Assembly: GCF_902459685.1 (NCBI RefSeq)
Contig: NZ_CABPSF010000004.1
Coordinates: forward strand, 372,001-436,000
Reading direction: 5' to 3'
DNA: 64,000 nucleotides
Source: Pandoraea iniqua
GTDB taxonomy: Bacteria > Pseudomonadota > Gammaproteobacteria > Burkholderiales > Burkholderiaceae
The notes under the pieces were generated by a model. It made no database searches. It was not told where the DNA came from and was given only the letters and a program-made list of their open reading frames with translations. This document shows, piece by piece, positions 1-64,000 of the stretch. How positions within the stretch are numbered: position 1 is the first letter of the stretch; each line of letters begins with the position of its first letter. Both the position numbers and the translations under genes were made by a program.

Positions 1-921
1 TGAGAGGCAGGCGGCTGCGGCGAGTGCCATCGCGGACGTCACCGGCGCGGCGCGATGTGGCTGATCGCAGGAATAGAATCGGGCGCGAACACCCGTCTGC
101 GACCCCTCAGGGCGCGACACCAGCACGACATCGGGCACGTTCTTGTAAGTGCTGCGCGCTTCGTCCCATGTCTTCGCGCAGCCCATCGCGATGGCGGCGG
201 CACACCGCAGGTCGGCCAATCGGTGTGTGATATCCGCCCGCGCGCTCAGAGCCCCGTAAGTCTCGTCGCCAGTCAGGCAGAAATCGCTAGCGTCCGCGAT
301 CACACAAGGAATGCTGACGTCGATCAGCGTTGCCGCAAGCGTTTGACCGTCGGGCAAGCGAATCTCATCCACAAGCCGCCCCGTCGGAAATGTGTCGCCG
401 ACCATCGACCCGCCCGGGTGCTCGAACGTCAGGGAAATGGGGGCGCCTTTGCCGGCGACGCCGGAGATGGCGATGAACGATCGCGTCGCAGCGTCGTTGT
501 CGAATCGCGCGACGATGCGGGTGTTCGTGTTCTCGTTGAAGATGCGCACAGTCGTCTCGCCATGGCCCGGCAGTACCCAGCCTTCATCGACGGCGTAGGG
601 ACCTACGGCCGACGAGATGTTGCCGCAGTTGGCACCGAGCAGGACATCGCCGGACTTCGGGTCGATCTGGGCGAAAAAGTAGTCCACATCGATGCCGTCT
701 CTCTTCGAGGGAGAGAGCACGGCGATCTTCGACAGCGACGTGATACCGCCCCCCAAGCCGTCGAGCTGTTTGCTTTCAGGGTCCGGGCTGCCCAGCACGG
801 CACGAAAGATTTCGGGCCACGTGTCTCTGTCTACCGGGAGGTCATCCCGTTTGAAGATCACGGCTCGGCTGGTGCCGCCGCGCACATAAACCGCCGGAAT
901 GGCGAGGTCACCGGGGTGCAT
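1..921 (-). CDS. PrpF-family isomerase (2-methylaconitate/4-oxalomesaconate type), 3' end outside window
   Basis: The open frame runs off the left edge, so 307 codons of a protein usually near 390 residues are present. It reads as the PrpF family (diaminopimelate-epimerase fold), whose members isomerise double bonds in aconitate-like acids in the cytosol. Seen: the GGTSRAV block at residues 15-21, a glycine-rich LGGGITSLSK segment ending at Lys65, and LGANCGN with Cys99; Lys and Cys in these places are the catalytic pair in PrpF. The ATG at 921 follows an AGGA motif. It overlaps the end of the upstream ornithine-cyclodeaminase-like gene by 14 nt, so the two are probably co-translated. The true substrate is unknown; nothing nearby belongs to the methylcitrate cycle, so the name prpF itself is not assigned. 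Confidence 0.85.
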   Translation of the reverse strand, partial: MHPGDLAIPAVYVRGGTSRAVIFKRDDLPVDRDTWPEIFRAVLGSPDPESKQLDGLGGGITSLSKIAVLSPSKRDGIDVDYFFAQIDPKSGDVLLGANCGNISSAVGPYAVDEGWVLPGHGETTVRIFNENTNTRIVARFDNDAATRSFIAISGVAGKGAPISLTFEHPGGSMVGDTFPTGRLVDEIRLPDGQTLAATLIDVSIPCVIADASDFCLTGDETYGALSARADITHRLADLRCAAAIAMGCAKTWDEARSTYKNVPDVVLVSRPEGSQTGVRARFYSCDQPHRAAPVTSAMALAAAACLS

Positions 922-1876
922 GGAGATCCTCCCGAAGCGGTGCGTGCGCCGAAAGCCCGGCAGACCCGGCAATACGTTGGTAGGCGAGTCCCGCGATGGC
1001 GACGTCCTCAAGGCCGACGCCGACCGACTTGTAGACGACGATGCCGTGATGTCCCGGCGCTGGGGCATCGGGAGGCATCGCCAACGCGTCGGCAAGCTCG
1101 ATGAGCTTCTCGTCCGGAAGGGCTGCCTTCGCCGCCAGAATGATGTCGCCGGCTTCGCTTGTCGCTTGGGGTTTCCACTCGACCACGACTCGTGACGCCC
1201 GCGAGAGGGTTGCGTCGTTCAACTCCCGCGTCGTGGGCAGGCTTGAGCCGATGGCGGCCACGAACGCGTTGGGTTTCAGCCAGTCGCCATCGAACAAGGG
1301 CGACGTCGAACGAGATGCCGTCACCACGATGTCGGCTTGCTCGACGGCCGCTTGCGGCGTCGCGATGTGCACCGGCACGTCGCAAGCGATGGCGAGTGCC
1401 TCGACTGCCGCTGCCGACACGTACGGGTCGTGAAGCAGAATCTGCTCGATCGGAAAAGCGCGCGAGAGCTGAATCGCGTGTTGCTGCCCCTGAGTGCCGG
1501 CGCCGAAGAGGGCGAGGGTCGCCGAGCCGGGAATCGCGAACGGCTTTGCCGCGATAACGGAACACGCCGCCGTGCGTAAGCGCGTGATCGCATTGGCATC
1601 GAGAACGGCGAGCGGCTTACCGTCAAGCGCCGAGAACAGAACGATGACGAACGAGAACTGGCCCGAAATCGTTGTGTAGACCTTGGCGCCGACCACGTTC
1701 TGGGTCGGAATCACCGCCCCGAGCGTCGACAACTTGACGCCGTTCGCCTGCGTGCGCACACGCGCCTGCATGGCCGCGTCGCCACGGCCGAACGCGAGAA
1801 AGCTCTCGCGCAACGTGGCCTGCGCGTCCTCCGCTGTGACGTGCCTGTCTATCAATTCATCTGTGATGTGGAGCAT
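908..1876 (-). CDS. Ornithine cyclodeaminase / mu-crystallin family protein
   Basis: A 322-residue cytosolic NAD(P)-dependent enzyme of the ornithine cyclodeaminase/mu-crystallin family, which includes ornithine cyclodeaminases, alanine dehydrogenases and ketimine (pyrroline-2-carboxylate) reductases. Seen: the family block VLDANAITRLRTAACS at residues 91-106 and a Rossmann GAGTQGQ at 125-131. The reading frame is open for 35 more codons upstream, but ATG 1876 has a good AAGGA ribosome site and gives the expected family N-terminus (MLHITDEL). It is followed with a 14-nt overlap by the PrpF-like gene. The pairing suggests catabolism of an amino or imino acid. Substrate cannot be decided from sequence. 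Confidence 0.85.
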   Translation of the reverse strand: MLHITDELIDRHVTAEDAQATLRESFLAFGRGDAAMQARVRTQANGVKLSTLGAVIPTQNVVGAKVYTTISGQFSFVIVLFSALDGKPLAVLDANAITRLRTAACSVIAAKPFAIPGSATLALFGAGTQGQQHAIQLSRAFPIEQILLHDPYVSAAAVEALAIACDVPVHIATPQAAVEQADIVVTASRSTSPLFDGDWLKPNAFVAAIGSSLPTTRELNDATLSRASRVVVEWKPQATSEAGDIILAAKAALPDEKLIELADALAMPPDAPAPGHHGIVVYKSVGVGLEDVAIAGLAYQRIAGSAGLSAHAPLREDLHAPR

Positions 1877-2238
1877 CCGTTTGTTCCTTGTTTGGGATCG
1901 CATCGACCTGTCGATGTGAATCCTGTATCCGGGATGCAGAATGATCCGCGATCTTGTGATTGTCAAGAAGACAAAAATCAATGACCGTCCGGGGGAGGCT
2001 GTGAGGGGATATTTTGCTTTAAAAACAGCTTGTTGTTGATATTGACTGCGTAGTTATGAGGCGTTTTGTATTGAGCGCCTGACGAATGGGGTGCTACACA
2101 AACAAGCCTTGTTGTTTTTATAATTGCATTTTATACTCACAAAAAACACAATCCGACGCAACGGATACGCCGTCAGCTGCGTTGATTCAATCGTTTTGAA
2201 AGAGGCTAGTCCTCGTCCCCTGGAAGGAGATGTTCATC
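1877..2238. other. Divergent intergenic region, AT-rich
   Basis: This 362-bp gap separates the leftward cyclodeaminase gene from the rightward glutaredoxin-DinB gene and must hold both promoters. It is much more AT-rich than its surroundings between about 2000 and 2160. It has an interrupted inverted repeat around 2101-2115 (AACAA, GCC, TTGTT) that could be a regulator site. An AAGGAG ribosome site at 2224-2229 serves the gene at 2239. I see no convincing ORF. Confidence 0.5.
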
Positions 2239-2994
2239 ATGTCGGAAGCATTGCGTGTGTATTGGCAGCCGGGTTGCTCCAGTTGCGTGAAGGTGAAGGA
2301 GTTGTTGACGCAACTCGATGTGCCGTTCGAGGCCATCAATATTCAGGAGCAGCCGGAGGCCTTCAGGGAGTTGGCGAAGCGGGGGATTCGGAGCGTGCCG
2401 GTGCTCATCCGCGGCGACGAGTCGATTTTTGGCCAGTCGCTCAACGACGTCGCGGCATTCGTCGGCAAGACGCTGAATCATCAGCGTTTGCCTGTGCCCG
2501 AACTGTTGCAGCGCTGGACGTACTTTCTGGGCGCGGCACGTGGGCTGATCACTCAGATTCCGGATGAACTCATCGACCGGCGCCCGGTGGCAGAGCGAGA
2601 CCGGACTTATTGCCAACTGAGCTATCACATCTTCCAGATTGCAGACAGCTTCCTTCGATCGGTGGAAGACGGCATGACGGACACGCGCGAAGTGACCGAT
2701 GCTGTGCTCGACCATATCCAGACCGTGCCCGATCTCGTGGCGTATGCCGATCCGATCATTGCGCGCCACGCGCGGTGGTGGGAGAAGCAGACGGACAAGC
2801 ATTGCGATTTCAATATCGAAACCTATTACGGCCCGCAGGATGCCGCGACCGTGATCGAGCGCAGCACGTGGCACACCGCGCAGCATGTGCGCCAACTCGA
2901 TCACGTGCTGGGCGAAGCCGTGCCGGGCGTAAAATCGCGGGTCAATCCCGACATGTTCGCCGGGCTCCCGATTCCTCAAGCACTGTGGCAATAA
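2239..2994 (+). CDS. Glutaredoxin-like domain fused to a DinB-like four-helix domain
   Basis: 251 residues, two parts. Residues 5-80 form a glutaredoxin/thioredoxin-like domain with a redox CSSC at 13-16, and a cis-proline (RSVPVLI) followed by GQSLNDV. Residues about 92-240 form a DinB/YfiT-like helical bundle with the histidines expected for metal binding (SYHIFQ; STWHTAQHVRQLDH). DinB-superfamily proteins include thiol S-transferases, so a thiol-dependent detoxification role is a reasonable inference, not proven. ATG 2239 is preferred over the in-frame ATG 2230 because AAGGAG sits 9 nt before it and directly abuts 2230. The GntR gene starts one base after the stop. Confidence 0.8.
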   Translation: MSEALRVYWQPGCSSCVKVKELLTQLDVPFEAINIQEQPEAFRELAKRGIRSVPVLIRGDESIFGQSLNDVAAFVGKTLNHQRLPVPELLQRWTYFLGAARGLITQIPDELIDRRPVAERDRTYCQLSYHIFQIADSFLRSVEDGMTDTREVTDAVLDHIQTVPDLVAYADPIIARHARWWEKQTDKHCDFNIETYYGPQDAATVIERSTWHTAQHVRQLDHVLGEAVPGVKSRVNPDMFAGLPIPQALWQ

Positions 2995-2995
2995 G

Positions 2996-3916
2996 ATGAC
3001 CGACCTGCCGGAAACCCCGTTGACTCCCACGCAACAGCGTGTCGTACGCGAAATTGTGGCGATCGCCAGAAAAGACGCGTTGGGGGTCGGTGACCGATTG
3101 AACGAATCGAGTCTTGCGACCCGGATCGGTACATCGCGCTCACCGGTCAACGTGGCGTTACGGCATCTCACCGCCAATGGTGTGCTGAGCTACGACGCCA
3201 ATCGAGGGTTTTCGCTGGCCCGTCAGGTGACGGATATCGAGGATGGGCTGGGCGTTCAGCGCGATGACGCGCTCTATCTCGCCATGGCGCGGGCCCGCCT
3301 CGCCAACGACTTGCCCGAGATCGTCTCCGAAGCCGAATTGATGCGCCGGTTCGACGCACCCCGCACAGCGGTTTTGCGGGTCTTGTCGACGATGCAGCAA
3401 GAGGGCTGGGTTGAGCGCTCGGTCGGGCACGGCTGGCAGTTCATGCCGATGATCGACTCCCTTGCGGCTTACGAAGAGAGCTACGTGTTCCGGGGTGCGG
3501 TGGAGCCTGCCGCATTGCAGTCGCCAACGTTTGCTGTCAAGTCCGACGAGCTACTGGGGCTGCGAAAGCGTCAGCAATTTGTGGCGGAGGAGGGCTATCG
3601 CACCATGAGTCCTACGGATCTCTTCGAGGCGAATCGCGAGTTCCACGAGACGCTCGCCGACTGGTCGAACAATCGCTTCTTTTCACAGGCCGTGCGACGC
3701 ATTCACCGGATGCGCCGGCTCATCGAATACCGTCAAGACAGGGCGCGCGAACCGAGGCGGCAGGATGCGCTTGAGCATCTCGCCATTCTCGAGGCGATCG
3801 AGGCAGGGAACATGCGTTTTGCCGCGACGCTGATGCGCGATCACATCGAATCCGGCCGACACATTGCCGAGCAAGCGGCCCCGGCGTTTGTGCCGGGTGC
3901 GCATGGCAATCCGTAG
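2996..3916 (+). CDS. GntR-family regulator with two tandem winged-helix domains and FCD domain
   Basis: 306-residue transcription factor. Residues 8-75 form a GntR winged helix (LNESSLATRIGTSRSPV, then HLTANGVLSYDANRGF). Residues 85-160 look like a second winged helix (SEAELMRRFDAPRTAVLRVL, then QQEGWVERSVGHGWQF). Residues about 168-295 form an FCD ligand-binding bundle with a metal-site-like pattern (ANREFHETLA, HLAILEAIEAG, MRDHI). Ordinary FadR-type proteins have one winged helix. It starts 1 nt after the glutaredoxin-DinB stop, so it is likely co-transcribed with it and perhaps with the downstream thioredoxin reductase. Confidence 0.85.
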   Translation: MTDLPETPLTPTQQRVVREIVAIARKDALGVGDRLNESSLATRIGTSRSPVNVALRHLTANGVLSYDANRGFSLARQVTDIEDGLGVQRDDALYLAMARARLANDLPEIVSEAELMRRFDAPRTAVLRVLSTMQQEGWVERSVGHGWQFMPMIDSLAAYEESYVFRGAVEPAALQSPTFAVKSDELLGLRKRQQFVAEEGYRTMSPTDLFEANREFHETLADWSNNRFFSQAVRRIHRMRRLIEYRQDRAREPRRQDALEHLAILEAIEAGNMRFAATLMRDHIESGRHIAEQAAPAFVPGAHGNP

Positions 3917-4930
<1,014 letters not shown>

Positions 4931-4989
4931 AGCGCATCGCTTAGCGTGCACACAGCGCCATCGGAGGGTGCTGACGCGGCAGGTCTGCG

Positions 4990-5766
4990 TCAGTCGCCCG
5001 GATGGCGGATCCAGTCGGCAATCAAGCGCACGGTCTGCGCCTCGAAGTTAGGGTAGCCATGCCAATGCTCGGCTTCGCACGGATCGCCTTTGGGCGAGGA
5101 GCCGCCATCGACGAGGATGAACTTCTTGGCGGGCGCGTTTTTTAGGCCGCCGACGATGGCTTCTGCCTGACTTGGCACGCAGATCGGGCAGGCATCGAAC
5201 TTGTGGTGAAGCACCAGCGTCGGCACGTCGATCTTGTCAATGTCTTGTGCGCCGATCGCACCGGCCTTGCGATTGGTAACACTGGAGGTCAACACCAGTC
5301 CTGCGATATGCGCTTTCCCGAGGGCAATCGCGGCAGCGGTGCCGGAGACTGTGCCGCGACTGGTTCCCACGAGCCATACCGGCTTACCGAAGGTCTGAGT
5401 GGCATAGTCAACGACGTTGCTGATCTCTTTCACGTGCTCGCTGCTGATGCGCTCCGGGAAATCGAGCGTGCGCAAGTCACTGGCCCGGAACATCACCAGC
5501 ACGTTGAAACCTTCGTCCGCAAACAATTGCCGTGAGCGGACAAGGAAGTTCATGCTGCCCGGCTGACCGTTACTGACACGGCCAGTGCCCGAGTCACCAC
5601 CGGGCAGCAGGATGAGCGTGGCCGTAGCGTTGGGGTTCGCCATCGCATACACCGGCACGTAGGTGTTGGCTCTCCCGGCATCGATGTGCACGAAGCCGTC
5701 GGCGGCTTGCGCGAAGACGGGCAGGACGAGTGCGATGACAAAAAGGATGACGCGAGGTAGACGCAT
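4990..5766 (-). CDS. Secreted alpha/beta hydrolase
   Basis: 258 residues, beginning with a signal peptide (MRLPRVILFVIALVLPVFAQA; likely cleaved after AQA), so periplasmic or secreted. The rest looks like an alpha/beta hydrolase: an oxyanion segment LILLPGGDSGTG, the nucleophile elbow VGTSRGTVSG (Gly-Thr-Ser-Arg-Gly), an acid in VLHHKFDACP, and a late His in EAEHWHGYP. Four cysteines late in the protein (two in CPIC) could form disulfides. Convergent with trxB and transcribed away from AroM. Substrate unknown. Confidence 0.75.
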   Translation of the reverse strand: MRLPRVILFVIALVLPVFAQAADGFVHIDAGRANTYVPVYAMANPNATATLILLPGGDSGTGRVSNGQPGSMNFLVRSRQLFADEGFNVLVMFRASDLRTLDFPERISSEHVKEISNVVDYATQTFGKPVWLVGTSRGTVSGTAAAIALGKAHIAGLVLTSSVTNRKAGAIGAQDIDKIDVPTLVLHHKFDACPICVPSQAEAIVGGLKNAPAKKFILVDGGSSPKGDPCEAEHWHGYPNFEAQTVRLIADWIRHPGD

Positions 5767-5840
5767 GGCCGCCCCCTTGGCGGTGTGAATTCGATCGGAT
5801 GATAACGGACGAATGTGATCCCCGGGGCGGCGCTGATCCC

Positions 5841-6530
5841 TTACACCAATGTGGCGGTCAAACTGGCGACGAGCGTGTTCGACAACACGACCGGCAGGTT
5901 CGATGCCGTCTGCGCGATGTCGCGATGGCGTTCGACGAAGCCCATGCAGTCGAGCACGAGCATTTCGGCACCTTGCTCGCGCAGGGTGCGTGCGGCACTG
6001 GCTAGCGCTTTATCGCCCTCGGCACCCGTGGCATAGGGCGACGCGGCGGCGCAGATTGGCGGACGTTGCAGTGCTCCCCACTTGTGAAACTCGCTCTCGA
6101 TCTGTCCGGCAAGCGGCACTACGATGCCGACCTGACGCTCACCGGCGAGCGCTGCGGCGGCTGGTGGCACGATGCGGTCCGGCTCGACCAGCCACGCATG
6201 ACGGCAAGCAAGACCTTCGAATTCCCCCGTGCACAAGATCAGAACCACCGTGCAGCCCAGCGCCTCAAGCGCGTCGAGTTTCGCCTGCAATGCACGCTGA
6301 ATCGCGGGCTTGTCGAGTTCCACCGAATCGCCGCTGAGCAGGCGCGAAATCAAGACACCGTTGCCGGCCTGCGGTGCAAAAGCGGCGTCGATGGCGTCAC
6401 GGTCCAGCCCGTCGAGCACGCCCATGTGGACTACCGGCACATCGGCCGGCAGATGCGCGTCGAGAATCGGCGTGATGTCGGCGCGTGGGGCTTGGCCGAT
6501 GGTCAGTGTCCCCAGTTTGTGCTGGCGCAT
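5841..6530 (-). CDS. AroM family protein
   Basis: 229 residues, matching the AroM family in length and in its opening (MRQHKLGTLTIGQAPRADI). Other visible blocks are VLILCTGEFEGL, VGIVVPLAGQ and MLVLDCMGFVERHR near the end. AroM was named for its place next to aroL in enterobacteria and has no established biochemical role; its two-half architecture and Cys residues recall Asp/Glu racemase-like folds (inference). The frame is open upstream, but ATG 6530 is chosen because it gives the family N-terminus and lies just after the DUF1177 stop (10 nt gap). Last gene of the OPT-DUF1177-AroM operon. Confidence 0.85.
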   Translation of the reverse strand: MRQHKLGTLTIGQAPRADITPILDAHLPADVPVVHMGVLDGLDRDAIDAAFAPQAGNGVLISRLLSGDSVELDKPAIQRALQAKLDALEALGCTVVLILCTGEFEGLACRHAWLVEPDRIVPPAAAALAGERQVGIVVPLAGQIESEFHKWGALQRPPICAAASPYATGAEGDKALASAARTLREQGAEMLVLDCMGFVERHRDIAQTASNLPVVLSNTLVASLTATLV

Positions 6531-6540
6531 GGGCAATGCC

Positions 6541-7482
6541 TCAGTGAGGTTGGCGTTTGGAGAGGTGAGCGAGCGAGCCGTACAGCGCGAGCAAGCGGGC
6601 GTAGTCCTCGGTGTCGTAAAACTGGCAAGTCCCCCGGCCGAACTCTTTGGCGACTTCCACAGCAAACTTCACAGCCAGTGCGATATCGGCCTCGTGGCTG
6701 GCCCCCGTGCCGCAGCCGGGGACGATGCTCTGCGTGGTGATCGCCACGCCGACCACTGGCGCACGTGTGGCGATCGACGGCTGCATGATGCTGTTCAGGT
6801 GATAGACGCCGTTACCGTAAGGCGTGATGTCCTGCGTGGTCACCGGGAACGTGACGGCGGGCTGCCCGCTCGTCATTTCCATGATCCGCAGCAGGTCTTC
6901 CGAGACGCGCAGGATGTAGCCCTCCTTGACGGTCGGCGAGATCGCATAGCCCTTGTGATTGATGATGCGGTTGCCCTTGGTGGTGTCGAGGGAGAGCACG
7001 GCGTCCATCTCGTCCCACACTTCGTGGGCGTTCACATCTTCGGTGTCGATCGGCGAGTCCATAAAGTCGACGGGCTCGTGCGGACGCGTCGGCGCATCGG
7101 GGCAGATATGCGTCGTGATGAAGACGTCTCCGGCAAGGACATCGCCCTGTGTTCGCATATGGGCGAGCTTCAGCGCAGCGGCGACGGCAGCGATGGCGCC
7201 GTCGGCGTCTGACACCAGACCTATCCGTGAAGGGCGGGCACCGATGCCCCCCAGACGGCCGACGATGCCCAGACTCGGGGCCGCACCACCGGCCCGCTTG
7301 CCGACGTCACCGGGAATGCAGATCTTGACGAAATCGGTGGCCCCTTTCTTGCCCTCGATTTTCAGGACCTCGACGGTGACACCGTGCGATGCATAGGGGG
7401 CGAGCAGGTCGACCACGGTCTGGCCCGAGGCATGGGCGCTGTCGAAGGCTTCGAAGACTTGGAGAGTTTGGCTAAAGCTCAT
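6541..7482 (-). CDS. DUF1177 family protein
   Basis: 313 residues of a soluble protein that I recognise as the DUF1177 family (MSFSQTLQVFEAFDSAHASG; GATDFVKICIPG; HICPDAPTRPHEPVDFMDSPID; a glycine-rich VPGCGTGASHEADIALAVKF). No catalytic role is established for this family. In this cluster it sits between an OPT-type transporter and AroM, which argues for a shared catabolic or recycling task for the imported substrate. ATG 7482 has no long spacer to the upstream gene (46 nt). Confidence 0.8.
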   Translation of the reverse strand: MSFSQTLQVFEAFDSAHASGQTVVDLLAPYASHGVTVEVLKIEGKKGATDFVKICIPGDVGKRAGGAAPSLGIVGRLGGIGARPSRIGLVSDADGAIAAVAAALKLAHMRTQGDVLAGDVFITTHICPDAPTRPHEPVDFMDSPIDTEDVNAHEVWDEMDAVLSLDTTKGNRIINHKGYAISPTVKEGYILRVSEDLLRIMEMTSGQPAVTFPVTTQDITPYGNGVYHLNSIMQPSIATRAPVVGVAITTQSIVPGCGTGASHEADIALAVKFAVEVAKEFGRGTCQFYDTEDYARLLALYGSLAHLSKRQPH

Positions 7483-7528
7483 GATGACGATTCAGGTTCC
7501 AGAAAAAGATGGCTAGGTCCGCGCGGCT

Positions 7529-9175
7529 TCAATGCGTGCGCGAGCGGATCAACGAACTGCCGAAGCTGAAGATGGCGTCGCCCGCGATGATGCCGGCGGC
7601 AAAGACTTCCATGGTGTTGCGTACGCGCTCGCCGGCGGTGCGCTCGATTGCGAAGCGCAGGGCAATCCCGATGAGCACGGCCCAGCCCGCGGCCGGGTTG
7701 GCGATGAGCAGCCCCGTGGAGAACAGCACGCCGAGTTGGCGCTTGGGGCCGCCGATGAACTGCAAGGCAGCGCCTGCAATGGCCCAGAGCATCAGGGAAT
7801 GCAGCACTCCCGGTGCAACGCCGGCTTTGATCGTGGACACGTAGACCGCTGCCACGGGCGGCACCTGCCCGTTGGCGAAGAAGCTCGAATGCGCGAAGTA
7901 CACCACCGGAATCGCGATGACGAACGCGAGCATCGCGGCCATAAGTTGCTGCCGGCGCCCGGCGAGTTCGAAGGCCGGATTGCTGCCGTGGCCGCGCAGG
8001 ATGAACCCCGCGCGCAAGTCGTAACCCATGTCGGCGAAGGCGGGGCCGGTGGCGGCTGAAAAGCCGCACAGCACCACGAGCGCCGCGGGCGGGAATCCGA
8101 TCAACATGCCGATCAGCAGCGTGATGAGGGCGACCGCAAAGGCGGGGAACCAGCCCGAGTGCATCGCGGCAATCCCGACGATCAATTCATGCACGAATGC
8201 GGCGAACGCGGCATACACGATGAACAGGATCAACATGCCCGGCGACATGTCGGCATAGAGGCCCGCGCCGAAGGCGACGAGCGTCGCCAAACCGATGTAG
8301 GCCACGCCACCGAAACGCAACGACCGGCGAATACTCGGTGTGCCGGCCGCTGTGGGCACGTGCACTTCTGCCGCAACATCGGCGGCGCTGCGCACCGGCC
8401 GGTCGCGCCAGACCATTCGCACGATCTGGAGCAGGGCCACGATACCGGCGCCAATCATCATGCCGTGCGGAATGTAGGCCTTCTCGACGGCGAAACCGAA
8501 CAGCGGCATCGAATAGCCGCGCAGCAGAAAGCCGAGGCCGAGCATGGTCAGCGCCCAGATATTGCCGATGAAGGCGGTGCCGAACGCGGACATCGGAATG
8601 CCGAACCAAGAACCGAGCATGCCGATGCCAAGACCGGCACCGAGCACGCGCGCCTGACGCCCGCCGACGTCGCCTGCCTTGATCGCTTCAGCCGCAGCCA
8701 CGCCCTGAGGCCATGTGCCGGTGGCCGGGAAAATCTTGGTGTCGAACATGCGATAGAGCATGTAGCCGTCGAGCAGCATCGCCAGCGAGACGCCGATGAA
8801 CATCGGCATTACGAGGTCGGCACGGCCCATCAGGAACGGGATGCCGATCGGCAGCAACAGGCTGTTGGCGGCACCGAACGTGGCGGCGGAGATCGCGCTT
8901 TGTGCGAGGTTCTGCACGTGAATCGAGCGATATTGTGCAAAGGCCCGCAACGGCACGCGGGCGCAGATCATTGCCACCAGCGCGCCGATGATGGCGGTAT
9001 TGGGCGTGACGCCCAGCTTCACAAGGAGTTCGATACCAATGATCGCGCCGAACACGCTCAAGGCGCTGAGCAACAGCAGGTTAGCGGGTGAGAAAGTCGA
9101 CGGATGTTGCGGCGGCGGAACCTCGGTGCTCGTGGCATCCGGAGGCGTCGGAATGGCAGAGGACGACGTATTCAT
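7529..9175 (-). CDS. OPT-family (oligopeptide/metal-chelate) transporter
   Basis: 548 residues with roughly 14 hydrophobic segments after a proline- and serine-rich cytosolic start. The pattern (TGTWPQGVAAAEAIKAGDVGG; PLFGFAVEKAYIPHGMMIGAGIVALLQI; AAGWAVLIGIALRFAIERTAGERVRNTMEVFAAGIIAGDAIFSF) is that of prokaryotic OPT proteins, inner-membrane secondary carriers of peptides or peptide-like chelates. It is the first structural gene after the IclR gene in a same-strand run IclR, OPT, DUF1177, AroM with gaps of 34, 46 and 10 nt, so one regulated unit is likely. Confidence 0.85.
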   Translation of the reverse strand: MNTSSSAIPTPPDATSTEVPPPQHPSTFSPANLLLLSALSVFGAIIGIELLVKLGVTPNTAIIGALVAMICARVPLRAFAQYRSIHVQNLAQSAISAATFGAANSLLLPIGIPFLMGRADLVMPMFIGVSLAMLLDGYMLYRMFDTKIFPATGTWPQGVAAAEAIKAGDVGGRQARVLGAGLGIGMLGSWFGIPMSAFGTAFIGNIWALTMLGLGFLLRGYSMPLFGFAVEKAYIPHGMMIGAGIVALLQIVRMVWRDRPVRSAADVAAEVHVPTAAGTPSIRRSLRFGGVAYIGLATLVAFGAGLYADMSPGMLILFIVYAAFAAFVHELIVGIAAMHSGWFPAFAVALITLLIGMLIGFPPAALVVLCGFSAATGPAFADMGYDLRAGFILRGHGSNPAFELAGRRQQLMAAMLAFVIAIPVVYFAHSSFFANGQVPPVAAVYVSTIKAGVAPGVLHSLMLWAIAGAALQFIGGPKRQLGVLFSTGLLIANPAAGWAVLIGIALRFAIERTAGERVRNTMEVFAAGIIAGDAIFSFGSSLIRSRTH

Positions 9176-9209
9176 GGTGAGAGATCGAGAGGACTAGCGG
9201 ACTAGCGAA

Positions 9210-10004
9210 CTAACGGGGCGAAGTCCAGAACGGATCGCCAACGGAGCGACCGATCAGCTCTGCGTGGGAGGCCACGCGCTGCGCAATCGCCTGAATTTCC
9301 GCTGCGGGGAGCATCGCGGCGGGAAACGTCATACAGAACGACAAACACTCGCCGCTGTTGGGATCGGCAACCGCGCATCCCACTGAACAGACACCGGAAA
9401 GGGCTTCGTTCTCTGCCACCGCATAGCGAAGATCGCGAACGGTCTGAAGTTTTTTCAAAAGCGCGTCGAGAGTGGCGGGGCCGCCAATCGGTTGCCCGTT
9501 TTCGCGCAAGGTCGGCAAGCCATCGGGGAAACGGGCGCGGATCTGGTCATCGGTCTCGCGCGCGAGAAGCGAGCGGCCGGTGGATGTCGCCCACGACGCC
9601 AAACGATGACCCGGATTAGTCATGGCGCGCAGGGCCTGTGAACCGGGACGCACGCGCAGCACGACGACGTCGTGACTGTCGAGCACCGAGACGTAGCCCG
9701 TGTGGCCATATTCCTGACCCAGTTCGTCGAGCGCTTGGGCGCACATCTCGATCAGCGGCGTCGACGCGCGCACCAGATGCGAGAGTTCGAGCAGCAACAA
9801 CGACGGGCGATAGGCCAGCGTCGTCGGGTTTCGGACCAGCAGCCCTTCTTCGGCCATTTGCTTGAGCACGCGCGAGGCGGTGCTCTTGGGCATGTCGAGC
9901 CGTTCGACCAGATCGGTCATTGTGACTTCGGCTTGTCGCGCTGCCATCAGGCGCAGCACCGCCGTTGCGGTTTCCAAGATGCTCATGTGCGTTTTAGGTT
10001 CCAT
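9210..10004 (-). CDS. IclR-family transcriptional regulator
   Basis: 264 residues. N-terminal winged helix (TMTDLVERLDMPKSTASRVLKQMAEEGLLVRN) at about residues 27-58, then an IclR effector domain (YGHTGYVSVLDSHDVVVLRVRPGSQALR; ATSTGRSLLARETDDQIRARFP; VCSVGCAVADPNSGECLSFCMTFPA). It leads the OPT-DUF1177-AroM run on the same strand. Two starts are possible: ATG 10004, which lies inside a perfect palindrome, and ATG 9986 (MSILETATAV), which would leave the palindrome fully in the promoter. Neither has a clear Shine-Dalgarno sequence, so the start is open. Confidence 0.88.
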   Translation of the reverse strand: MEPKTHMSILETATAVLRLMAARQAEVTMTDLVERLDMPKSTASRVLKQMAEEGLLVRNPTTLAYRPSLLLLELSHLVRASTPLIEMCAQALDELGQEYGHTGYVSVLDSHDVVVLRVRPGSQALRAMTNPGHRLASWATSTGRSLLARETDDQIRARFPDGLPTLRENGQPIGGPATLDALLKKLQTVRDLRYAVAENEALSGVCSVGCAVADPNSGECLSFCMTFPAAMLPAAEIQAIAQRVASHAELIGRSVGDPFWTSPR

Positions 10005-10022
10005 AAAATGGAACCGAGTTCC
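9997..10022. promoter_or_regulatory. Probable IclR operator: two overlapping inverted repeats
   Basis: GGTTCCAT, spacer AAA, ATGGAACC (9997-10015) is a perfect 8-bp inverted repeat. It overlaps a second one, GGAAC, CGA, GTTCC (10010-10022). IclR-type proteins bind short TGGAAC/GTTCCA-like palindromes near their own promoters, so this is a natural autoregulatory site, and it may also influence the divergent RpiR gene. It covers the upstream candidate start of the IclR gene. Confidence 0.6.
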
Positions 10023-10161
10023 ACTTAATGAGATCCAGTCTATGCCGCAAAATTGAGCGTCAAAATGAAATCGATCTAGTTGTTTACCCTCGAATGGCGA
10101 ATTCGCGCGGATTCGCGCGACAATAGCCGACCCTAAACTGCCCGCCCAACCACGCTCGCTT

Positions 10162-11025
10162 ATGGCACCTCACGTGAAGAAGTCTTTCGTCGGCAGGATT
10201 CGAGAACAGCTGGATCAACTCTCGCCATCGGAGCGGCGTCTGGCGGAGTTCGCACTGGATCTGCCGGGCGATCTCGCGGGGTACACGGCGTCGGAGCTTG
10301 CGACGCTGGCGCAGGTGTCCAACGCCACCGTCACGCGTTTTGTGCGACGTCTGGGCTACGCGTCGTTCGACGATGCCCGCAAGCATGTGCGCTCGGAGCA
10401 ACGCGCGGGCTCGCCCTTGGCGATGGCCGCGACGACACCCGCGACGGAAGCCGTCGCCGACGATCTCGTCGGGGCGCAACGTCAGCAGAGTCTTGCCAAC
10501 ATCGACGCGACGTATCGACGCCTCTCATCCAACGAAATCGCGCAGATCGCCGAGGCCATTCTCGCGGCCCGCAAGGTCTGGGTCGTAGGCTTCCGGTCGA
10601 GCCATCCGCTCGCGATGTATTTCCGCTGGCAACTGCTGCAAATCGTGCCGAGCGCGCAAGTGATTCCGGGCGCAGGGGAGACGTTGGGCGAGCACCTCGC
10701 AGGCATCGGCGCGGATGATGTTGTGATCGTTTTCGCGCTGCGCCGCCGTATCCGCCAGATGCCGGCCATCGTTGCGCAACTCGCCAAGGCGTGCCCGAAT
10801 CTCGTCTACATCACCGAGCGAGCGGAGCGTAACGTAGTGGCAAAGACGCCCGCGAAGTGGTCGTTGCAATGCGATGTGCAAGGGCCGGGCGTGCTCGACA
10901 ATCACACGGCAGTGATCGGTCTGTGCCATCTGATCGTGACGCAAGTGATGACGCTGGCGGGCAATCCGGGGCGTCGTCATCTCGGTCTGGTGGAAGCCTT
11001 CCACGACGCATTGGACGAAATCTAA
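10162..11025 (+). CDS. MurR/RpiR-family transcriptional regulator
   Basis: 287 residues. An RpiR helix-turn-helix occupies about residues 10-85 (LSPSERRLAEFALDLPGDLAGYTASELATLAQVSNATVTRFVRRLGYASFDDARK in shortened form), followed by a SIS sugar/ligand-binding domain at 120-250 (ARKVWVVGFRSSHPLAMYFRWQLLQIV; GADDVVIVFALRR). It is divergent from the IclR gene, and its likely targets are the MFS and racemase-like genes that follow. ATG 10162 has no strong Shine-Dalgarno sequence but is the only sensible start. Confidence 0.88.
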   Translation: MAPHVKKSFVGRIREQLDQLSPSERRLAEFALDLPGDLAGYTASELATLAQVSNATVTRFVRRLGYASFDDARKHVRSEQRAGSPLAMAATTPATEAVADDLVGAQRQQSLANIDATYRRLSSNEIAQIAEAILAARKVWVVGFRSSHPLAMYFRWQLLQIVPSAQVIPGAGETLGEHLAGIGADDVVIVFALRRRIRQMPAIVAQLAKACPNLVYITERAERNVVAKTPAKWSLQCDVQGPGVLDNHTAVIGLCHLIVTQVMTLAGNPGRRHLGLVEAFHDALDEI

Positions 11026-11156
11026 GTCCGCCTTCTGCACGGGGATGCTGCGCGCCGTAGCGCCCCGGGCATCGAGCTTTTCCTAACTTTTCCCGATAGA
11101 TCTCTGCGATTGGCGTCTCTCGCCAAGGGCTTCGCACGTCCGGTGAAACCCTGATA

Positions 11157-11172
11157 TGAAAAATAATTTTCA
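11157..11172. promoter_or_regulatory. Candidate RpiR operator
   Basis: TGAAAA, four bases, TTTTCA is an exact 6-bp inverted repeat in an AT-rich patch of the 244-bp gap between the RpiR gene and the MFS gene. A similar half-site (CTGAAAAAATATT) follows about 15 bp later. TGAAA/TTTCA arms are common in RpiR-type operators. Assignment is by position only. Confidence 0.4.
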
Positions 11173-11269
11173 AAAACAAATAATCTGAAAAAATATTAAC
11201 CGAACAAGGTTCATCAGAGGGCGAGGCAATCGGTCGCAAGGCGCCAATTGAGGCGCAGGGAGTTTTACG

Positions 11270-12730
11270 ATGGGCGCAGAAGTGGTCGTATCCTCGTCGG
11301 AACCAAGGTTGCAGCAGCTCGAACGGGCGCTCGACGACATTGGCGTGACGCCGTCACACAAGAAAATCCTCGCACTGATTCTGTTCGGGGTGTTGTTCGA
11401 CGTTTTCGAGCAGAACGCCGTCGGTCTCGTGGGGCCGTTGCTGCGCGAGTACTGGGGCCTTTCCGGTGCGCAGATCGGCTTTCTCAATACGCTGACGTTC
11501 GGGGCCGCCGCGATCGGGCGATTGGGGTCCGGCTACATCGCCGACCGCTACGGACGCCGCACCATGCTGAGCATCAACCTGATGCTCTTCACGCTGGGGG
11601 CATTGATCTGCGCCTTGGCGACGAACTACAGCATGCTCGCCGCAGGGCGCTTCATCGTCGGCTTCGGTCTGGGCGGCGAGATTTCGATTGCCGTCACGAT
11701 GCTGGCGGAGTTCTGCTCGTCGCGCTTCCGTGGCGTGGCCGTGGGCGCGATCAACGTCGCGGGTGGCGGGCTCGGCAATATGCTGGCGCCAGCGTTCGGT
11801 CTCGCGGTGTTTGCGTTCTTCCCGGGGCCGGATAGCTGGCGCTGGCTGTTCGGTTGTTTGGTGCTGCCAGCATTCTTCGTGCTGCTGTATCGCCGCTTCA
11901 TTCCGGAGACGCCGCGCTTCTTGTTCTCCAAAGGCCGGGTGGAGGAAGCCAATCGTGTGCTCAACATTCTCGCGTCCGGCAAGCTCGGCAAGTCTGCCGG
12001 TGGGGAAAAGCGCTATCTGAGCGAAGCGCCGGATGGTGAGCACCGCGCCGAGAAAGTGCGCTTGCGTGAAGTTTTTGTCGGACCGCTGGCGCGGCGCACT
12101 GTCGCTGTGGGAATCGCCGTTTGCATGACGTACGGCGCGCAGATTTCGGTGCTCACGCTGATGCCGACGATTCTCATGGCGCAGGGCTACACGCTCAACA
12201 AGAGCTTTCTGTTCACCATCGTGATGCAGTCAGGCAGCTTGCTCGGTGCGATCACGGCGTCGTATTTCGGTTTCCGCTTTCCGCGCAAACGTGTCCTGAC
12301 GGCCGGTGCCATCGCGGCGTGCGTCATCGGTTTGTGTTTCGGCTTTTTGTCGAAATCGCAGCCGCTGATTCTCGTGTTCGGCGCGGCCTTCCAGTTCTGT
12401 GTGCTGCTGCTCAATACGTCCATCTGGATTTACGCCCCCGAGCTTTATCCGACGCGAGTGCGCGCATTCGGCACGGCGTTCATCCTCGCGTTGGGCACGC
12501 TGGCAGGCGCGGCAATGCCGCTGGTCGCCGGACGCGTGTTCGACCAATACGGCATCGGCGGCATGTTCGGGATGATGGCGGCGATGTACGCGGTGTTCGC
12601 GATTGCGCTGACCTTCGCGCCGGAGACGTTCGGTAAGCCGATCGATGGTCCCGATGCGCCGGGCGATGCACCGAACGATTCGACGCCTGCCACCGCGCGT
12701 GCTGCTGCCGAGGCGTCGCCTGCATCCTGA
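11270..12730 (+). CDS. MFS transporter (sugar/aromatic-acid porter type)
   Basis: 486 residues, 12 predicted membrane segments. Family signatures: GSGYIADRYGRRTMLSINL after TM2 and its counterpart FRFPRKRVL in the second half, FIVGFGLGGEISIAVTMLAEF in TM4, RFIPETPRFLFSKGR before the central loop, and YAPELYPTRVRAFGTAF in the second half. The last 35 residues are a Pro/Ala/Thr-rich cytosolic tail. Inner-membrane proton-linked carrier. Lies between the RpiR gene and the racemase-like gene, so it likely imports the compound that the latter handles. Confidence 0.85.
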   Translation: MGAEVVVSSSEPRLQQLERALDDIGVTPSHKKILALILFGVLFDVFEQNAVGLVGPLLREYWGLSGAQIGFLNTLTFGAAAIGRLGSGYIADRYGRRTMLSINLMLFTLGALICALATNYSMLAAGRFIVGFGLGGEISIAVTMLAEFCSSRFRGVAVGAINVAGGGLGNMLAPAFGLAVFAFFPGPDSWRWLFGCLVLPAFFVLLYRRFIPETPRFLFSKGRVEEANRVLNILASGKLGKSAGGEKRYLSEAPDGEHRAEKVRLREVFVGPLARRTVAVGIAVCMTYGAQISVLTLMPTILMAQGYTLNKSFLFTIVMQSGSLLGAITASYFGFRFPRKRVLTAGAIAACVIGLCFGFLSKSQPLILVFGAAFQFCVLLLNTSIWIYAPELYPTRVRAFGTAFILALGTLAGAAMPLVAGRVFDQYGIGGMFGMMAAMYAVFAIALTFAPETFGKPIDGPDAPGDAPNDSTPATARAAAEASPAS

Positions 12731-12784
12731 TTTTCCTGACGTGCTTTGATTTGTTTTGACTAGTTCTAACTCGCCGAGATTTTC

Positions 12785-13462
12785 ATGACTCAAATACTGC
12801 TCCTCAACCCGAATACGTCGACGGCGACGACGCAAATGATGGTCGACATCGCCCGATCGTATTTCGCCAGTGTGATGGCGTCGCCACCGACCGTGATCGG
12901 GGCGACGGTGTCGCGCGGTGCCCCGATGATCGTCAACGAGCGGGATCTGGCCGTGGCAGCGGACGCGGTAAATGACCCGCAGATCGTGGCGCTGGCGTCG
13001 CAAGCGGATGGGGTGATCGTCGGTGCGTTTGGCGATCCGGGCATGGAGGCCTTGCGTGCGCGTCTGGAGGTGCCGGTCGTAGGGATCGGCACGGCCTCCG
13101 TGCGTGAAGCGGCAGAGGGCGGGCGCCGTTTCGGTATCGCCACTACGACGCCGATGTTGGCCGATTCGATTGCGGCGAACGTGCGCAAGCTCGGGCTTGG
13201 CGCGAGCTTCACCGGATCGCGATTTACGACGGGCGACCCGCTGGCGCTGGGGGATGTGCCGGCGCAACTGGAGAACAGTCTCGCCAGCGCAGTGCAGGCC
13301 TGCATTGCGCAAGACGGTGCGCAGGCCGTGGTCATCGGCGGCGGGCCGTTGGGGGAGGCGGCGCAGGCGTTGTGCGAGCGCTTCGCTATCCCGGTGATCG
13401 GGCCAGTGCCTGCTGCGTGTCGTGCCTTGCTTCACGCCATGCGTCTTGATGAAGCGGCTTGA
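12785..13462 (+). CDS. Asp/Glu/hydantoin racemase-like protein lacking both usual catalytic cysteines
   Basis: 225 residues of the Asp/Glu/hydantoin racemase superfamily (ILLLNPNTSTATTQMM start; substrate loop GAPMIVNERD; VVGIGTASVREAA). In cofactor-independent racemases of this fold one Cys lies in the first repeat (GCFDDPG-like) and one in the second (LGCAGM-like). Here the equivalents read VGAFGDPG (about residues 80-87) and IGGGPLG (about 184-190), with no Cys in either. A racemase of the ordinary two-base mechanism is therefore unlikely; a lyase, isomerase or binding role is open. Cysteine-free relatives may form a known subgroup. Flanked by two MFS carriers, after a 54-nt gap. Confidence 0.8.
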   Translation: MTQILLLNPNTSTATTQMMVDIARSYFASVMASPPTVIGATVSRGAPMIVNERDLAVAADAVNDPQIVALASQADGVIVGAFGDPGMEALRARLEVPVVGIGTASVREAAEGGRRFGIATTTPMLADSIAANVRKLGLGASFTGSRFTTGDPLALGDVPAQLENSLASAVQACIAQDGAQAVVIGGGPLGEAAQALCERFAIPVIGPVPAACRALLHAMRLDEAA

Positions 13463-13556
13463 AACCCCTTAAAGCGACTTAAAAACGCAAACACGCGCGC
13501 CGTCGATGGCGCGTAATAAAACGTACGAGAGCATGCCGAACCCGGCAGGAGATGCC

Positions 13557-14915
13557 ATGAACCAACAACCTGTGTCGCCGACTGGCGGCGCGACCAATGT
13601 CTTCGCGAATCCGAGTCAGCAAATGCTCGACCCGATCTACAAGAAGATCATGTGGCGGATCATTCCGTTCATCTTCGTGCTGTGGATGCTGGCGTGGATC
13701 GACCGCGTGAACGTCGGCTTCGCGAAGCTGCAAATGCAGCAGGATCTGGGCTTTAGCGAAACGGTGTACGGCATCGGCGCGGGCATCTTCTTCCTCGGGT
13801 ACTTCTTTCTGGAGATTCCGAGCAACTGGCTATTGCTGCGCATCGGTGCGCGACGCACGCTGGCACGCATTACGTTGGGCTGGGGGACGATTTGCGTGCT
13901 GATGATGTTCACGCATTCGCCGGCGTATTTCTATGTGATGCGTTTCCTGCTTGGCGCATTCGAGGCGGGTTTCCAACCGGGTGTGCTGCTCTATCTCACG
14001 TTCTGGTTCCCGGCGCATCGGCGTGCGAAGGCGTTCGCGTGGTTCATCTCGGCGTCGGCGGTGTCGTCGGTCGTGGGGGCGCCGCTGGCTGGGGCGATCC
14101 TCAACGGGATGCATGGCGTGAACGGCTGGGCGGGATGGCAGTGGCTGTTCCTGCTCGAAGGCGTGCCGACGGTGCTCGCGGGCATGCTGGCCGTGTGGTT
14201 CTTGGTGGATAAGCCGGAGCAGGCCAGTTGGCTGTCGGAGCAGGAAAAGCGACTGCTGCAAGCGGATCTGGATCGCGACGGCGCAAGTGCTGGCAAGCGC
14301 GAGCACAGCTTCATGCTGGCCGTGCGCAGCCCGAAGCTGTGGCTGCTGACGGGGATTTACTTCGGCATCGTCGCGGCGAACGCGACACTCTCGTTCTTCG
14401 CGCCGACGATCGTTCGGGCGTTGGGGCCGACTAACCCGTTGCATATCGGGTTGTTGGTTGGCGTGATGTACGTGTTCGGGGCGATCTTCCAGATTGCGAT
14501 TGGATACAGCGCGGACAAGCGTCGCGAGGCACGGATGCATTGCGCGATTCCGGTGTTCATCGGTGCGTGCGGTTTGGCGGGGGTGGGGGTGTTTGCAGGA
14601 AGTAACGGCGTCGCGGCGTTCTTGTGTTTAGTCGTGGCCGTGTCGGGCACGATGGGCGCGATCCCGGTGTTCGGGCAATTGCCGAATGCTTACCTTGCCG
14701 GTGGCGCTGCTGCGATGGGTGTGGCGTTCATCAACTCGGTAGCGAATCTGGCAGGGTTCGGCTCGCCGTATTTGCTCGGCATCGTCAAGGACGCCACGGG
14801 CAACTTCAACGGCGGCCTCTGGATCGTGGCGGCGCTCGAAGCGTTCGTCGCCGTGCTGATTTGGTGGCGGCTGCGCCGGAGGGAAGAGGCGGGTGGGGTG
14901 GGGGCGTTGGTTTGA
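13557..14915 (+). CDS. MFS transporter, anion:cation symporter (phthalate permease-like)
   Basis: 452 residues with 12 membrane segments, in the ACS/phthalate-permease group: MWRIIPFIFVLWMLAWIDRVNVGFAK at TM1, IFFLGYFFLEIPSNWLLLRIGARR at TM2, RFLLGAFEAGFQPGVLLYLTFWFP at TM4-5, and ANLAGFGSPYLLGIVKDATG near the end. This group usually imports organic acids such as tartrate, glucarate or aromatic acids. The frame opens at 13506, but ATG 13557 is chosen because AGGAG ends 5 nt before it. Last gene before the tRNA-derived island. Confidence 0.85.
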   Translation: MNQQPVSPTGGATNVFANPSQQMLDPIYKKIMWRIIPFIFVLWMLAWIDRVNVGFAKLQMQQDLGFSETVYGIGAGIFFLGYFFLEIPSNWLLLRIGARRTLARITLGWGTICVLMMFTHSPAYFYVMRFLLGAFEAGFQPGVLLYLTFWFPAHRRAKAFAWFISASAVSSVVGAPLAGAILNGMHGVNGWAGWQWLFLLEGVPTVLAGMLAVWFLVDKPEQASWLSEQEKRLLQADLDRDGASAGKREHSFMLAVRSPKLWLLTGIYFGIVAANATLSFFAPTIVRALGPTNPLHIGLLVGVMYVFGAIFQIAIGYSADKRREARMHCAIPVFIGACGLAGVGVFAGSNGVAAFLCLVVAVSGTMGAIPVFGQLPNAYLAGGAAAMGVAFINSVANLAGFGSPYLLGIVKDATGNFNGGLWIVAALEAFVAVLIWWRLRRREEAGGVGALV

Positions 14916-14936
14916 GGCGGGCGCTTAACGCAAGGA

Positions 14937-14974
14937 AACTCTGGCGGAGGCGGTGAGATTCGAACTCACGGAAG
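14937..14974. repeat. attL-like direct repeat: displaced 3' end of tRNA-Ser
   Basis: 38 bp identical to 19405-19442. In that second copy it is the 3' end (T arm, acceptor, CCA) of the intact tRNA-Ser gene. The copy here stops before the variable and anticodon arms, so it cannot be a functional tRNA. A tRNA-end duplication at the two borders of a lower-GC segment is the expected footprint of tyrosine-recombinase integration. Confidence 0.9.
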
Positions 14975-15181
14975 TGGCCGCATTGGGAGTGCCTGTCCCT
15001 TTGTGAAAGTCAGGGGGATTGCTTTGGCCTATCTGTAAAGTCGGAGCCGTAGCCGCCCGACTCCCGCGGCCGAGCAGCGGGTAGCGCTACGGACATTAGC
15101 CTAAGCGAAGCCATTGAGTGCGGAGGCCTTTACTTAATAAAGTTTTCCTTAACCCCTCGTATATGGGACTGCGATCATGGG

Positions 15182-15683
15182 ATGTTCGCTAAGCGTGAAT
15201 CTGAACACGCTCGGAAGCCACCGCGCGACGCGCTCGACCTAGCATGTCTGGCCGGGCGGCGTCCATCCGACATTCTTAAGATCCGTGAGCGTGACGTACC
15301 GCACGGCTGCTTTGCAACCCAACAGGGAACACCTAACGCGAAACGTCGAATTCAGGTAATTCGTTGGCTCAAGGCAAAAATTGATCGGATTGCAAGACAA
15401 TCAACAGACCACAATCCATGTGGAAATTCCTGGTGACAAACGAGCCTGACCGACGAGTCGGCCTTAAGTAAATTCAAACGATGTTTAGGAGTCCAGTCTG
15501 GCCGCGTGATTGCCAAAGCCACAAAAGTACAAATGCCGAGACTTGCTGGGAAAAGCGGGAGCGGACAAATCTGACGATGTCGGCAATACGTATGCAGAAT
15601 AGAAGCAAATCGGTTACGAAGCTATTGTGACCACCGAACGCTATCTGCGGAATTGCCTGCGAGATAAGATTAGGATAATGTGA
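15182..15683 (+). pseudogene. Decayed tyrosine-recombinase (phage/island integrase), C-terminal part
   Basis: Remnant of an integrase catalytic domain, split by frameshifts and a stop. Frame 1 (15182-15436) reads ALDLACLAGRRPSDILKIRERDV, the block holding the first catalytic Arg of island integrases. After at least one frame change, a later frame reads RDLLGKAGADKS (the degraded second box), an in-frame TAG at 15600-15602, then KQIGYEAIVTTERYLRN, which contains the nucleophile-type Tyr, and ends at the TGA at 15683. The N-terminal DNA-binding parts are absent. It lies just inside the attL-like repeat, as expected for the recombinase that inserted the island. Confidence 0.75.
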
Positions 15684-16057
15684 TGACCATTTGTTGTGAG
15701 ATTTTTTGAATCTACAATGTTGCCATGCTTCGTTAGGCCCGGCCAATCTCATCCAGCCGGTCCCATCCTCCGCAGTGCGGTCGTTCAAAGAATTCCCATT
15801 GAAGGTCCGTTCGGTTAGAAAAAAATTGTTCAAGTGAGGGCAGGCTGATGCCGTTAAGCGCTGTGGATTCTGCGCCAGCCGACTGTTTTAGGAAAGCTCA
15901 CGTTTCATTGCATCGGGATGCAAAGTAAATAAAGAGAATTTCGAGTTTTAGGAAAGTTAATAGAGACACAAGGTATGATGGTGCTCTGGCGGCAGATCGA
16001 TAGGTATCCTTTGTTTTTATTTTTTGGCTGCCAAAAGATTTGCGATATCAAACATAA
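15684..16057. other. AT-rich upstream region of the RiPP locus
   Basis: 374 bp without a credible ORF. It contains a 12-bp direct repeat GTTTTAGGAAAG at 15885-15896 and 15945-15956 (60 bp apart, about six helical turns). Between the copies lies a perfect 7-bp inverted repeat, TTGCATC GG GATGCAA, at 15908-15923. This is a likely promoter/operator region for the precursor gene, but I cannot assign -35/-10 elements confidently. Confidence 0.5.
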
Positions 16058-16306
16058 ATGACAATGAAATGGTGTGGGATGACAACTGTTCCGTTTTTGG
16101 TGAAATTTGCGAAGCCTTGTATGTCGCCTGGTCGGGCGACTGCCGATTCAGCATATGTGTACGATGAAGCCGAAGACATGGTTCGATGGACTGGCGACGT
16201 CAATGCCCCATTTGCAATCGACCAAGCTGGTACGAACGGCCCCATGACAAAGAAAGCCGACATCGAAAAGGGCGAAGACGCCAAGGACAGGCGGATGTGG
16301 CGCTAG
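16058..16306 (+). CDS. Putative ATP-grasp-modified RiPP (graspetide) precursor peptide
   Basis: 82 residues from ATG 16058; in-frame ATGs at 16064 and 16079 are equally possible, and 16079 (MTTVPFLVKFAKP) looks most like known leaders of ATP-grasp-modified peptides, but no start has a strong ribosome site. Layout seen: PFLVKFAKP near the N-terminus, a middle YVYDEAEDMVRW, then a Gly/Asn hinge and a charged C-terminal stretch MTKKADIEKGEDAKDRRMWR. That tail has hydroxyl/amine donors (Thr, Lys) next to ordered acids (Asp, Glu), the raw material for side-chain ester or amide rings. It ends 9 nt before the ligase gene. Identification rests on this layout and on the neighbour; ring pattern and function are unknown. 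Confidence 0.7.
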   Translation: MTMKWCGMTTVPFLVKFAKPCMSPGRATADSAYVYDEAEDMVRWTGDVNAPFAIDQAGTNGPMTKKADIEKGEDAKDRRMWR

Positions 16307-16315
16307 GCGAATCCG

Positions 16316-17287
16316 ATGATCGTTATTCTCTCAAATAAGTGGGACATCACAGTCGATTTCGTCGTTCGCGAACTTAAGGCGCGTCATGCCGAGTTCATAC
16401 GCATAAACACGGAAGAACTCCTCAGAGATGGTGTGACGGTCCGGATGCCGGGGCCGAGACTCGTAGTCGGTAAAGGAGCGAAAACCGTCGATTTATCGAG
16501 CCGTGTGACGGCAATTTGGTGTCGGCGCCCGGGAAAACCTTATGACTTTGTTCCCAAGGAACAGAAACCTTCCGAAGCAATTCAAAAATTTGTTAGCGAC
16601 CAGTGGTATTCATGTCTCGAATCTCTTGAACTCCTGCCAAACGTTCGTTGGGTCAACCCGCCGGCGAGATCCAGTCAAATGGAGAGCAAGTTGCACCAGC
16701 TCCAACTTGCGGCTGAGCTTGGATTTAATGTCCCCAGGACTTTGATCTCAAATATTGGTGATGAGATTCGCGACTTTTGTGAGGCCGAAGGTGGTCGACT
16801 AGTGGTGAAATCACTCTACGCACCGCTTATTGAGGAGCCGGAGCAGGACTTCTTTGTATTTTCCAACGTTATCACTGCGGAAGATTTGCACGACGACAAG
16901 TCCTTGTCGATCGCCCCATGCATTTTTCAACAAGCGATATGGCCGAAGATTGATTACCGAGTTACCGTGATTGGCGACACAGTTTTCACCGTACGGATTG
17001 GTCAGTCCGATGGGGAACACGAAGAAGCCGTGTTGGACTGGAGGACTCGGGAGGCAAACGTTAGTCTCGAGGCGTGCGACCTTCCAGAGTCGATCGAGCA
17101 TCTGTGCAGGGAGTTTGTCTTTCGGGCGGGGCTCACATTTGGAGCCATCGACTTAGTCGAACATGCCGGGCAGTTTTATTTTCTGGAGATCAACCCAAAT
17201 GGTGAGTGGGGGTGGCTCGAGAAGACGGCTAGAGTACCCATCAGCTCTGCGCTCTGTGACACCCTTCTCAATGGCACCAAACAATGA
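16316..17287 (+). CDS. MvdD-like ATP-grasp ribosomal peptide maturase (graspetide ligase)
   Basis: 323 residues of an ATP-grasp ligase like MvdC/MvdD of microviridin synthesis, which forms side-chain ester or amide rings in a precursor peptide using ATP. Seen: N-terminal domain MIVILSNKWDITVDFVVREL with FIRINTEEL, the hallmark WCRRPGKP at 68-75, NPPARSSQMESKLHQLQLAAELGFNVPRT (in two parts) at 114-141, the ATP lysine block RLVVKSL at 161-167, IDYRVTVIGDTVFTVRI at 212-228, and the metal-binding end FGAIDLV...FYFLEINPNGEWGWLE at 275-302. Length is typical. Its TGA overlaps the next ATG (ATGA), so the membrane protein is translationally coupled. Confidence 0.92.
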   Translation: MIVILSNKWDITVDFVVRELKARHAEFIRINTEELLRDGVTVRMPGPRLVVGKGAKTVDLSSRVTAIWCRRPGKPYDFVPKEQKPSEAIQKFVSDQWYSCLESLELLPNVRWVNPPARSSQMESKLHQLQLAAELGFNVPRTLISNIGDEIRDFCEAEGGRLVVKSLYAPLIEEPEQDFFVFSNVITAEDLHDDKSLSIAPCIFQQAIWPKIDYRVTVIGDTVFTVRIGQSDGEHEEAVLDWRTREANVSLEACDLPESIEHLCREFVFRAGLTFGAIDLVEHAGQFYFLEINPNGEWGWLEKTARVPISSALCDTLLNGTKQ

Positions 17288-18261
17288 GCTTGCGAGATTT
17301 TCTCAAGTGCGTGTGGGAGGTCCTATACCCTCCTTATGAGCTTAGCCGTTACGGGCCGGACAGAAGGGCGACGACCGGGGAGCCTGCCGTGACACCAATT
17401 CGGGGAAAGAGGTCGACAGAGCAAGATATGCTGCAATGCTATCTTTCAGCGTCGGAAGCTATTTACAAAAGTGAGATCGATCGTAAGAAAAACCTTGAAG
17501 ACAAGGCGGGAACATATCTTGCCGGTCTGGGAATTTCGTCAAGCATTCTCGTGTCACTTCCAGCATTTTTGATAGAAAAATTCGGCGGCTCACTGTATCA
17601 AAAATTGATGGTGCTGATAATTTTCGCGATCGCGTTGGGATACTTGGTTCTCTCAGCGATTTATGCAGTAAAAGTCCGTACAAACGCAGCTCACTATGTG
17701 ATTAATTCGAAGAGTTTAGAGAGCTTCGGATTTTTGGGCTCGAATTTCCGCCGCAGATGGGCTGCGCATCTTATCGAACTTGCGCGGCTGAACGAACCCT
17801 CACTCACCCTCAAGGCAAATTGGTTGTACTTGGCTGAGAAGATGTTCTTGAGGGGGGTGATTATTTCGAGCTGCGGCGGAATCTTACTTTGGGTCTTTGC
17901 GATTTCACTCCCGAAGACCCCGGAATCTCATCGCGATCTAAAGGCGGCCGTTAATTCAGCGAACGGAATAAATGGCGTCAGCTTGAACTCCAACCTTGTG
18001 AGTTGCACCGAAATCACTTCAAATCTGGGGATGAAACTTCGGTCAGACGATAAGGTTGTTGATGACCTGAAGGCAGAATTGGCATCTAGCCTAAAAGCCG
18101 AATCAGAGCTTCGAGAAAAACTCGATGCGAAGTTGAATACTCCTCAGTCGCGGTCCTCAAGGTCATCGCTTCGAACGCCACCAAAGCATATTCGGCATGA
18201 TTGTGGTCCCGGACCTGAATCTACTTCCTCTGCCGTGACCGCTGGGGGGGACTCATCCTAA
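17284..18261 (+). CDS. Three-TM membrane protein coupled to the graspetide ligase; function unknown
   Basis: 325 residues, not recognised as a named family. Hydrophobic segments at about 77-97, 108-130 and 190-209. Ahead of TM1 is an amphipathic stretch with KKNLEDKAGTYLAG, similar in style to small membrane effector modules in bacterial conflict systems. After TM3 comes a loop, a predicted coiled coil at about 257-285 (DDLKAELASSLKAESELREKL) and a Ser/Arg/Pro-rich tail. It begins inside the ligase stop codon (4-nt overlap), so it is part of the same unit. Candidate roles are immunity, export or a membrane effector; sequence alone does not choose among them. Confidence 0.75.
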   Translation: MSLRDFLKCVWEVLYPPYELSRYGPDRRATTGEPAVTPIRGKRSTEQDMLQCYLSASEAIYKSEIDRKKNLEDKAGTYLAGLGISSSILVSLPAFLIEKFGGSLYQKLMVLIIFAIALGYLVLSAIYAVKVRTNAAHYVINSKSLESFGFLGSNFRRRWAAHLIELARLNEPSLTLKANWLYLAEKMFLRGVIISSCGGILLWVFAISLPKTPESHRDLKAAVNSANGINGVSLNSNLVSCTEITSNLGMKLRSDDKVVDDLKAELASSLKAESELREKLDAKLNTPQSRSSRSSLRTPPKHIRHDCGPGPESTSSAVTAGGDSS

Positions 18262-18604
18262 TGTCTGGGTCGCTGCCGGTTCGGCGTACAACGGGATGGC
18301 TCGATGCTCCAACTTTACTTACGAGGCATGTGCTGATGCGTCACCTGCACTTCCTCAGCCCAATGAATTCATGGCCGACGCATAGGATTGGCGGCTGAGC
18401 TGAAGTTAATTGGCGACAACAAAAAATCAACGGAGTAGTGGGGTGTTGAGGCCGGGCTGGCGACGCAGACATGAACCTTGCGGTAAATCCGACGCGAGCC
18501 ATTGCCGCTGCTATCTTGTGCCGACCTAAAGACCGGCGCGACATAAAAACCGTCTGCCGGATGTTTCGCAAAATTCCCGCGACAAAGCTCACCAATCAAA
18601 AAAT
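18262..18604. other. Intergenic stretch inside the island
   Basis: 343 bp between two rightward genes. Two overlapping leftward frames (18341-18595 and 18369-18614) are open but have no ribosome sites and no recognisable domains. They could be decayed small phage-type ORFs. No clear terminator is seen. Confidence 0.4.
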
Positions 18605-19210
18605 ATGCCTCCACATATCGCGATTATTCACGTAAACACGGTGCCGAGTGGCAGCTTCGAGGAATTCCGCACAGCAACGGCGTGGCCGGAAGTGGAAGTT
18701 CAAGTCCATGCAGTGGCCCCACCTGGCCCGATGGCTGGTATTGAGTGGCTTATGCCCACTCTTGTGATCGGCTTTGTTGCTTCTGCTTACTTTGGTGGTT
18801 TTTTTCAGGAAATGGGAAAGGACCACTACTTGTTGGTGAAGGAGCAATTCAAGAAGTTGTACCAGAAAGTTGCAGGTTCACATGCTCCCGATGTCAAGTT
18901 GATGAGTACTCAGGGCAAGGTGAAAGAGGTTCAGTCGTACTCGCTTTACTTTTCTCTGGTTGGCGAGACACCAAGTGGGATTAGGTTGAAGTTGCTCATA
19001 AAGAAGCCGATTACGATGGCAGAGTACGAACGTTGTGTGGATTGCTTCCTTGATCTGCTGAGAGACGTCAATCTGGGGACAATGGGCGAAGCTATGCGCA
19101 ATAGACTCGAATCCACAATTCCGCTGGGGCGCATGATTGTAGTCACCTACGACGAAAAGCTGGATCAGGTAGTCCCCATAGATGTCCTGACGGGGGAGAT
19201 GAAGAGATAA
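18605..19210 (+). CDS. Hypothetical single-pass membrane protein
   Basis: 201 residues, not recognised. A short N-terminal part, one strong hydrophobic segment at about 48-66 (EWLMPTLVIGFVASAYFGGFF), then a soluble domain of about 130 residues with mixed charged helices and strands (EVQSYSLYFSLVGETPSGIRLKLLIKKPITMAEYERCVDCF) and a C-terminal strand-rich end (RMIVVTYDEKLDQVVPIDVL). Codon use is island-like. It lies 343 bp beyond the RiPP unit and may be independent of it. Last gene before the tRNA-Ser. Confidence 0.6.
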   Translation: MPPHIAIIHVNTVPSGSFEEFRTATAWPEVEVQVHAVAPPGPMAGIEWLMPTLVIGFVASAYFGGFFQEMGKDHYLLVKEQFKKLYQKVAGSHAPDVKLMSTQGKVKEVQSYSLYFSLVGETPSGIRLKLLIKKPITMAEYERCVDCFLDLLRDVNLGTMGEAMRNRLESTIPLGRMIVVTYDEKLDQVVPIDVLTGEMKR

Positions 19211-19404
19211 CGAATATCTGAGTAAAGCGACGCGTGCTTTGGGGCGGAGGCAAGCGGTGGCGTCCGGCCTGCATGCTATCGGTCGTCATCGTTGCTCGCA
19301 GTGAAGCCTAGTTGAGGGCAAGTGAGCAATTTTGCGGGGGACCCAAAAAATTATTGCCGGGCATCACCCACAAAAGTTAGCAACTACTACCGGGAAAAAC
19401 AAAG

Positions 19405-19442
19405 AACTCTGGCGGAGGCGGTGAGATTCGAACTCACGGAAG
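19405..19442. repeat. attR-like direct repeat within tRNA-Ser
   Basis: Second copy of the 38-bp repeat found at 14937-14974. It includes the encoded CCA end, acceptor 3' strand and T arm of tRNA-Ser plus five bases downstream, so the gene was left intact on this side. Confidence 0.9.
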
Positions 19443-19499
19443 GGTTACCCCTTCGCTGGTTTTCAAGACCAGTCCATTAAACCACTCTGGCACGCCTCC
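19410..19499 (-). tRNA. tRNA-Ser (anticodon UGA)
   Basis: On the minus strand the acceptor GGAGGCG (19499-19493) pairs with CGCCTCC (19420-19414), followed by discriminator G and an encoded CCA. The anticodon stem CTGGT/ACCAG encloses the loop CTTGAAA, giving UGA. A long variable arm (class II, as in serine tRNAs) and a T loop TTCGAAT are visible. 90 nt with CCA. Integration site of the adjacent island. Confidence 0.95.
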
Positions 19500-19813
19500 G
19501 GGGCGTTGCGCACGACCAACTGTCGTGGCTGTTGATGCCGTCTGGAACGACGGCTTCGAGAAGCGTGCGGTCCGGGGGAATCGGCGTCGGGTTTCCGACG
19601 CAGTCCGGTACCGCACGGCAGCGCGCATTATACCCGCTCGACTCCCGATGTGAAGCCTCAAACACACCAAAATCGCCTCACACCCCGCTTAAATCCAAGA
19701 GTTCCCCCATCTCCCCCTTGTTTTGTCCGCGTCCGGCATGCATCATGCTTCCAGACGTACGGTGACCGCTCCCGGCGTGCCGTGCGAGGCCAGACATGAC
19801 CCGGAGACACCGC

Positions 19814-21565
19814 ATGGATGCCGACACCTCCCGCGACGCCGCCCGCGAGACGTCAAATGACGCCAGTGGCGAGCGCGCGATCAATACCCGAAATTCCCCA
19901 AGCATCCCGAATGCCGCCGGCGAAGCCACCTTCGCATGGCAGATTCCCACGCTCTACAACATCGGCGTCGACGTCTGCGATAAGTGGGCCGACGGCTCCA
20001 ACCGCCTCGCCCTCATTCACGAGAGCGCCGACGGGGTGCACGTACGTCTCACCTTCGACGTACTAAAAGAACTCTCCAATCGGCTCGCCAACGAATGGCG
20101 CGCCAATGGCGTCAAGGCCGGCGATCGCATCGGCATTTTCCTGCCCCAGTCGCCCGCCACGCTCGTTGCCCACGTCGCCGCCTACAAGCTCGGCGCCATC
20201 GCCGTGCCGCTCTTCACGTTGTTCGGCCCCGAAGCGCTCGCCTACCGGCTGCAAAACTCCGGTGCCGCCGTCCTCGTGACGGACCTCGCCAGCATCGGCA
20301 AAATCGACGACATTCGCGGCGAGTTGCCCGACCTGCGACTCGTCTATGTCGTCCACGACGATCTGCCCGAAGCCCATCACCACGTCTCGGATGACGAAGA
20401 CTGGGGCGTCGCCGAAGATGGCTTGCTTGCCCTGTGGCCAGCCATCGCACGGCGTGAAGCCGCTTTCGAGCCCGTGCAGACCCGCGCAGACGCGCCCGCG
20501 CTGATCATCTATACCTCGGGCACCACCGGCAAGCCGAAGGGCGCGCTGCACGCGCACCGCGTGTTGCTGGGGCATCTGCCCGGTGTCGAAACCTCGCACA
20601 ACGGCTTTCCGCATGAAGGTGATCTGATCTGGACGCCCGCCGACTGGGCTTGGATCGGCGGGCTGCTCGATGTGCTGCTGCCCGCGTTGCATCACGGCGT
20701 GCCGGTGCTCTCGCGACGCTTCGAGAAGTTCGACCCGGTCGCTGCGTTCGATCTGATGGCGCGGCACGGGGTGCGCAACACGTTCCTGCCGCCGACTGCG
20801 CTCAAGATGCTGCGCACCGTTACGTCGCCGCGCGAGCACTGGCCGCTGCAACTGCGTTCGGTCGCCAGCGGGGGCGAATCGCTCGGCCCCGAACTGCTGG
20901 CGTGGGGACGCGAACACCTCGGCGTCGACATCAACGAGTTCTACGGGCAGACGGAATGCAACATGGTGGTGTCGTCGTGCGCGTCGGAATTCCCCGCGCT
21001 GCCCGGCGCCATCGGACGTGCCGTGCGCGGTCATGCCGTGACCATCGTCGATGACGACGGTGTGCCGCTGCCGGTCGGCGCGGTCGGCAATATCGCGATT
21101 GCCCGGCCGAACCCGGTCATGTTCCTCGGCTACTGGCATAACCCCGACGCCACGATGGAGAAATATCGCGGCGACTTCCTGCTCACCGGCGACGCAGGCT
21201 TTGTCGACGAGCAGGGCTACATCACGTTCACTGGCCGCTCGGACGACGTCATCACCAGCGCAGGCTATCGCATCGGCCCCGGGCCCATCGAAGACTGTCT
21301 GATCCGGCATCCGTCGGTCCAATTCGCTGCCGTGATCGGCGAGCCGGACGAACTTCGTACGGAAATCGTGAAGGCGTTCGTCGTGCTGCGCGAGGGCTTC
21401 GATCCGTCGGACGAACTGTCTCGTGAAATTCAGAATTTCGTGAAGACGCGACTCGCCGCCCACGAATATCCGCGCAAGGTCGTGTTCCTGCCGGAACTGC
21501 CGATGACCGTCACCGGCAAGATCATTCGAAAGGCGCTGCGTGAGATTGGCACGGCGTTGGGGTGA
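19814..21565 (+). CDS. AMP-binding acyl-CoA synthetase (acetyl/medium-chain type)
   Basis: 583 residues of the ANL adenylating superfamily, activating a carboxylic acid to acyl-AMP and then acyl-CoA in the cytosol. Seen: P-loop-like YTSGTTGKPKGALHAH around residue 230, TPADWAWIGG, the A5 block NEFYGQTECN, the A7-A8 region LTGDAGFVDEQGYITFTGRSDDVITSAGYRIGP (in pieces), and the C-terminal catalytic lysine in TVTGKIIRK. Resembles AcsA-like medium-chain ligases. ATG 19814 is preferred over 19796 because CCGGAGA lies about 7 nt before it. Monocistronic, closed by a strong terminator. Confidence 0.87.
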   Translation: MDADTSRDAARETSNDASGERAINTRNSPSIPNAAGEATFAWQIPTLYNIGVDVCDKWADGSNRLALIHESADGVHVRLTFDVLKELSNRLANEWRANGVKAGDRIGIFLPQSPATLVAHVAAYKLGAIAVPLFTLFGPEALAYRLQNSGAAVLVTDLASIGKIDDIRGELPDLRLVYVVHDDLPEAHHHVSDDEDWGVAEDGLLALWPAIARREAAFEPVQTRADAPALIIYTSGTTGKPKGALHAHRVLLGHLPGVETSHNGFPHEGDLIWTPADWAWIGGLLDVLLPALHHGVPVLSRRFEKFDPVAAFDLMARHGVRNTFLPPTALKMLRTVTSPREHWPLQLRSVASGGESLGPELLAWGREHLGVDINEFYGQTECNMVVSSCASEFPALPGAIGRAVRGHAVTIVDDDGVPLPVGAVGNIAIARPNPVMFLGYWHNPDATMEKYRGDFLLTGDAGFVDEQGYITFTGRSDDVITSAGYRIGPGPIEDCLIRHPSVQFAAVIGEPDELRTEIVKAFVVLREGFDPSDELSREIQNFVKTRLAAHEYPRKVVFLPELPMTVTGKIIRKALREIGTALG

Positions 21566-21606
21566 GGGCAGGGCGATGTCGTCGCCTCAATGCGTGATCG
21601 CCCTAT

Positions 21607-21650
21607 GAAAAATGCCCGCCACATCTCTCATGAGGTGGCGGGCATTTCTA
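21607..21650. terminator. Bidirectional intrinsic terminator
   Basis: Stem AAATGCCCGCCAC (21610-21622) pairs exactly with GTGGCGGGCATTT (21635-21647) over a 12-nt loop, flanked by A and T tracts. It sits between the convergent acyl-CoA synthetase and hemW genes and can serve both. Confidence 0.85.
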
Positions 21651-21678
21651 CAACGATTTCGACTAACGGTAGCAGCAG

Positions 21679-22899
21679 TTAGCTACCCGATCGGTCCAAA
21701 AACATCCCTTGCAGGTCGTTCAGGAATCGCTGTCCCAACTCGGTCGGCGCAATGCGCTGCGGGTCGTCAACGAGCAGGCCTTTTTCGACGGCGGCCGTCA
21801 GCCCCTTCGCGATCTTCGACATCGGCAAGCCGGTGCGATCGGCGAACAACTCGCTTTTCACTCCGCCGGTGAGTCGCAACGCGTTCAGCATGAACTCGAA
21901 CGGCAGATCGCGCGCATCGACTTCGTTCTCTTCCTGGACGGCGCTGCCAGCAGCGGCCGCTTCCATAAAGCGTTGCGGATGCTTGTGCCGAATCTGGCGC
22001 AAGACACGGTGCGGGAACGAAATCTTGCTGTGCGCGCCCGCGCCAATGCCGAGATAGTCGCCGAATTCCCAGTAGTTCTGGTTGTGCTTCGCGCGCCGAT
22101 GCGGCTGCGCATAAGCCGACACTTCGTAATGCTCGAAGCCGCCGGTCGCCGTACGCTCAGCAATCCAGTCCTGCATGTCGGCCGCAGTGTCGTCGTCGGG
22201 CACGGTCGGCGGATACTTGTGGAATTGCGTATTTGGTTCGAGCGTCAGGTGGTACAGCGACAAATGCGGCGGCGAGAACGACAACGCTGTTTCCACGTCC
22301 TGCTGACACTGCGCGAGCGTCTGGTTCGGCAGCGCGAACATCAGGTCGAGATTGAAGTTGTCGAAGTTCGCCTGTGCGATTTCAATGGCATGACGCGCTT
22401 CGTCACCGTCGTGAATACGGCCCAGCGCCTTCAGATGCTCGCTGTTGAAGCTCTGAATCCCGATCGACAGACGGTTGATGCCGCTCGCCCGGAAGTTGCG
22501 GAACTTGTCGGCTTCGAAGGTGCCCGGGTTTGCCTCCATCGTGATCTCGGCATCGGCGTCGAGCGGCAGCAGTGCGCGCAAGTCCGACAGCAGCCGGTCG
22601 AGCCCGGCGGCCGACAGCAAGCTGGGCGTGCCGCCGCCGATGAAGACGGTATGCACCGGGCGCCCCCACACCAACGGCAGCGATTGCTCCAGATCCTGAC
22701 GCAACGCATCGAGATACGCCTGCTCGGGAAACGCCTGCGCGCCGCCTGCGCCACGCCACTCGTGTGAGTTGAAATCGCAATACGGGCACTTGCGCACGCA
22801 CCACGGAAAGTGCACGTACAGCGACATCGGCGGCAAGGCCGGCAAGCTGATTTTGCCGGGCCGCAGGAAGTTCTGTACGGACATCGTGGATTCAGTCAT
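21679..22899 (-). CDS. hemW: HemW, radical SAM heme chaperone-like protein
   Basis: 406 residues. Radical SAM protein with the cluster motif CVRKCPYCDF near residue 33, preceded by SLYVHFPW, and FIGGGTPSLLS, EITMEANPGTFE, GINRLSIGIQSFN and the HemN_C domain at the end (LPFEFMLNALRLTGGV). Often called an oxygen-independent coproporphyrinogen oxidase, but proteins with this HemW-type motif and N-terminus are thought to insert heme. ATG 22899 has GGGAGG about 10 nt upstream; the GTG at 22908 would sit too close to it. Starts 5 nt after rdgB, in an rph-rdgB-hemW operon. Confidence 0.92.
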   Translation of the reverse strand: MTESTMSVQNFLRPGKISLPALPPMSLYVHFPWCVRKCPYCDFNSHEWRGAGGAQAFPEQAYLDALRQDLEQSLPLVWGRPVHTVFIGGGTPSLLSAAGLDRLLSDLRALLPLDADAEITMEANPGTFEADKFRNFRASGINRLSIGIQSFNSEHLKALGRIHDGDEARHAIEIAQANFDNFNLDLMFALPNQTLAQCQQDVETALSFSPPHLSLYHLTLEPNTQFHKYPPTVPDDDTAADMQDWIAERTATGGFEHYEVSAYAQPHRRAKHNQNYWEFGDYLGIGAGAHSKISFPHRVLRQIRHKHPQRFMEAAAAGSAVQEENEVDARDLPFEFMLNALRLTGGVKSELFADRTGLPMSKIAKGLTAAVEKGLLVDDPQRIAPTELGQRFLNDLQGMFLDRSGS

Positions 22900-22904
22900 A
22901 CCGC

Positions 22905-23522
22905 TCACGCCTCCCGGCCCAGCTTTTCGAGCAGCACACGCAGCGCGCGAGCGCGGTGGCTGTGGGCGTTCTTCACGGCAGGATCGAGTTCCGAAGCGGT
23001 CTGATTCAACGAACGAATCAGGAAGTGCGGGTCGTATCCGAAACCGTGTGCGCCACGCGGGGTGTCGACGATTTCACCGTCCCAGCGGCCTTCGGCAATG
23101 ATCGGCTGCGGATCTTCGGCATGACGCACCAGCACCAGCGCAGCGAAGTAATACGCATCGCGATAGCCGGGTTTGTCGGCGTGGGGCGCGAGTTGTTCGA
23201 TCAGATGCTTGTTGTTGGCGGCATCCGACTTTTCACGACCCGCACGCGCGGCGTAGCGCGCCGAATAGACGCCGGGGGCACCGCCGAGAATCGGCACGCA
23301 CAACCCCGAATCGTCCGCGAGCGCGGGCAGGCCGGTGGCGGCCGCCGCGTGACGTGCCTTGGTCAGCGCGTTCTCGATGAAGGTCACGTGCGGCTCTTCC
23401 GCTTCCGACACGCCGAGCATGCCCTGCGGCACGAGTTCGATGCCAAGCGGCTCGAACAGCGACGCAAACTCGCGCAATTTGCCCGGGTTGTTCGACGCCA
23501 GCACGATCTTCTGCATGGCCAT
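22905..23522 (-). CDS. rdgB: RdgB/HAM1 non-canonical purine NTP pyrophosphatase
   Basis: 205 residues. Cytosolic enzyme that hydrolyses ITP, dITP and XTP to monophosphates, keeping deaminated purines out of nucleic acids. Family blocks seen: MQKIVLASNNPGKLREFASLF at the start (in part), TFIENALTKARHAA, ADDSGLCVPILGGAPGVYSARYA, and GFGYDPHFLI near the end. ATG 23522 lies 2 nt after the rph stop, and an in-frame ATG 23516 is an alternative. Middle gene of rph-rdgB-hemW. Confidence 0.95.
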   Translation of the reverse strand: MAMQKIVLASNNPGKLREFASLFEPLGIELVPQGMLGVSEAEEPHVTFIENALTKARHAAAATGLPALADDSGLCVPILGGAPGVYSARYAARAGREKSDAANNKHLIEQLAPHADKPGYRDAYYFAALVLVRHAEDPQPIIAEGRWDGEIVDTPRGAHGFGYDPHFLIRSLNQTASELDPAVKNAHSHRARALRVLLEKLGREA

Positions 23523-23524
23523 CG

Positions 23525-24253
23525 TTACACTCCCAGCGCGCGCTTTTGCGCGTCGATCAACTGACGAATGCCCGCATCCGCCAGATCGAGCAGCACGTTG
23601 CTTTGTTCGCGCGTGAACGGGGTGCCTTCGGCCGTGCCCTGAATTTCCACGAAACCGCCTTCGCTCGTCATGATGACGTTCATGTCGGTGTCGCAGGCCG
23701 AGTCTTCGGCGTAGTTCAAGTCGAGCACCGGTTGGCCTTGATACATGCCGACCGACACGGCTGCCACGTGGGCGCGGATGGGTGATGCTTCGAGCTTGCC
23801 GTCGGCGATGAGTTTCGACACGGCGTCGTGTGCGGCGACAAATGCGCCGGTGATCGAGGCGCAACGCGTGCCGCCGTCGGCCTGAAGCACGTCGCAGTCG
23901 ATCTGGATGGTGCGCGGGCCGAATTTCTCGAGATCGAACACAGCGCGCAGCGAGCGGCCGATCAGACGCTGGATTTCCTGCGTGCGCCCGCTTTGCTTGC
24001 CGCGTGCGGCTTCGCGGTCGCTACGGGTGTGCGTGGCGCGCGGCAGCATGCCGTATTCGGCCGTGAGCCAGCCCTGACCGGAGTCGCGCAGAAAGCCCGG
24101 CACCTTTTCTTCGACGCTGGCGGTGCAGATGACCTTGGTTTCGCCGCATTCGATGAGCACGGAGCCTTCGGCGTAACGGGTGTATTGGCGGGTAATGCGC
24201 ACGGGGCGCAGTGCGTTTTGCGCACGGCCGTCCGGGCGGGTGATTTGCGTCAT
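23525..24253 (-). CDS. rph: Ribonuclease PH
   Basis: 242 residues. Phosphorolytic 3'-5' exoribonuclease that trims tRNA 3' ends. Family signatures: [37 protein letters not shown] (in part), [59 protein letters not shown] (in part) and [19 protein letters not shown] (in part). The frame extends upstream, but ATG 24253 gives the standard start. First gene of rph-rdgB-hemW. Confidence 0.96.
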
Positions 24254-24432
24254 GTGTGAGTGTCCTGCGAGGGTGAATTTATGCAGCAATACCCGAATGG
24301 TATCGCTAAACGCGATTCGCCAGCCCTTCGGCCGGAAAATGCGATAATCCCATTTCATCCATGCATGCAAAACCGGCTGCTGCTTCCGTCCCGCTGACAA
24401 AGTGTCATGGGCGCGTGGTACCGGTCACCCCG

Positions 24433-25362
24433 ATGAAAGACAACAATATCTATAGTATGACCGGCTACGCCAGCGTCACGCGCGACATTGCGCATGCCGA
24501 TGGAGCCGCAGGCGCGAGCGTGTCGGTCGAATTGCGCACGGTCAATTCGCGCTTTCTCGATCTGGCTTTCCGTATGCCGGAAGAGGCGCGCGCGTGCGAG
24601 CCGACACTGCGCGAAGGGCTGACTGCCAAGCTCTCGCGCGGCAAGGTCGACATCCGCATCAACGTGCAACGCCCCGAAAGCGGTGTGAACGGCGCGCTGA
24701 ATATCGACGCTGTGCGCCAGCTCGCCGACCTCGAACAACAGGTGCTCGCGCTCTTTCCCGATGCGGAACGGATGCGCACCGGTGAAATTCTGCGCTGGCC
24801 GGGCGTACTCGGCGAAGAGTCGGTCACGGCCGAAGCTTTGCGCGAAGCTGTCATCGATGCAGGCCGCGCCGCCATCGGCGATCTCGTCGAAGTGCGCAAG
24901 CGCGAAGGCGCGCAACTCAAGCAAAGCCTGATCGAGCGTATCGAACGCATGGAAACGATCCTCACGGGCCTGCAACCGCTCGTGCCGGAACTGGTCGCGC
25001 GCCATCAGCAGAAGATCGTCGATCGTCTGCATGAAGCGCTGGGCATCGTGATTCCCGAGGGGGCTGCGGCACCGGGCAAGGAAGAGATTGCCGATCGTAT
25101 TCGTCAGGAAGTGACGATGTATGGCGTGCGCATCGACGTGGCCGAAGAACTCACGCGCCTCGATGCTCACCTGAAGGAAACCCGCCACATCCTCGATAAG
25201 GGGGGCTTGGTGGGCAAACGGCTGGACTTCATGATGCAGGAGCTCAATCGCGAAGCGAATACGCTCGGCTCGAAGGCCGCCTCGAAAGAACTTGCCGATG
25301 CCTCGATGGAGCTCAAGCTCTACATCGAGCAGATGCGCGAGCAAGTGCAGAACCTGGAGTAA
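24433..25362 (+). CDS. yicC: YicC/YloC family endoribonuclease
   Basis: 309 residues. Start [31 protein letters not shown] (split), [14 protein letters not shown] and the C-terminal DUF1732 region [20 protein letters not shown] identify the YicC family, members of which are reported to cleave RNA. ATG 24433 is selected; the frame is open to 24361, and MTGYA at 24457 is also possible. Gene gmk follows after 5 nt, the classic yicC-gmk neighbourhood. Confidence 0.92.
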
Positions 25363-25367
25363 CTCGC

Positions 25368-26045
25368 ATGTCCCCGCAATCGCCCATCCCGCAAACCGCC
25401 TTGCATGCCGAATATCCCGGCAATCTGTTCATGGTGGTCGCCCCCTCGGGCGCGGGCAAATCCACGCTCGTGAACGCACTGCTCGCGCAGGACGACGAGA
25501 TCCGTCTGTCGATCTCGAGCACCACACGCCCGCCGCGTCCCGGTGAAGAGGACGGCGTGCAATATCACTTTCTGAGCGCAGAAGATTTCGTCGCACGCCG
25601 CAAGCAGGGGGAATTCCTCGAAAGCGCCGAAGTGCACGGTAACTACTACGGCACGTCGCGCGTGTGGATCGAAGAGCAGATGCGCGACGGTCACGACGTG
25701 CTGCTGGAAATCGATTGGCAAGGCGCGCAGCAGGTGCGCAAGCGCTTTATCAACGCCGTGGGTATCTTCATTCTGCCGCCGTCGATCGCGGCACTTGAGG
25801 AACGCCTGAAGAAGCGCGGTCAGGATGAACCGAACGTCATCACGCGCCGTTTGCTGGCGGCCGGTGGCGAGATGGCTCACGCGCCGGAAGCGGACTTCAT
25901 CATCATCAATGAAGACTTTCAGCGTGCGCTGGCGGAGCTGCAATCGGTGGTTACGGCCACGCGTTTGGGCTTCACGTCACAGCGCGCGCGTCACGAATCA
26001 CTGTTCATCGAACTCGGCATTCACTCGCCGCAGGAAGACGAATAA
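25368..26045 (+). CDS. gmk: Guanylate kinase
   Basis: 225 residues. Phosphorylates GMP to GDP with ATP. Walker [15 protein letters not shown] at about residues 24-37, the GMP-binding [35 protein letters not shown], and [16 protein letters not shown] 15-residue N-terminal extension precedes the core. It lies between yicC and rpoZ; with spoT downstream, the locus links guanine nucleotide supply and ppGpp metabolism. Confidence 0.96.
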
Positions 26046-26145
26046 CCCGTTTTACGTATCGCTGCGCGCTGGCTGGCATTCGCGTTTTGCGCGAGTGTTC
26101 GCCGGCTGCGATAGAATACGCCCTATATTGAGAAGGAACCTCCTT

Positions 26146-26352
26146 ATGGCCCGAATTACCGTTGAAGATTGCCTGAAACAAATCCCGAATCGCTTCGAGC
26201 TCGCACTCGCTGCGACCTACCGCGCCCGCCAACTGGCGCAAGGTCACACGCCGAAGCTCGAGAACAACAAGGACAAGCCGACCGTCGTCGCGCTGCGCGA
26301 AATCGCAGCGGGTCAGGTGGGCATCGAGATGCTCAAGAAAGTGCCGCTCTGA
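26146..26352 (+). CDS. rpoZ: RNA polymerase omega subunit
   Basis: 68 residues, standard length. [30 protein letters not shown] (read in two parts) is the omega signature. Omega helps assemble beta' into RNA polymerase and takes part in a ppGpp site. ATG 26146 follows an AAGGA ribosome site. It lies 100 nt after gmk, with a probable promoter between (TAGAAT around 26112), and 63 nt before spoT. Confidence 0.95.
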
Positions 26353-26415
26353 TTTTCGGGAGACAGCACTAATGCGATGTGACGTTCCGGGCCGCTCGAC
26401 GATGCAGGTACACGT

Positions 26416-28836
26416 ATGAGTCACGCGAAATCACCGGCTACGTCCATCGCTGCGGATGAACCCAAAGCGGGGGAGCCCAAGCCCGAGCGCAAGAAGAAAA
26501 AGGGCGAAAGCGCCACGCGGCAGTACATCGACGCACTGCTCGAACAGTCGTATCGGCACCTCTTCGGTCCGACCGCGACGCCCGAGCAGCCGCGTAAGCA
26601 CGAGGTCGTATCGATTGCCCGTCTGAAGGGCATGCTTGGGGAGTACCTCAAGGAAAGCGAACTCGCGCAAATCAAAGAAGCCTTCCAGTTCAGCGACGAA
26701 GCCCATTTGGGCCAATATCGCCAGAGCGGACAGCCTTACATTACCCATCCCGTCGCCGTTGCCGAGATCTGTGCCGAGTGGAAGCTCGACGCACAGTCGA
26801 TCATGGCTGCGCTGCTGCACGACGTGATGGAAGATCAGGGCGTGACGAAGGCCGAACTCGCTGAGCGTTTCGGTCCGAAAGTCGCCGAACTGGTCGACGG
26901 CCTGTCGAAACTCGACAAAATGGAGTTTCGCAGCCGCGAGGAAGCGCAGGCGGAGAGTTTCCGCAAGATGCTGCTCGCGATGGCGCGAGACGTGCGCGTC
27001 ATCCTCGTCAAGCTCGCCGACCGGCTGCACAACATGCGCACGCTGGGCGTCACGTCGACCGAGAAGCGTCGCCGCGTGGCACGCGAAACGCTCGACATCT
27101 ATGCGCCCATCGCCCACCGGCTGGGCCTGAACAATACCTATCGCGAACTTCAGGATCTGAGCTTCGCTAATTACCATCCGCGTCGTTACGCCGTGCTCGA
27201 TAAGGCCGTCAAGGCCGCGCGCGGCAACCGGCGCGAGGTGGTGGGCAAGATTCTCGACGCGGTCGAGAAAGCCCTCAAGGAAGGCGGCGTGAGTGCCGAC
27301 GTCTTCGGCCGCGAGAAGACGCTGTTCAGCATCTACAACAAGATGCAGGAAAAGCAGCTCTCGTTCTCGCAGGTGCTCGACGTCTACGGCTTCCGCATCG
27401 TCGTTGAATCGAATCCGCAGTGCTATCTCTCGCTCGGTGTCCTGCACGCGCTGTATAAGCCGGTGCCGGGCAAGTTCAAGGACTACATCGCCATTCCGAA
27501 GGTCAACGGCTACCAGTCGTTGCACACGACCCTCGTCGGCCCGTTCGGTACGCCCATCGAGTTTCAGATCCGCACCCGCCACATGCACGAAATTGCAGAA
27601 GCGGGCGTGGCGGCGCACTGGCTGTACAAGAACGGCGGCGCCGATATGAATGATGTGCAGAAGTACGCACATCAATGGTTGCAGTCGCTGCTCGATATTC
27701 AGAGCGAGACCGGCGATTCGACCGAATTCCTCGAACACGTCAAGATCGACCTGTTCCCCGACGCCGTCTACGTCTTTACGCCCAAGGCGCGCATCATGGC
27801 GTTGCCGCGCGGCGCCACGGCGCTCGATTTCGCCTATTCGGTGCACAGCGATCTGGGTAACCAGTGCGTGGCCGTCAAGATCAACAACGAGTTGCTGCCG
27901 CTGCGCACCGAGTTGAAGAACGGCGACATCGTGGAAGTGATTACCGCCCCGTATTCGAAGCCCAACCCCGCGTGGCTGGGCTTTGTGCGTACCGGCAAGG
28001 CGCGCTCGGTGATCCGGCATTACCTCAAGACGATGCGCTTTGCCGAGTCGGTGCAGCTTGGCGAGCGTCTGGTCGAGCAGGCATTGAAGGGCTACGGCCT
28101 GACCATGAGCGAGATTTCACCGGAGATCTGGGACAAGCTCACGCAGTGGACCGGCAACAAGGATCGTCAGGACATCTTCGCCGACATCGGCCTCGGACGC
28201 CGTGTGGCGGCCGTCATGGCCAAGCGCCTCGCGGTGCTCTCGTCGGGCAAGGAAGGCGAGAACGACGACAGCCCGGACGATCCGGATGCCCCGCGTACCG
28301 GCGACGAGAATGTCGGCCCGCCGGTGCTCATTACGGGCACGGAAGGCATGTCGGTGCAGTTCTCTGCCTGCTGCCGCCCGATTCCGGGCGACGCGATCAT
28401 GGGGTATATCGGCATCGGCCTCGGCATGGCGATCCACACGACCGATTGTCCGGTCGCGCGCCGTATCCATCGCAAAGATCCGACGCGCTGGATCGACGTG
28501 GCCTGGGCACCGCTGCCGGGCCGCATGTTCGATGTCGGCATCAAGGTGCTGGTGCATCACAACCGTGGCGTGTTCTCGCGCGTGGCGGCCGATATCACGG
28601 CGTCGGACGCGAACATCGTGCACATCGGCATGGATGAAGTGGTGCCGGACGAGTCGGCCACGCTGCGCTTCCTGATTCAGGTGAGCGATCGGGTGCATCT
28701 TGCCAACGTGATGCGCCGTATCCGCGTGAATCCGGACGTGATGCGTGTGGCCCGCGAGCGCCCGAGTGAACGGCATCAGGAAGAGTTGCACGCCAATCAC
28801 GCGATGCGTATTGCCCGCGAGCGCGGTCCCTTCTGA
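26416..28836 (+). CDS. spoT: Bifunctional (p)ppGpp synthetase/hydrolase SpoT
   Basis: 806 residues. Domains in order: a Lys/Glu-rich extension (1-60), an HD hydrolase domain with YITHPVAVAEI and the intact His-Asp in LLHDVMED (135-136), a synthetase domain (about 300-420; KTLFSIYNKMQEK, DVYGFRIVV, YIAIPKVNGYQSLHTTLVGP), a TGS domain (about 455-515; VYVFTPKARIMALPRGATALDFA), a zinc-finger-like Cys pair CCRP, and a C-terminal ACT domain (730-800). Because the HD motif is intact it should degrade as well as make (p)ppGpp. The rpoZ-spoT order is normal for betaproteobacteria. Confidence 0.95.
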   Translation: MSHAKSPATSIAADEPKAGEPKPERKKKKGESATRQYIDALLEQSYRHLFGPTATPEQPRKHEVVSIARLKGMLGEYLKESELAQIKEAFQFSDEAHLGQYRQSGQPYITHPVAVAEICAEWKLDAQSIMAALLHDVMEDQGVTKAELAERFGPKVAELVDGLSKLDKMEFRSREEAQAESFRKMLLAMARDVRVILVKLADRLHNMRTLGVTSTEKRRRVARETLDIYAPIAHRLGLNNTYRELQDLSFANYHPRRYAVLDKAVKAARGNRREVVGKILDAVEKALKEGGVSADVFGREKTLFSIYNKMQEKQLSFSQVLDVYGFRIVVESNPQCYLSLGVLHALYKPVPGKFKDYIAIPKVNGYQSLHTTLVGPFGTPIEFQIRTRHMHEIAEAGVAAHWLYKNGGADMNDVQKYAHQWLQSLLDIQSETGDSTEFLEHVKIDLFPDAVYVFTPKARIMALPRGATALDFAYSVHSDLGNQCVAVKINNELLPLRTELKNGDIVEVITAPYSKPNPAWLGFVRTGKARSVIRHYLKTMRFAESVQLGERLVEQALKGYGLTMSEISPEIWDKLTQWTGNKDRQDIFADIGLGRRVAAVMAKRLAVLSSGKEGENDDSPDDPDAPRTGDENVGPPVLITGTEGMSVQFSACCRPIPGDAIMGYIGIGLGMAIHTTDCPVARRIHRKDPTRWIDVAWAPLPGRMFDVGIKVLVHHNRGVFSRVAADITASDANIVHIGMDEVVPDESATLRFLIQVSDRVHLANVMRRIRVNPDVMRVARERPSERHQEELHANHAMRIARERGPF

Positions 28837-28846
28837 TGAAATGACG

Positions 28847-28878
28847 GCCGACGCACGCCAGTCTGGCGCTGCGTCGGC
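28847..28878. terminator. GC-rich hairpin between convergent spoT and greB
   Basis: GCCGACGCACGCCA and TGGCG-C-TGCGTCGGC form a long stem with one bulge and a 3-nt loop, followed by GTTTC. Likely bidirectional terminator; the T tract is weak. Confidence 0.65.
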
Positions 28879-28915
28879 GTTTCAATGATTTCCCTTTAGT
28901 GACCTTGGGCTGCCG

Positions 28916-29476
28916 TCATTCCGATGGCGGATAGTGCACGTCCAGAATCTCGATCTGTTCGAGTCCGGCCGGTGTGCGCAGGGGCACGGTGTCGCCGACC
29001 TTGGCTTTGGTGATGGCGCGCGCCATCGGCGAGATCCAACTGACGCGGCCCCGGTCGAGATCGACCTCGTCGATACCCACGATCATGATGGTGTGCTCGT
29101 CGCCCTTGCCGTCGGCATAAGTGACTTCGGCGCCGAAAAACACCTGATCGACGTTCTCTTGCCGGCGCGTGTCGACGACCTCGGCATTGTCGAGCCGTTT
29201 GGTGAGAAAGCGGATGCGGCGGTCGATTTCGCGCAGGCGGCGCTTGCCGTAGATGTAGTCGCCATTCTCCGAGCGGTCGCCGTTCGAGGCCGCCCACGAC
29301 ACGATTTTCACCACTTCGGGACGCTGATTGTCGATCAGATCGAGCAGTTCGTCCTTGAGCCGCCGGTAGCCGGCCGGGGTGATGTAGTTTTTCGTGCCCG
29401 CAGGAATTTCGGGGGCGCCGGCGTCGAGATCATCATCGTCGTCGCCGCTGTCTTCTTTGACGAATGCTTTGTTCAT
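28916..29476 (-). CDS. greB: Transcription elongation factor GreB
   Basis: 186 residues. Coiled-coil GreA/GreB N-domain with NYITPAGYRRLKDELLDL, and the acidic-tip region NGDRSENGDYIYGKRRLREIDRRI, where the YIYGK motif marks GreB rather than GreA. The C-terminal FKBP-like domain (VFFGAEVTYADGKGDEHTIMIVG in part, SWISPMARAITKAKVGD) binds RNA polymerase. Stimulates cleavage of backtracked RNA. The Asp-rich N-terminus (EDSGDDDDDLD) is an extension. ATG 29476 is chosen over the longer open frame. Confidence 0.95.
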   Translation of the reverse strand: MNKAFVKEDSGDDDDDLDAGAPEIPAGTKNYITPAGYRRLKDELLDLIDNQRPEVVKIVSWAASNGDRSENGDYIYGKRRLREIDRRIRFLTKRLDNAEVVDTRRQENVDQVFFGAEVTYADGKGDEHTIMIVGIDEVDLDRGRVSWISPMARAITKAKVGDTVPLRTPAGLEQIEILDVHYPPSE

Positions 29477-29639
29477 GAGCCTGAGCGCACCGCAATGGCG
29501 CGCAATAAAAGCGTTTCGGGATGTCTGCATTATAGGAGCGTTGCGGCGCACCATCGCGACGGATACGTCATGGAACCGCCGCGCAATGTCCTCTACAATC
29601 GATCATCGTTCCCCCACAGCCATTCAGGAGCTTCGCGTC

Positions 29640-30557
29640 ATGACCGGTTCCTCCAGTCCCACGAGTCCTACGGGTCCCTTTCTTGCCGTCCTCAAGCCGC
29701 ATACGAGCGACATCGGCGCGTTCACCGTGCAGCGCAGTCTGCCGAGCCTGCCGTTCAAAACGGTCGGGCCGTTCATCTTCTTCGACCATATGGGGCCGGC
29801 CACGCTTGCGCCGGGGCAGGGCATGGATGTGCGCCCGCACCCGCATATCGGTCTGGCGACGGTCACGTATCTGTTCGACGGGGAAATCAATCACCGCGAC
29901 AGCCTCGGCAGCGATCAACGCATCACGCCGGGGGCCGTGAACTGGATGACGGCCGGTCGCGGCATCGTGCACTCCGAGCGCACCCCGCAAGACGTGCGTG
30001 AGCGTGGCGGCGACGTGCACGGCATTCAGACGTGGGTGGCATTGCCGCAAGCCGATGAGGAGACCGAGCCGTCGTTCTCGCATCACGAGGCGTCGTCGCT
30101 GCCCGACATCTTTGCGCCGGGCGTGCATATGCGCCTGATTCTCGGGGAAGCCTTCGGCGAGACGTCGCCGGTGAAGGTGTTCTCGCCGATCTTCTATCTC
30201 GCGGTGGAAATGGAGCCGTGCGCGGCATTCGTGCTGCCGCCGGAGTACGCGGAGCGCGCCATCTACACGGTGCAAGGCGAGGTTACGGTGAACGGCGAAA
30301 CGCTCGACGAGCAACGCATGGGCGTGCTCGCACCGGGCAGCGATGTGAGCATCGTGGCGGGCGATCGACCCGCGCGTCTGATGCTGTTGGGCGGCGCGCC
30401 GCTCGATGGCGACCGCTTCATCTTCTGGAATTTCGTGTCGTCGAGCCGCGAGCGTATCGAACAGGCCAAGGCCGACTGGACCGCGCAGAAAATGGGCCAC
30501 GTGCCCGGCGAGACGGAATGGATTCCGATCCCCGAACGTAAGCCTGCGGCAAAGTAA
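29640..30557 (+). CDS. Pirin family protein
   Basis: 305 residues of two cupin halves. Seen: VGPFIFFDHMGPA, the metal-site cluster RPHPHIGLATVTYLFDGEINHRDSLG (in two parts) and TAGRGIVHSERTP. Bacterial pirins include quercetinases and redox-related regulators; the role here is not determined. ATG 29640 has CAGGAG 9 nt upstream. The divergent greB gene lies 160 bp away. A strong terminator follows. Confidence 0.9.
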   Translation: MTGSSSPTSPTGPFLAVLKPHTSDIGAFTVQRSLPSLPFKTVGPFIFFDHMGPATLAPGQGMDVRPHPHIGLATVTYLFDGEINHRDSLGSDQRITPGAVNWMTAGRGIVHSERTPQDVRERGGDVHGIQTWVALPQADEETEPSFSHHEASSLPDIFAPGVHMRLILGEAFGETSPVKVFSPIFYLAVEMEPCAAFVLPPEYAERAIYTVQGEVTVNGETLDEQRMGVLAPGSDVSIVAGDRPARLMLLGGAPLDGDRFIFWNFVSSSRERIEQAKADWTAQKMGHVPGETEWIPIPERKPAAK

Positions 30558-30571
30558 GTTCGTTTGCAGTT

Positions 30572-30612
30572 AAAAAAGCCCGCCGCCGGATCGCCCGGCA
30601 GCGGGCTTTTTT
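30572..30612. terminator. Bidirectional intrinsic terminator
   Basis: AAAAAAGCCCGC, an internal loop, GCGGGCTTTTTT: a GC stem flanked by A6 and T6 tracts, between the convergent pirin and antiporter genes. Confidence 0.9.
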
Positions 30613-30640
30613 ATGCTCGCCAATCACGTGGATGACGCGG

Positions 30641-33238
30641 CTACGCACTCAGCACGATCACGGAGCAGCGGCGTTCCTCCAACAAGCGATGTGAGATCGC
30701 GCCGAAGTTGAGACGGTCACCGAAGCGCGGTTGCACGCCGAGCACGAGCAGGTTGTGTTTGCCGTGATGGATCTGATGCAGCACCGCTTCGTCGACCTTG
30801 CCGCCGGCGAGCAGGCGCGTGCGCAGCGTCACACCATTGCGTTCTGCCAGCGCTTGCAGGTTCTCCAGCATGGCGGCTTCCGCCGCGTCGGGCTGGAGCG
30901 ACCGTGGGCGCCAGCGCTTGTGCATCATCCCCGGTGCCATACGTGCCGAGACGTGCAGGGCAGTCACGGGGGCATTGGTGGCGCGTGCGAGCGTGATGGC
31001 AAGCTCGGCGGCGTGACGGGAGTAGTCCGTGCCCGACACCGGCACGAGGATATCGAGCGGCGCGTCGGGCGTGCGTGCGTGGTCGCCGTGGGCAAGGACG
31101 ATTGCGATTGCCCCGTCGAATGCCTTCGTGAGCGGCAGCACGCCGGTGGGCAGGGGCAGGGGTGGCACGTCGGAGTCGGACTCTTCACCGGGGGCGTCGA
31201 AGCCGGCGATCACGAAGCCATAGCCCTTGCCGATTTCGTCTGAAATGCGCGTGGCTTCGTGGCTGGTATCGGCTTGTTTCGCTTCCTGCTCGCGTGCTGC
31301 GTCGGAAGGATCGCTCGCGACGAACTCGCCGTCTTCGGTTGCGTCGCTGACGCGCTTGTCGTCGTGCGCTTCGCCGACGGGTTCATGTTTGGGGGCAGCG
31401 TCGGCGTCGCGTTGACGATCATCGTCGGACGATGAGGCGGCGGCTGCGCCGTTCGACTCGCCGGCGTCGTCATCGACCGGACCGTGCGGCAATTCGGGCG
31501 TCTTCTGCGGCGCTTTGCCCGTGCGCTCGCGCAGCACCAGCCGCTCGGCTTCGCGCCGCAGGACTTTCGCCGCGTCGTCCGGGTGTTTTTCTTCTTTGGC
31601 GGCGTCCTTGCGATCCTTGGCTTTGTCGTCGACACCCGGCGTCCCGGGCGCACGGGGAATGGCAAGCATCGCGGCGCTCAGGGCAATGTCATAGGCGTGG
31701 CGCCCGGCACCTTCCTCGTCGGCTGATTCGGTGGCTTCGGCGCTCTTTTTGATGCTCTTTTCGGCGCTCTTGTTCGTCGATCCGTCCGGCGGAGCGTCGC
31801 CATCGTCGCCGTCGTCCGGTGCGGGCGCCAGCACGGTCGTCAGCGTGCCGCGCACACCGGCCGTCAGCCCTGCGATCCATGCGGCGAAGCGGCCGTTGGC
31901 GCTACGGTCCACCGCTGCGAGAATGCGCTCGACATTCGGCAGGAAATCCTTTTCCTCGGCGGCTTCCTTCTCGAGCCGGGCCTTCTCTTCGGCTGAGAGC
32001 GGAATGCGCACCAACGCGCGCCGCAGCACGGGCGGCATGACGAGCGTGGTGATCAGCGCCATGATCACGACCATCGTGAACAGGTCTTTGCTCAGCACAC
32101 CCAGCGACAACCCGATGCTCGCCACGATGATCTCGGTCGAGCCGCGCGCATTCATCCCGGTGGCGAGCGCGAGCGCTTCGGCAGACGACATCCCGCCGAG
32201 ACGCCCGCCCAGAAAGCACCCGGTGAATTTGCCGATGCTGGCAATCAGAATGAGACCCGCCACCAGCCCGAGCATCCGCCAGTCGAACAGAATGGTCAGA
32301 TCGACCGACAGCCCCGCCACGCCGAAGAACACCGGCGCGAAGAGGGCGACGATCAAGCCCCGCAACTGCGCTTCGATCTGCTCGGTGAGAATCGGCGATT
32401 GCCCGATCATCACCCCCGCCATAAACGCACCCAGCGCGGTATGCACGCCGAGCTTGTCGGTGGCGAGTGCCAGCACGAAGGTAATCACCAGAATGGCGCT
32501 CAGCACCGGCATCTCGCTGGTGAAGCGGTCGTTGGTCCAGCGAATGGCCACCGCGACCGCACGCTTGCCGACGGTGAAGCACAGCACGATGAACAGCAGC
32601 GTGCCGCCCAGACTGAACGACAGATGGCCGATATCGATCGAACCGCTGGCGCCCAGCCCAGCGATGGCCGCGATGATGATCCACCCGGTGGTGTCGTCGA
32701 GAATGGCTGCCGCGAGGATGATCTGGCCGATGTTGCGGCGCAGATAATCGACCTCGCGAATCACCATGGCCACCACTTTCACCGACGAGATCGACAGCGC
32801 CGTGCCGATGAACAGCGACGTCACCAGCCGGGCTTCGGGGTGCGGGAGCAGATTGTCGGGGAGATGCCAGCCGAGGGCGAAGCCGCAGGCAAACGGGATG
32901 ATCATGCCGCCGGCGGACGCGAAGATCGCCATGCGCTTCATGCGCCGCACGAGCCCCAGATCGGTTTCCAGCCCGGTGGATAGCAGAAGCAGCAACACGC
33001 CGAGCTCGGATACCGCGTCGAGCATCTTCTTCTGCGTTTCGTTGTCGGGGAAAACGGCGTGCTGCCAAGCGGGCAGCAGGGCGCCGAAGACCGAGGGGCC
33101 AAGGAGCACGCCTGCGAGCAACTGGCCCATCACGGCGGGCTGCCGCAGCCGCTGCATGACCTCGCCGAGCAAGCGCCCGACGAGTACCAGCAAAAGCAGT
33201 TGTGTAAAGAAGATCGCCGTGCCGTGGCCTGCGTGCAT
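30641..33238 (-). CDS. CPA2 cation:proton antiporter with C-terminal universal-stress domains
   Basis: 865 residues. Residues 1-400 form 12-13 membrane segments of the CPA2/KefB type (LRQPAVMGQLLAGVLLGPSVFG; LDDTTGWIIIAAIAG; LGVHTALGAFMAGVMIG; GMNARGSTEIIVASIGLSLGVL). A Usp-like start (NVERILAAVDRSANGRFAAW) follows near 430. It is then interrupted by about 240 residues of acidic, Lys- and Ala-rich low complexity, before EIGKGYGFVIAGFDAPG. A second, complete Usp domain fills the last 130 residues (DILVPVSGTDYSRHAAELAI; LLVLGVQPRFGDRLNFG; CSVIVLSA). Exchanges Na+ or K+ for protons. No KefF/TrkA partner is adjacent. Confidence 0.87.
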   Translation of the reverse strand: MHAGHGTAIFFTQLLLLVLVGRLLGEVMQRLRQPAVMGQLLAGVLLGPSVFGALLPAWQHAVFPDNETQKKMLDAVSELGVLLLLLSTGLETDLGLVRRMKRMAIFASAGGMIIPFACGFALGWHLPDNLLPHPEARLVTSLFIGTALSISSVKVVAMVIREVDYLRRNIGQIILAAAILDDTTGWIIIAAIAGLGASGSIDIGHLSFSLGGTLLFIVLCFTVGKRAVAVAIRWTNDRFTSEMPVLSAILVITFVLALATDKLGVHTALGAFMAGVMIGQSPILTEQIEAQLRGLIVALFAPVFFGVAGLSVDLTILFDWRMLGLVAGLILIASIGKFTGCFLGGRLGGMSSAEALALATGMNARGSTEIIVASIGLSLGVLSKDLFTMVVIMALITTLVMPPVLRRALVRIPLSAEEKARLEKEAAEEKDFLPNVERILAAVDRSANGRFAAWIAGLTAGVRGTLTTVLAPAPDDGDDGDAPPDGSTNKSAEKSIKKSAEATESADEEGAGRHAYDIALSAAMLAIPRAPGTPGVDDKAKDRKDAAKEEKHPDDAAKVLRREAERLVLRERTGKAPQKTPELPHGPVDDDAGESNGAAAASSSDDDRQRDADAAPKHEPVGEAHDDKRVSDATEDGEFVASDPSDAAREQEAKQADTSHEATRISDEIGKGYGFVIAGFDAPGEESDSDVPPLPLPTGVLPLTKAFDGAIAIVLAHGDHARTPDAPLDILVPVSGTDYSRHAAELAITLARATNAPVTALHVSARMAPGMMHKRWRPRSLQPDAAEAAMLENLQALAERNGVTLRTRLLAGGKVDEAVLHQIHHGKHNLLVLGVQPRFGDRLNFGAISHRLLEERRCSVIVLSA

Positions 33239-33500
33239 GTGCCTCCCAGCTATTCATGCGACGGCGCGCAGCGCTCAGTGTGGCGCTCGACGGCGATGAC
33301 GGCCGGGACGGGAACCCGGCGCGCTCGCGCGCGTCCGTACCGATATGCCCAGTTTTGCGATTACCATGCGTTATTCATGCATCAAACAAGTCATGCATCC
33401 TGCAAGCGGCCGTTAATGTCGACTTCATGTCGAATCGATGAAGGATTCATCACAGATTAGCGGCCACCGTTCACGCAATTTACCACGCTCTATAGGTCAT

Positions 33501-34355
33501 ATGATCGACACCAACCTCGCCAGTTTCGACGACGACGTGCTGGCCGTCTCGCATCAAGTGCCCGTGCTTGCCGATTTCTGGGCGCCGTGGTGCGGCCCGT
33601 GCAACGCCCTCGGGCCGTTGCTGGAAAAGCTCGAAGCCGAGGCGCAGGGGCGTCTGCGCCTCGTCAAGATCAACGCCGATGAGAACGCCCAGCTGTGTGC
33701 CGACTACGGCGTGCGCAGCCTGCCGACGGTGGTGGCTTTTGTCGATGGCGAGCCTGTCGACCAGTTTGTCGGCGCATTGCCCGAGGGCCAGCTTCGCGCG
33801 TTCATCGAACGTGTCGTGCCGAACCCGGCGGACATGGCGCGGCGTGTGGCGCGTGAAGCCATCACCGAAGGCCGGCCGGAAGTGGCGCGCGATGCGCTGC
33901 AAGCCGCGCTGGCGCTCGACCCCGCACACGACGAGATTCGTCTCGATCTGGTCGACGTGTTGATCGAAATGGGGGATCTTGCGGGCGCACGCACTGAACT
34001 GGCGCTGATCTCGCCGCGCACCGCCGCCGGTGGCAATGTGCGTATCGCGGCGCTGGAAACGCGTCTGGCCGCCGCCGAGCAAGCGAGCCACCTGCCGCCC
34101 GCCGCGCAATTGCTGCAACGGGTGCAGGCCGAGCCGGACAATCTTCAGGCGCAGCTCGATCTTGCCAATCGCTATCTCGCCGATCATGCGTACGAACAGG
34201 CGCTCGAAACGCTGTTGGGCATCGTGCAGCGCGATCGGACGTTCGGCGACGACGTAGGCCGCAAATCGATGCTCGCCGTGTTCGATGCGCTGAGCAGCGC
34301 CGATCCTGCCACGGTGGCGACATGGCGCCGCAAGCTCAGCGCCGCGCTGAACTGA
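33501..34355 (+). CDS. cnoX: CnoX/YbbN-like thioredoxin with TPR-like tail
   Basis: 284 residues. A thioredoxin domain (1-105) with the full redox motif WAPWCGPC, followed by a helical tetratricopeptide-like region (ARDALQAALALDPAHDEIRLDLVDVLIEMGDLAGARTEL in part; LDLANRYLADHAYEQALETL). This is the YbbN/CnoX architecture, a chaperone-like holder of oxidised proteins. The CxxC is intact, unlike in E. coli CnoX, so reductase activity is likely too. ATG 33501 is the thioredoxin-like start; the frame is open upstream to 33438. Confidence 0.88.
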   Translation: MIDTNLASFDDDVLAVSHQVPVLADFWAPWCGPCNALGPLLEKLEAEAQGRLRLVKINADENAQLCADYGVRSLPTVVAFVDGEPVDQFVGALPEGQLRAFIERVVPNPADMARRVAREAITEGRPEVARDALQAALALDPAHDEIRLDLVDVLIEMGDLAGARTELALISPRTAAGGNVRIAALETRLAAAEQASHLPPAAQLLQRVQAEPDNLQAQLDLANRYLADHAYEQALETLLGIVQRDRTFGDDVGRKSMLAVFDALSSADPATVATWRRKLSAALN

Positions 34356-34401
34356 TGGCCGTGCGCATGGACTTCGTGATGCTCAATCGCAGGGTGACGC
34401 T

Positions 34402-34989
34402 ATGACGCGCCTCGTTTTCTTCTGCGGCCACGCCGGGGCGGGTAAGACGACGCTCGCCAAACGGCTGATTCGCCCGCTCATCGAGCGCAGCGGCGAGGCC
34501 TTCTGCCTGCTGGACAAAGACACGCTCTATGGCGAGTTCAGTGCCTCCGTGATGGGGGCGCTCACGGGCAATCCGAATGACCGCGACAGCCCCATGTACT
34601 TGCAGACGCTGCGCGAGCCCGAGTACGCCGGGCTGCTGGAGACGGCGCGCGAAAATTTGCGGCTCGGGGTGAACGTGCTGGTGGTCGCGCCGCTTTCACG
34701 CGAATTGCGGGAAGGATTGCTGTTCGATCGCGGCTGGCTTCAGGTAGAAGACGACGTGAGCGTGCATGTCGTCTGGGTCGATCTCGACGAGGCGAGCGCC
34801 AAAGCGCGCATCGTCAACCGGGCCAATCCCAACGATGCCTACAAGCTCGCGCACTGGGACGAGTACCGCGTGCGCCGCATCTTGCCACCGGCTGCCGCTT
34901 TTCCCGGTCTGCTGCGCTTCGACAATACGGCACCGACAGCCGAGGACGACGCGCAGTTGCTGATGACGTTGCTAGCGCAGACACGTTGA
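34402..34989 (+). CDS. P-loop kinase-like ATPase
   Basis: 195 residues. Walker A CGHAGAGKTTLAKRL at residues 8-22, then a lid-like region (VDLDEASAKARIVNRANPNDAYKLAHWDEYRV in two parts). The layout resembles small zeta-toxin/adenylylsulfate-kinase/AAA_33 proteins, which phosphorylate small molecules. No substrate signature is recognised. 46 nt after cnoX, same strand. Confidence 0.75.
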   Translation: MTRLVFFCGHAGAGKTTLAKRLIRPLIERSGEAFCLLDKDTLYGEFSASVMGALTGNPNDRDSPMYLQTLREPEYAGLLETARENLRLGVNVLVVAPLSRELREGLLFDRGWLQVEDDVSVHVVWVDLDEASAKARIVNRANPNDAYKLAHWDEYRVRRILPPAAAFPGLLRFDNTAPTAEDDAQLLMTLLAQTR

Positions 34990-35101
34990 GCGTGCTTGTG
35001 AAAATAGCGCAAGGGGAATAGTCCGAAAACGCGGGATGAGCCGTAGGCGCGGGCCCGAGGCATTGCTAAGGTGCGAGTTTCCTCATCTTGAGCACGCCGC
35101 C

Positions 35102-36223
35102 ATGACTCTCTTCTTTTGCCGGGTATTCCGGCCCTTGCACTTGCTCATGGCGGGGCAGCACGCCCCGATTCGCCAAGTCCTTCGTCATCTGCTCGCCGCC
35201 ACCGTGGGTCTCGCCTGCGTTGTGCCCGCCGGCGCGGCCCAGATAGGCGCGCCGATGGCCCCCGCACCCGAATTGACGGCGCCTGCACTGGCACCTAACT
35301 CTGCGCCTGCACCGGCGGAGGCTGACGCCGGGGACACCCTCACAACCGCCTCGCCCACGCTGGAACGCATTCGCCAGCGCGGACGCATCGAGCTTGGCTA
35401 TCGGCAGTCTGCCGTGCCGTTCTCCTTTGCCGACAAGCACGAGCAACCGCAGGGGCTGGCGTGGGCGTTGTGTCAGAAGATCGTGCCGGCGATTCAGCGC
35501 GAACTGGGGCTGCCGCATCTTTCGCGCGTGCCGGTGCGGGTGATCGAGCAGATGCGTGCGCCGCTGGTCAAAGGGGATGCCATCGATATCGACTGTGCGC
35601 CCTCGACAGTGACGCCCGAGCGCGCCGAACAGGTCGCGTTCAGCCTGCCTTACTACGCGGCGCATGTGCGCCTGATGGTCCGGCGCGGCAGTGGCATCGG
35701 CTCGATCGATGCCATGCGTGGCCTGCGGCTGGTGGTGGTGCAGGGCACGACGGCAGAGCGTCTGGTGCGGGCACGTCAGGCGGAGATCGGGTTTCAGTTG
35801 CTGATGGCGCGTGACTACGACGAGGCGTTTCATTTATTGCGCGAACGACGCGGACAGGCGCTCGCACTCGACGACGTGCTGCTTCAGGGGTTGCGCACGA
35901 CGACCAAGACGCCCGATGCGTTCCGTGTCGTCGGGCCACCGCTGGCGGATACCCCCGAGTACTACGCGCTCGTGCTGCGTAAAGACGACCCGGCCTTCAA
36001 GGCAGTGGTCGACGCGGCACTGGTCGAACTGTTCCGCAGTGGCGAAATGGCGCGTCTGCAAGGCCGCTGGTTCCAGAACCCAACCCCCCCGTACGGCGTG
36101 AATCTGCACATGCTGCCGTCGCCCGAGGTGCAGGCGCTGTGGGAGGCAGGAGGACAGGCGTCACCGCAGGCCTCACGGCGAGAGTCGCACCAAGAAGCGC
36201 ACCAAGAATCACGCCAAGAATAA
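35102..36223 (+). CDS. Periplasmic amino-acid-binding protein (family 3), copy 1
   Basis: 373 residues. Signal peptide with hydrophobic core HLLAATVGLACVVPAGAAQ, then a Pro/Ala linker of about 45 residues and a family-3 solute-binding domain (LERIRQRGRIELGYRQSAVPFSFADK in two parts; DAIDIDCAPSTVTPERAEQVAFSLPYY in part; VQGTTAERLV; LALDDVLLQGL). The DCAPSTVTPERAEQ region is also found in copy 2 next door. It resembles GltI-type glutamate/aspartate binders. The tail is an imperfect repeat of SHQEAHQESRQE type. No permease or ATPase genes are adjacent. ATG 35102 is chosen; ATG 35147 would give a shorter signal. Confidence 0.8.
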   Translation: MTLFFCRVFRPLHLLMAGQHAPIRQVLRHLLAATVGLACVVPAGAAQIGAPMAPAPELTAPALAPNSAPAPAEADAGDTLTTASPTLERIRQRGRIELGYRQSAVPFSFADKHEQPQGLAWALCQKIVPAIQRELGLPHLSRVPVRVIEQMRAPLVKGDAIDIDCAPSTVTPERAEQVAFSLPYYAAHVRLMVRRGSGIGSIDAMRGLRLVVVQGTTAERLVRARQAEIGFQLLMARDYDEAFHLLRERRGQALALDDVLLQGLRTTTKTPDAFRVVGPPLADTPEYYALVLRKDDPAFKAVVDAALVELFRSGEMARLQGRWFQNPTPPYGVNLHMLPSPEVQALWEAGGQASPQASRRESHQEAHQESRQE

Positions 36224-36304
36224 GCTAATGACAAAAGTGGCTTTGCGCCGGGCGGCGCAATTCTGTAAATTGCTATCGTGCTGTTAATGCGATAGGAATT
36301 TGCT

Positions 36305-37297
36305 GTGAACGGTTGGCATGAAATGAATTGGAAAGTCGTCGCCCGACGCGTCGCCCTGAGTCTGTCGGTGAGCGTTGCCGCGCTGGGTACCCTCTCGGGC
36401 ATCTCCACGGCGGTCGCTGCGCCTGCAAAGGCTGCCAAGTCCGACGTCGCGGTGGTCGCCCTGCCGAAGATCAATGGCGATCTGACGGGCACCCTCAAGA
36501 AAATCCACGACACGGGTCTGATTACCCTCGGCTATCGCGAAGCCGCGATTCCGTTTGCCTATGTGAACGACAAGGGCAAGCCCGTGGGTTACACCATGGA
36601 CCTGTGCTACGCCGTGGTCGACGCGGTCAAGTCGGCGCTCAACATGCCGAGCCTGAAAGTGCGTGAGATGTCGATCACGCCGCAGAACCGCATTCCGCTG
36701 GTGAAGAACGGCACGGTCGATCTGGACTGCGCGCCGAACACCATCACGCCGGAGCGTGCGGAACAAGTGGGCTTCAGCCATCCGTACTACGTGTCGGAAG
36801 TGCGTCTGCTGGTCAACAAGAAAGACAACATTCGCGGTCTGGAAGATCTGAAGGGCCAGAACCTCGTGGCCTCGGCCGGTTCGACCGGCGAGCGTCTGGC
36901 ACGTATTCAGGCGGATAAGGGTGGTTTTCGCGTGATTCCGGCGCGTGACCATGGCGAGTCGATGATGACGCTCGAGACCGGCCGCGCCAAGGCGTTCGCC
37001 CTCGACGACGTGCTGCTCGCCGGCCTGCGCGCCACGGCCCGCGAACCGGGTGATTTCGCCATCGTGGGTGCGCCGCTCGAAACCGAATTGAACGCGCTGA
37101 TGCTGCGTCGCGACGACCCGCAATTCAAGAAGTTTGTCGATACGACGCTGGCTCATGTGTTCAGCTCGGGCGAGATCCGCCGCATTCAGCACAAGTGGTT
37201 CCAGCAGCCGATTCCGCCGCGCAACGTCAACCTGAATCTCGAACCGAGCAAGGAAGTGATCGAGGTCTGGCGCGAAGGCTCGCAGGTCACGGAGTGA
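36305..37297 (+). CDS. Periplasmic amino-acid-binding protein (family 3), copy 2
   Basis: 330 residues. Signal peptide (ARRVALSLSVSVAALGTLSG..AVAA), then a family-3 binding domain with LGYREAAIPFAYVNDKGKPVGYTMDLC (in part), NGTVDLDCAPNTITPERAEQVGFSHPYY, SAGSTGERLARI and ALDDVLLAGLRA. Strongly similar in layout to the preceding gene and likely a diverged duplicate. GTG 36305 is selected because AGGAA lies 6 nt before it; ATG 36323 is the alternative. A 21-bp perfect hairpin terminator follows at 37354. The partner ABC components must be elsewhere. Confidence 0.85.
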   Translation: MNGWHEMNWKVVARRVALSLSVSVAALGTLSGISTAVAAPAKAAKSDVAVVALPKINGDLTGTLKKIHDTGLITLGYREAAIPFAYVNDKGKPVGYTMDLCYAVVDAVKSALNMPSLKVREMSITPQNRIPLVKNGTVDLDCAPNTITPERAEQVGFSHPYYVSEVRLLVNKKDNIRGLEDLKGQNLVASAGSTGERLARIQADKGGFRVIPARDHGESMMTLETGRAKAFALDDVLLAGLRATAREPGDFAIVGAPLETELNALMLRRDDPQFKKFVDTTLAHVFSSGEIRRIQHKWFQQPIPPRNVNLNLEPSKEVIEVWREGSQVTE

Positions 37298-37353
37298 TCG
37301 CCGGGGTGTCGCAGGCAACCTGACTGCGCCACTGCCCGAAGACCCGCAAGAAC

Positions 37354-37399
37354 AAACGACAACGCCCGCCGATAGCGATATCGGCGGGCGTTGTCGTTT
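37354..37399. terminator. Perfect 21-bp hairpin terminator
   Basis: AAACGACAACGCCCGCCGAT and its exact reverse complement, plus one more A-T pair, enclose the 4-nt loop GCGA. The stem spans 37354-37374 and 37379-37399. Ends the binding-protein gene and insulates the kdp promoter. The stem's last bases are also the first TTTAC of the array that follows. Confidence 0.85.
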
Positions 37400-37444
37400 A
37401 CACGTTGTTTACACCGTCTTTACCCCTTTTGTCCCCGTCTTTAC
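37397..37444 (+). promoter_or_regulatory. Candidate KdpE operator: helically phased TTTAC repeats
   Basis: TTTACAC at 37397 and 37408 and TTTACC at 37419 are spaced exactly 11 bp; a fourth TTTAC at 37440 is 21 bp further on. OmpR-type regulators such as KdpE bind T-rich direct repeats one turn apart, and E. coli KdpE uses a TTTATA/TTTACA pair. The array is about 100-140 bp upstream of the first kdp ORF. I could not fix a -35/-10 pair. Confidence 0.5.
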
Positions 37445-37539
37445 GCGCCGATCCGTATCTTTCAGATCACGGCTGGCATGCGCATGCGAGGGCGCGTCGC
37501 GTCCGTGGTGTGCCGGCCGCCACACGATAGGGAGTTGTC

Positions 37540-37632
37540 ATGGATTGGTTATATCTCGGCGTGATGGCAGTGTTTACCGCTGCGACCGTCGGCTTTGTCG
37601 CGTTTTGCGCGTCGGTAGGGGGGCAGCAATGA
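37540..37632 (+). CDS. Small membrane peptide upstream of kdpF
   Basis: 30 residues: a short start, one hydrophobic helix ([21 protein letters not shown]) and GGQQ. TAGGGAG lies just before ATG 37540, the stop overlaps kdpF by 4 nt (ATGA), and kdpF overlaps kdpA by 4 nt. This tight coupling argues it is translated as the first cistron of the kdp operon. It is not KdpF (that is the next ORF) and I do not know a function; assembly or stability of KdpFABC is an inference. Confidence 0.65.
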
Positions 37633-37721
37633 CAGCCATGTACTGGCTGAGCGGCGGACTCACGCTCGCGCTGCTCGTTTATCTCGTCTACGCGCTCTTC
37701 AAGCCGGAGGATCTCGCATGA
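37629..37721 (+). CDS. kdpF: KdpF, small subunit of the K+-transporting ATPase
   Basis: 30 residues: a single membrane helix ([21 protein letters not shown]) with the LVYAL..PE pattern typical of KdpF, which stabilises the KdpABC complex in the inner membrane. Overlaps the peptide before it and kdpA after it by 4 nt each. Easily missed by gene callers because of its length. Confidence 0.85.
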
Positions 37722-39523
37722 CACTCAATGCCTGGATTCAGCTCGGCGTATTTCTCGTCGTGCTACTGGTGCTGGCGCGCCCGCTTGGCCGCTTCATGGC
37801 CAACGTGCTCGCCGGCGAGTCGCGTGTGAACCGGTGGTTTGCCCCGGTCGAGCGCGGCCTCTATCGCTTGTGCGGTATCGACCCCGAAAAGGAAATGCAC
37901 TGGCGCGCCTACGCGATTGCCCTGATCGGCTTCAACGCCGTGGGGGCGTTTGCGGTCTACGCGCTGCAACGCTGGCAAGTCTGGCTGCCGTTCAACCCGC
38001 AGGCGTTCGGCGCGGTCTCGCCCGATTCGTCGATGAACACTGCCGTCAGCTTCGTGGCCAACACGAACTGGCAGGGGTATTCGGGCGAGTCGACGATGAG
38101 CTATCTCACGCAGATGCTTGGCCTCGCGGTACAGAACTTCCTGTCCGCAGCCACCGGCATCGCTGTGGTGGTGGCGCTCATTCGCGGCTTCGCGCGTCAT
38201 ACGGCGAAGACGATCGGCAACTTCTGGGTCGACATGACCCGCATCACGTTCTATGTGCTGATTCCGCTATCGGTGTTGTTTGCCGCCGCGTTCATGAGCC
38301 AAGGCGTGATTCAGAACTTCGACGCCTACAAGGACGTCGCGACGGTGCAGGCTACGCACTACGACAATCCGGTCCTCGGTCCGGACGGTCAGCCGAAGAT
38401 GGACGCCGCAGGCAAGCCGGTGACGCAACCGGCCGTGACGTCCACGCAGACGTTGCCGATGGGTCCGGTCGCCTCGCAAGAAGCGATCAAGATGCTCGGC
38501 ACGAACGGCGGCGGTTTCTTCAACGCCAACTCGGCGCACCCGTATGAAAACCCGACGCCGCTGTCGAACTTCCTGCAAATTCTGGCGATCTTCCTGATCC
38601 CGGCGGCGCTGTGCTTCACGTTCGGCCGCATGGTCGGCGACCGTCGTCAGGGCGTTGCGATTCTTGCAGCCATGACGATTGCGTTCTCGATTGCGGCGGT
38701 GGCCACGGTCTCGGCGGAGCAGGCCGGCAACCCGGTGCTCACTACGCTCGGGGTCGATCAGCAGGTCAGCGCGACGCAGTCGGGCGGCAACATGGAAGGC
38801 AAGGAGACGCGCTTCGGCATCGTGGCGTCGGGCATCTTTGCGACGGTGACGACGGCCGCGTCGTGCGGTGCGGTCAACGCCATGCACGACTCGCTCACGC
38901 CGCTGGGCGGCATGGTGCCGATGCTGTTGATGCAGTTGGGTGAAGTGGTCTTCGGCGGGGTGGGTTCAGGCCTGTACGGCATGCTCGTCTTCGCGATGCT
39001 CGCGGTGTTCGTGGCGGGGCTGATGATCGGCCGCACGCCGGAATATCTGGGCAAGAAGATCGAAGCGTTCGAGATGAAGATGGTTGCCGTGGCCGTGCTC
39101 ATGACGCCGCTGCTGGTGCTGCTCGGCACAGCGCTCGCCGTGATGGTGCAAGCCGGTCAGGTGGGGGTGGCCAACCCGGCGACACACGGGTTCTCTGAAA
39201 TTCTCTACGCCTTCAGTTCGGCCGCGAACAACAACGGCAGCGCCTTTGCGGGGCTCTCGGCGAACACGCCGTTCTACAACAACACGCTGGCCATTGCGAT
39301 GTGGTTCGGCCGCTTCTGGGTAATCGTGCCGGTGCTGGCGATTGCCGGTGGTTTGGCCGCGAAGAAGCGCATTGCCGCCACGTCGGGCACGTTGCCCACG
39401 CATGGGCCGCTCTTTGTCGTGCTGTTGCTCGGCACCGTGCTGCTGGTGGGCGCACTCACCTATGTGCCGGCGCTCGCGCTGGGCCCGATCGCCGAGCATC
39501 TGGCGATGATCGGCGCGCATTGA
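37718..39523 (+). CDS. kdpA: KdpA, K+-transporting ATPase potassium-binding subunit
   Basis: 601 residues, 10 membrane segments. The four selectivity-loop regions are visible: [19 protein letters not shown] (first), [20 protein letters not shown] (second), [21 protein letters not shown] (third, in part) and [21 protein letters not shown] (fourth, in part). Selects K+ from the periplasm at micromolar level and hands it to KdpB. Part of kdpFABCDE. Confidence 0.97.
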
Positions 39524-39551
39524 ACAATGAAATGAGGCATTCGAGGCACTC

Positions 39552-41678
39552 ATGAATCAATCTGCAGGTAATACCGTCACCCGGCCGGCCGCCGAGGGTC
39601 ACGCATCGGCTGTGAAGTCGATGTTCGACCCCGCGATCGTGAAGCCGGCCATTGTCGACTCGTTCCGCAAACTTCACCCGCTCACGCAAGCGAAGAACCC
39701 GGTGATGTTCGTGGTGTACGTCGGCAGCATTCTCACCACGGTGCTGTTCGGCATGGCCCTCGCGGGGCATGCCGAAGCCAGTGCGCCGTTCATCCTCGCC
39801 ATTACGTTGTGGCTGTGGTTCACGGTGCTGTTCGCAAACTTCGCCGAAGCACTGGCCGAAGGGCGCAGCAAGGCGCAGGCCGCATCGCTGCGTCAGGCCA
39901 AGAAGAACGTGCCCGCCAAGCAACTCCGCGCGGCGGCGCGTGATGCCGAATGTCTGGTCATCGACAGCGCCAGCTTGCGTCGTGGCGACTTCGTGCTGGT
40001 GGAGGCGGGTGACGTCGTGCCCGCCGACGGCGAAGTGGTCGAAGGCGTGGCGTCGGTCGACGAGTCGGCCATTACGGGGGAATCGGCGCCCGTGATTCGC
40101 GAATCGGGCGGCGACTTCACCGCGGTCACGGGCGGCACGCGTGTGCTGTCCGACTGGATCGTCATGAAAGTGACGGTTAATCCGGGCGAGGCGTTTCTCG
40201 ATCGCATGATTGCGATGGTGGAAGGCGCCAAGCGCCAGAAGACGCCGAACGAAATCGCGCTGACGATTCTGCTCGTCGCCCTGACGCTGGTGCTTCTGCT
40301 CGCCACGGCCACGCTGCTGCCGTATTCGATCTACAGCGTGCTGGTCACGCAGGCAGGGCATCCGGTCACGATTACCGTGCTCGTCGCGCTGCTCGTGTGT
40401 CTGATTCCGACGACCATCGGCGGCTTGCTTTCCGCCATTGGTGTGGCCGGCATGAGCCGCATGATGCAGGCCAACGTGATCGCCACGTCCGGCCGTGCCG
40501 TGGAAGCTGCGGGCGACGTCGACGTGCTGCTGCTCGACAAGACCGGCACTATCACGCTGGGCAATCGTCAGGCCTCGCAGTTCGTGCCCGCCCCGGGTGT
40601 GGACGAGCGCACGCTGGCCGATGCCGCACAACTCTCGTCGCTGGCCGACGAAACGCCGGAAGGCCGCAGCATTACGGTGCTCGCCAAGCAACGCTTCAAT
40701 CTGCGTGAGCGCGAGATGGCCGGCCTGCATGCCGTGTTTCTCCCGTTCTCGGCGCAGACCCGCATGAGCGGTGTCGATCTGGCCGACAAGCAGATTCGTA
40801 AGGGCGCTGCCGAAGCCGTCAAGCGTTACGTGGAGTCGGCCGGGGGTGTGTGGCCGGCGGCGCTGGCGACGTCGGTCGACGAGATTTCGCGTCGCGGCAG
40901 CACGCCGCTGGTGGTCGCCGAGCAAGACAGGCAGGGCACGCGTGCGCTGGGTGTGATCGAGTTGAAGGACGTGGTCAAGGGCGGCATCAAAGAACGCTTT
41001 GCCGAACTTCGCCAGATGGGCATTACCACGCTGATGGTCACGGGCGACAACCGCCTGACGGCCGCAGCCATTGCGGCGGAAGCCGGTGTCGACGACTTCC
41101 TCGCCGAAGCCACGCCGGAAGCCAAGCTCGCGACCATCCGCAAGTATCAGGCGGAAGGCAAGCTGGTGGCGATGACCGGCGACGGCACCAACGACGCACC
41201 GGCGCTTGCGCAGGCCGACGTGGCCGTGGCAATGAACACGGGCACGCAGGCCGCGAAAGAGGCCGGCAACATGGTCGATCTGGACTCGAACCCGACCAAG
41301 CTCATCGAGATCGTCGAGATCGGCAAGCAGATGCTGATGACGCGCGGCAGTCTCACTACGTTCTCGATTGCGAACGACGTGGCGAAGTACTTCGCGATCA
41401 TTCCGGCGGCGTTTGCGACCACGTATCCCCAACTGGATCAGTTGAACGTGATGCGCCTTGCCAGCCCGTCGTCGGCCATTCTGTCGGCCGTGATCTTCAA
41501 CGCGCTGATCATCGTGGTGCTGATTCCGCTGGCACTCAAGGGGGTGAAGTATCGCCCGCTCGGTGCGGCAACGCTGTTGCGCCGCAACCTCGTGATTTAC
41601 GGGCTGGGCGGCATTCTCGTGCCGTTCGTGGGCATCAAGGCGATCGACATGATCATCGCCGCGATGGGCTGGGCCTGA
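39552..41678 (+). CDS. kdpB: KdpB, P-type ATPase subunit
   Basis: 708 residues. P-type ATPase with phosphorylation motif [10 protein letters not shown] (Asp329), TGES actuator motif in ITGESAPV, nucleotide-domain features, and hinge [32 protein letters not shown] (read in parts). It drives K+ uptake with KdpA. Starts 28 nt after kdpA. Confidence 0.97.
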
Positions 41679-41732
41679 TCGGCCGGCGCTGTTGCCCACT
41701 TGGTCATTGCAGAACTCAAAGGAATAGACGTC

Positions 41733-42317
41733 ATGAAAACCCTGTTACGCCCGATGCTGAGCCTGTTCGTCGTGCTCTCGGTCATTACGGGCCTGGTGTA
41801 TCCGCTGGTCGTGACCGGCATCGGCCGGGTCGCGTTCTCACGCGAAGCCTCGGGCAGCCTGATCTACAAGGACGGCAAGCCGGTAGGTTCGGCGCTGATC
41901 GGGCAGAACTTCGACGAGCCGAAGTACTTCTGGGGCCGTCTGTCGGCCACGGCGCCGATGCCGGACAACGCGCTCGCATCCGGGGGCTCGAACTTCGGTC
42001 CCCTCAACCCCGCACTCGCCGACGCCGTGAAGGGCCGTATCGCGGCGCTGCGCGAAGTCGACCCGACGGCAGCCCTGCCGGTGCCGGCCGATCTGGTGAC
42101 GGCTTCGGCCAGCGGTCTCGACCCTGAGATCAGCCCGGCGGCAGCGGCTTATCAGGTCAGCCGTGTCGCTAAGGCACGTGGCCTGACGCCGGATGCCGTG
42201 CAAGCCCTCGTCGCCCGCTACACGCAGGGGCGCCAATGGGGAATTTTCGGAGAGCCGCGGGTGAATGTTCTGAAGCTCAACCTCGCGTTGGATGGGCTGG
42301 CATCCGGTAGCGTCTGA
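41733..42317 (+). CDS. kdpC: KdpC, K+-transporting ATPase accessory subunit
   Basis: 194 residues: one N-terminal membrane helix ([23 protein letters not shown]) and a periplasmic domain with [21 protein letters not shown] (split), [13 protein letters not shown], and [24 protein letters not shown] (split). ATG 41733 follows AAAGGA. KdpC raises ATP affinity and stabilises the complex. A 208-bp gap without ORF separates it from kdpD; a separate kdpDE promoter may lie there. Confidence 0.96.
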
Positions 42318-42525
42318 AAAACCGGTAACGCTGCCGGGCGGGCTGGCGAATCGCTGGTCTTGTCTGGCAGCGTGCGGTAGATTGGCGGCACGCCCTCGAC
42401 GCGTGCCGTTTTTGCTTTGCCCGATGTACCGGATGCGCAGGAAATGCGCACGGCATGTGAACCGATTTTTGCGTATGTCTCGCGGACTCCCGAGATGGCG
42501 CGCGTCTTCCTGATGGATTGATCCG

Positions 42526-45390
42526 ATGGCTGGCATTGAACGCCCGAATCCCGATGAACTGCTCGACAAACTGCAACGCGACGAAGCGCGCGAGCAGCGC
42601 GGCCGGCTGAAGATTTTCTTTGGCGCGTCGGCAGGGGTCGGCAAGACGTTTGCCATGCTGCAAGCGGCGCGAAAGCTGCGCGAAGAAGGCACCGACGTGG
42701 TGGTCGGGGTACTGGAGACGCATGGCCGCGAAGAGACGGCGCAAATGCTCGAAGGGCTGGAAGTCCTGCCGCAGAAGTCGGTGGAGTATCGCGGGCGGTT
42801 GCTGCGCGAGTTCGATCTCGACGGCATGCTGGCGCGCAAACCGGCCGTCGCACTGGTGGACGAACTGGCCCACGCAAACGTGCCCGGCGAGCGCCACATG
42901 AAGCGCTGGCAGGACGTCGAAGAGTTGCTGGTTGCCGGCATCGACGTGTACACCACGCTCAACGTGCAGCATCTGGAGCGGCTCAACGACGTAGTCGGCC
43001 AGATTACGGGGATTCGTGTCTGGGAGACGTTGCCTGACCGGGTGTTCGATCTGGCGGACGAAGTCAAACTCGTCGACCTGCCGCCCGATGAACTGCTCGA
43101 ACGGATGCGTGAGGGCAAGGTGTACATGCCCGCGCAAGCCGAGCGGGCGGTGCGCAACTTCTTCCGCAAGGGCAATCTGATTGCGTTGCGTGAACTGGCG
43201 CTGCGCCGCACGGCCGATCGGGTCGATGCGCAGATGCGCGAGTACCGCGCCGATCAGTCGATCAGTCATATCTGGCAGGCGCGCGAACGTCTGCTGGTCG
43301 CGATCGGGCCGGGCCCAGAAGGCGTGGCACTTGTGCGCGCGGCGGCGCGGCTGGCAGCGAGCCTGCGGGCCGACTGGCTGGCGGTGCATGTCGAAACGCC
43401 GGCGATCCTGCGGCAGTCGCAGGTGAGGCGTGAAGGCACGTACGCCACGCTCAAGCTGGCGCAGGAGTTGGGCGCGGAGACGCTGACGCTCGACGGTGCG
43501 GATGCCGCGCCGACGTTGCTCGCCTATGCGCAGATGCGCAACGTGTCGAAGATTGTCGTGGGGGCGAGCGGGGCGCGGCGGTGGTGGACCGCACGCACGC
43601 CGTTGCATGAGGCATTGATACGGCTCGCGCGAGGCGTGGACGTGGTACTGATCGGCCCGGCAGCGGGCGATGCAACGGCCGACAAGCGCGTGGTGCGGGG
43701 CGACTGGCGCGACTGGTTCGACACCGCACCGGAACTCGGACTGGTGGGCGGACCGTGGCGTGCTTACGCGTGGGCGGTCGGCATTTGCGGGGTGGTATCG
43801 CTTGCGGCGGCGGAACTGACGCGGTTTCTCGATCTCGCCAATATCGCCATGCTCTACCTGCTGGGCGTGATCATCGCGGCCATGCGGCTGGGGCGTGGGC
43901 CGGGCGTGCTGGCGTCATTCCTGTCGGTGGTTGCGTTCGACTTCTTCTTCGTGCCGCCGAAGATGTCGCTGTCGGTCTCTGACACGCAGTACCTTCTCAC
44001 CTTTGCGGTCATGCTGACGGTGGCCCTTGTCATCAGCCATCTGACGACGAGCCTGCGTTTTCAGGCGCGCTTGGCGACTTGGCGCGAGCGGCGGACGGGC
44101 GCGGTCTACGCAATGGCGCGAGAACTCGCGGCGGCGCTGACCACGCCGCAGATCATCGAGATCGGTTCGCGCCACGTGCGGGAAGTGTTTCAGGCACGCG
44201 TGGCACTGTTGCTGCCCGACAGTCAGGGAAGTGTGCGGCAGCCGGTGGAGAACGCACAGGCCGAGACTATGCCGGCGCATATCGATACGGATGTCGCGCA
44301 ATGGGTCTACGACCGGCAGCAGGCCGCCGGGCAGGGCACCGACACGTTGCCCGCGTCGGACGCCTATTACCTGCCGCTGCGCGCGCCGATGCGCACGCGC
44401 GGGGTGCTGGTGGTGGCACCGGACAATCCGGCGACGGGGGCGATTGCGACGCCGGAGCAACTGCGTTTGCTGGATACCTTCGCTGCGCAAATCGCACTGG
44501 CCCTCGAGCGCGTGCATTACGTCGAGATTGCGCAGGATGCGCTGGTGACCATGGAGTCCGAGCGGCTGCGCAACTCGCTGCTGTCGGCGATTTCGCACGA
44601 TCTGCGCACGCCGCTCACGTCCATCGTCGGCTTTGCGAGCATGCTCAGCCGCAATGCCGAGACGCCGGGACCGCTGCGCACCGAACTGGTCGATGCGATT
44701 CACGAGGAAGCGCAGCGCATGACCGGGCTCGTGACGAATCTGCTCGATATGGCGAAGTTGCAGGCGGGCGGGGTACAGCTCAATCGTCAGTGGCAGATGC
44801 TCGAAGAAGTGGTCGGGACGTCGTTGCGTGCATGTCGCCGGGTGTTGGCCGGGCACGAAGTCAGTACCCGGTTGCCGCCAGATCTGCCGCTGCTGCGCTT
44901 TGACGCCGTATTGCTGGAGCGGCTCTTTACCAATTTGCTGGAAAACGCGGCCAAATATTCGCCCTCGGGCTCGCACATCGAGATTGCTGCCCGCACGCTC
45001 GGCGATGAAGTGGAAGTCAGCGTGAGCGACGACGGGCCGGGGCTGCCGGTCGGGATGGAGGGACGCATTTTCGAGAAATTCATGCGCGGCGAGAAAGAGT
45101 CGGCCAAGCCGGGGATTGGCTTGGGGCTCGCGATCTGCCGAGCCATCGTGGAAGCGCACGGCGGTAGAATCGAGGCCGCCAACGTGCCGCAGGGTCACGG
45201 TGCGCGTTTCAGTTTCACGCTGCCGGTGGAAACGCCTCCCGTTGAGCCGGAAGTGCCCGATATGAATGAGTCGTCGGGGGACGCCGGATTGAACAGCGAT
45301 CTTTCCGAGTTACCTGAATCAGCGGAATCACCTGAATCACCTGAACCGCCAGCCTCGCCTGACGCCAAGGTCACAAAAAGTTATGAGTGA
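42526..45390 (+). CDS. kdpD: KdpD, osmosensitive K+ sensor histidine kinase
   Basis: 954 residues. N-terminal KdpD domain with Walker A GASAGVGKTFAML and the DELAHANVPG block, a Usp-like domain (about 250-370), four membrane helices of DUF4118 (about 410-510), a GAF-like region, HisKA with the phosphorylation His in ISHDLRTPLTS (His691), and HATPase_c (NLLENAAKYSPSG; GIGLGLAI). The last 50 residues are a Glu/Ser/Pro-rich tail beyond the usual end. Overlaps kdpE by 8 nt. Confidence 0.95.
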   Translation: MAGIERPNPDELLDKLQRDEAREQRGRLKIFFGASAGVGKTFAMLQAARKLREEGTDVVVGVLETHGREETAQMLEGLEVLPQKSVEYRGRLLREFDLDGMLARKPAVALVDELAHANVPGERHMKRWQDVEELLVAGIDVYTTLNVQHLERLNDVVGQITGIRVWETLPDRVFDLADEVKLVDLPPDELLERMREGKVYMPAQAERAVRNFFRKGNLIALRELALRRTADRVDAQMREYRADQSISHIWQARERLLVAIGPGPEGVALVRAAARLAASLRADWLAVHVETPAILRQSQVRREGTYATLKLAQELGAETLTLDGADAAPTLLAYAQMRNVSKIVVGASGARRWWTARTPLHEALIRLARGVDVVLIGPAAGDATADKRVVRGDWRDWFDTAPELGLVGGPWRAYAWAVGICGVVSLAAAELTRFLDLANIAMLYLLGVIIAAMRLGRGPGVLASFLSVVAFDFFFVPPKMSLSVSDTQYLLTFAVMLTVALVISHLTTSLRFQARLATWRERRTGAVYAMARELAAALTTPQIIEIGSRHVREVFQARVALLLPDSQGSVRQPVENAQAETMPAHIDTDVAQWVYDRQQAAGQGTDTLPASDAYYLPLRAPMRTRGVLVVAPDNPATGAIATPEQLRLLDTFAAQIALALERVHYVEIAQDALVTMESERLRNSLLSAISHDLRTPLTSIVGFASMLSRNAETPGPLRTELVDAIHEEAQRMTGLVTNLLDMAKLQAGGVQLNRQWQMLEEVVGTSLRACRRVLAGHEVSTRLPPDLPLLRFDAVLLERLFTNLLENAAKYSPSGSHIEIAARTLGDEVEVSVSDDGPGLPVGMEGRIFEKFMRGEKESAKPGIGLGLAICRAIVEAHGGRIEAANVPQGHGARFSFTLPVETPPVEPEVPDMNESSGDAGLNSDLSELPESAESPESPEPPASPDAKVTKSYE

Positions 45391-46093
45391 ACCGACCATC
45401 ACCATCGTGGTGATTGAAGACGAACGCCAGATCCGCCGGTTTCTGCGCACATCGCTGGAAGCCGAGGGCATGGTGGTGCACGAAGCGGAAGCCGGGCGCC
45501 AAGGCATGGTCGAAGCGGCCACGCGCAAGCCCGACCTGCTGATCGTCGATCTTGGGCTGCCCGACATCGATGGCGTGGAAGTCATTCGCGAAGTGCGCGG
45601 CTGGACGGATATGCCGATCATCGTGCTGTCTGCCCGCAACGAAGAATCGGAGAAAGTGGTCGCGCTCGACGTGGGGGCCGACGACTATCTGACGAAACCG
45701 TTCGGGGTGTCGGAGCTGCTGGCGCGCATTCGTGCCCAGTTGCGCCGCCATCATCGCGGCGGGAATTCCGAGACGCTGGGCGAAGCCTTCGCCTTTGGCG
45801 ACATCAGCATCGACTTGGCACGGCGAAAAGTGACGCGGGCCGGTGAGGCCGTGCATCTGACGCCCATCGAATACCGCTTGCTCGTCACCCTCGTGCGCCA
45901 TGCCGGACGCGTGCTCACGCACCGGCAGTTGCTTAAGGAGGTGTGGGGGCCGTCGCACGTCGAGAGCAATCACTATCTGCGCATTTACATGGGCCACCTG
46001 CGGCAGAAGCTGGAGGCAGACCCGGCACAGCCCAAACACATCCTGACCGAGACGGGCGTCGGGTACCGGCTGGAAGTCGATACGACGGCGTAG
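45383..46093 (+). CDS. kdpE: KdpE, OmpR-family response regulator
   Basis: 236 residues. Receiver domain with the acidic pair IEDE, phosphoacceptor Asp56 in LLIVDLGLP, and LTKPF; the C-terminal winged helix carries LTPIEYRLLVTLVRHAGRVLTHRQLL (split) and IYMGHLRQKLE. Activates kdpFABC on K+ limitation after phosphorylation by KdpD, whose gene it overlaps by 8 nt. Confidence 0.96.
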   Translation: MSEPTITIVVIEDERQIRRFLRTSLEAEGMVVHEAEAGRQGMVEAATRKPDLLIVDLGLPDIDGVEVIREVRGWTDMPIIVLSARNEESEKVVALDVGADDYLTKPFGVSELLARIRAQLRRHHRGGNSETLGEAFAFGDISIDLARRKVTRAGEAVHLTPIEYRLLVTLVRHAGRVLTHRQLLKEVWGPSHVESNHYLRIYMGHLRQKLEADPAQPKHILTETGVGYRLEVDTTA

Positions 46094-46227
46094 CGCCCCG
46101 CATCAATTCCATGTCACCGGTAGGGCGTCCTACGGAAGGGCGCCTGCTTTGCTAAAATCCGGGGGTTCCGTCGACCGCCCCATGCGGCAATGATCCGAAT
46201 TTGATTCGGTTTCCGATGGAACCCGTT

Positions 46228-46280
46228 GTGCCGGGACGACCCGGTGCACGGATTCACTTTTCTTCCGGGGACGACCCCGA
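46228..46280 (+). promoter_or_regulatory. Guanidine-II riboswitch (mini-ykkC)
   Basis: Two GC stem-loops with ACGA tetraloops: CCGGG-ACGA-CCCGG (46231-46244) and CGGGG-ACGA-CCCCG (46266-46279), separated by 21 nt and ending 25 nt before the exporter ATG. Paired hairpins with ACGR loops are the defining feature of the guanidine-II class, which binds guanidinium and exposes the ribosome site. GGAG (46295-46298) lies just downstream, consistent with translational control. Confidence 0.88.
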
Positions 46281-46304
46281 TCTGTCCATTCATCGGAGTC
46301 ATTC

Positions 46305-46622
46305 ATGGCCTGGATCCTTCTCGTCTTTGCGGGATTGCTGGAAGTGGCTTGGGCCGTCGGTCTGAAGTACACGCAAGGCTTTTCGCGGCTGGTGCCGTCT
46401 GTTTTCACCATCGTCTCGATGGTCGGCAGCGTGTGGTTGCTGGCGCTGGCCGTTCGTGCGCTGCCGTTGGGCACGGCGTACGCCATCTGGACCGGTATCG
46501 GTGCGGTGGGCGCCTTCATTCTCGGCATCATCCTGTTCGGCGAATCGGCCTCGGCGGCACGCATTGCCAGCGTGACGTTGATTCTGGCTGGGCTGGTCGG
46601 CCTGAAGCTCACCGCCGCATAA
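46305..46622 (+). CDS. gdx: SMR-family guanidinium exporter (Gdx/SugE)
   Basis: 105 residues, four membrane helices. The Glu of TM1 ([15 protein letters not shown]) and the family's [21 protein letters not shown] identify the SugE/Gdx branch of the small multidrug resistance family. Because a guanidine-II riboswitch precedes it, the natural role is guanidinium/H+ antiport rather than drug resistance; sugE is the older name. Confidence 0.92.
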
Positions 46623-46907
46623 ACGAACCCGAACCCGAACACTAACGCGAACGCAGGGCGCGCCGGGGCGCTCCAGCGCGGCCATTTCCGGCCGGAACGG
46701 CACCCGCGCGGACCCCCCGAAATGTCACCGGTGGTGCGTTGCCGCAACGCGCGGCATAATGACGCCGTAACGATGATGCCGGTGATGTCGGCAAACTCGG
46801 CAATATCCGAAATGCCGGTGACATCGACCTTGAACACCGTTACCGCGTCGGCAGTGCGAGGCGCGTGATCGCACGACGCCGCCATACCGGCGGCAGCGAG
46901 GGTCACC

Positions 46908-47504
46908 ATGCTGGAATCGATTGCGCTTGGCGCAGGGCTGTCGTGGGGCAGCGGCCTGCGGTTATACCTGACGGTGTTCTGCGCAGGGCTGGCGGCGCGT
47001 CTCGGGTGGTTGCATCTGCCGCCGTCGCTGGCGGTGCTGGCGTCCACGTGGGTGTTGGCGGCGGCCGGTGTACTGGCCGCGATCGAGTTCTTCGCCGACA
47101 AGATCCCCTTTGTCGACAGCGCGTGGGATGCGGTGCATACGTTCATCCGCATTCCGGCGGGCATCGTGCTGGGCGCCGCGGCGCTCGGCCAGATGGACCC
47201 GACCGTGACCGTGCTGGCCGGACTGGCCGGGGGCGCATTGGCGAGTACGGCGCATCTGGCCAAGGCCGGTAGCCGGGCGCTCATCAACACGTCGCCGGAA
47301 CCTTTCTCCAATGTGGCGGCCTCAGCCGGCGAAGATGTGTCTACGGTGGGCGGTCTCGCGCTCGCATTCTTCCTGCCGGCGGTCTTTCTCTTGATGTTGC
47401 TGGTTTTCGTCGTATTGGCGTGGTGGTGGCTGCCGCGTGTCTGGCGTGGCTGGCGCTCCGTGCTGGCCCGGGTCAAAGGATTGAGGAACGATGGGGTTCA
47501 CTGA
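46908..47504 (+). CDS. DUF4126 domain-containing membrane protein
   Basis: 198 residues with about four hydrophobic segments. LSWGSGLRLYLTVFCAGLAARLG at the start and FFADKIPFVDSAWDAVHTFIRIPAG in the middle match my recollection of DUF4126. No function is known. The frame overlaps the following permease by 14 nt, which suggests coupling. A 285-bp gap without a clear ORF precedes it. Confidence 0.8.
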   Translation: MLESIALGAGLSWGSGLRLYLTVFCAGLAARLGWLHLPPSLAVLASTWVLAAAGVLAAIEFFADKIPFVDSAWDAVHTFIRIPAGIVLGAAALGQMDPTVTVLAGLAGGALASTAHLAKAGSRALINTSPEPFSNVAASAGEDVSTVGGLALAFFLPAVFLLMLLVFVVLAWWWLPRVWRGWRSVLARVKGLRNDGVH

Positions 47505-50040
47505 TGTTGCCCGCCAGTCGTGGCGGATGTTCCTGCGTGACTGGCGTGCAGGCGAGCTGCACCTGTTGCTCGTGGCACTGCTGTTGGCCGTCGGCGCCCT
47601 CTCCAGCGTCGGTTTTCTCTCCGATCGTATGCAGGGCGGGCTTGAGCGCGATGCGCGCCAGATGCTCGCCGCCGATCTCGTCGTTCGCAGCGACGCTCCC
47701 TTAGCCCCCGATTTCTCCCGGCAGGCCCACGCCGACGGGCTGGCCACCGCGGTTGTCGCCAACTTTCCCAGCATGGCCAGCGCCATCGGCGAGAACGGTC
47801 AGGCGGGCGCCAGCCGGTTGTCCTCCCTCAAGGCCGTGAGCGACGGCTACCCGTTGCGCGGACGTGTGCGCACGGCGCCCGACGCCGCTGCCAACACGCC
47901 GGACGCCCCCGCCGCCGATATTCCGGCGCCCGGTACGATCTGGGTCGACGCCGCGCTGCTCGACGCACTGCACGTCAAACCCGGCGATAACGTTCGCGTG
48001 GGCAACCGGTCGCTGCGCATCGCCGCCGTCATCACGCGTGAAATGGACCGCGGCTACGGCTTCGGGTCGCTCGCACCGCGCGTCATGATGCGGTTCGATG
48101 AACTCCAGTCGACCGGTCTCGTGCAGTTCGGCAGCCGCATCACCTACCGGTTGCTCGTCGCCGGGACCGATGCGCAGGTCAGACAATTCCGTACATGGGC
48201 CGGCCCGGCGGCCGAGCAAGCCCGTGGCGTGCATCTCGAATCGCTCGAAGAAGGTCAGCCGCAAGTGCGCCAGACGCTCGACCGGGCTGAGCGCTTCCTC
48301 TCGCTCGTGGCGCTGCTGGCGGCCGTGTTGGCCGCGGTTGCCGTCGGTATTGCCGCGCGCCGGTATAGCGAGCGGCACCTCGACGCGTGTGCCGTCATGC
48401 GCTGCCTCGGCGTGTCGCGGGGTTCGTTGCGCGGCATGGTGACGCTCGAATTCGTGGGCCTTGCGCTGATCGGCGGCGCGTTGGGCGTTGCGCTGGGTTA
48501 TGCCGCCCATTGGGCGCTGCTCGCCCAACTGGGGAATGTGATTCCGGCGGGGCTGCCTGCGCCGACGTGGCGTCCGGCGGCATTCGGTCTCGCCAGTGCG
48601 CTCGTGATGCTGCTCGGCTTTGCCTTGCCGCCGTTGTTGCCCCTGTCGGAAGTGGCACCGCTGCATGTGCTGCGTCGCGATGTCGTTGGTGGCGCGCGCC
48701 GTCAGGGCTGGCTCGCGTATGGGGCGAGTGCGCTGGCGTTTGCGGCGTTGCTGCTCTTCGCTGCCCGTGACCTGCGCCTCGGGGCGATGGTGGCGGGGGG
48801 CTTCGTGGCGGGCGCGATCGTGTTCGCGGCGCTCGCGTGGCTGGCAATTCGCGGGCTGGCCGCATGGGCGCGTCGCAGCGGTCCGGCGGGCGGCGCGATG
48901 GGAGGCATCGGCTGGCGGTATGCGCTGGCCGGCCTGCGTCGCCGTGGACTGGGCAGTGCCTTGCAGGTGGTCGCGCTGGGGCTGGGGTTGATGGCGTTGC
49001 TGTTGCTCGCCGTCACGCGTAACGATCTGGTCGCGGGCTGGCGTCAGTCGAGCCCGGTCGATGCGCCCAACCGCTTCGTTATCGATATCCAGCCGGGTCA
49101 GGATGCCCCGGTGCTGGCGCAACTGCGCGCGGCCGGTTTGCCCGACGTGCAGCTCTCCCCGATGATCCGCGCGCGGATGACGGCGATCAACGGCCAGCCC
49201 GTGACCGGCGACCGCTATACGGAGGAACGTGCGCGAAGACTGGCGGAGCGGGAATTCAATCTGTCGTACACGACGGCGCTGCCCGACGGCAATCGCGTGA
49301 CGGCGGGCCAGTGGTATGGCGACGCAACGACACCGCAGATTTCGATGGAAGAGGGCATTGCGAAGACGCTGGGGCTGAAGCTCGGCGACACGCTGCGTTT
49401 CGAAGTGACCGGACAGACCATCGATGCGCCGATCACCAGTCTGCGCAAGCTCGACTGGGGATCGATGCGGGTGAATTTCTTCGTGGTCATGCCCCCGGCG
49501 GCACTGCGCGACTTCCCGATGACGTGGATCACGTCGTTCCATCTCGACCCGCCCCAGCAGGGCGTGGCCGATGCGCTCGTACGCCAGTTCCCCAACGTGA
49601 CGGTGATCGATACCGGCGCATTGCTCGCGCAGATTCAGCAGATTCTGTCGCAGGTCATCGATGCCGTGCAGGCGCTGTTCCTGTTCACGCTCGCGGCGGG
49701 GGTGCTGGTGCTTTACGCGGCGCTTGCGGGCACGCGTGACGAACGCATGCGCGAGAGTGGCATCTTGCGTGCGTTGGGTGCGTCGTCGCGACAGTTGCGC
49801 GACGTGCATCTGGCGGAATTGGTGACGGTGGGGGCGCTGGCTGGTTTGCTGGCAGCGTTCGGTGCCGGGGCGTTAGGTTGGGCACTCGCGCGCTATGTAT
49901 TCGAGTTCTCGCTGACGTTCAACCCTTGGCTGCCGTTGCTGGGCATCGGGGCGGGCGTGCTGTGCGCGCTGGCCGGTGGGTGGAGCGGCCTGCGGGCGGT
50001 GTTGCGCCAGTCGGCGCTGCGCACGCTGCGCGAGGTGTAA
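47491..50040 (+). CDS. ABC transporter permease, FtsX/MacB-like (YbbP type)
   Basis: 849 residues with two FtsX permease modules: membrane segments near 20-40, then 265-400 (RYSERHLDACAVMRCLGVSRGSLRGM split), 425-520, and 730-849 (GTRDERMRESGILRALGASSRQLRDVHLAEL split). Two large periplasmic regions lie between. Matches YbbP, the partner of the ATPase YbbA, in lipid or lipoprotein handling; no ATPase gene is adjacent here. ATG 47491 follows AAAGGATTGAGGA. Confidence 0.85.
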   Translation: MGFTDVARQSWRMFLRDWRAGELHLLLVALLLAVGALSSVGFLSDRMQGGLERDARQMLAADLVVRSDAPLAPDFSRQAHADGLATAVVANFPSMASAIGENGQAGASRLSSLKAVSDGYPLRGRVRTAPDAAANTPDAPAADIPAPGTIWVDAALLDALHVKPGDNVRVGNRSLRIAAVITREMDRGYGFGSLAPRVMMRFDELQSTGLVQFGSRITYRLLVAGTDAQVRQFRTWAGPAAEQARGVHLESLEEGQPQVRQTLDRAERFLSLVALLAAVLAAVAVGIAARRYSERHLDACAVMRCLGVSRGSLRGMVTLEFVGLALIGGALGVALGYAAHWALLAQLGNVIPAGLPAPTWRPAAFGLASALVMLLGFALPPLLPLSEVAPLHVLRRDVVGGARRQGWLAYGASALAFAALLLFAARDLRLGAMVAGGFVAGAIVFAALAWLAIRGLAAWARRSGPAGGAMGGIGWRYALAGLRRRGLGSALQVVALGLGLMALLLLAVTRNDLVAGWRQSSPVDAPNRFVIDIQPGQDAPVLAQLRAAGLPDVQLSPMIRARMTAINGQPVTGDRYTEERARRLAEREFNLSYTTALPDGNRVTAGQWYGDATTPQISMEEGIAKTLGLKLGDTLRFEVTGQTIDAPITSLRKLDWGSMRVNFFVVMPPAALRDFPMTWITSFHLDPPQQGVADALVRQFPNVTVIDTGALLAQIQQILSQVIDAVQALFLFTLAAGVLVLYAALAGTRDERMRESGILRALGASSRQLRDVHLAELVTVGALAGLLAAFGAGALGWALARYVFEFSLTFNPWLPLLGIGAGVLCALAGGWSGLRAVLRQSALRTLREV

Positions 50041-50075
50041 GGCGTTTGTTCCAGCGCTCGGGCACAATAGCGGCC

Positions 50076-50522
50076 ATGACGACCGAAAACTCCTCCCAAA
50101 CTTCCCTGATCGCGGACGACGACGCGCAGGACACGCCTGCGCAGCCGACCGCGTTCTCTTTGCTCGGTGGCGAAGCGCGCGTACGCGAACTCGTCGACCG
50201 GTTCTACGATTTGATGGACCTGGAGCCGGAATTCGCCGGTATCCGCAGCCTGCACCCCGAGTCGATGGATGGCTCGCGCGACAAGCTGTTCTGGTTCCTG
50301 TGCGGGTGGCTCGGCGGCCCGAACCACTACATCGAGCGGTTCGGCCATCCGATGCTGCGCGCCCGCCATCTGCCGTTCCCGATTGCCAGCAGTGAGCGCG
50401 ACCAGTGGCTGCGCTGCATCGCACTGGCCATGCAGGACATCGGCGTCGAAGCCTCGCTTCAGGAACGGCTCATGCAGGCGTTCTACGGCACGGCGGACTG
50501 GATGCGCAACCGGGCAGGTTGA
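50076..50522 (+). CDS. Group II truncated haemoglobin
   Basis: 148 residues; the first 25 are a polar extension. The globin core has GGEARVRELVDRFYDLMDLEP, FLCGWLGGPNHYIERFGHPMLRARHLPFPI (split) and ERDQWLRCIALAMQD. The Trp-Leu-Gly-Gly-Pro and the Gly-His-Pro with downstream Arg-His are features of trHbO. Such proteins bind O2 or NO. ATG 50076 is 35 nt after the permease. Confidence 0.9.
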   Translation: MTTENSSQTSLIADDDAQDTPAQPTAFSLLGGEARVRELVDRFYDLMDLEPEFAGIRSLHPESMDGSRDKLFWFLCGWLGGPNHYIERFGHPMLRARHLPFPIASSERDQWLRCIALAMQDIGVEASLQERLMQAFYGTADWMRNRAG

Positions 50523-50555
50523 CGCTTCATTCTGCGTGGCTTGCGTCGCTTGACG

Positions 50556-51338
50556 TCAGACTTGCGTGTGCGCCCCCGGGTTGTCCTCGCCGGATAACCT
50601 GCGCTTGAGGTCGGCCGCCCACTCGGGAAGCGCATTCAGCAGGCTGCGACTGTTGTCGTAGATGGCCGCACCGGCGGCGCCGGTCATCATCGACACGGTG
50701 GCAGCGATACCGAGATCCCTATCGAACGTCTCTGCCGTATCCGTGCGCTCCTTGGTCGAGTGGTGGGCGTGGGCCTGCGACGCAATGGCCAAACCCCCGG
50801 TAACGGCGATACCGATAACGTGCTCTAAGTTGTCCAGACGCTTTTGCGCGGCCTCGGAGTGCCCGCGCTTGTCCGCCAGCCAATGCATCCATGTCATACC
50901 GCCGATGTCGCTGGCTTTGGCGTCGGGGTGTGTCCGGTAATGGTCGATCTGCGCGAGCGTGTTGAGTACGCCGGAAACACCGATCGCCAGTGCGACATCG
51001 ACGCGTACCCACTCGCGGTAACTCTCCTCTTCGCTCTCGAACTCCGCTTCCATCATGTCCGTAAATGGCACGGCGACGCTCATGATCCGTGCCGCCGTGC
51101 TGAGCATCCCTTTCGCAATCGCATGCTGACATTCCCGGCGTTCCGGCGCGGGGTCGAGTAGCTGCAAGTTCGCCACTTTCGACGCGAAATGGCGGACCCG
51201 GTCGGTGAATCCATCGCGTAACTGCGTCAGGGTGTTGCCGGTACCTGCCGAGGCGGCGCCCGCCTCGTTGGCGGCGGGGTGGCCGGCGTGGGTTGCCGGG
51301 TCGAGGAAGGCGGGATGTGTGCTGAAGCTCAGATTCAT
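50556..51338 (-). CDS. Unknown protein with three hydrophobic stretches; partner of a T3-chaperone-like gene
   Basis: 260 residues, no family recognised. Polar Gly/Ala/Thr-rich N-terminus (about 50), an amphipathic region, hydrophobic stretches near 118-137 (VALAIGVSGVLNTLAQI), 175-195 (GIAVTGGLAIASQAHA) and 207-225 (IAATVSMMTGAAGAAIYD), and a charged end. ATG 51338 is chosen because of AAGGAAGT; the frame is open upstream. It sits 25 nt after the TPR gene, the order seen for type III secretion chaperones and their translocators, but no secretion apparatus is in view. Effector, translocator or unrelated membrane protein remain open. Confidence 0.55.
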   Translation of the reverse strand: MNLSFSTHPAFLDPATHAGHPAANEAGAASAGTGNTLTQLRDGFTDRVRHFASKVANLQLLDPAPERRECQHAIAKGMLSTAARIMSVAVPFTDMMEAEFESEEESYREWVRVDVALAIGVSGVLNTLAQIDHYRTHPDAKASDIGGMTWMHWLADKRGHSEAAQKRLDNLEHVIGIAVTGGLAIASQAHAHHSTKERTDTAETFDRDLGIAATVSMMTGAAGAAIYDNSRSLLNALPEWAADLKRRLSGEDNPGAHTQV

Positions 51339-51363
51339 AGGACTTCCTTCGGGGGAGGGGTGT

Positions 51364-51756
51364 TCAGAGGGTGGCGAGCAGTTGCCGGGCCCGGAGGCCG
51401 AACTCGGCATGCAGCGGAATGCGGCGGCTGATTTCCGCCACGGCTTGTAAGACACTGCGCGCCAGTTCGACGTCTTGCGTCTTGATCAGGCAACAGGCGG
51501 CGACGTAGGCGGGCTCGGGGTCTTCCGAATCGAGCATGGCCGCGGTGATCAGCGGGCTCGCGGCCAGCGCATAGGCCTCCCGTTCATAAAGTGCATAACC
51601 CAACAGCTTGAGCGCACCCAGATGCAACGGGCGTTTGCGCAGGAGCGCCGTCAGGTGGGTGGCCGCGCTTTCATGATCGCCAGCGTCATAGCGGGCACAG
51701 GCATGCAGGAATGCCGCCCGATCCTCCGGATCGCTGTGGGGGGCTTCTGGTCTCAT
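51364..51756 (-). CDS. TPR protein resembling class II type III secretion chaperones (LcrH/SycD-like)
   Basis: 130 residues made of about three tetratricopeptide repeats (FLHACARYDAGDHESAATHLTALL split; LGALKLLGYALYEREAYALAASPLITAAMLD split; PAYVAACCLIKTQDVELARSVLQAVAE split). Size and repeat spacing fit LcrH/SycD chaperones, though general TPR proteins also fit. ATG 51756 has AAAGGAA 5 nt upstream. First gene of a two-gene leftward unit. Confidence 0.65.
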   Translation of the reverse strand: MRPEAPHSDPEDRAAFLHACARYDAGDHESAATHLTALLRKRPLHLGALKLLGYALYEREAYALAASPLITAAMLDSEDPEPAYVAACCLIKTQDVELARSVLQAVAEISRRIPLHAEFGLRARQLLATL

Positions 51757-52058
51757 CTCGATTCCTTTCTGTTGACGTGCCACATCGACTGCGGCACTCG
51801 GAATCATCCTAAGTGGCCCTCCCGCCCCGTTCTGTTGCGGCAAGACATTGCTTTGGTTTGCGAGACGAATGTCAGATCGTTTGGGAATCGCTGACCGGTT
51901 CTTTATGCGCCGTGACTCGTTCGACGCGACTTTGGCCGGATGCCGGGAACTCGGGTGATGCCTTGCGCCGTGCACCGTACTGGTCCGAAAGCGAGGGATT
52001 GGCCCTTGTCATGGCAGCCGAAACCGCGCGACTATGTCCAATTCCAGAAGGAGACACC

Positions 52059-52790
52059 ATGTCCACAGAAGCGCTGTTCCGACAAGACGCCTATCTGCGC
52101 CAATGCGAGGCGCGCATCACCCATATCGACGAGAACGGCATCATGCTCGATCGCACGGTGTTCTACCCGCTTGGCGGCGGACAGGCCGGCGATGCGGGCG
52201 CATTCGTGCTGGCCGACGGTACGCGCCTCGCGATTGCCGACACCCGCAAATCGAAGCAGGAAGGCGCGACGCCTGACGACGCCGTCCACGTGCCCGCCGA
52301 AGGACAGGCCGAGGCGCTTGCCGTTCTGAAGGTCGGTGACGTCGTGCAAGCAGAGATCGATTGGGAGCGGCGTTTTCGTCATATGCGCTTTCACACCGCG
52401 TCGCATCTGATGTGCGCCGTGTTGCCGCATCCGGTGGACGGTTGCAGCATCACGCCGGAATACGCGCGGCTCGACTTCGTGACCAACGACCCCATCGAGC
52501 GCGAGGCCGTCGAAGCAGGGCTGGCTGCACTGGTCGCAGCGGCGCGAGCGGTGCGTATTGACAGCATCAGCGATGAAGAGATGGCGGCGCGCCCGGAACT
52601 GGTGCGCACGATGAGCGTGAAGCCGCCGATGGGGCTCGGCCGCGTGCGTCTGGTGAGCATCGAAGGGATCGATCTTCAGCCTTGCGGCGGCACGCATGTG
52701 GCCAACACGGCCGAAATCGGCGCGTTGCGCGTGAGCAAGATCGAGAAGAAGACGTCGCGTACGCGTCGTGTCGTGCTGGCGTTTGCATGA
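52059..52790 (+). CDS. Alanyl-tRNA editing protein (AlaX, type II)
   Basis: 243 residues. The zinc-binding pattern of the AlaRS editing domain is intact: FHTASH in the first half, CGGTHV in the second. VFYPLGGGQAGDAG is the typical N-terminal strand-loop. It clears mischarged Ser/Gly-tRNA-Ala in trans. ATG 52059 has AAGGAG 5 nt before; the longer open frame to 51813 is ignored. DUF924 follows. Confidence 0.9.
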   Translation: MSTEALFRQDAYLRQCEARITHIDENGIMLDRTVFYPLGGGQAGDAGAFVLADGTRLAIADTRKSKQEGATPDDAVHVPAEGQAEALAVLKVGDVVQAEIDWERRFRHMRFHTASHLMCAVLPHPVDGCSITPEYARLDFVTNDPIEREAVEAGLAALVAAARAVRIDSISDEEMAARPELVRTMSVKPPMGLGRVRLVSIEGIDLQPCGGTHVANTAEIGALRVSKIEKKTSRTRRVVLAFA

Positions 52791-52833
52791 GTCTGGCATC
52801 ATGCGGGCTTCCCGTCCCAAGATGAGAGGCACC

Positions 52834-53460
52834 ATGTCGAACCACTCCCCCGCAACTGCACCCTCGACGAACGTGACAGGCGACGCGCCGTGGCAGGCAG
52901 TCCTCGATTTCTGGTTCGGCACGCCGGACGCTGAGGTCTACGGGCTGGCCCGGCCGGAGTGGTTCCGCAAGTCGGACGCGTTCGATGAGGAAATTCGCAC
53001 ACGTTTCGGTGCAAGCTACGCGCAAGCGCTTGCTGGCGAACTCGATGACTGGGCGAACACGCCATTGGGCGCGTGCGCCCTGATCGTGATGCTCGATCAG
53101 TTCTCGCGCAATCTGTTCCGGGGCGAGGCGGGGGCATTTGCCGGTGACGCACGGGCGCTGGCGGTAGCGCGACGGTTGGTGGAGGCGGGCGACGATCAGC
53201 GTCTGCCGACGCCGCAACACCGCGTGTTCGTCTATCTGCCGTTCGAGCACGACGAATCGCTCGAGAGTCAGCACGTCTCGCTTGAGTTGTACGAGCAACT
53301 CGCCAAGTCACATGGGATGGTCGATAACCTCGATTACGCGCGCCGCCACGCGGTAATCATCGAGCGTTTCGGGCGCTATCCGCATCGGAATGCGGCCTTG
53401 GGACGCACATCGACGCCCGAGGAAATCGCGTTTCTGAAGGAGCCGGGTTCGTCGTTCTGA
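52834..53460 (+). CDS. DUF924 family protein
   Basis: 208 residues. VLDFWFGTPDAEVYGLARPEWFRKSDAFDEEIRTRFG (in parts), LGACALIVMLDQFSRNLFRG, FVYLPFEHDESLESQ and HAVIIERFGRYPHRNAALGR identify DUF924, a helical family with no established biochemical role. ATG 52834 follows GAGAGGC. It begins 43 nt after alaX; the two may be co-transcribed. Confidence 0.87.
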   Translation: MSNHSPATAPSTNVTGDAPWQAVLDFWFGTPDAEVYGLARPEWFRKSDAFDEEIRTRFGASYAQALAGELDDWANTPLGACALIVMLDQFSRNLFRGEAGAFAGDARALAVARRLVEAGDDQRLPTPQHRVFVYLPFEHDESLESQHVSLELYEQLAKSHGMVDNLDYARRHAVIIERFGRYPHRNAALGRTSTPEEIAFLKEPGSSF

Positions 53461-53505
53461 CGGCCGGTTGGTGACGATTTGTGACGGTGGGTGGCAGGCG
53501 AGCGG

Positions 53506-54033
53506 CTATTGCCGTGCTGCCGCCACCGCCTTGCGCTGCTGATGCCAGCGGATCGCAAAGAAGCCGATGATGTAAGCCAGCGCGGCGCTCACGCAGGCGC
53601 TGGTGGCAAGGCCGGTGGCCAGATGCAGCGTTGCCGCGCCGAAATCGAAATTCGTCACCTGCGTCCACAGGCTTTCACTGGCGCGTGTAGCGGCCGCAAC
53701 GCTCGCCTCGATCTCTTCCCGGGGCGACCATTCCAGCATCCAACGCCCCAGACGGTGCGCCCCCAGATACACGAACGGCACCGTCAACGGGTTGGTAATG
53801 AACGTGCCCGCCGCGGCGATGAACAAATTGCCGCGCAGGAATGCCGCCGCCAGCAGCGCCACGAGAATCTGTCCCACCGGGAACAGAATGCCGAAGAACA
53901 CCCCGCACGCCAGCCCGATCGCCACACCGCGCGGAGTCGCTTTCCACAAGCTGCGACGCAGCAACAGACCCGCATGCGGGCGCAGCCAGCGAGAGCGCAA
54001 GAGCCGCATCGGGCGAAGCATCTTTAACATCAT
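53506..54033 (-). CDS. DUF2062 domain-containing membrane protein
   Basis: 175 residues. Two to three membrane segments (GVAIGLACGVFFGILFPVGQ; ILVALLAAAFLRGNLFIAAAG; C-terminal ALAYIIGFFAIRW) and TFITNPLTVPFVYLGAHRLG mark DUF2062. ATG 54033 gives the usual basic start (MMLKMLRPMRLL) but lacks a clear ribosome site. Function unknown. Confidence 0.82.
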   Translation of the reverse strand: MMLKMLRPMRLLRSRWLRPHAGLLLRRSLWKATPRGVAIGLACGVFFGILFPVGQILVALLAAAFLRGNLFIAAAGTFITNPLTVPFVYLGAHRLGRWMLEWSPREEIEASVAAATRASESLWTQVTNFDFGAATLHLATGLATSACVSAALAYIIGFFAIRWHQQRKAVAAARQ

Positions 54034-54244
54034 GGGTAGGTCGCTCGTCGAGGAAGGGAAACCCGGGCGGGCACGGGGCAACTGATGTCTGAGTTGTGTG
54101 CGTCACAAGAGTTCAACGGCAAGCCCGGCATGGGCGAACGCTTGCAGCAACGGCGCCAAGCGAAGTGTGGGGACGCGTGGGAAGGTGAGGCGAGGATAAT
54201 CCCGCGCGGCCATCACACTGACCGCGCGGCAGGGTGCTGAGCCC

Positions 54245-54841
54245 TTAGATTTGCGTGCGCTGGTCCGACCAGCGATTGATTTGCGACGGCTTGAAGTGGC
54301 GCACGGTTTCGAGCAACGCTTCGGGCGATGCCGCCACCTGCAACTGATCGAGTTGCGGGCCCTTGAGGAATTGCTCGGTGACCATCGACTTCAGGAACAC
54401 GAGCAGCGGATCGTAATACTGCTCGACGTTCAGCAGGCCGATCGGCTTGGCGTGGTAACCGATCTGCAACCACGTGAACACTTCGAACAGCTCTTCGCAC
54501 GTGCCGATACCGCCCGGCATGGCGATGAACGCGTCCGACAGATCGGCCATCATCTGCTTGCGCTGGTGCATGTTCTCGACCACATGCAATTCGGTCAGCC
54601 CGGTATGGCCGACTTCCTTCTCCATCAACGCTTTCGGAATAATGCCGATGACCTGACCGCCATGCGCGAGCACGGCATCCGCAATGATGCCCATCAGGCC
54701 GACTTTGCCTCCGCCGTACACGAGCCGGATACCGGCTTCGGCCATATGACGGCCCAGCTCACGTGCCGCTTCGGCATAGGCCGGGCGCACGCCGGTCGCG
54801 GCGCCGCAATAAATACAAATGGATTTGACTTCCGGGGTCAT
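54245..54841 (-). CDS. LOG-family Rossmann-fold protein (cytokinin riboside 5'-monophosphate phosphoribohydrolase-like)
   Basis: 198 residues. Contains the family motif PGGIGTCEELFEVFTWLQIG and an early GAATG..PAYAEAARELGRHM with VYGGGKVGLMG. LOG enzymes release a base from nucleoside monophosphates; in bacteria the real substrate is often general nucleotide cleanup. Starts 4 nt after the TetR-type gene, so co-transcribed. Confidence 0.9.
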   Translation of the reverse strand: MTPEVKSICIYCGAATGVRPAYAEAARELGRHMAEAGIRLVYGGGKVGLMGIIADAVLAHGGQVIGIIPKALMEKEVGHTGLTELHVVENMHQRKQMMADLSDAFIAMPGGIGTCEELFEVFTWLQIGYHAKPIGLLNVEQYYDPLLVFLKSMVTEQFLKGPQLDQLQVAASPEALLETVRHFKPSQINRWSDQRTQI

Positions 54842-54844
54842 GCC

Positions 54845-55513
54845 TTACTGCACTCCTTTGGACGATGATTCGTGAGCCATCCGGTCGTACATCGCGCGTG
54901 AGCTGCCTTTCAGATACGGCGCCATTTGCGAGAGGATGTGATAGCTCGCCTGATGCAGGCCCGCGCCGATCTCCTCCGGATCGTTGTACTTACGCGGATT
55001 CATCACGAATTGATAAGACAACCAGTACGTGGAGAGCACCACCATGTTGGTGGTGACCACTTCGATCTGCTCCGACGTGATTTCCATTTCGCCGTCGGCG
55101 ACGAGCATGTCGCACATCTCGCGCGCGAAGCGCTTCTTGTGGCCGACGATCTGTTTGAAGTGCGTCTCGAGCGTACGGTTACGGGCGAGCAGATCGTTCA
55201 GATCGCGGTACAGGAAGCGGAAGCGCCACAGAAACTCGGACATGTATTGCAGATACGTCCAGACTTCATCGAGCGTCGGTTTGTGATCGTCGGGCAGCCG
55301 CAGTCGCCGTTCGATTTCCTGCTCGAACTGCGCAAAGATGCTGTTGATGATGTCGTCTTTGTTGCGGAAGTGATAGTACAGATTGCCGGGGCTGATTTTC
55401 ATCTCCTCGGCAATCGTGGTGGTCGTAACGTTGGGTTCGCCGATTTCGTTGAAGAGTCGAAGCGACACTTCAAGAATTCGTTCGCGGGTTCGGCGTGGCG
55501 GCTTTGCTTCCAT
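54845..55513 (-). CDS. TetR/AcrR-family regulator
   Basis: 222 residues. N-terminal helix-turn-helix (RTRERILEVSLRLFNEIGEPNVTTTTIAEEMKISPGNLYYHFRNKDDII in parts) and a helical C-terminal ligand region. Transcribed with the LOG gene after it, from a 141-bp promoter region beside dgkA. Targets unknown. Confidence 0.9.
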   Translation of the reverse strand: MEAKPPRRTRERILEVSLRLFNEIGEPNVTTTTIAEEMKISPGNLYYHFRNKDDIINSIFAQFEQEIERRLRLPDDHKPTLDEVWTYLQYMSEFLWRFRFLYRDLNDLLARNRTLETHFKQIVGHKKRFAREMCDMLVADGEMEITSEQIEVVTTNMVVLSTYWLSYQFVMNPRKYNDPEEIGAGLHQASYHILSQMAPYLKGSSRAMYDRMAHESSSKGVQ

Positions 55514-55654
55514 GTCTGTCGGCCCCGGTTGGCGGCAAGCTCGGCGAAGGAGTTTCTCCGCTTGCGTTTATGAAATAAGTATCACTTGGTACGGCGCCGA
55601 TTATACCCGGCAGCGGGGCGCTGCCAAGCGTGGGAAGGTGCGCCGTGAGCGATC

Positions 55655-56089
55655 TTAGAAAAACGCGGAGCGAACGAGTTCGACGATGACGGGGCCAGCC
55701 AGAGACGCCCAGGTGAGCAAGCACAGGCCGAGTGCAATGAGCACGGCGGCGCTGCCGAAATCCTTGGCACGTTTGGAGAGTTCGTGCCGTTCAAGGGAAA
55801 TACGGTCAATGGCCGCTTCGATGCTCGAATTGACCAGCTCGATGATCAGCACGAGCAGGATCGATCCGATGAGCAGTACGCGCTCGACGGCGGTGACCGG
55901 CAGGAAGATCGCGGCCGGCAGCAAGATGGCGGCAAGCGCCAGCTCCTGCCGGAAAGCGCTCTCTTCGAACACGGCAAACTTGAATCCGGACAAGGAGTAC
56001 TTCAATGCACGCCAGGCGCGCATGACGCCCCGGTTGCCCTTGTACGGATTCGGCGTTTTGTCGCGTGGCGGCGGATGGTCGATGAACAA
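55655..56089 (-). CDS. dgkA: Diacylglycerol kinase DgkA, probable TTG start
   Basis: 144 residues, three membrane helices. FKFAVFEESAFRQELALAAILLPAAIF (split) and IELVNSSIEAAIDRISLERHELSKRAKDFGSAAVL (split) are diagnostic of the small integral kinase that rephosphorylates diacylglycerol. The family-typical PYKGNRG lies before the first internal ATG (56023), which argues for the TTG at 56089. Its direction matches the downstream TetR/LOG genes but they are apparently separate. Confidence 0.9.
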   Translation of the reverse strand: MFIDHPPPRDKTPNPYKGNRGVMRAWRALKYSLSGFKFAVFEESAFRQELALAAILLPAAIFLPVTAVERVLLIGSILLVLIIELVNSSIEAAIDRISLERHELSKRAKDFGSAAVLIALGLCLLTWASLAGPVIVELVRSAFF

Positions 56090-56127
56090 GCGTCAGGTTC
56101 CTCGCCGCAACGGGCTTGAGAGGGAGA

Positions 56128-57165
56128 TCAGAGGGCAGGCGCGAGCGATGACGACTCGGGCGTGCGCGGGTGCAGGTGCGAAACAAACTCTTCTGAGGCA
56201 GCCTGCCACGAGAAACGTTCCGCCCATGCCCGTGCACTTTCGCGCGAGACCTTGAGCGCATCGAGACACGCTTCGCGCAGGTCTTCACGCAGGGCCCCCG
56301 CATCGCCTTCCGGGCACCCGTGCATCACGTCGATGGGGCCGGTGACCGGGTACGCCGCCACGGGCAGGCCGCAGGCCATCGCTTCGAGCAGCACCAGTCC
56401 GAACGTGTCGGTGCGGCTCGGGAAGACGAACACGTCGGCCGACGCGTACACCTTCGCAAGCTCGGGCTGCGAGAGCATGCCGAGATAATTCACATCGGGA
56501 TAACGCGAGCGAAGCTCCGCCAGTTGCGGCCCTTCACCGGCGACCCATTTCGAGCCCGGCAGGTCAAGCTTCAGAAATGCCTCAATGTTCTTCTCCACGG
56601 CAACGCGTCCTACGTAGAGGAAGATCGGATGGGCTGAATTTAACACATGCGATTCCTGCGGGCGGAAGATGTCGAGATCGACGCCGCGGGTCCACAGCAC
56701 CACGTTGTTGAAGCCGTTGGCTTCGAGATCGCGCTTGACCACGGGCGTGGGCGCCATCACGGCGCGCGATGGCTTGTGGAACCAACGCAGAAAGCGGTAC
56801 GTGGTGGCCAGCGGCAGGCCGAAACGCGCCTGCACGTACTCGGGGAAACGCGTGTGATACGCCGTGGTGAACGGAAAATCGTTGCGCTTGGCCCATTTGC
56901 GCGCGGCCATGCCGAGCGGGCCTTCCGTGGCGATGTGCAGCGCATCGGGCGCGAACTCTTCGATGCGGCGTTTCACCTGCCCCCCGACGAAAAAGGCCAG
57001 TCGAATCTCGGGGTAGGTGGGGCACGGCACCGTGCGGAATTCCTGCGGCGTGAGCAGCTCGACGCGATGGCCGGCGGCCTCCAGTTGAGCGCGCGTGTTC
57101 TTCAGCGTGCGAACCACACCGTTAATCTGCGGATCCCAGGCGTCGGTGACGATCATGATTTTCAT
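56128..57165 (-). CDS. Glycosyltransferase, GT4-like (GT-B fold)
   Basis: 345 residues. N-terminal MKIMIVTDAWDPQINGVVRTLKNT, APTPVVKRDLE in the middle, and the C-terminal nucleotide-sugar block YVGRVAVEKNIEAFLKL with DVFVFPSRTDTFGLVLLEAMACGLPV (split), whose Glu is the typical ribose-binding acid. Likely sugar transfer onto a lipid or envelope polymer. ATG 57165 is the family start. It is next to the diphosphatase-like gene, a pairing common in related genomes. Confidence 0.88.
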   Translation of the reverse strand: MKIMIVTDAWDPQINGVVRTLKNTRAQLEAAGHRVELLTPQEFRTVPCPTYPEIRLAFFVGGQVKRRIEEFAPDALHIATEGPLGMAARKWAKRNDFPFTTAYHTRFPEYVQARFGLPLATTYRFLRWFHKPSRAVMAPTPVVKRDLEANGFNNVVLWTRGVDLDIFRPQESHVLNSAHPIFLYVGRVAVEKNIEAFLKLDLPGSKWVAGEGPQLAELRSRYPDVNYLGMLSQPELAKVYASADVFVFPSRTDTFGLVLLEAMACGLPVAAYPVTGPIDVMHGCPEGDAGALREDLREACLDALKVSRESARAWAERFSWQAASEEFVSHLHPRTPESSSLAPAL

Positions 57166-57286
57166 CGGGCGCTCCTTCGCGCACATGGCGCGAGTCATAG
57201 GTGAAGTCATCGGGGTCAGCACTGACGCGTTGGTGCACGTAGGCAATTACGCGCTTATGCACCTACGCACCTAAGCACTTAAGCAC

Positions 57287-58243
57287 TTAAGCGCTGACCG
57301 GCGTGCTCTTGGCAGTGGCGGGAACGCCACGTTTTTGCGTCCAGTAGATGATGCGTAACTCGCCTTCGGTGGTTTCGACCAGCGCCGAAAGGCTCTCGAC
57401 CCAGTCGCCGTCGTTGCAGTACAGCAGGCCGTCGATCTCGCGAATCTCCGGTTTATGAATATGGCCGCACACCACGCCGTCGCAACCGCGGCGGCGCGCT
57501 TCGTCGGCCATGACGTTCTCGAACGCCGAGATGAAGTTCACGGCGTTCTTCACCTGATGCTTCAAATACTGCGAGAGCGACCAGTACGGGAAACCGAAGC
57601 GCGTGCGCACTCGGTTGAACCAGCGGTTGAGCAGCAGCGTGAGCGTGTAGAGCGAGTCGCCCAGATACGCGAGCCACTTGGCGTGCTGAATCACACCGTC
57701 GAACAGGTCGCCGTGCGTGATCCAGAGGCGCTTTCCCGTGAGCGTGGTGTGGAAGGCTTCGTCGCGCACCGCGATGTCTCCGAACGCGAGGCCGCAGAAC
57801 TGCCGCGCCGCTTCGTCGTGATTGCCCGGCACATAAATCACCTGCGTACCCTTGCGCGCCCGGCGCAGCATCTTCTGCACGACGTCGTTGTGCGCTTGCG
57901 GCCAGTGCCAGCCCTTGCGCAGGTGCCACCCGTCGATGATGTCGCCCACGAGATAGAGGTAGTCCGACTCGTGATGGCGCAGAAAGTCGAGCAGGTACTC
58001 CGCCTGACAGCCCTGCGTGCCCAGATGGATGTCCGAGAGCCAGATGGTGCGATAGCGCGTGATGCCTTCGGGCGGCGGATCGAGCGGATCGGGGGTGTCG
58101 GGCGGCAGATCGATCGTGGAGGGCGGGGCGGCGGGGGGCGTAGCGGGCGGGGCGGTGGGGCGTCCCGGTGGGGCGTCGGCGAAGCGTCCGGCGCGAGCCG
58201 CAGGGGGAGTGATCGGCAGCTCAAAGGTGGGTGTCGTCGTCAT
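57287..58243 (-). CDS. UDP-2,3-diacylglucosamine diphosphatase-like metallophosphoesterase
   Basis: 318 residues. Metallophosphoesterase motifs: WLSDIHLGTQG, VGDIIDGW, VPGNHDE and VCGHIHKPEI, in the order of LpxH-type enzymes that release lipid X in lipid A synthesis. A Pro/Ala-rich extension of about 60 residues precedes the domain. ATG 58243 lacks a strong ribosome site. Paired with the GT4-like gene; an envelope role is likely. Confidence 0.85.
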   Translation of the reverse strand: MTTTPTFELPITPPAARAGRFADAPPGRPTAPPATPPAAPPSTIDLPPDTPDPLDPPPEGITRYRTIWLSDIHLGTQGCQAEYLLDFLRHHESDYLYLVGDIIDGWHLRKGWHWPQAHNDVVQKMLRRARKGTQVIYVPGNHDEAARQFCGLAFGDIAVRDEAFHTTLTGKRLWITHGDLFDGVIQHAKWLAYLGDSLYTLTLLLNRWFNRVRTRFGFPYWSLSQYLKHQVKNAVNFISAFENVMADEARRRGCDGVVCGHIHKPEIREIDGLLYCNDGDWVESLSALVETTEGELRIIYWTQKRGVPATAKSTPVSA

Positions 58244-58360
58244 AGCGGCTCGCACGTCGCGTTGAACATGCGAGCATTACGCCGTGCCTTCGTGAAGGCA
58301 CGATGACAGTCACGGACGTGTCTTGAATGTGTCTTGAACCGTGGCGGCGATGCGACAGCG

Positions 58361-59383
58361 TCACGCCCCGTGGCGTAAGCCTTGCGCGACACGTTCGAGG
58401 GTTTCCAGAACCAGCGCCCGCGCCCGCGGATGCGTGCCGAGGGACACATGGCCGAGCCCGTCGAGTGCGATATTGCGCGCGCCCGGTAGTACGGAAGTGC
58501 GCACGGGATACACGACATTGTCGTGATACGTGTAAATCGACGTGATGCGTGTGCGCTCCGCGTCGCTTTCGCCGTTCGCAAGGGCCACCAGCCATTCGCT
58601 GCCGAGGCCCATCTGGTGCACGTTGCGCCCGATGCCGTGACGCGCGTGCAGCGTGCCGAAATGCGGCGAGCCGAGCGTGACGGTATGGATGACGGGCAGC
58701 GTCGGAAAGCGGCGCAGGCAGGCGCGCGCGGCAATACCGCCCATGCTGTGCCCGATCAGCACAACCGGCAGGCGGGTGCGTTCGGCCAAGGCTTGGGTGG
58801 CGTTGGCGATGGTCTCGGCGTACGCGTCGATATCGCCGAACATCGGCCCGAGATTGATCGCGTCGTTGTGATATCCCGCGTCGGCCAGATGGTGCGAAAA
58901 GCGCAGCCAGAACGCGCGATTGCAGCCGTAGCCGTGCAGTAGCAGCACGGCCACCGGACGCGCCGGGCCGGTGGGCGCCGCCGTGGGTGCGGTGCTGCGC
59001 CAAGGCTGGTAGACATCGAGCAGCAGGATCGAGGCCGCACACTCATAGGCCCAGATAGCGATGTTCGTGCCGCCGCTGGTGCGCCGTTCGGGGGTGGGGT
59101 CGGCATTGGCCGCCATGGTGAAGCCGGCGGCGAGCCCGACGGCGTGCGACACCGGCAGCCAGAGCAGCGTCCACAGCAATGTGGTCCACGGGCTGTGCCA
59201 CGTGGCCCATGTGGCGGCGGCGACGACGAGCGAGAGCAGAATCTCGACGCCGCCGAAGATGACGTGCGGGCGCGATGCGCGAGAGGGGCGGACTGCCGCA
59301 GCGGTACCGGGCTGAGCGGGCGTGCCCGGGGTGTCGGGGTTGTCGGGGGTGCCCGGGGTGCCGGGGTCGCGCGGTGGACTCAT
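58361..59383 (-). CDS. Lipase-like alpha/beta hydrolase with N-terminal membrane helices
   Basis: 340 residues. A 20-residue Pro-Gly-Thr repeat start (PGTPGTPDNPDTPGTP), two hydrophobic helices (ILLSLVVAAATWATW; LLWTLLWLPVSHAVGLAAGF), then a hydrolase core: VLLLHGYGCNRAFW, IGHSMGGIAARACL with nucleophile Ser, and GLGHVSLGT with a late His. Membrane-anchored esterase or lipase. It overlaps the RDD gene by 4 nt (ATGA), so they are one unit. Confidence 0.85.
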   Translation of the reverse strand: MSPPRDPGTPGTPDNPDTPGTPAQPGTAAAVRPSRASRPHVIFGGVEILLSLVVAAATWATWHSPWTTLLWTLLWLPVSHAVGLAAGFTMAANADPTPERRTSGGTNIAIWAYECAASILLLDVYQPWRSTAPTAAPTGPARPVAVLLLHGYGCNRAFWLRFSHHLADAGYHNDAINLGPMFGDIDAYAETIANATQALAERTRLPVVLIGHSMGGIAARACLRRFPTLPVIHTVTLGSPHFGTLHARHGIGRNVHQMGLGSEWLVALANGESDAERTRITSIYTYHDNVVYPVRTSVLPGARNIALDGLGHVSLGTHPRARALVLETLERVAQGLRHGA

Positions 59384-59994
59384 TTGCCCAGTACGCTCAC
59401 GAGGCGCGTGCCCGCGAGGCGGTCGTGCACGAACTGGTGATCGGGCATGACGCGCATGGCGAGTGCCCAGATCACGATCCAGCCACTGAGCAGCGCAACG
59501 CTGTTCCACCCGGTCAGCCCCAGCGTCCAGTCGAGCGCCATCGCCGGCAAGACCCAGAGCCACGCGAGCACGTAGCGTGCAATGGCGCGGCCGAAGCCGA
59601 GTGGCTGACCATGCGCATCGACCACGCGAATCTTCCACGTCTTCATGGCGAGCGTCTGCCCGCCATGCGTCCAGAACCATACGAAGTAAGCCCCCAGCAC
59701 GAGGAACAACCACGCCTGCATCGCATGGCGATACATCAGCCCGCTGTGCTGCTGGGTCAGTGCGCTGAACAGGTAGCCGGCGAGAAACAGCACGCCGAAG
59801 AGCAGCAGCGACTCGTAGACCATCGACAACAGGCGTCGGCGCAGCGTCGGCACGGCGTAGCTGCCGCCATCGGGCGCGGACGTGGCGGCCCCGGAGCGTG
59901 ACTGGGCCGCGGCGAGTGGGGCGGATGCGCCGTGTGATGCGGTTGATGCGGTTGAGGCGGACGAAGGATCGCGAGTGGTGGCGGAGTCGGTCAT
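59380..59994 (-). CDS. RDD family membrane protein
   Basis: 204 residues. The RDD signature reads here as LRRRLLSMVYESLLLFGVLF, then WKIRVVDAHGQPLGFGRAIARYVL. About three membrane helices. Ser/Thr/Ala-rich N-terminus. ATG 59994 is chosen; a GTG at 60039 would give 15 more residues. The lipase-like gene is coupled by a 4-nt overlap. Confidence 0.8.
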   Translation of the reverse strand: MTDSATTRDPSSASTASTASHGASAPLAAAQSRSGAATSAPDGGSYAVPTLRRRLLSMVYESLLLFGVLFLAGYLFSALTQQHSGLMYRHAMQAWLFLVLGAYFVWFWTHGGQTLAMKTWKIRVVDAHGQPLGFGRAIARYVLAWLWVLPAMALDWTLGLTGWNSVALLSGWIVIWALAMRVMPDHQFVHDRLAGTRLVSVLGK

Positions 59995-60150
59995 CGCAGC
60001 GTGGTCTGAGGTCTTATTGTCGGGGGCGCTCAGGTGCACCGGTCAAGGCGCGCCCGCGCCGGGCAATGCGTCGCCCATTATGCGGAAGATTGCGGCGATG
60101 GGCCAGCCAGTCGGCCGGTCCAGCGATGTCGCGGGGCGCCCCAATGCAAA

Positions 60151-60172
60151 ACGGCCGCCCGGAGGCGGCCGT
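60151..60172 (-). terminator. Intrinsic terminator after DUF3106 gene
   Basis: Perfect 9-bp stem ACGGCCGCC/GGCGGCCGT with loop CGGA, followed on the minus strand by TTTT. Ends the sigma factor-DUF3619-DUF3106 unit. Confidence 0.8.
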
Positions 60173-60200
60173 CTGGCGACGCGTTGGCAAGGCCACGCGA

Positions 60201-61106
60201 TCAATTGTGGTGGTACAGATCCGAGTTGAAGACGGCGTCGCCGCGATCGTTGACCGAATTGCCGTTGGCGGTCGCTGCGCTGGCCGCGGCGGCGGTGCCA
60301 CCTGCTGCGGCCGCCGAAGCGCTCTGGCCCGTGGCGGGTGCGGCAGCGGGAGCGGATGCGCCACCCGGTGCGGGCGCCGGGGACGGTACCGGCAGGGCGC
60401 CGTTCTTGCCCGCGGTGCCTGCATCCTTGCGGTGCACGGCCGAGTACGGATTCTTCACGCCCGTGCGGCCCGACGGCGGCGCGCTTACCACGTTGGGACG
60501 GTTGGACTGCTTCTTGTCGTCCGCGGCCAGACGCTTCTTCTGATCGTCGGTGAGTTGCTGATATTGCTGCCAGACCTGCGCCTTACGGTCCGGTGGCAAG
60601 GTCTTGGCGTTCTGATAGCTTTCGCGCGCCAGCTGGCGCTGCTCGGGCGTCAGGCGAACCCAGTCGGCCATGCGGTCGTGCAGGCGCTTGCGGCCTTCGG
60701 GCGAAAGCGTATCGAAGCGTTTGGCGATCTCGACCCACTTCTCGCGCTGGCGCTCGCTCATGCGATTCCAGTCCTGTGCGAGCGGCGACAGGGCTTCGCG
60801 TTGCGCGGGGGTGAGTTTGGCCCAATAGCCACCGGGCGAGGGCAGCGCGGCTGCCGGGGTGCTGGCAGTGGCGCCGGAGAGGCTGCCCACGGCGACACTG
60901 GCGACACCGGGCGCGCCCGCCGCTGCCGATGCGCCTGAGGCGCCGGTAGCGGCGATGACCGGCGGTGCGTCGGAGATCGGCTCGGGGGCTTGCGAGCGGC
61001 GCAGCGCTGCCGTGCCGGCGAGCGCGGCCACGATAAGCGCGGCGACCAGAAAAAGTACGTTGCGTCGCGTCACAGGGCGGTCTTGGAGGGTGGGACTACT
61101 GGGCAC
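60201..61106 (-). CDS. DUF3106 domain-containing protein
   Basis: 301 residues. One N-terminal membrane helix (VLFLVAALIVAALAGTAAL), then an Ala/Pro-rich linker, then the DUF3106 core of Trp-rich repeats (WAKLTPAQREALSPLAQDWN; WVEIAKRFDTLSPEGRKRLHDRM; WVRLTPEQRQLARESY), and an Ala/Gly-rich tail. The core faces the periplasm if the helix is an anchor. Start is GTG 61106, overlapping DUF3619 by 11 nt. Confidence 0.8.
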   Translation of the reverse strand: MPSSPTLQDRPVTRRNVLFLVAALIVAALAGTAALRRSQAPEPISDAPPVIAATGASGASAAAGAPGVASVAVGSLSGATASTPAAALPSPGGYWAKLTPAQREALSPLAQDWNRMSERQREKWVEIAKRFDTLSPEGRKRLHDRMADWVRLTPEQRQLARESYQNAKTLPPDRKAQVWQQYQQLTDDQKKRLAADDKKQSNRPNVVSAPPSGRTGVKNPYSAVHRKDAGTAGKNGALPVPSPAPAPGGASAPAAAPATGQSASAAAAGGTAAAASAATANGNSVNDRGDAVFNSDLYHHN

Positions 61107-61527
61107 GCTTCAGATAGGCGTTGAAACCGTGATCGGCATAAGCCGACAGCGGCAGTTCGTCGCTAAGTACTGCGGCATCGATGTCCGCGAGGTCCTGAAT
61201 GTGTTGCTGATGTTCCCAGTAGGCGATACCCGCCAGACCGACCACCAAGGCGGCGAGCGGCCAGAGCAAGCCCAGACGGCCCAATTTGTCGAATGCGCGG
61301 CGCGGCCCGCCGATTTCCGGCGTACCTCCCACGGCACCGACACCTGCGAGCACCAGCGCCGGTTGCACAACGGCCACCGGTTCGGGTTTCTTGCGCGCAA
61401 GCGCCTCCTGGCGTGCAGCCGCCAACCGGGCCGCAATATTCGGCGACGGTGCGTCGGACGCTTCGTCAAGCAGCAGTCGCACGCGATGTGCGAAGCGAAT
61501 TTCCCTCGTTTCCAGATCGTGACTCAT
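61096..61527 (-). CDS. DUF3619 family protein, single-helix membrane protein
   Basis: 143 residues. A cytosolic N-domain (FAHRVRLLLDEASDAPSPNIAARLAAARQEAL split), one membrane helix (LLWPLAALVVGLAGIAYW) and a short periplasmic end. The layout is that of a small anti-sigma factor. It is translationally coupled to the sigma factor by ATGA. ATG 61527 is chosen over the open frame beyond. Confidence 0.78.
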   Translation of the reverse strand: MSHDLETREIRFAHRVRLLLDEASDAPSPNIAARLAAARQEALARKKPEPVAVVQPALVLAGVGAVGGTPEIGGPRRAFDKLGRLGLLWPLAALVVGLAGIAYWEHQQHIQDLADIDAAVLSDELPLSAYADHGFNAYLKRAQ

Positions 61528-62096
61528 AACCTGATCCCTTTTGCCTTCAACGCTGCCGCCAGCGCGTGAGTCGCGCGTGAGCAGTGCGTCTTGACGCTGC
61601 CTTCCGAGCACCCCATCGTGGCAGCGGTCTCGGCAACGTCCATGTCCTCCCAGTAACGCATGAGGAAGGCTTCTCGTTGACGTGCAGGTAGCTTCTGTAT
61701 CTCGGATTCAATAATGGAGAGGATTTCCGCGCGTGAAACCTGGTCCTCGCTGCTCTCGGTCTGTACTGACCCATCCTGCGATAGCAAGGTTTCCAGCGGA
61801 TCGTAATCGTCGCGGTCGTCGTCACTGGCGCCGCCAAGATTCGAGAATAGCGTCACCCAGGTGTTGCGCACCTTTTGACGCCGGAAATAGTCGTGAATCG
61901 TGTTTTGCAGAATGCGCGTGAAGAGCAGCGGCAGATCGGCCGGCGGCTTGTCGCCGTACTTCTCGGCGAGGCGGATCATCGCATCCTGAACGATATCGAG
62001 GGCGGCCTCGTCGTCGCGAACGGCATAGACGGCCTGCTTGAAGGCGCGCCGTTCGATGCCCGCGAGAAAATCCGCCAGTTCCTTGTCAGATGCCAT
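61524..62096 (-). CDS. RNA polymerase sigma-70 factor, ECF type
   Basis: 190 residues. Region 2 (FKQAVYAVRDDEAALDIVQDAMIRLAEKY split; LLFTRILQNTIHDYFRRQKVRNTW split) and region 4 (LPARQREAFLMRYWEDMDVAETAATMGCSEGSVKTHCSRATHAL in parts) are clear, with an Asp-rich linker. Followed by DUF3619 and DUF3106; the coupled DUF3619 product may be its antagonist. Targets unknown. Confidence 0.92.
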   Translation of the reverse strand: MASDKELADFLAGIERRAFKQAVYAVRDDEAALDIVQDAMIRLAEKYGDKPPADLPLLFTRILQNTIHDYFRRQKVRNTWVTLFSNLGGASDDDRDDYDPLETLLSQDGSVQTESSEDQVSRAEILSIIESEIQKLPARQREAFLMRYWEDMDVAETAATMGCSEGSVKTHCSRATHALAAALKAKGIRL

Positions 62097-62543
62097 CCGG
62101 TGGGGTGCACGCAGCGTTGCCCGCTGCGCCTTTGAAATGCCGTGTAAGCGTAAAGATTACGTAAAGATCGCGTAGTCGGTGCGGATGCTACCAAAAACGC
62201 GCGCCTATGTAACCGCTTTTCACCGCGTGTGCTTCATTGCCACACGTAATGATCAGAAAGGCTTCCTATCGTGTAAGGATTGTGCACCAGCATGGGGCGC
62301 AATAGCGCATCGTGTGGGAATGTTGCGAAGCTGACTTCGCAATCATGCTGCAAATGCATAAACCTGCTTGACCATTTTGCTGCAAACCAGTAAATTTGCC
62401 AGTTCGCAATATCTGTGATTGTCTCAATATCGGCACGCTTAAAAGGTGTGTCCATCATTCAGACGCGCAGCTTGAGCCCGGACCATAAGTTCGCGGGGAG
62501 AGCACCCGATCAAAATTTTTGCCGAAACTTTGAAAGGTCGACA
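62097..62543. other. Divergent intergenic region, sigma factor gene to ilvI-type gene
   Basis: 447 bp, AT-richer than the surroundings. It contains a perfect 8-bp hairpin TTGCGAAG-CTGA-CTTCGCAA at 62323-62342, a good sigma-70 promoter (listed), and a leader of about 140 nt. A leftward 74-codon frame (62234-62458) has no credible start or homology. Confidence 0.6.
62368..62396 (+). promoter_or_regulatory. Probable sigma-70 promoter for acetolactate synthase
   Basis: TTGACC (62368-62373), 17-bp spacer, TAAATT (62391-62396). About 140 nt of leader follows before ATG 62544. The leader has no run of Ile, Leu or Val codons, so classical attenuation is not supported. Confidence 0.65.
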
Positions 62544-64000
62544 ATGAACATGCCAAGCGCGGAATTCTCCGAGGCGGAAGCAACTCGCCATCAAAACACT
62601 TCCGAAGACATGATTGGCGCCGAGATTCTCGTGCGCTCGCTTCAGGAAGAGGGTGTCGAACATCTGTGGGGTTACCCCGGTGGTTCGGTGCTCTACATCT
62701 ACGACGAACTCTACAAGCAGGACAAGATCCAGCACATTCTGGTTCGCCATGAGCAAGCTGCCGTGCATGCGGCCGACGCTTATTCGCGTTCCACCGACAA
62801 AGTCGGCGTGTGCCTCGTGACGTCTGGCCCCGGCGTGACCAATGCGGTCACCGGTATTGCCACGGCGTACATGGATTCGATCCCGCTCGTGATCATTACC
62901 GGGCAGGTGCCCACGGCCGCCATCGGTCTGGACGCCTTTCAGGAATGCGACACGGTCGGTATTACCCGTCCGTGCGTCAAGCACAACTTCCTCGTGAAGG
63001 ACGTGCGCGACCTCGCCGCCACCATCAAGAAAGCCTTCTATATCGCCAAGACCGGCCGTCCCGGCCCGGTGCTGATCGATATTCCGAAGGACGTGTCGAA
63101 GGCACGCTGCCGCTTCGAGTATCCGAAGTCGGTGTCGCTGCGCTCGTACAACCCGGTCACGAAGGGTCACTCGGGCCAGATCCGCAAGGCGATGAGCCTG
63201 CTGCTCTCGGCCAAGCGTCCCTATATCTATACCGGCGGCGGCATCATTCTGGCCGATGCATCGAAGGAACTGAACCAGTTCTGCGACCTGCTCGGCTACC
63301 CGGTGACCAACACGCTCATGGGCCTTGGCGGGTATCGCGCAAGCGATCCCAAGTTCCTCGGCATGCTGGGTATGCACGGCACGTACGAAGCCAACATGGC
63401 CATGCAGCACTGCGACGTGCTCATCGCCATCGGTGCGCGCTTCGACGACCGCGTGATCGGTAACCCGGAACACTTCACCTCGACGGCACGCAAGATCATT
63501 CACATCGATATCGACCCGTCGTCGATTTCGAAGCGGGTGAAGGTCGACATCCCGATCGTCGGCGACGTGAAGGAAGTGCTGCGCGAAATGATCGAAAACC
63601 TGCAAACGGCCGAACATGGCCCGGACACCGGGGCCTTGGCCGACTGGTGGAAGCAGATCGAGGAGTGGCGCTCGCGCGACTGCCTCGCGTTCGATCGCGA
63701 GAGCGAAATCATCAAGCCGCAGCATGTGGTCGAAACCTACTGGAAGCTCACCGAAGGCGACGCCTTCGTGTGCTCGGACGTGGGTCAGCACCAGATGTGG
63801 GCCGCGCAGTACTACCGGTTCAACAAGCCGCGCCGCTGGATCAACTCCGGTGGTCTGGGCACGATGGGCTTCGGCCTGCCGGCCGCCATGGGCGTGAAGA
63901 TGGCCCATCCGGATGCCGAAGTCGCCTGTATTACCGGCGAAGGCTCGATCCAGATGTGCATTCAGGAGCTCTCGACGTGCCTGCAATACCGCACGCCGAT
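62544..64000 (+). CDS. ilvI: Acetolactate synthase large (catalytic) subunit, 3' end outside window
   Basis: 485 codons visible, 3' end missing. ThDP enzyme that makes acetolactate or acetohydroxybutyrate in branched-chain amino acid synthesis. Seen: GYPGGSVLYIYDEL, the catalytic Glu in VRHEQAAVHAADAY, TSGPGVTNAVTGIA, FQECDTVGITRPCVKHNFLV, GARFDDRVIG, and VGQHQMWAAQYY with GGLGTMGFGLPAAMG. ATG 62544 has AAAGG 6 nt before it. The small subunit (ilvH) and ilvC would be expected downstream, outside the window. ilvB is an alternative name. Confidence 0.93.
   Translation, partial: MNMPSAEFSEAEATRHQNTSEDMIGAEILVRSLQEEGVEHLWGYPGGSVLYIYDELYKQDKIQHILVRHEQAAVHAADAYSRSTDKVGVCLVTSGPGVTNAVTGIATAYMDSIPLVIITGQVPTAAIGLDAFQECDTVGITRPCVKHNFLVKDVRDLAATIKKAFYIAKTGRPGPVLIDIPKDVSKARCRFEYPKSVSLRSYNPVTKGHSGQIRKAMSLLLSAKRPYIYTGGGIILADASKELNQFCDLLGYPVTNTLMGLGGYRASDPKFLGMLGMHGTYEANMAMQHCDVLIAIGARFDDRVIGNPEHFTSTARKIIHIDIDPSSISKRVKVDIPIVGDVKEVLREMIENLQTAEHGPDTGALADWWKQIEEWRSRDCLAFDRESEIIKPQHVVETYWKLTEGDAFVCSDVGQHQMWAAQYYRFNKPRRWINSGGLGTMGFGLPAAMGVKMAHPDAEVACITGEGSIQMCIQELSTCLQYRTP

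Follow-up and report, generated by a model that had tools for sequence, protein, structure and literature searches.

A mobile graspetide-type three-gene cassette with a conserved membrane partner in Pandoraea iniqua

The known role of graspetides is protease inhibition, and the class is mined as natural products. A locus in the Pandoraea iniqua genome raises the question of what such a peptide does when its genes are carried by a small mobile element together with the gene of a membrane protein. The locus lies in a window of 64,000 nucleotides, the whole stretch of DNA that was analysed (contig NZ_CABPSF010000004.1, positions 372,001 to 436,000). At window positions 16058-18261, a small ORF (16058-16306, 82 aa), an MvdC/MvdD-type ATP-grasp ligase (16316-17287, 323 aa) and a membrane protein with three transmembrane (TM) segments (17284-18261, 325 aa), all on the + strand, form a single tight operon. 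The packing described in the initial annotation, with a 9-nt gap between the precursor and ligase genes followed by a 4-nt overlap between the ligase and membrane protein genes, was borne out, coordinates included, and the reading of the trio as a graspetide-type RiPP locus is supported.

The ligase, classified as an ATP-grasp graspetide synthetase from NCBIfam models, PDB relatives and alignment, carries the block FLEINPNGEWGWL. The peptide macrocyclase models TIGR04187 (E = 5.8e-65), MvdC (1.8e-54) and MvdD (7.1e-44) score far above RimK (3.8e-8), in keeping with the MvdD-like identity first proposed and against a grouping with RimK. The protein falls below the curated cut-offs of the exact subfamilies TIGR04187, MvdC and MvdD (219.5 bits against a cut-off of 350 for TIGR04187, GRASP_SAV_5884) and belongs to the wider MvdC/MvdD/TgmB peptide-maturase superfamily. 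TIGR04187, which we take to correspond to the group 13 graspimiditides such as fuscimiditide, is its best NCBIfam match, and TgmB/SAV_5884-type systems likewise have a single ligase; the trio differs from them in lacking a methyltransferase and in having a three-TM protein as its third gene instead. The closest solved structures to the ligase profile are the microviridin ligases MdnB/MdnC (5IG8, 5IG9), AMdnB (7M4S) and CdnC (7MGV), with E-values from 1.2e-49 to 1.8e-41. Microviridin-type systems and the trio have in common the Phh leader motif and Lys as a possible amide donor, whereas the trio has one ligase, another core and no transporter that could be seen. From these relationships the ligase is predicted to form rings. 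RimK- or PGM1-like ATP-grasp enzymes that add an amino acid or join a peptide to another molecule do exist (section 6 of PMC8939145), but such a non-cyclising ligase is very improbable here: the E-value for RimK exceeds those for TIGR04187, MvdC and MvdD by more than 35 orders of magnitude, and Thr/Lys residues are conserved ahead of Asp/Glu residues in the precursor.

The 82-codon peptide of the initial annotation proved to be a real conserved gene with a start that is probably misplaced. Because homologues start close before PFL, translation probably begins at ATG 16079, giving a graspetide precursor of 75 aa (16079..16306, + strand); no clear ribosome-binding site was seen by eye at either candidate start. 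The ORF lies directly 5' of the ligase gene in all ten close loci (L002-L011, of which L002 and L003 are near identical and L005 is readable in frame in its second half only), and the whole ORF compared with that of L002 gives pN/pS of 0.13/0.69; on these two grounds it is a real gene, and the precursor is under purifying selection. The trio of L002, at positions 5764-7949 of that locus, is from Zoogloea. The leader contains PFLVKF, which matches the motif Phhx(1,2)h as defined in PMC8939145, and P5, F6, L7 and F10 are identical in all nine precursors with a readable leader. The Thr/Lys plus Asp/Glu tail noted at the outset, MTKKADIEKGEDAKDRRMWR, is present, with the core TKKADIEKGEDAKDRRMWR. 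Close trios share the consensus TKKxDxEKGEDxKDRRMW, and T57, K58, K59, E63, K64 and D70 are invariant in an alignment of 10 precursors, placing Ser/Thr/Lys donors before Asp/Glu acceptors. The tail is well conserved from this genome through Halorubrum: mean pairwise identity among the nine complete precursors is 0.71 in the tail (55-75) versus 0.49 in residues 1-54. Invariant columns, with L005 left out, number 7/21 in the tail versus 12/54 before it (p = 0.38), and non-synonymous differences number 3/51 core sites versus 20.5/124 leader sites against L002 (p = 0.09) and 2/51 versus 26/125 against L004 (p = 0.005). The core is thus no less conserved than the leader, and these counts weakly suggest that it is under greater constraint.

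The coupled membrane protein of the initial annotation turned out to be a conserved third member of the 25 cassettes compared, all of which have three hydrophobic segments at matching positions; the junction between their ligase and membrane genes ranges from -22 to +9 nt. In the window protein (17284..18261), assigned from hydropathy, models and family comparisons, hydropathy peaks at residues 79-97, 108-126 and 191-209. Structure models were made for this protein and its L008 homologue. An N-in/C-out topology is suggested, with the N-terminal region and the central loop apparently on the cytoplasmic side. Among 41 hhalign candidates (L040 being excluded by the TM filter), 11 close members, including the window protein's own copy in L001 and members of profile A2 (itself built from 11 close members), score high against A2 by construction; scores range from 94 to 62 for six distant cassette members and are 42 (L032), 33 (L059), 28 (L012) and 23 (L046) for four weaker ones, against a background of at most 19.4 for 20 other TM ORFs. 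Membrane profiles A2 and A5 match with a probability of 99.1. As judged from these profile comparisons, the third genes of the cassettes constitute one family.

This family is tied closely to the ligase. Trees of the two proteins agree (Mantel rho = 0.71, p = 0.0002) across cassettes other than L056 (no single-frame ligase), L084 (short membrane ORF), L013 (broken), L042 and L003 (near duplicates) and L046 (no recognised precursor). Every strong membrane-family match that was followed adjoins such a ligase, as do those in 5/5 plasmid records and 1/1 phage record, and scans of 369 and of 277 genomes with the membrane profile recovered two known cassettes and one new genome, which also carries a cassette. 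Among genomes chosen for carrying a cassette, G403 has a second, weak membrane-family match (E = 5.4e-6), and that of L012 gave none in the same scan. Searching plasmids directly with the window or L008 membrane protein gave no match. Conversely, a three-TM protein adjoins the ligase in 0 of 21 informative loci among 29 other graspetide loci, some of which hold barely more than 1 kb of sequence past the ligase; L016, L019, L023, L026, L094 and L098 were left out for reasons of frame, and L036 and L038 because no ORF was found. Close coupling and agreeing trees would also be expected of a synthetase partner that holds synthetase and leader at the membrane, and rosaritide has a partner-dependent synthetase according to PMC13097080. 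That partner is, however, a predicted PPIase-like protein rather than a TM protein, and such a role would leave the defence neighbours described below unexplained; we consider it improbable.

A role in peptide export is about equally improbable. Section 7 of PMC8939145 (2022) lists clusters 18 and 40, uncharacterised membrane proteins found in graspetide loci, and proposes transport for a membrane family in transporter-less loci, cluster 18 of the thuringinin loci. The novelty implied in the initial annotation is narrower to that extent; new points beyond that first reading are the neighbouring defence genes, the exact borders of the element, the cross-phylum spread and the shared membrane family. 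The more distant cassettes resemble the multi-core thuringinin type in having repeats, here near TKTxxxxESDDD, and a membrane gene adjoining the ligase (precursors of loci other than L056 and L057 were inspected), whereas the window branch has one KK-type core, and cluster 18 is not known to be the present family. Against export stand the three TM segments and long helix of the family (from hydropathy and the model of the L008 homologue), with no ATPase part seen, and C-terminal tails that are variable.

The long helix, together with a mobile and partly defence-related context, recalls the SLATT and Pycsar TM effectors. Unlike these, the trio has no nucleotide-signal gene, and no Pfam SLATT model matches at E<=1 among 11 members and 10 further proteins. 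One SLATT_1 and one SLATT_5 protein, taken as single sequences, score at background against A2, and PycTM matches occur in 2/11 members with E = 0.0095 at best. A literature search, with most subscription journals outside its scope, returned nothing linking graspetides with SLATT proteins or with defense islands.

The 'tRNA island' first proposed has exact borders. The trio sits in a 4,468-bp element (GC 51% versus 62%) bounded by a 38-bp exact repeat of the end of tRNA-Ser (TGA), the sole tRNA gene in the window (19410..19499, - strand). The left, att-like copy lies at 14937..14974, and the right copy, at 19405..19442, runs into the tRNA gene, which serves as the integration site. A tyrosine-integrase remnant of 84 aa (15182..15436, + strand) gives no Pfam match of its own and was assigned to its family by eye; in blastp, an integrase-like ORF of 360 aa from the L073 island, at the same tRNA-Ser site, matches it with 58% identity across 72 aa, and three further ones match it with 50-56%. 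Downstream of the trio, the element also holds an ORF of 201 aa (18605..19210, + strand), whose membership of the cassette is not implied and for which sequence searches gave no family match, with Pfam at chance level only. DNA comparison found the trio element in one of 32 genomes of the genus. The direct repeat of a tRNA end at both borders, the integrase remnant and the patchy presence identify an integrative element; since its integrase is broken, it is probably now immobile by itself.

Trios with the same tail occur at nine other distinct loci in six bacterial groups and one haloarchaeon, and more distant ones on plasmids and viral contigs; a precursor profile found no relative on viral contigs. 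The cassette is very sparse: the ligase profile matches 1/242 genomes of Halobacteria, the class of L011 (E<=1e-50), 2/294 of Planctomycetes, the phylum of L006, and 1/247 of Acidobacteria, the phylum of L009 (both E<=1e-70), all of them genomes already known. In the order to which P. iniqua belongs, 8/399 genomes match at E<=1e-10, its own being the sole close one.

Strong anti-phage neighbours, including STK_OB, Lamassu LmuA and LmuB, pAgo, McrBC, PDC-M01A, a Dsr1-like SIR2 and E1-E2, flank the trio at about a third of loci (at least 8 of 25); the remaining 17, several of type I among them, have no defence neighbour assigned among the matches listed, and the scanned ORFs of the P. iniqua element include no defence gene. 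These assignments come from ten proteins scanned singly and a batch comparison giving the best 25 of 194 PADLOC families. The figures of 194 families at cassette loci and 9 at control loci are inflated by redundant models, and the control, which gave few family matches, is small and different in taxonomy (10 actinobacterial loci). The neighbour set (A6) covers 129 of 170 ORFs of at least 150 aa; the ORFs omitted by eye were mostly short or doubtful, with some others beyond the L002 island. L059 and L083 are related islands with three neighbours in common. No neighbour family recurs widely, and no exporter, peptidase or other protease recurs with the trio across the compared loci.

The main rival to a role inside the cell is a bacteriocin with its immunity protein, in which the peptide would be released to act on neighbours or their proteases and the three-TM protein would protect the producer. 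Bacteriocins commonly have small membrane immunity proteins encoded next to them. According to PMC8939145, all graspetides characterised by 2022 inhibit proteases, and according to PMC12715929, lanthipeptide bacteriocin clusters too lie near defence genes, so the neighbourhood is no proof of function. Released peptides would nevertheless sit uneasily with the lack of a recurring exporter or peptidase and with a tail as conserved as the leader or more so, whereas section 5 of PMC8939145 emphasises shared leaders and diverse cores. We regard the bacteriocin reading as somewhat unlikely.

We tentatively favour a mobile conflict cassette of three genes in which the peptide, once cyclised, acts inside the cell together with the membrane protein. 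The ATP-grasp enzyme would recognise the PFL..F leader and link Thr/Lys residues in the tail, through their side chains, to those of its Asp/Glu residues, closing at least one lactone or lactam ring. Because the trio is not accompanied by any recurring exporter or peptidase, export by dedicated machinery is improbable, and the peptide would be retained in the cytoplasm. The translationally coupled three-TM protein would be a lasting partner of peptide and ligase, most likely acting at the inner membrane, either as the effector itself or as the gate of that effector. Since the trio occurs in phage, plasmid and island elements, partly among anti-phage genes, we infer that it protects the host cell or the element from other invaders, for example by triggered membrane damage or arrest. 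A novel anti-phage or anti-plasmid system, in which the peptide is cyclised inside the cell by the ligase and there serves a dedicated three-TM effector as its ligand, be it guard, antidote or trigger, is a doubtful possibility; the cross-linked peptide would then take the role that cyclic nucleotides have in CBASS and Pycsar. No such cassette appears in titles and abstract openings of the anti-phage, toxin-antitoxin and abortive-infection literature, subscription papers mostly excluded.

A trio this small and mobile, found across phyla with a well-conserved core and a membrane partner of its own, points to another role for graspetides, and the cassette may represent a novel type of cellular defence or weapon. 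At about 2.2 kb, it allows ring chemistry, membrane action and phage resistance to be tested together. The conflict-cassette reading would also supply a first hypothesis for a family of unannotated membrane proteins.

An ORF reading of the window places three genes on the + strand, encoding a precursor (16058-16306), an ATP-grasp ligase (16316-17287) and a membrane protein (17284-18261), with a 9-nt gap between the first two and a 4-nt overlap between the last two, exactly as the initial annotation had described this trio. The ligase matches the NCBIfam families TIGR04187 (5.8e-65), MvdC (1.8e-54) and MvdD (7.1e-44), and more weakly the grasp-with-spasm (1.3e-18) and RimK (3.8e-8) families; it reaches the curated cut-off of none of them. 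The MvdD-like identity proposed earlier, along with this profile search to check it, is borne out by the excess of the MvdD over the RimK match. Its best relatives among solved chains are AMdnB (8.2e-39), then 5IG8 (presumably MdnB), 5IG9 and CdnC, which a profile of ten close ligase relatives matches at 1.2e-49 to 1.8e-41. The structure 5IG9 is the microviridin ligase MdnC (PMC7823629). The block FLEINPNGEWGWL is invariant in 10 aligned ligases. Together, the NCBIfam scores, the solved relatives and this block indicate, by homology, a graspetide-type macrocyclase, belonging to a branch beyond the cut-offs of all curated NCBIfam models. The trio is very probably a graspetide-type locus.

A genome scan identified 29 loci related to that of the window. 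In the ten closest, L002-L011 (ligase identity 74 to 44%), a small gene lies directly upstream of the ligase, the conservation that the initial annotation had proposed to look for. These loci come from Zoogloea, Oryzomicrobium, Sulfuritalea, a Bacteroidetes MAG, two Planctomycetes MAGs, a Deltaproteobacterium, an Acidobacteriaceae bacterium, a Verrucomicrobium and the archaeon Halorubrum persicum; L002 and L003 are near identical, and the small gene of L005 is readable in frame for its second half only. The small ORF thus stands but its 82-codon start does not: because the homologues begin shortly before PFL, the probable start is the ATG at 16079, giving 75 aa.

The tail TKKxDxEKGEDxKDRRMW is common to ten aligned precursors (the window and nine loci), the archaeal one accounting for most deviations, and T, K, K, E, K, D and W are fully conserved. 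P5, F6, L7, F10 and further leader residues are common to the nine complete precursors. Among complete precursors, pairwise identity averages 0.71 in the tail (residues 55-75) and 0.49 in the preceding residues, and invariant columns number 7/21 and 12/54, respectively, a difference that is not significant. Between the window precursor and those of L002 and L004, pN is 0.06 and 0.04 (pS 0.59 and 0.78) in the tail versus 0.17 and 0.21 (pS 0.72 and 0.87) in the leader. By the identity, pN and pS figures, the tail is no less conserved than the leader, whereas the graspetide literature, as represented by PMC8939145, stresses shared leaders and diverse cores. With caution, we infer a core with one fixed partner in every host.

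Three core types, named here, occur across the cassettes: a single TKKxDxEKGEDxKDRRMW (type I, that of the window), several repeats near TKTxxxxESDDD (type II; L039, L040, L041, L058, L077, L078, L079 and L088), and a single (T/S)KKxDxETGEDQKG (type III; L012, L059, L080, L081, L083 and L084). In L089 (5950-6616), a single ligase is preceded by a tandem of three small, differing precursor-like ORFs, with unlike tails ending in ETTDNN, ETTDDN or ETTDDE; the membrane partner of this locus has a long C-terminal tail.

The membrane protein of the window fits no family in Pfam, NCBIfam or PADLOC, and matches among 11 family members are weak or of fusion type only. Homologues occupy the same position in L002-L011, in the broken locus L013 and probably in L012. 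The profile of the 11 members aligns with that of seven membrane genes from distant cassettes over 175 columns (hhalign probability 99.1). As a control, it was compared with 41 ORFs of 150-420 aa and two to four TM segments from all collected loci, including the 11 close members, for which high scores are expected. Distant cassette members (L056, L058, L039, L057, L042 and L041) score 94 to 62; L032 (42), L059 (33), L012 (28) and L046 (23; a ligase locus in which no precursor is recognised) score lower, and the remaining 20 score at most 19.4, including a SLATT_5 (18.3) and a SLATT_1 protein (14.6). In each of the 25 cassette membrane proteins compared, three hydrophobic segments occur at corresponding positions (L040 has three additional ones), the second loop is short and the third spans about 50-68 residues. 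Because this third loop is richer in Lys/Arg than Asp/Glu in 23 of the 25 (exceptions L011 and L012), its composition suggests an N-in, C-out orientation. A PASTA domain match in one of the 11 family members (E 3.3e-8), presumably L005, is consistent with an outside C-terminus. The AlphaFold2 models have pLDDT 74 and pTM 0.54 for the window protein, and 89 and 0.81 for the compact L008 homologue, with predicted long helices at 54-94, 108-137 and 160-216.

Searches with the membrane protein find an adjoining ligase in 5/5 plasmid records and in the one phage record (Leptospira phage). Among 12 genomes picked for having the cassette, 11 contain a membrane match, and the strong match is in every case that of the cassette; a second, weak match occurs in G403, and none in the L012 genome. 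In scans not selected for cassette presence, the membrane profile matches 1/369 genomes of the window's class (its own) and 2/277 of the L008 phylum, namely that of L008 and a new one, G1781, again with precursor, ligase and membrane gene. A three-TM ORF adjoins the ligase in none of 21 informative other graspetide loci (29 examined). The ligase and membrane trees are largely congruent (Mantel rho 0.71 across 25 cassettes, 0.69 within the ten of window type and 0.85 within the remaining 15; p 0.0002 in every case, 5000 permutations), with L089 and L010 placed differently. Similarity between loci among 129 neighbours of the 25 is limited to L059-L083 (three genes) and L056-L058 (substrate-binding-type proteins); thus, no exporter or peptidase is part of the unit. 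In L013 (254-1626), a transposase-like ORF (by eye) takes the place of the ligase's first two thirds, and the membrane gene is whole.

The proposed tRNA island is confirmed as an element of 4,468 bp between exact 38-bp repeat copies (14937-14974 and 19405-19442), of which the right copy extends into tRNA-Ser(TGA). Its GC content is 0.507 versus 0.62 on either side, and its integrase remnant shares 58% identity with a 360-aa integrase-like ORF from a different island at that tRNA-Ser site. It also contains a 201-aa ORF (18605-19210, +) with one TM segment by eye and no family found. The tRNA region is matched in 32/32 genomes of the genus (own included), and the trio, by DNA, in its own genome only. 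At five of six tRNA-Ser sites from other genomes, the tRNA adjoins kilobases of different DNA; four of these five encode an integrase related to the remnant and match the tRNA end a second time. L074 contains the 38-bp sequence once. The site is an island hotspot of the genus (L071-L076), with cargo, by eye, of a Vsr-like nuclease (L073), an OLD-like ATPase (L072), a 1258-aa ORF (L076) and a 4224-aa ORF (L071). Further cassettes occur on nine plasmids, of which five are typed conjugative, on IMG/VR viral contigs and in two phage records. L002 and L003 (1-8115) are almost identical islands in Zoogloea and Oryzomicrobium, containing STK_OB, the trio and, by eye, PP2C- and vWA-type genes; both run into a ComM/Mg-chelatase-type gene (by eye) at about 8115, beyond which the sequences differ, and we therefore read them as a recent transfer.

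At E<=1e-10, the 129 neighbour ORFs match 194 PADLOC families, 25 of them listed, compared with nine (mad2, mad3, PDC-M32A, PDC-M72A, Ankyrin and AriA models) for 82 ORFs from ten actinobacterial graspetide loci that lack the membrane gene, a small control from other taxa. From PADLOC, Pfam and record annotation, defence neighbours are assigned at 8/25 loci: STK_OB (L002, 2.8e-250), LmuB (L008, 6.2e-104), McrBC beside an AAA_5 protein (L011, 6.4e-10), pAgo (L059, 2.3e-186), PDC-M01A (L079, 5.2e-45), LmuA with annotated AbiE genes (L080, 2.3e-268), Dsr1, annotated as SIR2 (L083, 2.6e-15), and E1-E2 (L088, 1.2e-39). Of ten neighbour proteins scanned singly, that of L081 gives no match, and the match in L077 is the phage's own methyltransferase and was not counted. 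Outside the 25, L084 has annotated AbiE genes nearby. A DUF4062 protein lies near a graspetide ligase in two unrelated bacteria (L007, 7927-9000, by Pfam; L096, 7029-7912, by annotation). Lanthipeptide clusters with such defence neighbours are also reported (PMC12715929).

Graspetides are already known, with groups numbered up to 43 (PMC13097080) and uncharacterised membrane clusters 18 and 40, transport being suggested for 18 (PMC8939145; further background in PMC11118758, PMC12291112 and PMC7823629). Literature titles and abstract openings, a weak basis for absence, contain no description of the trio, its membrane family across core types or the archaeal member, nor of a defence context for graspetides. 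Two other plasmid loci stand out: in L093 (Pedobacter pA27BH1), possibly a joint or hybrid RiPP locus, a graspetide-type ligase is followed, ~600 bases downstream, by an annotated lasso-peptide B2 protein and an asparagine-synthase-related protein, and in L097 (a small, mobilizable Ligilactobacillus salivarius plasmid) a divergent ATP-grasp ligase overlaps a SagB/ThcOx dehydrogenase gene.

Graspetide formation involves phosphorylation of Asp/Glu, then attack (PMC13097080); by homology, the ligase would perform leader-guided phosphorylation of Asp/Glu, followed by attack by Thr or Lys. Because the core is conserved, the membrane partner coupled and an exporter absent, the peptide may act within its producer cell, together with the membrane protein, and the mobile elements and defence neighbours favour a role in conflict. 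Taken whole, an intracellular cyclised peptide that would work with its membrane protein in such conflicts is a tentative reading, to which we give somewhat less than even weight.
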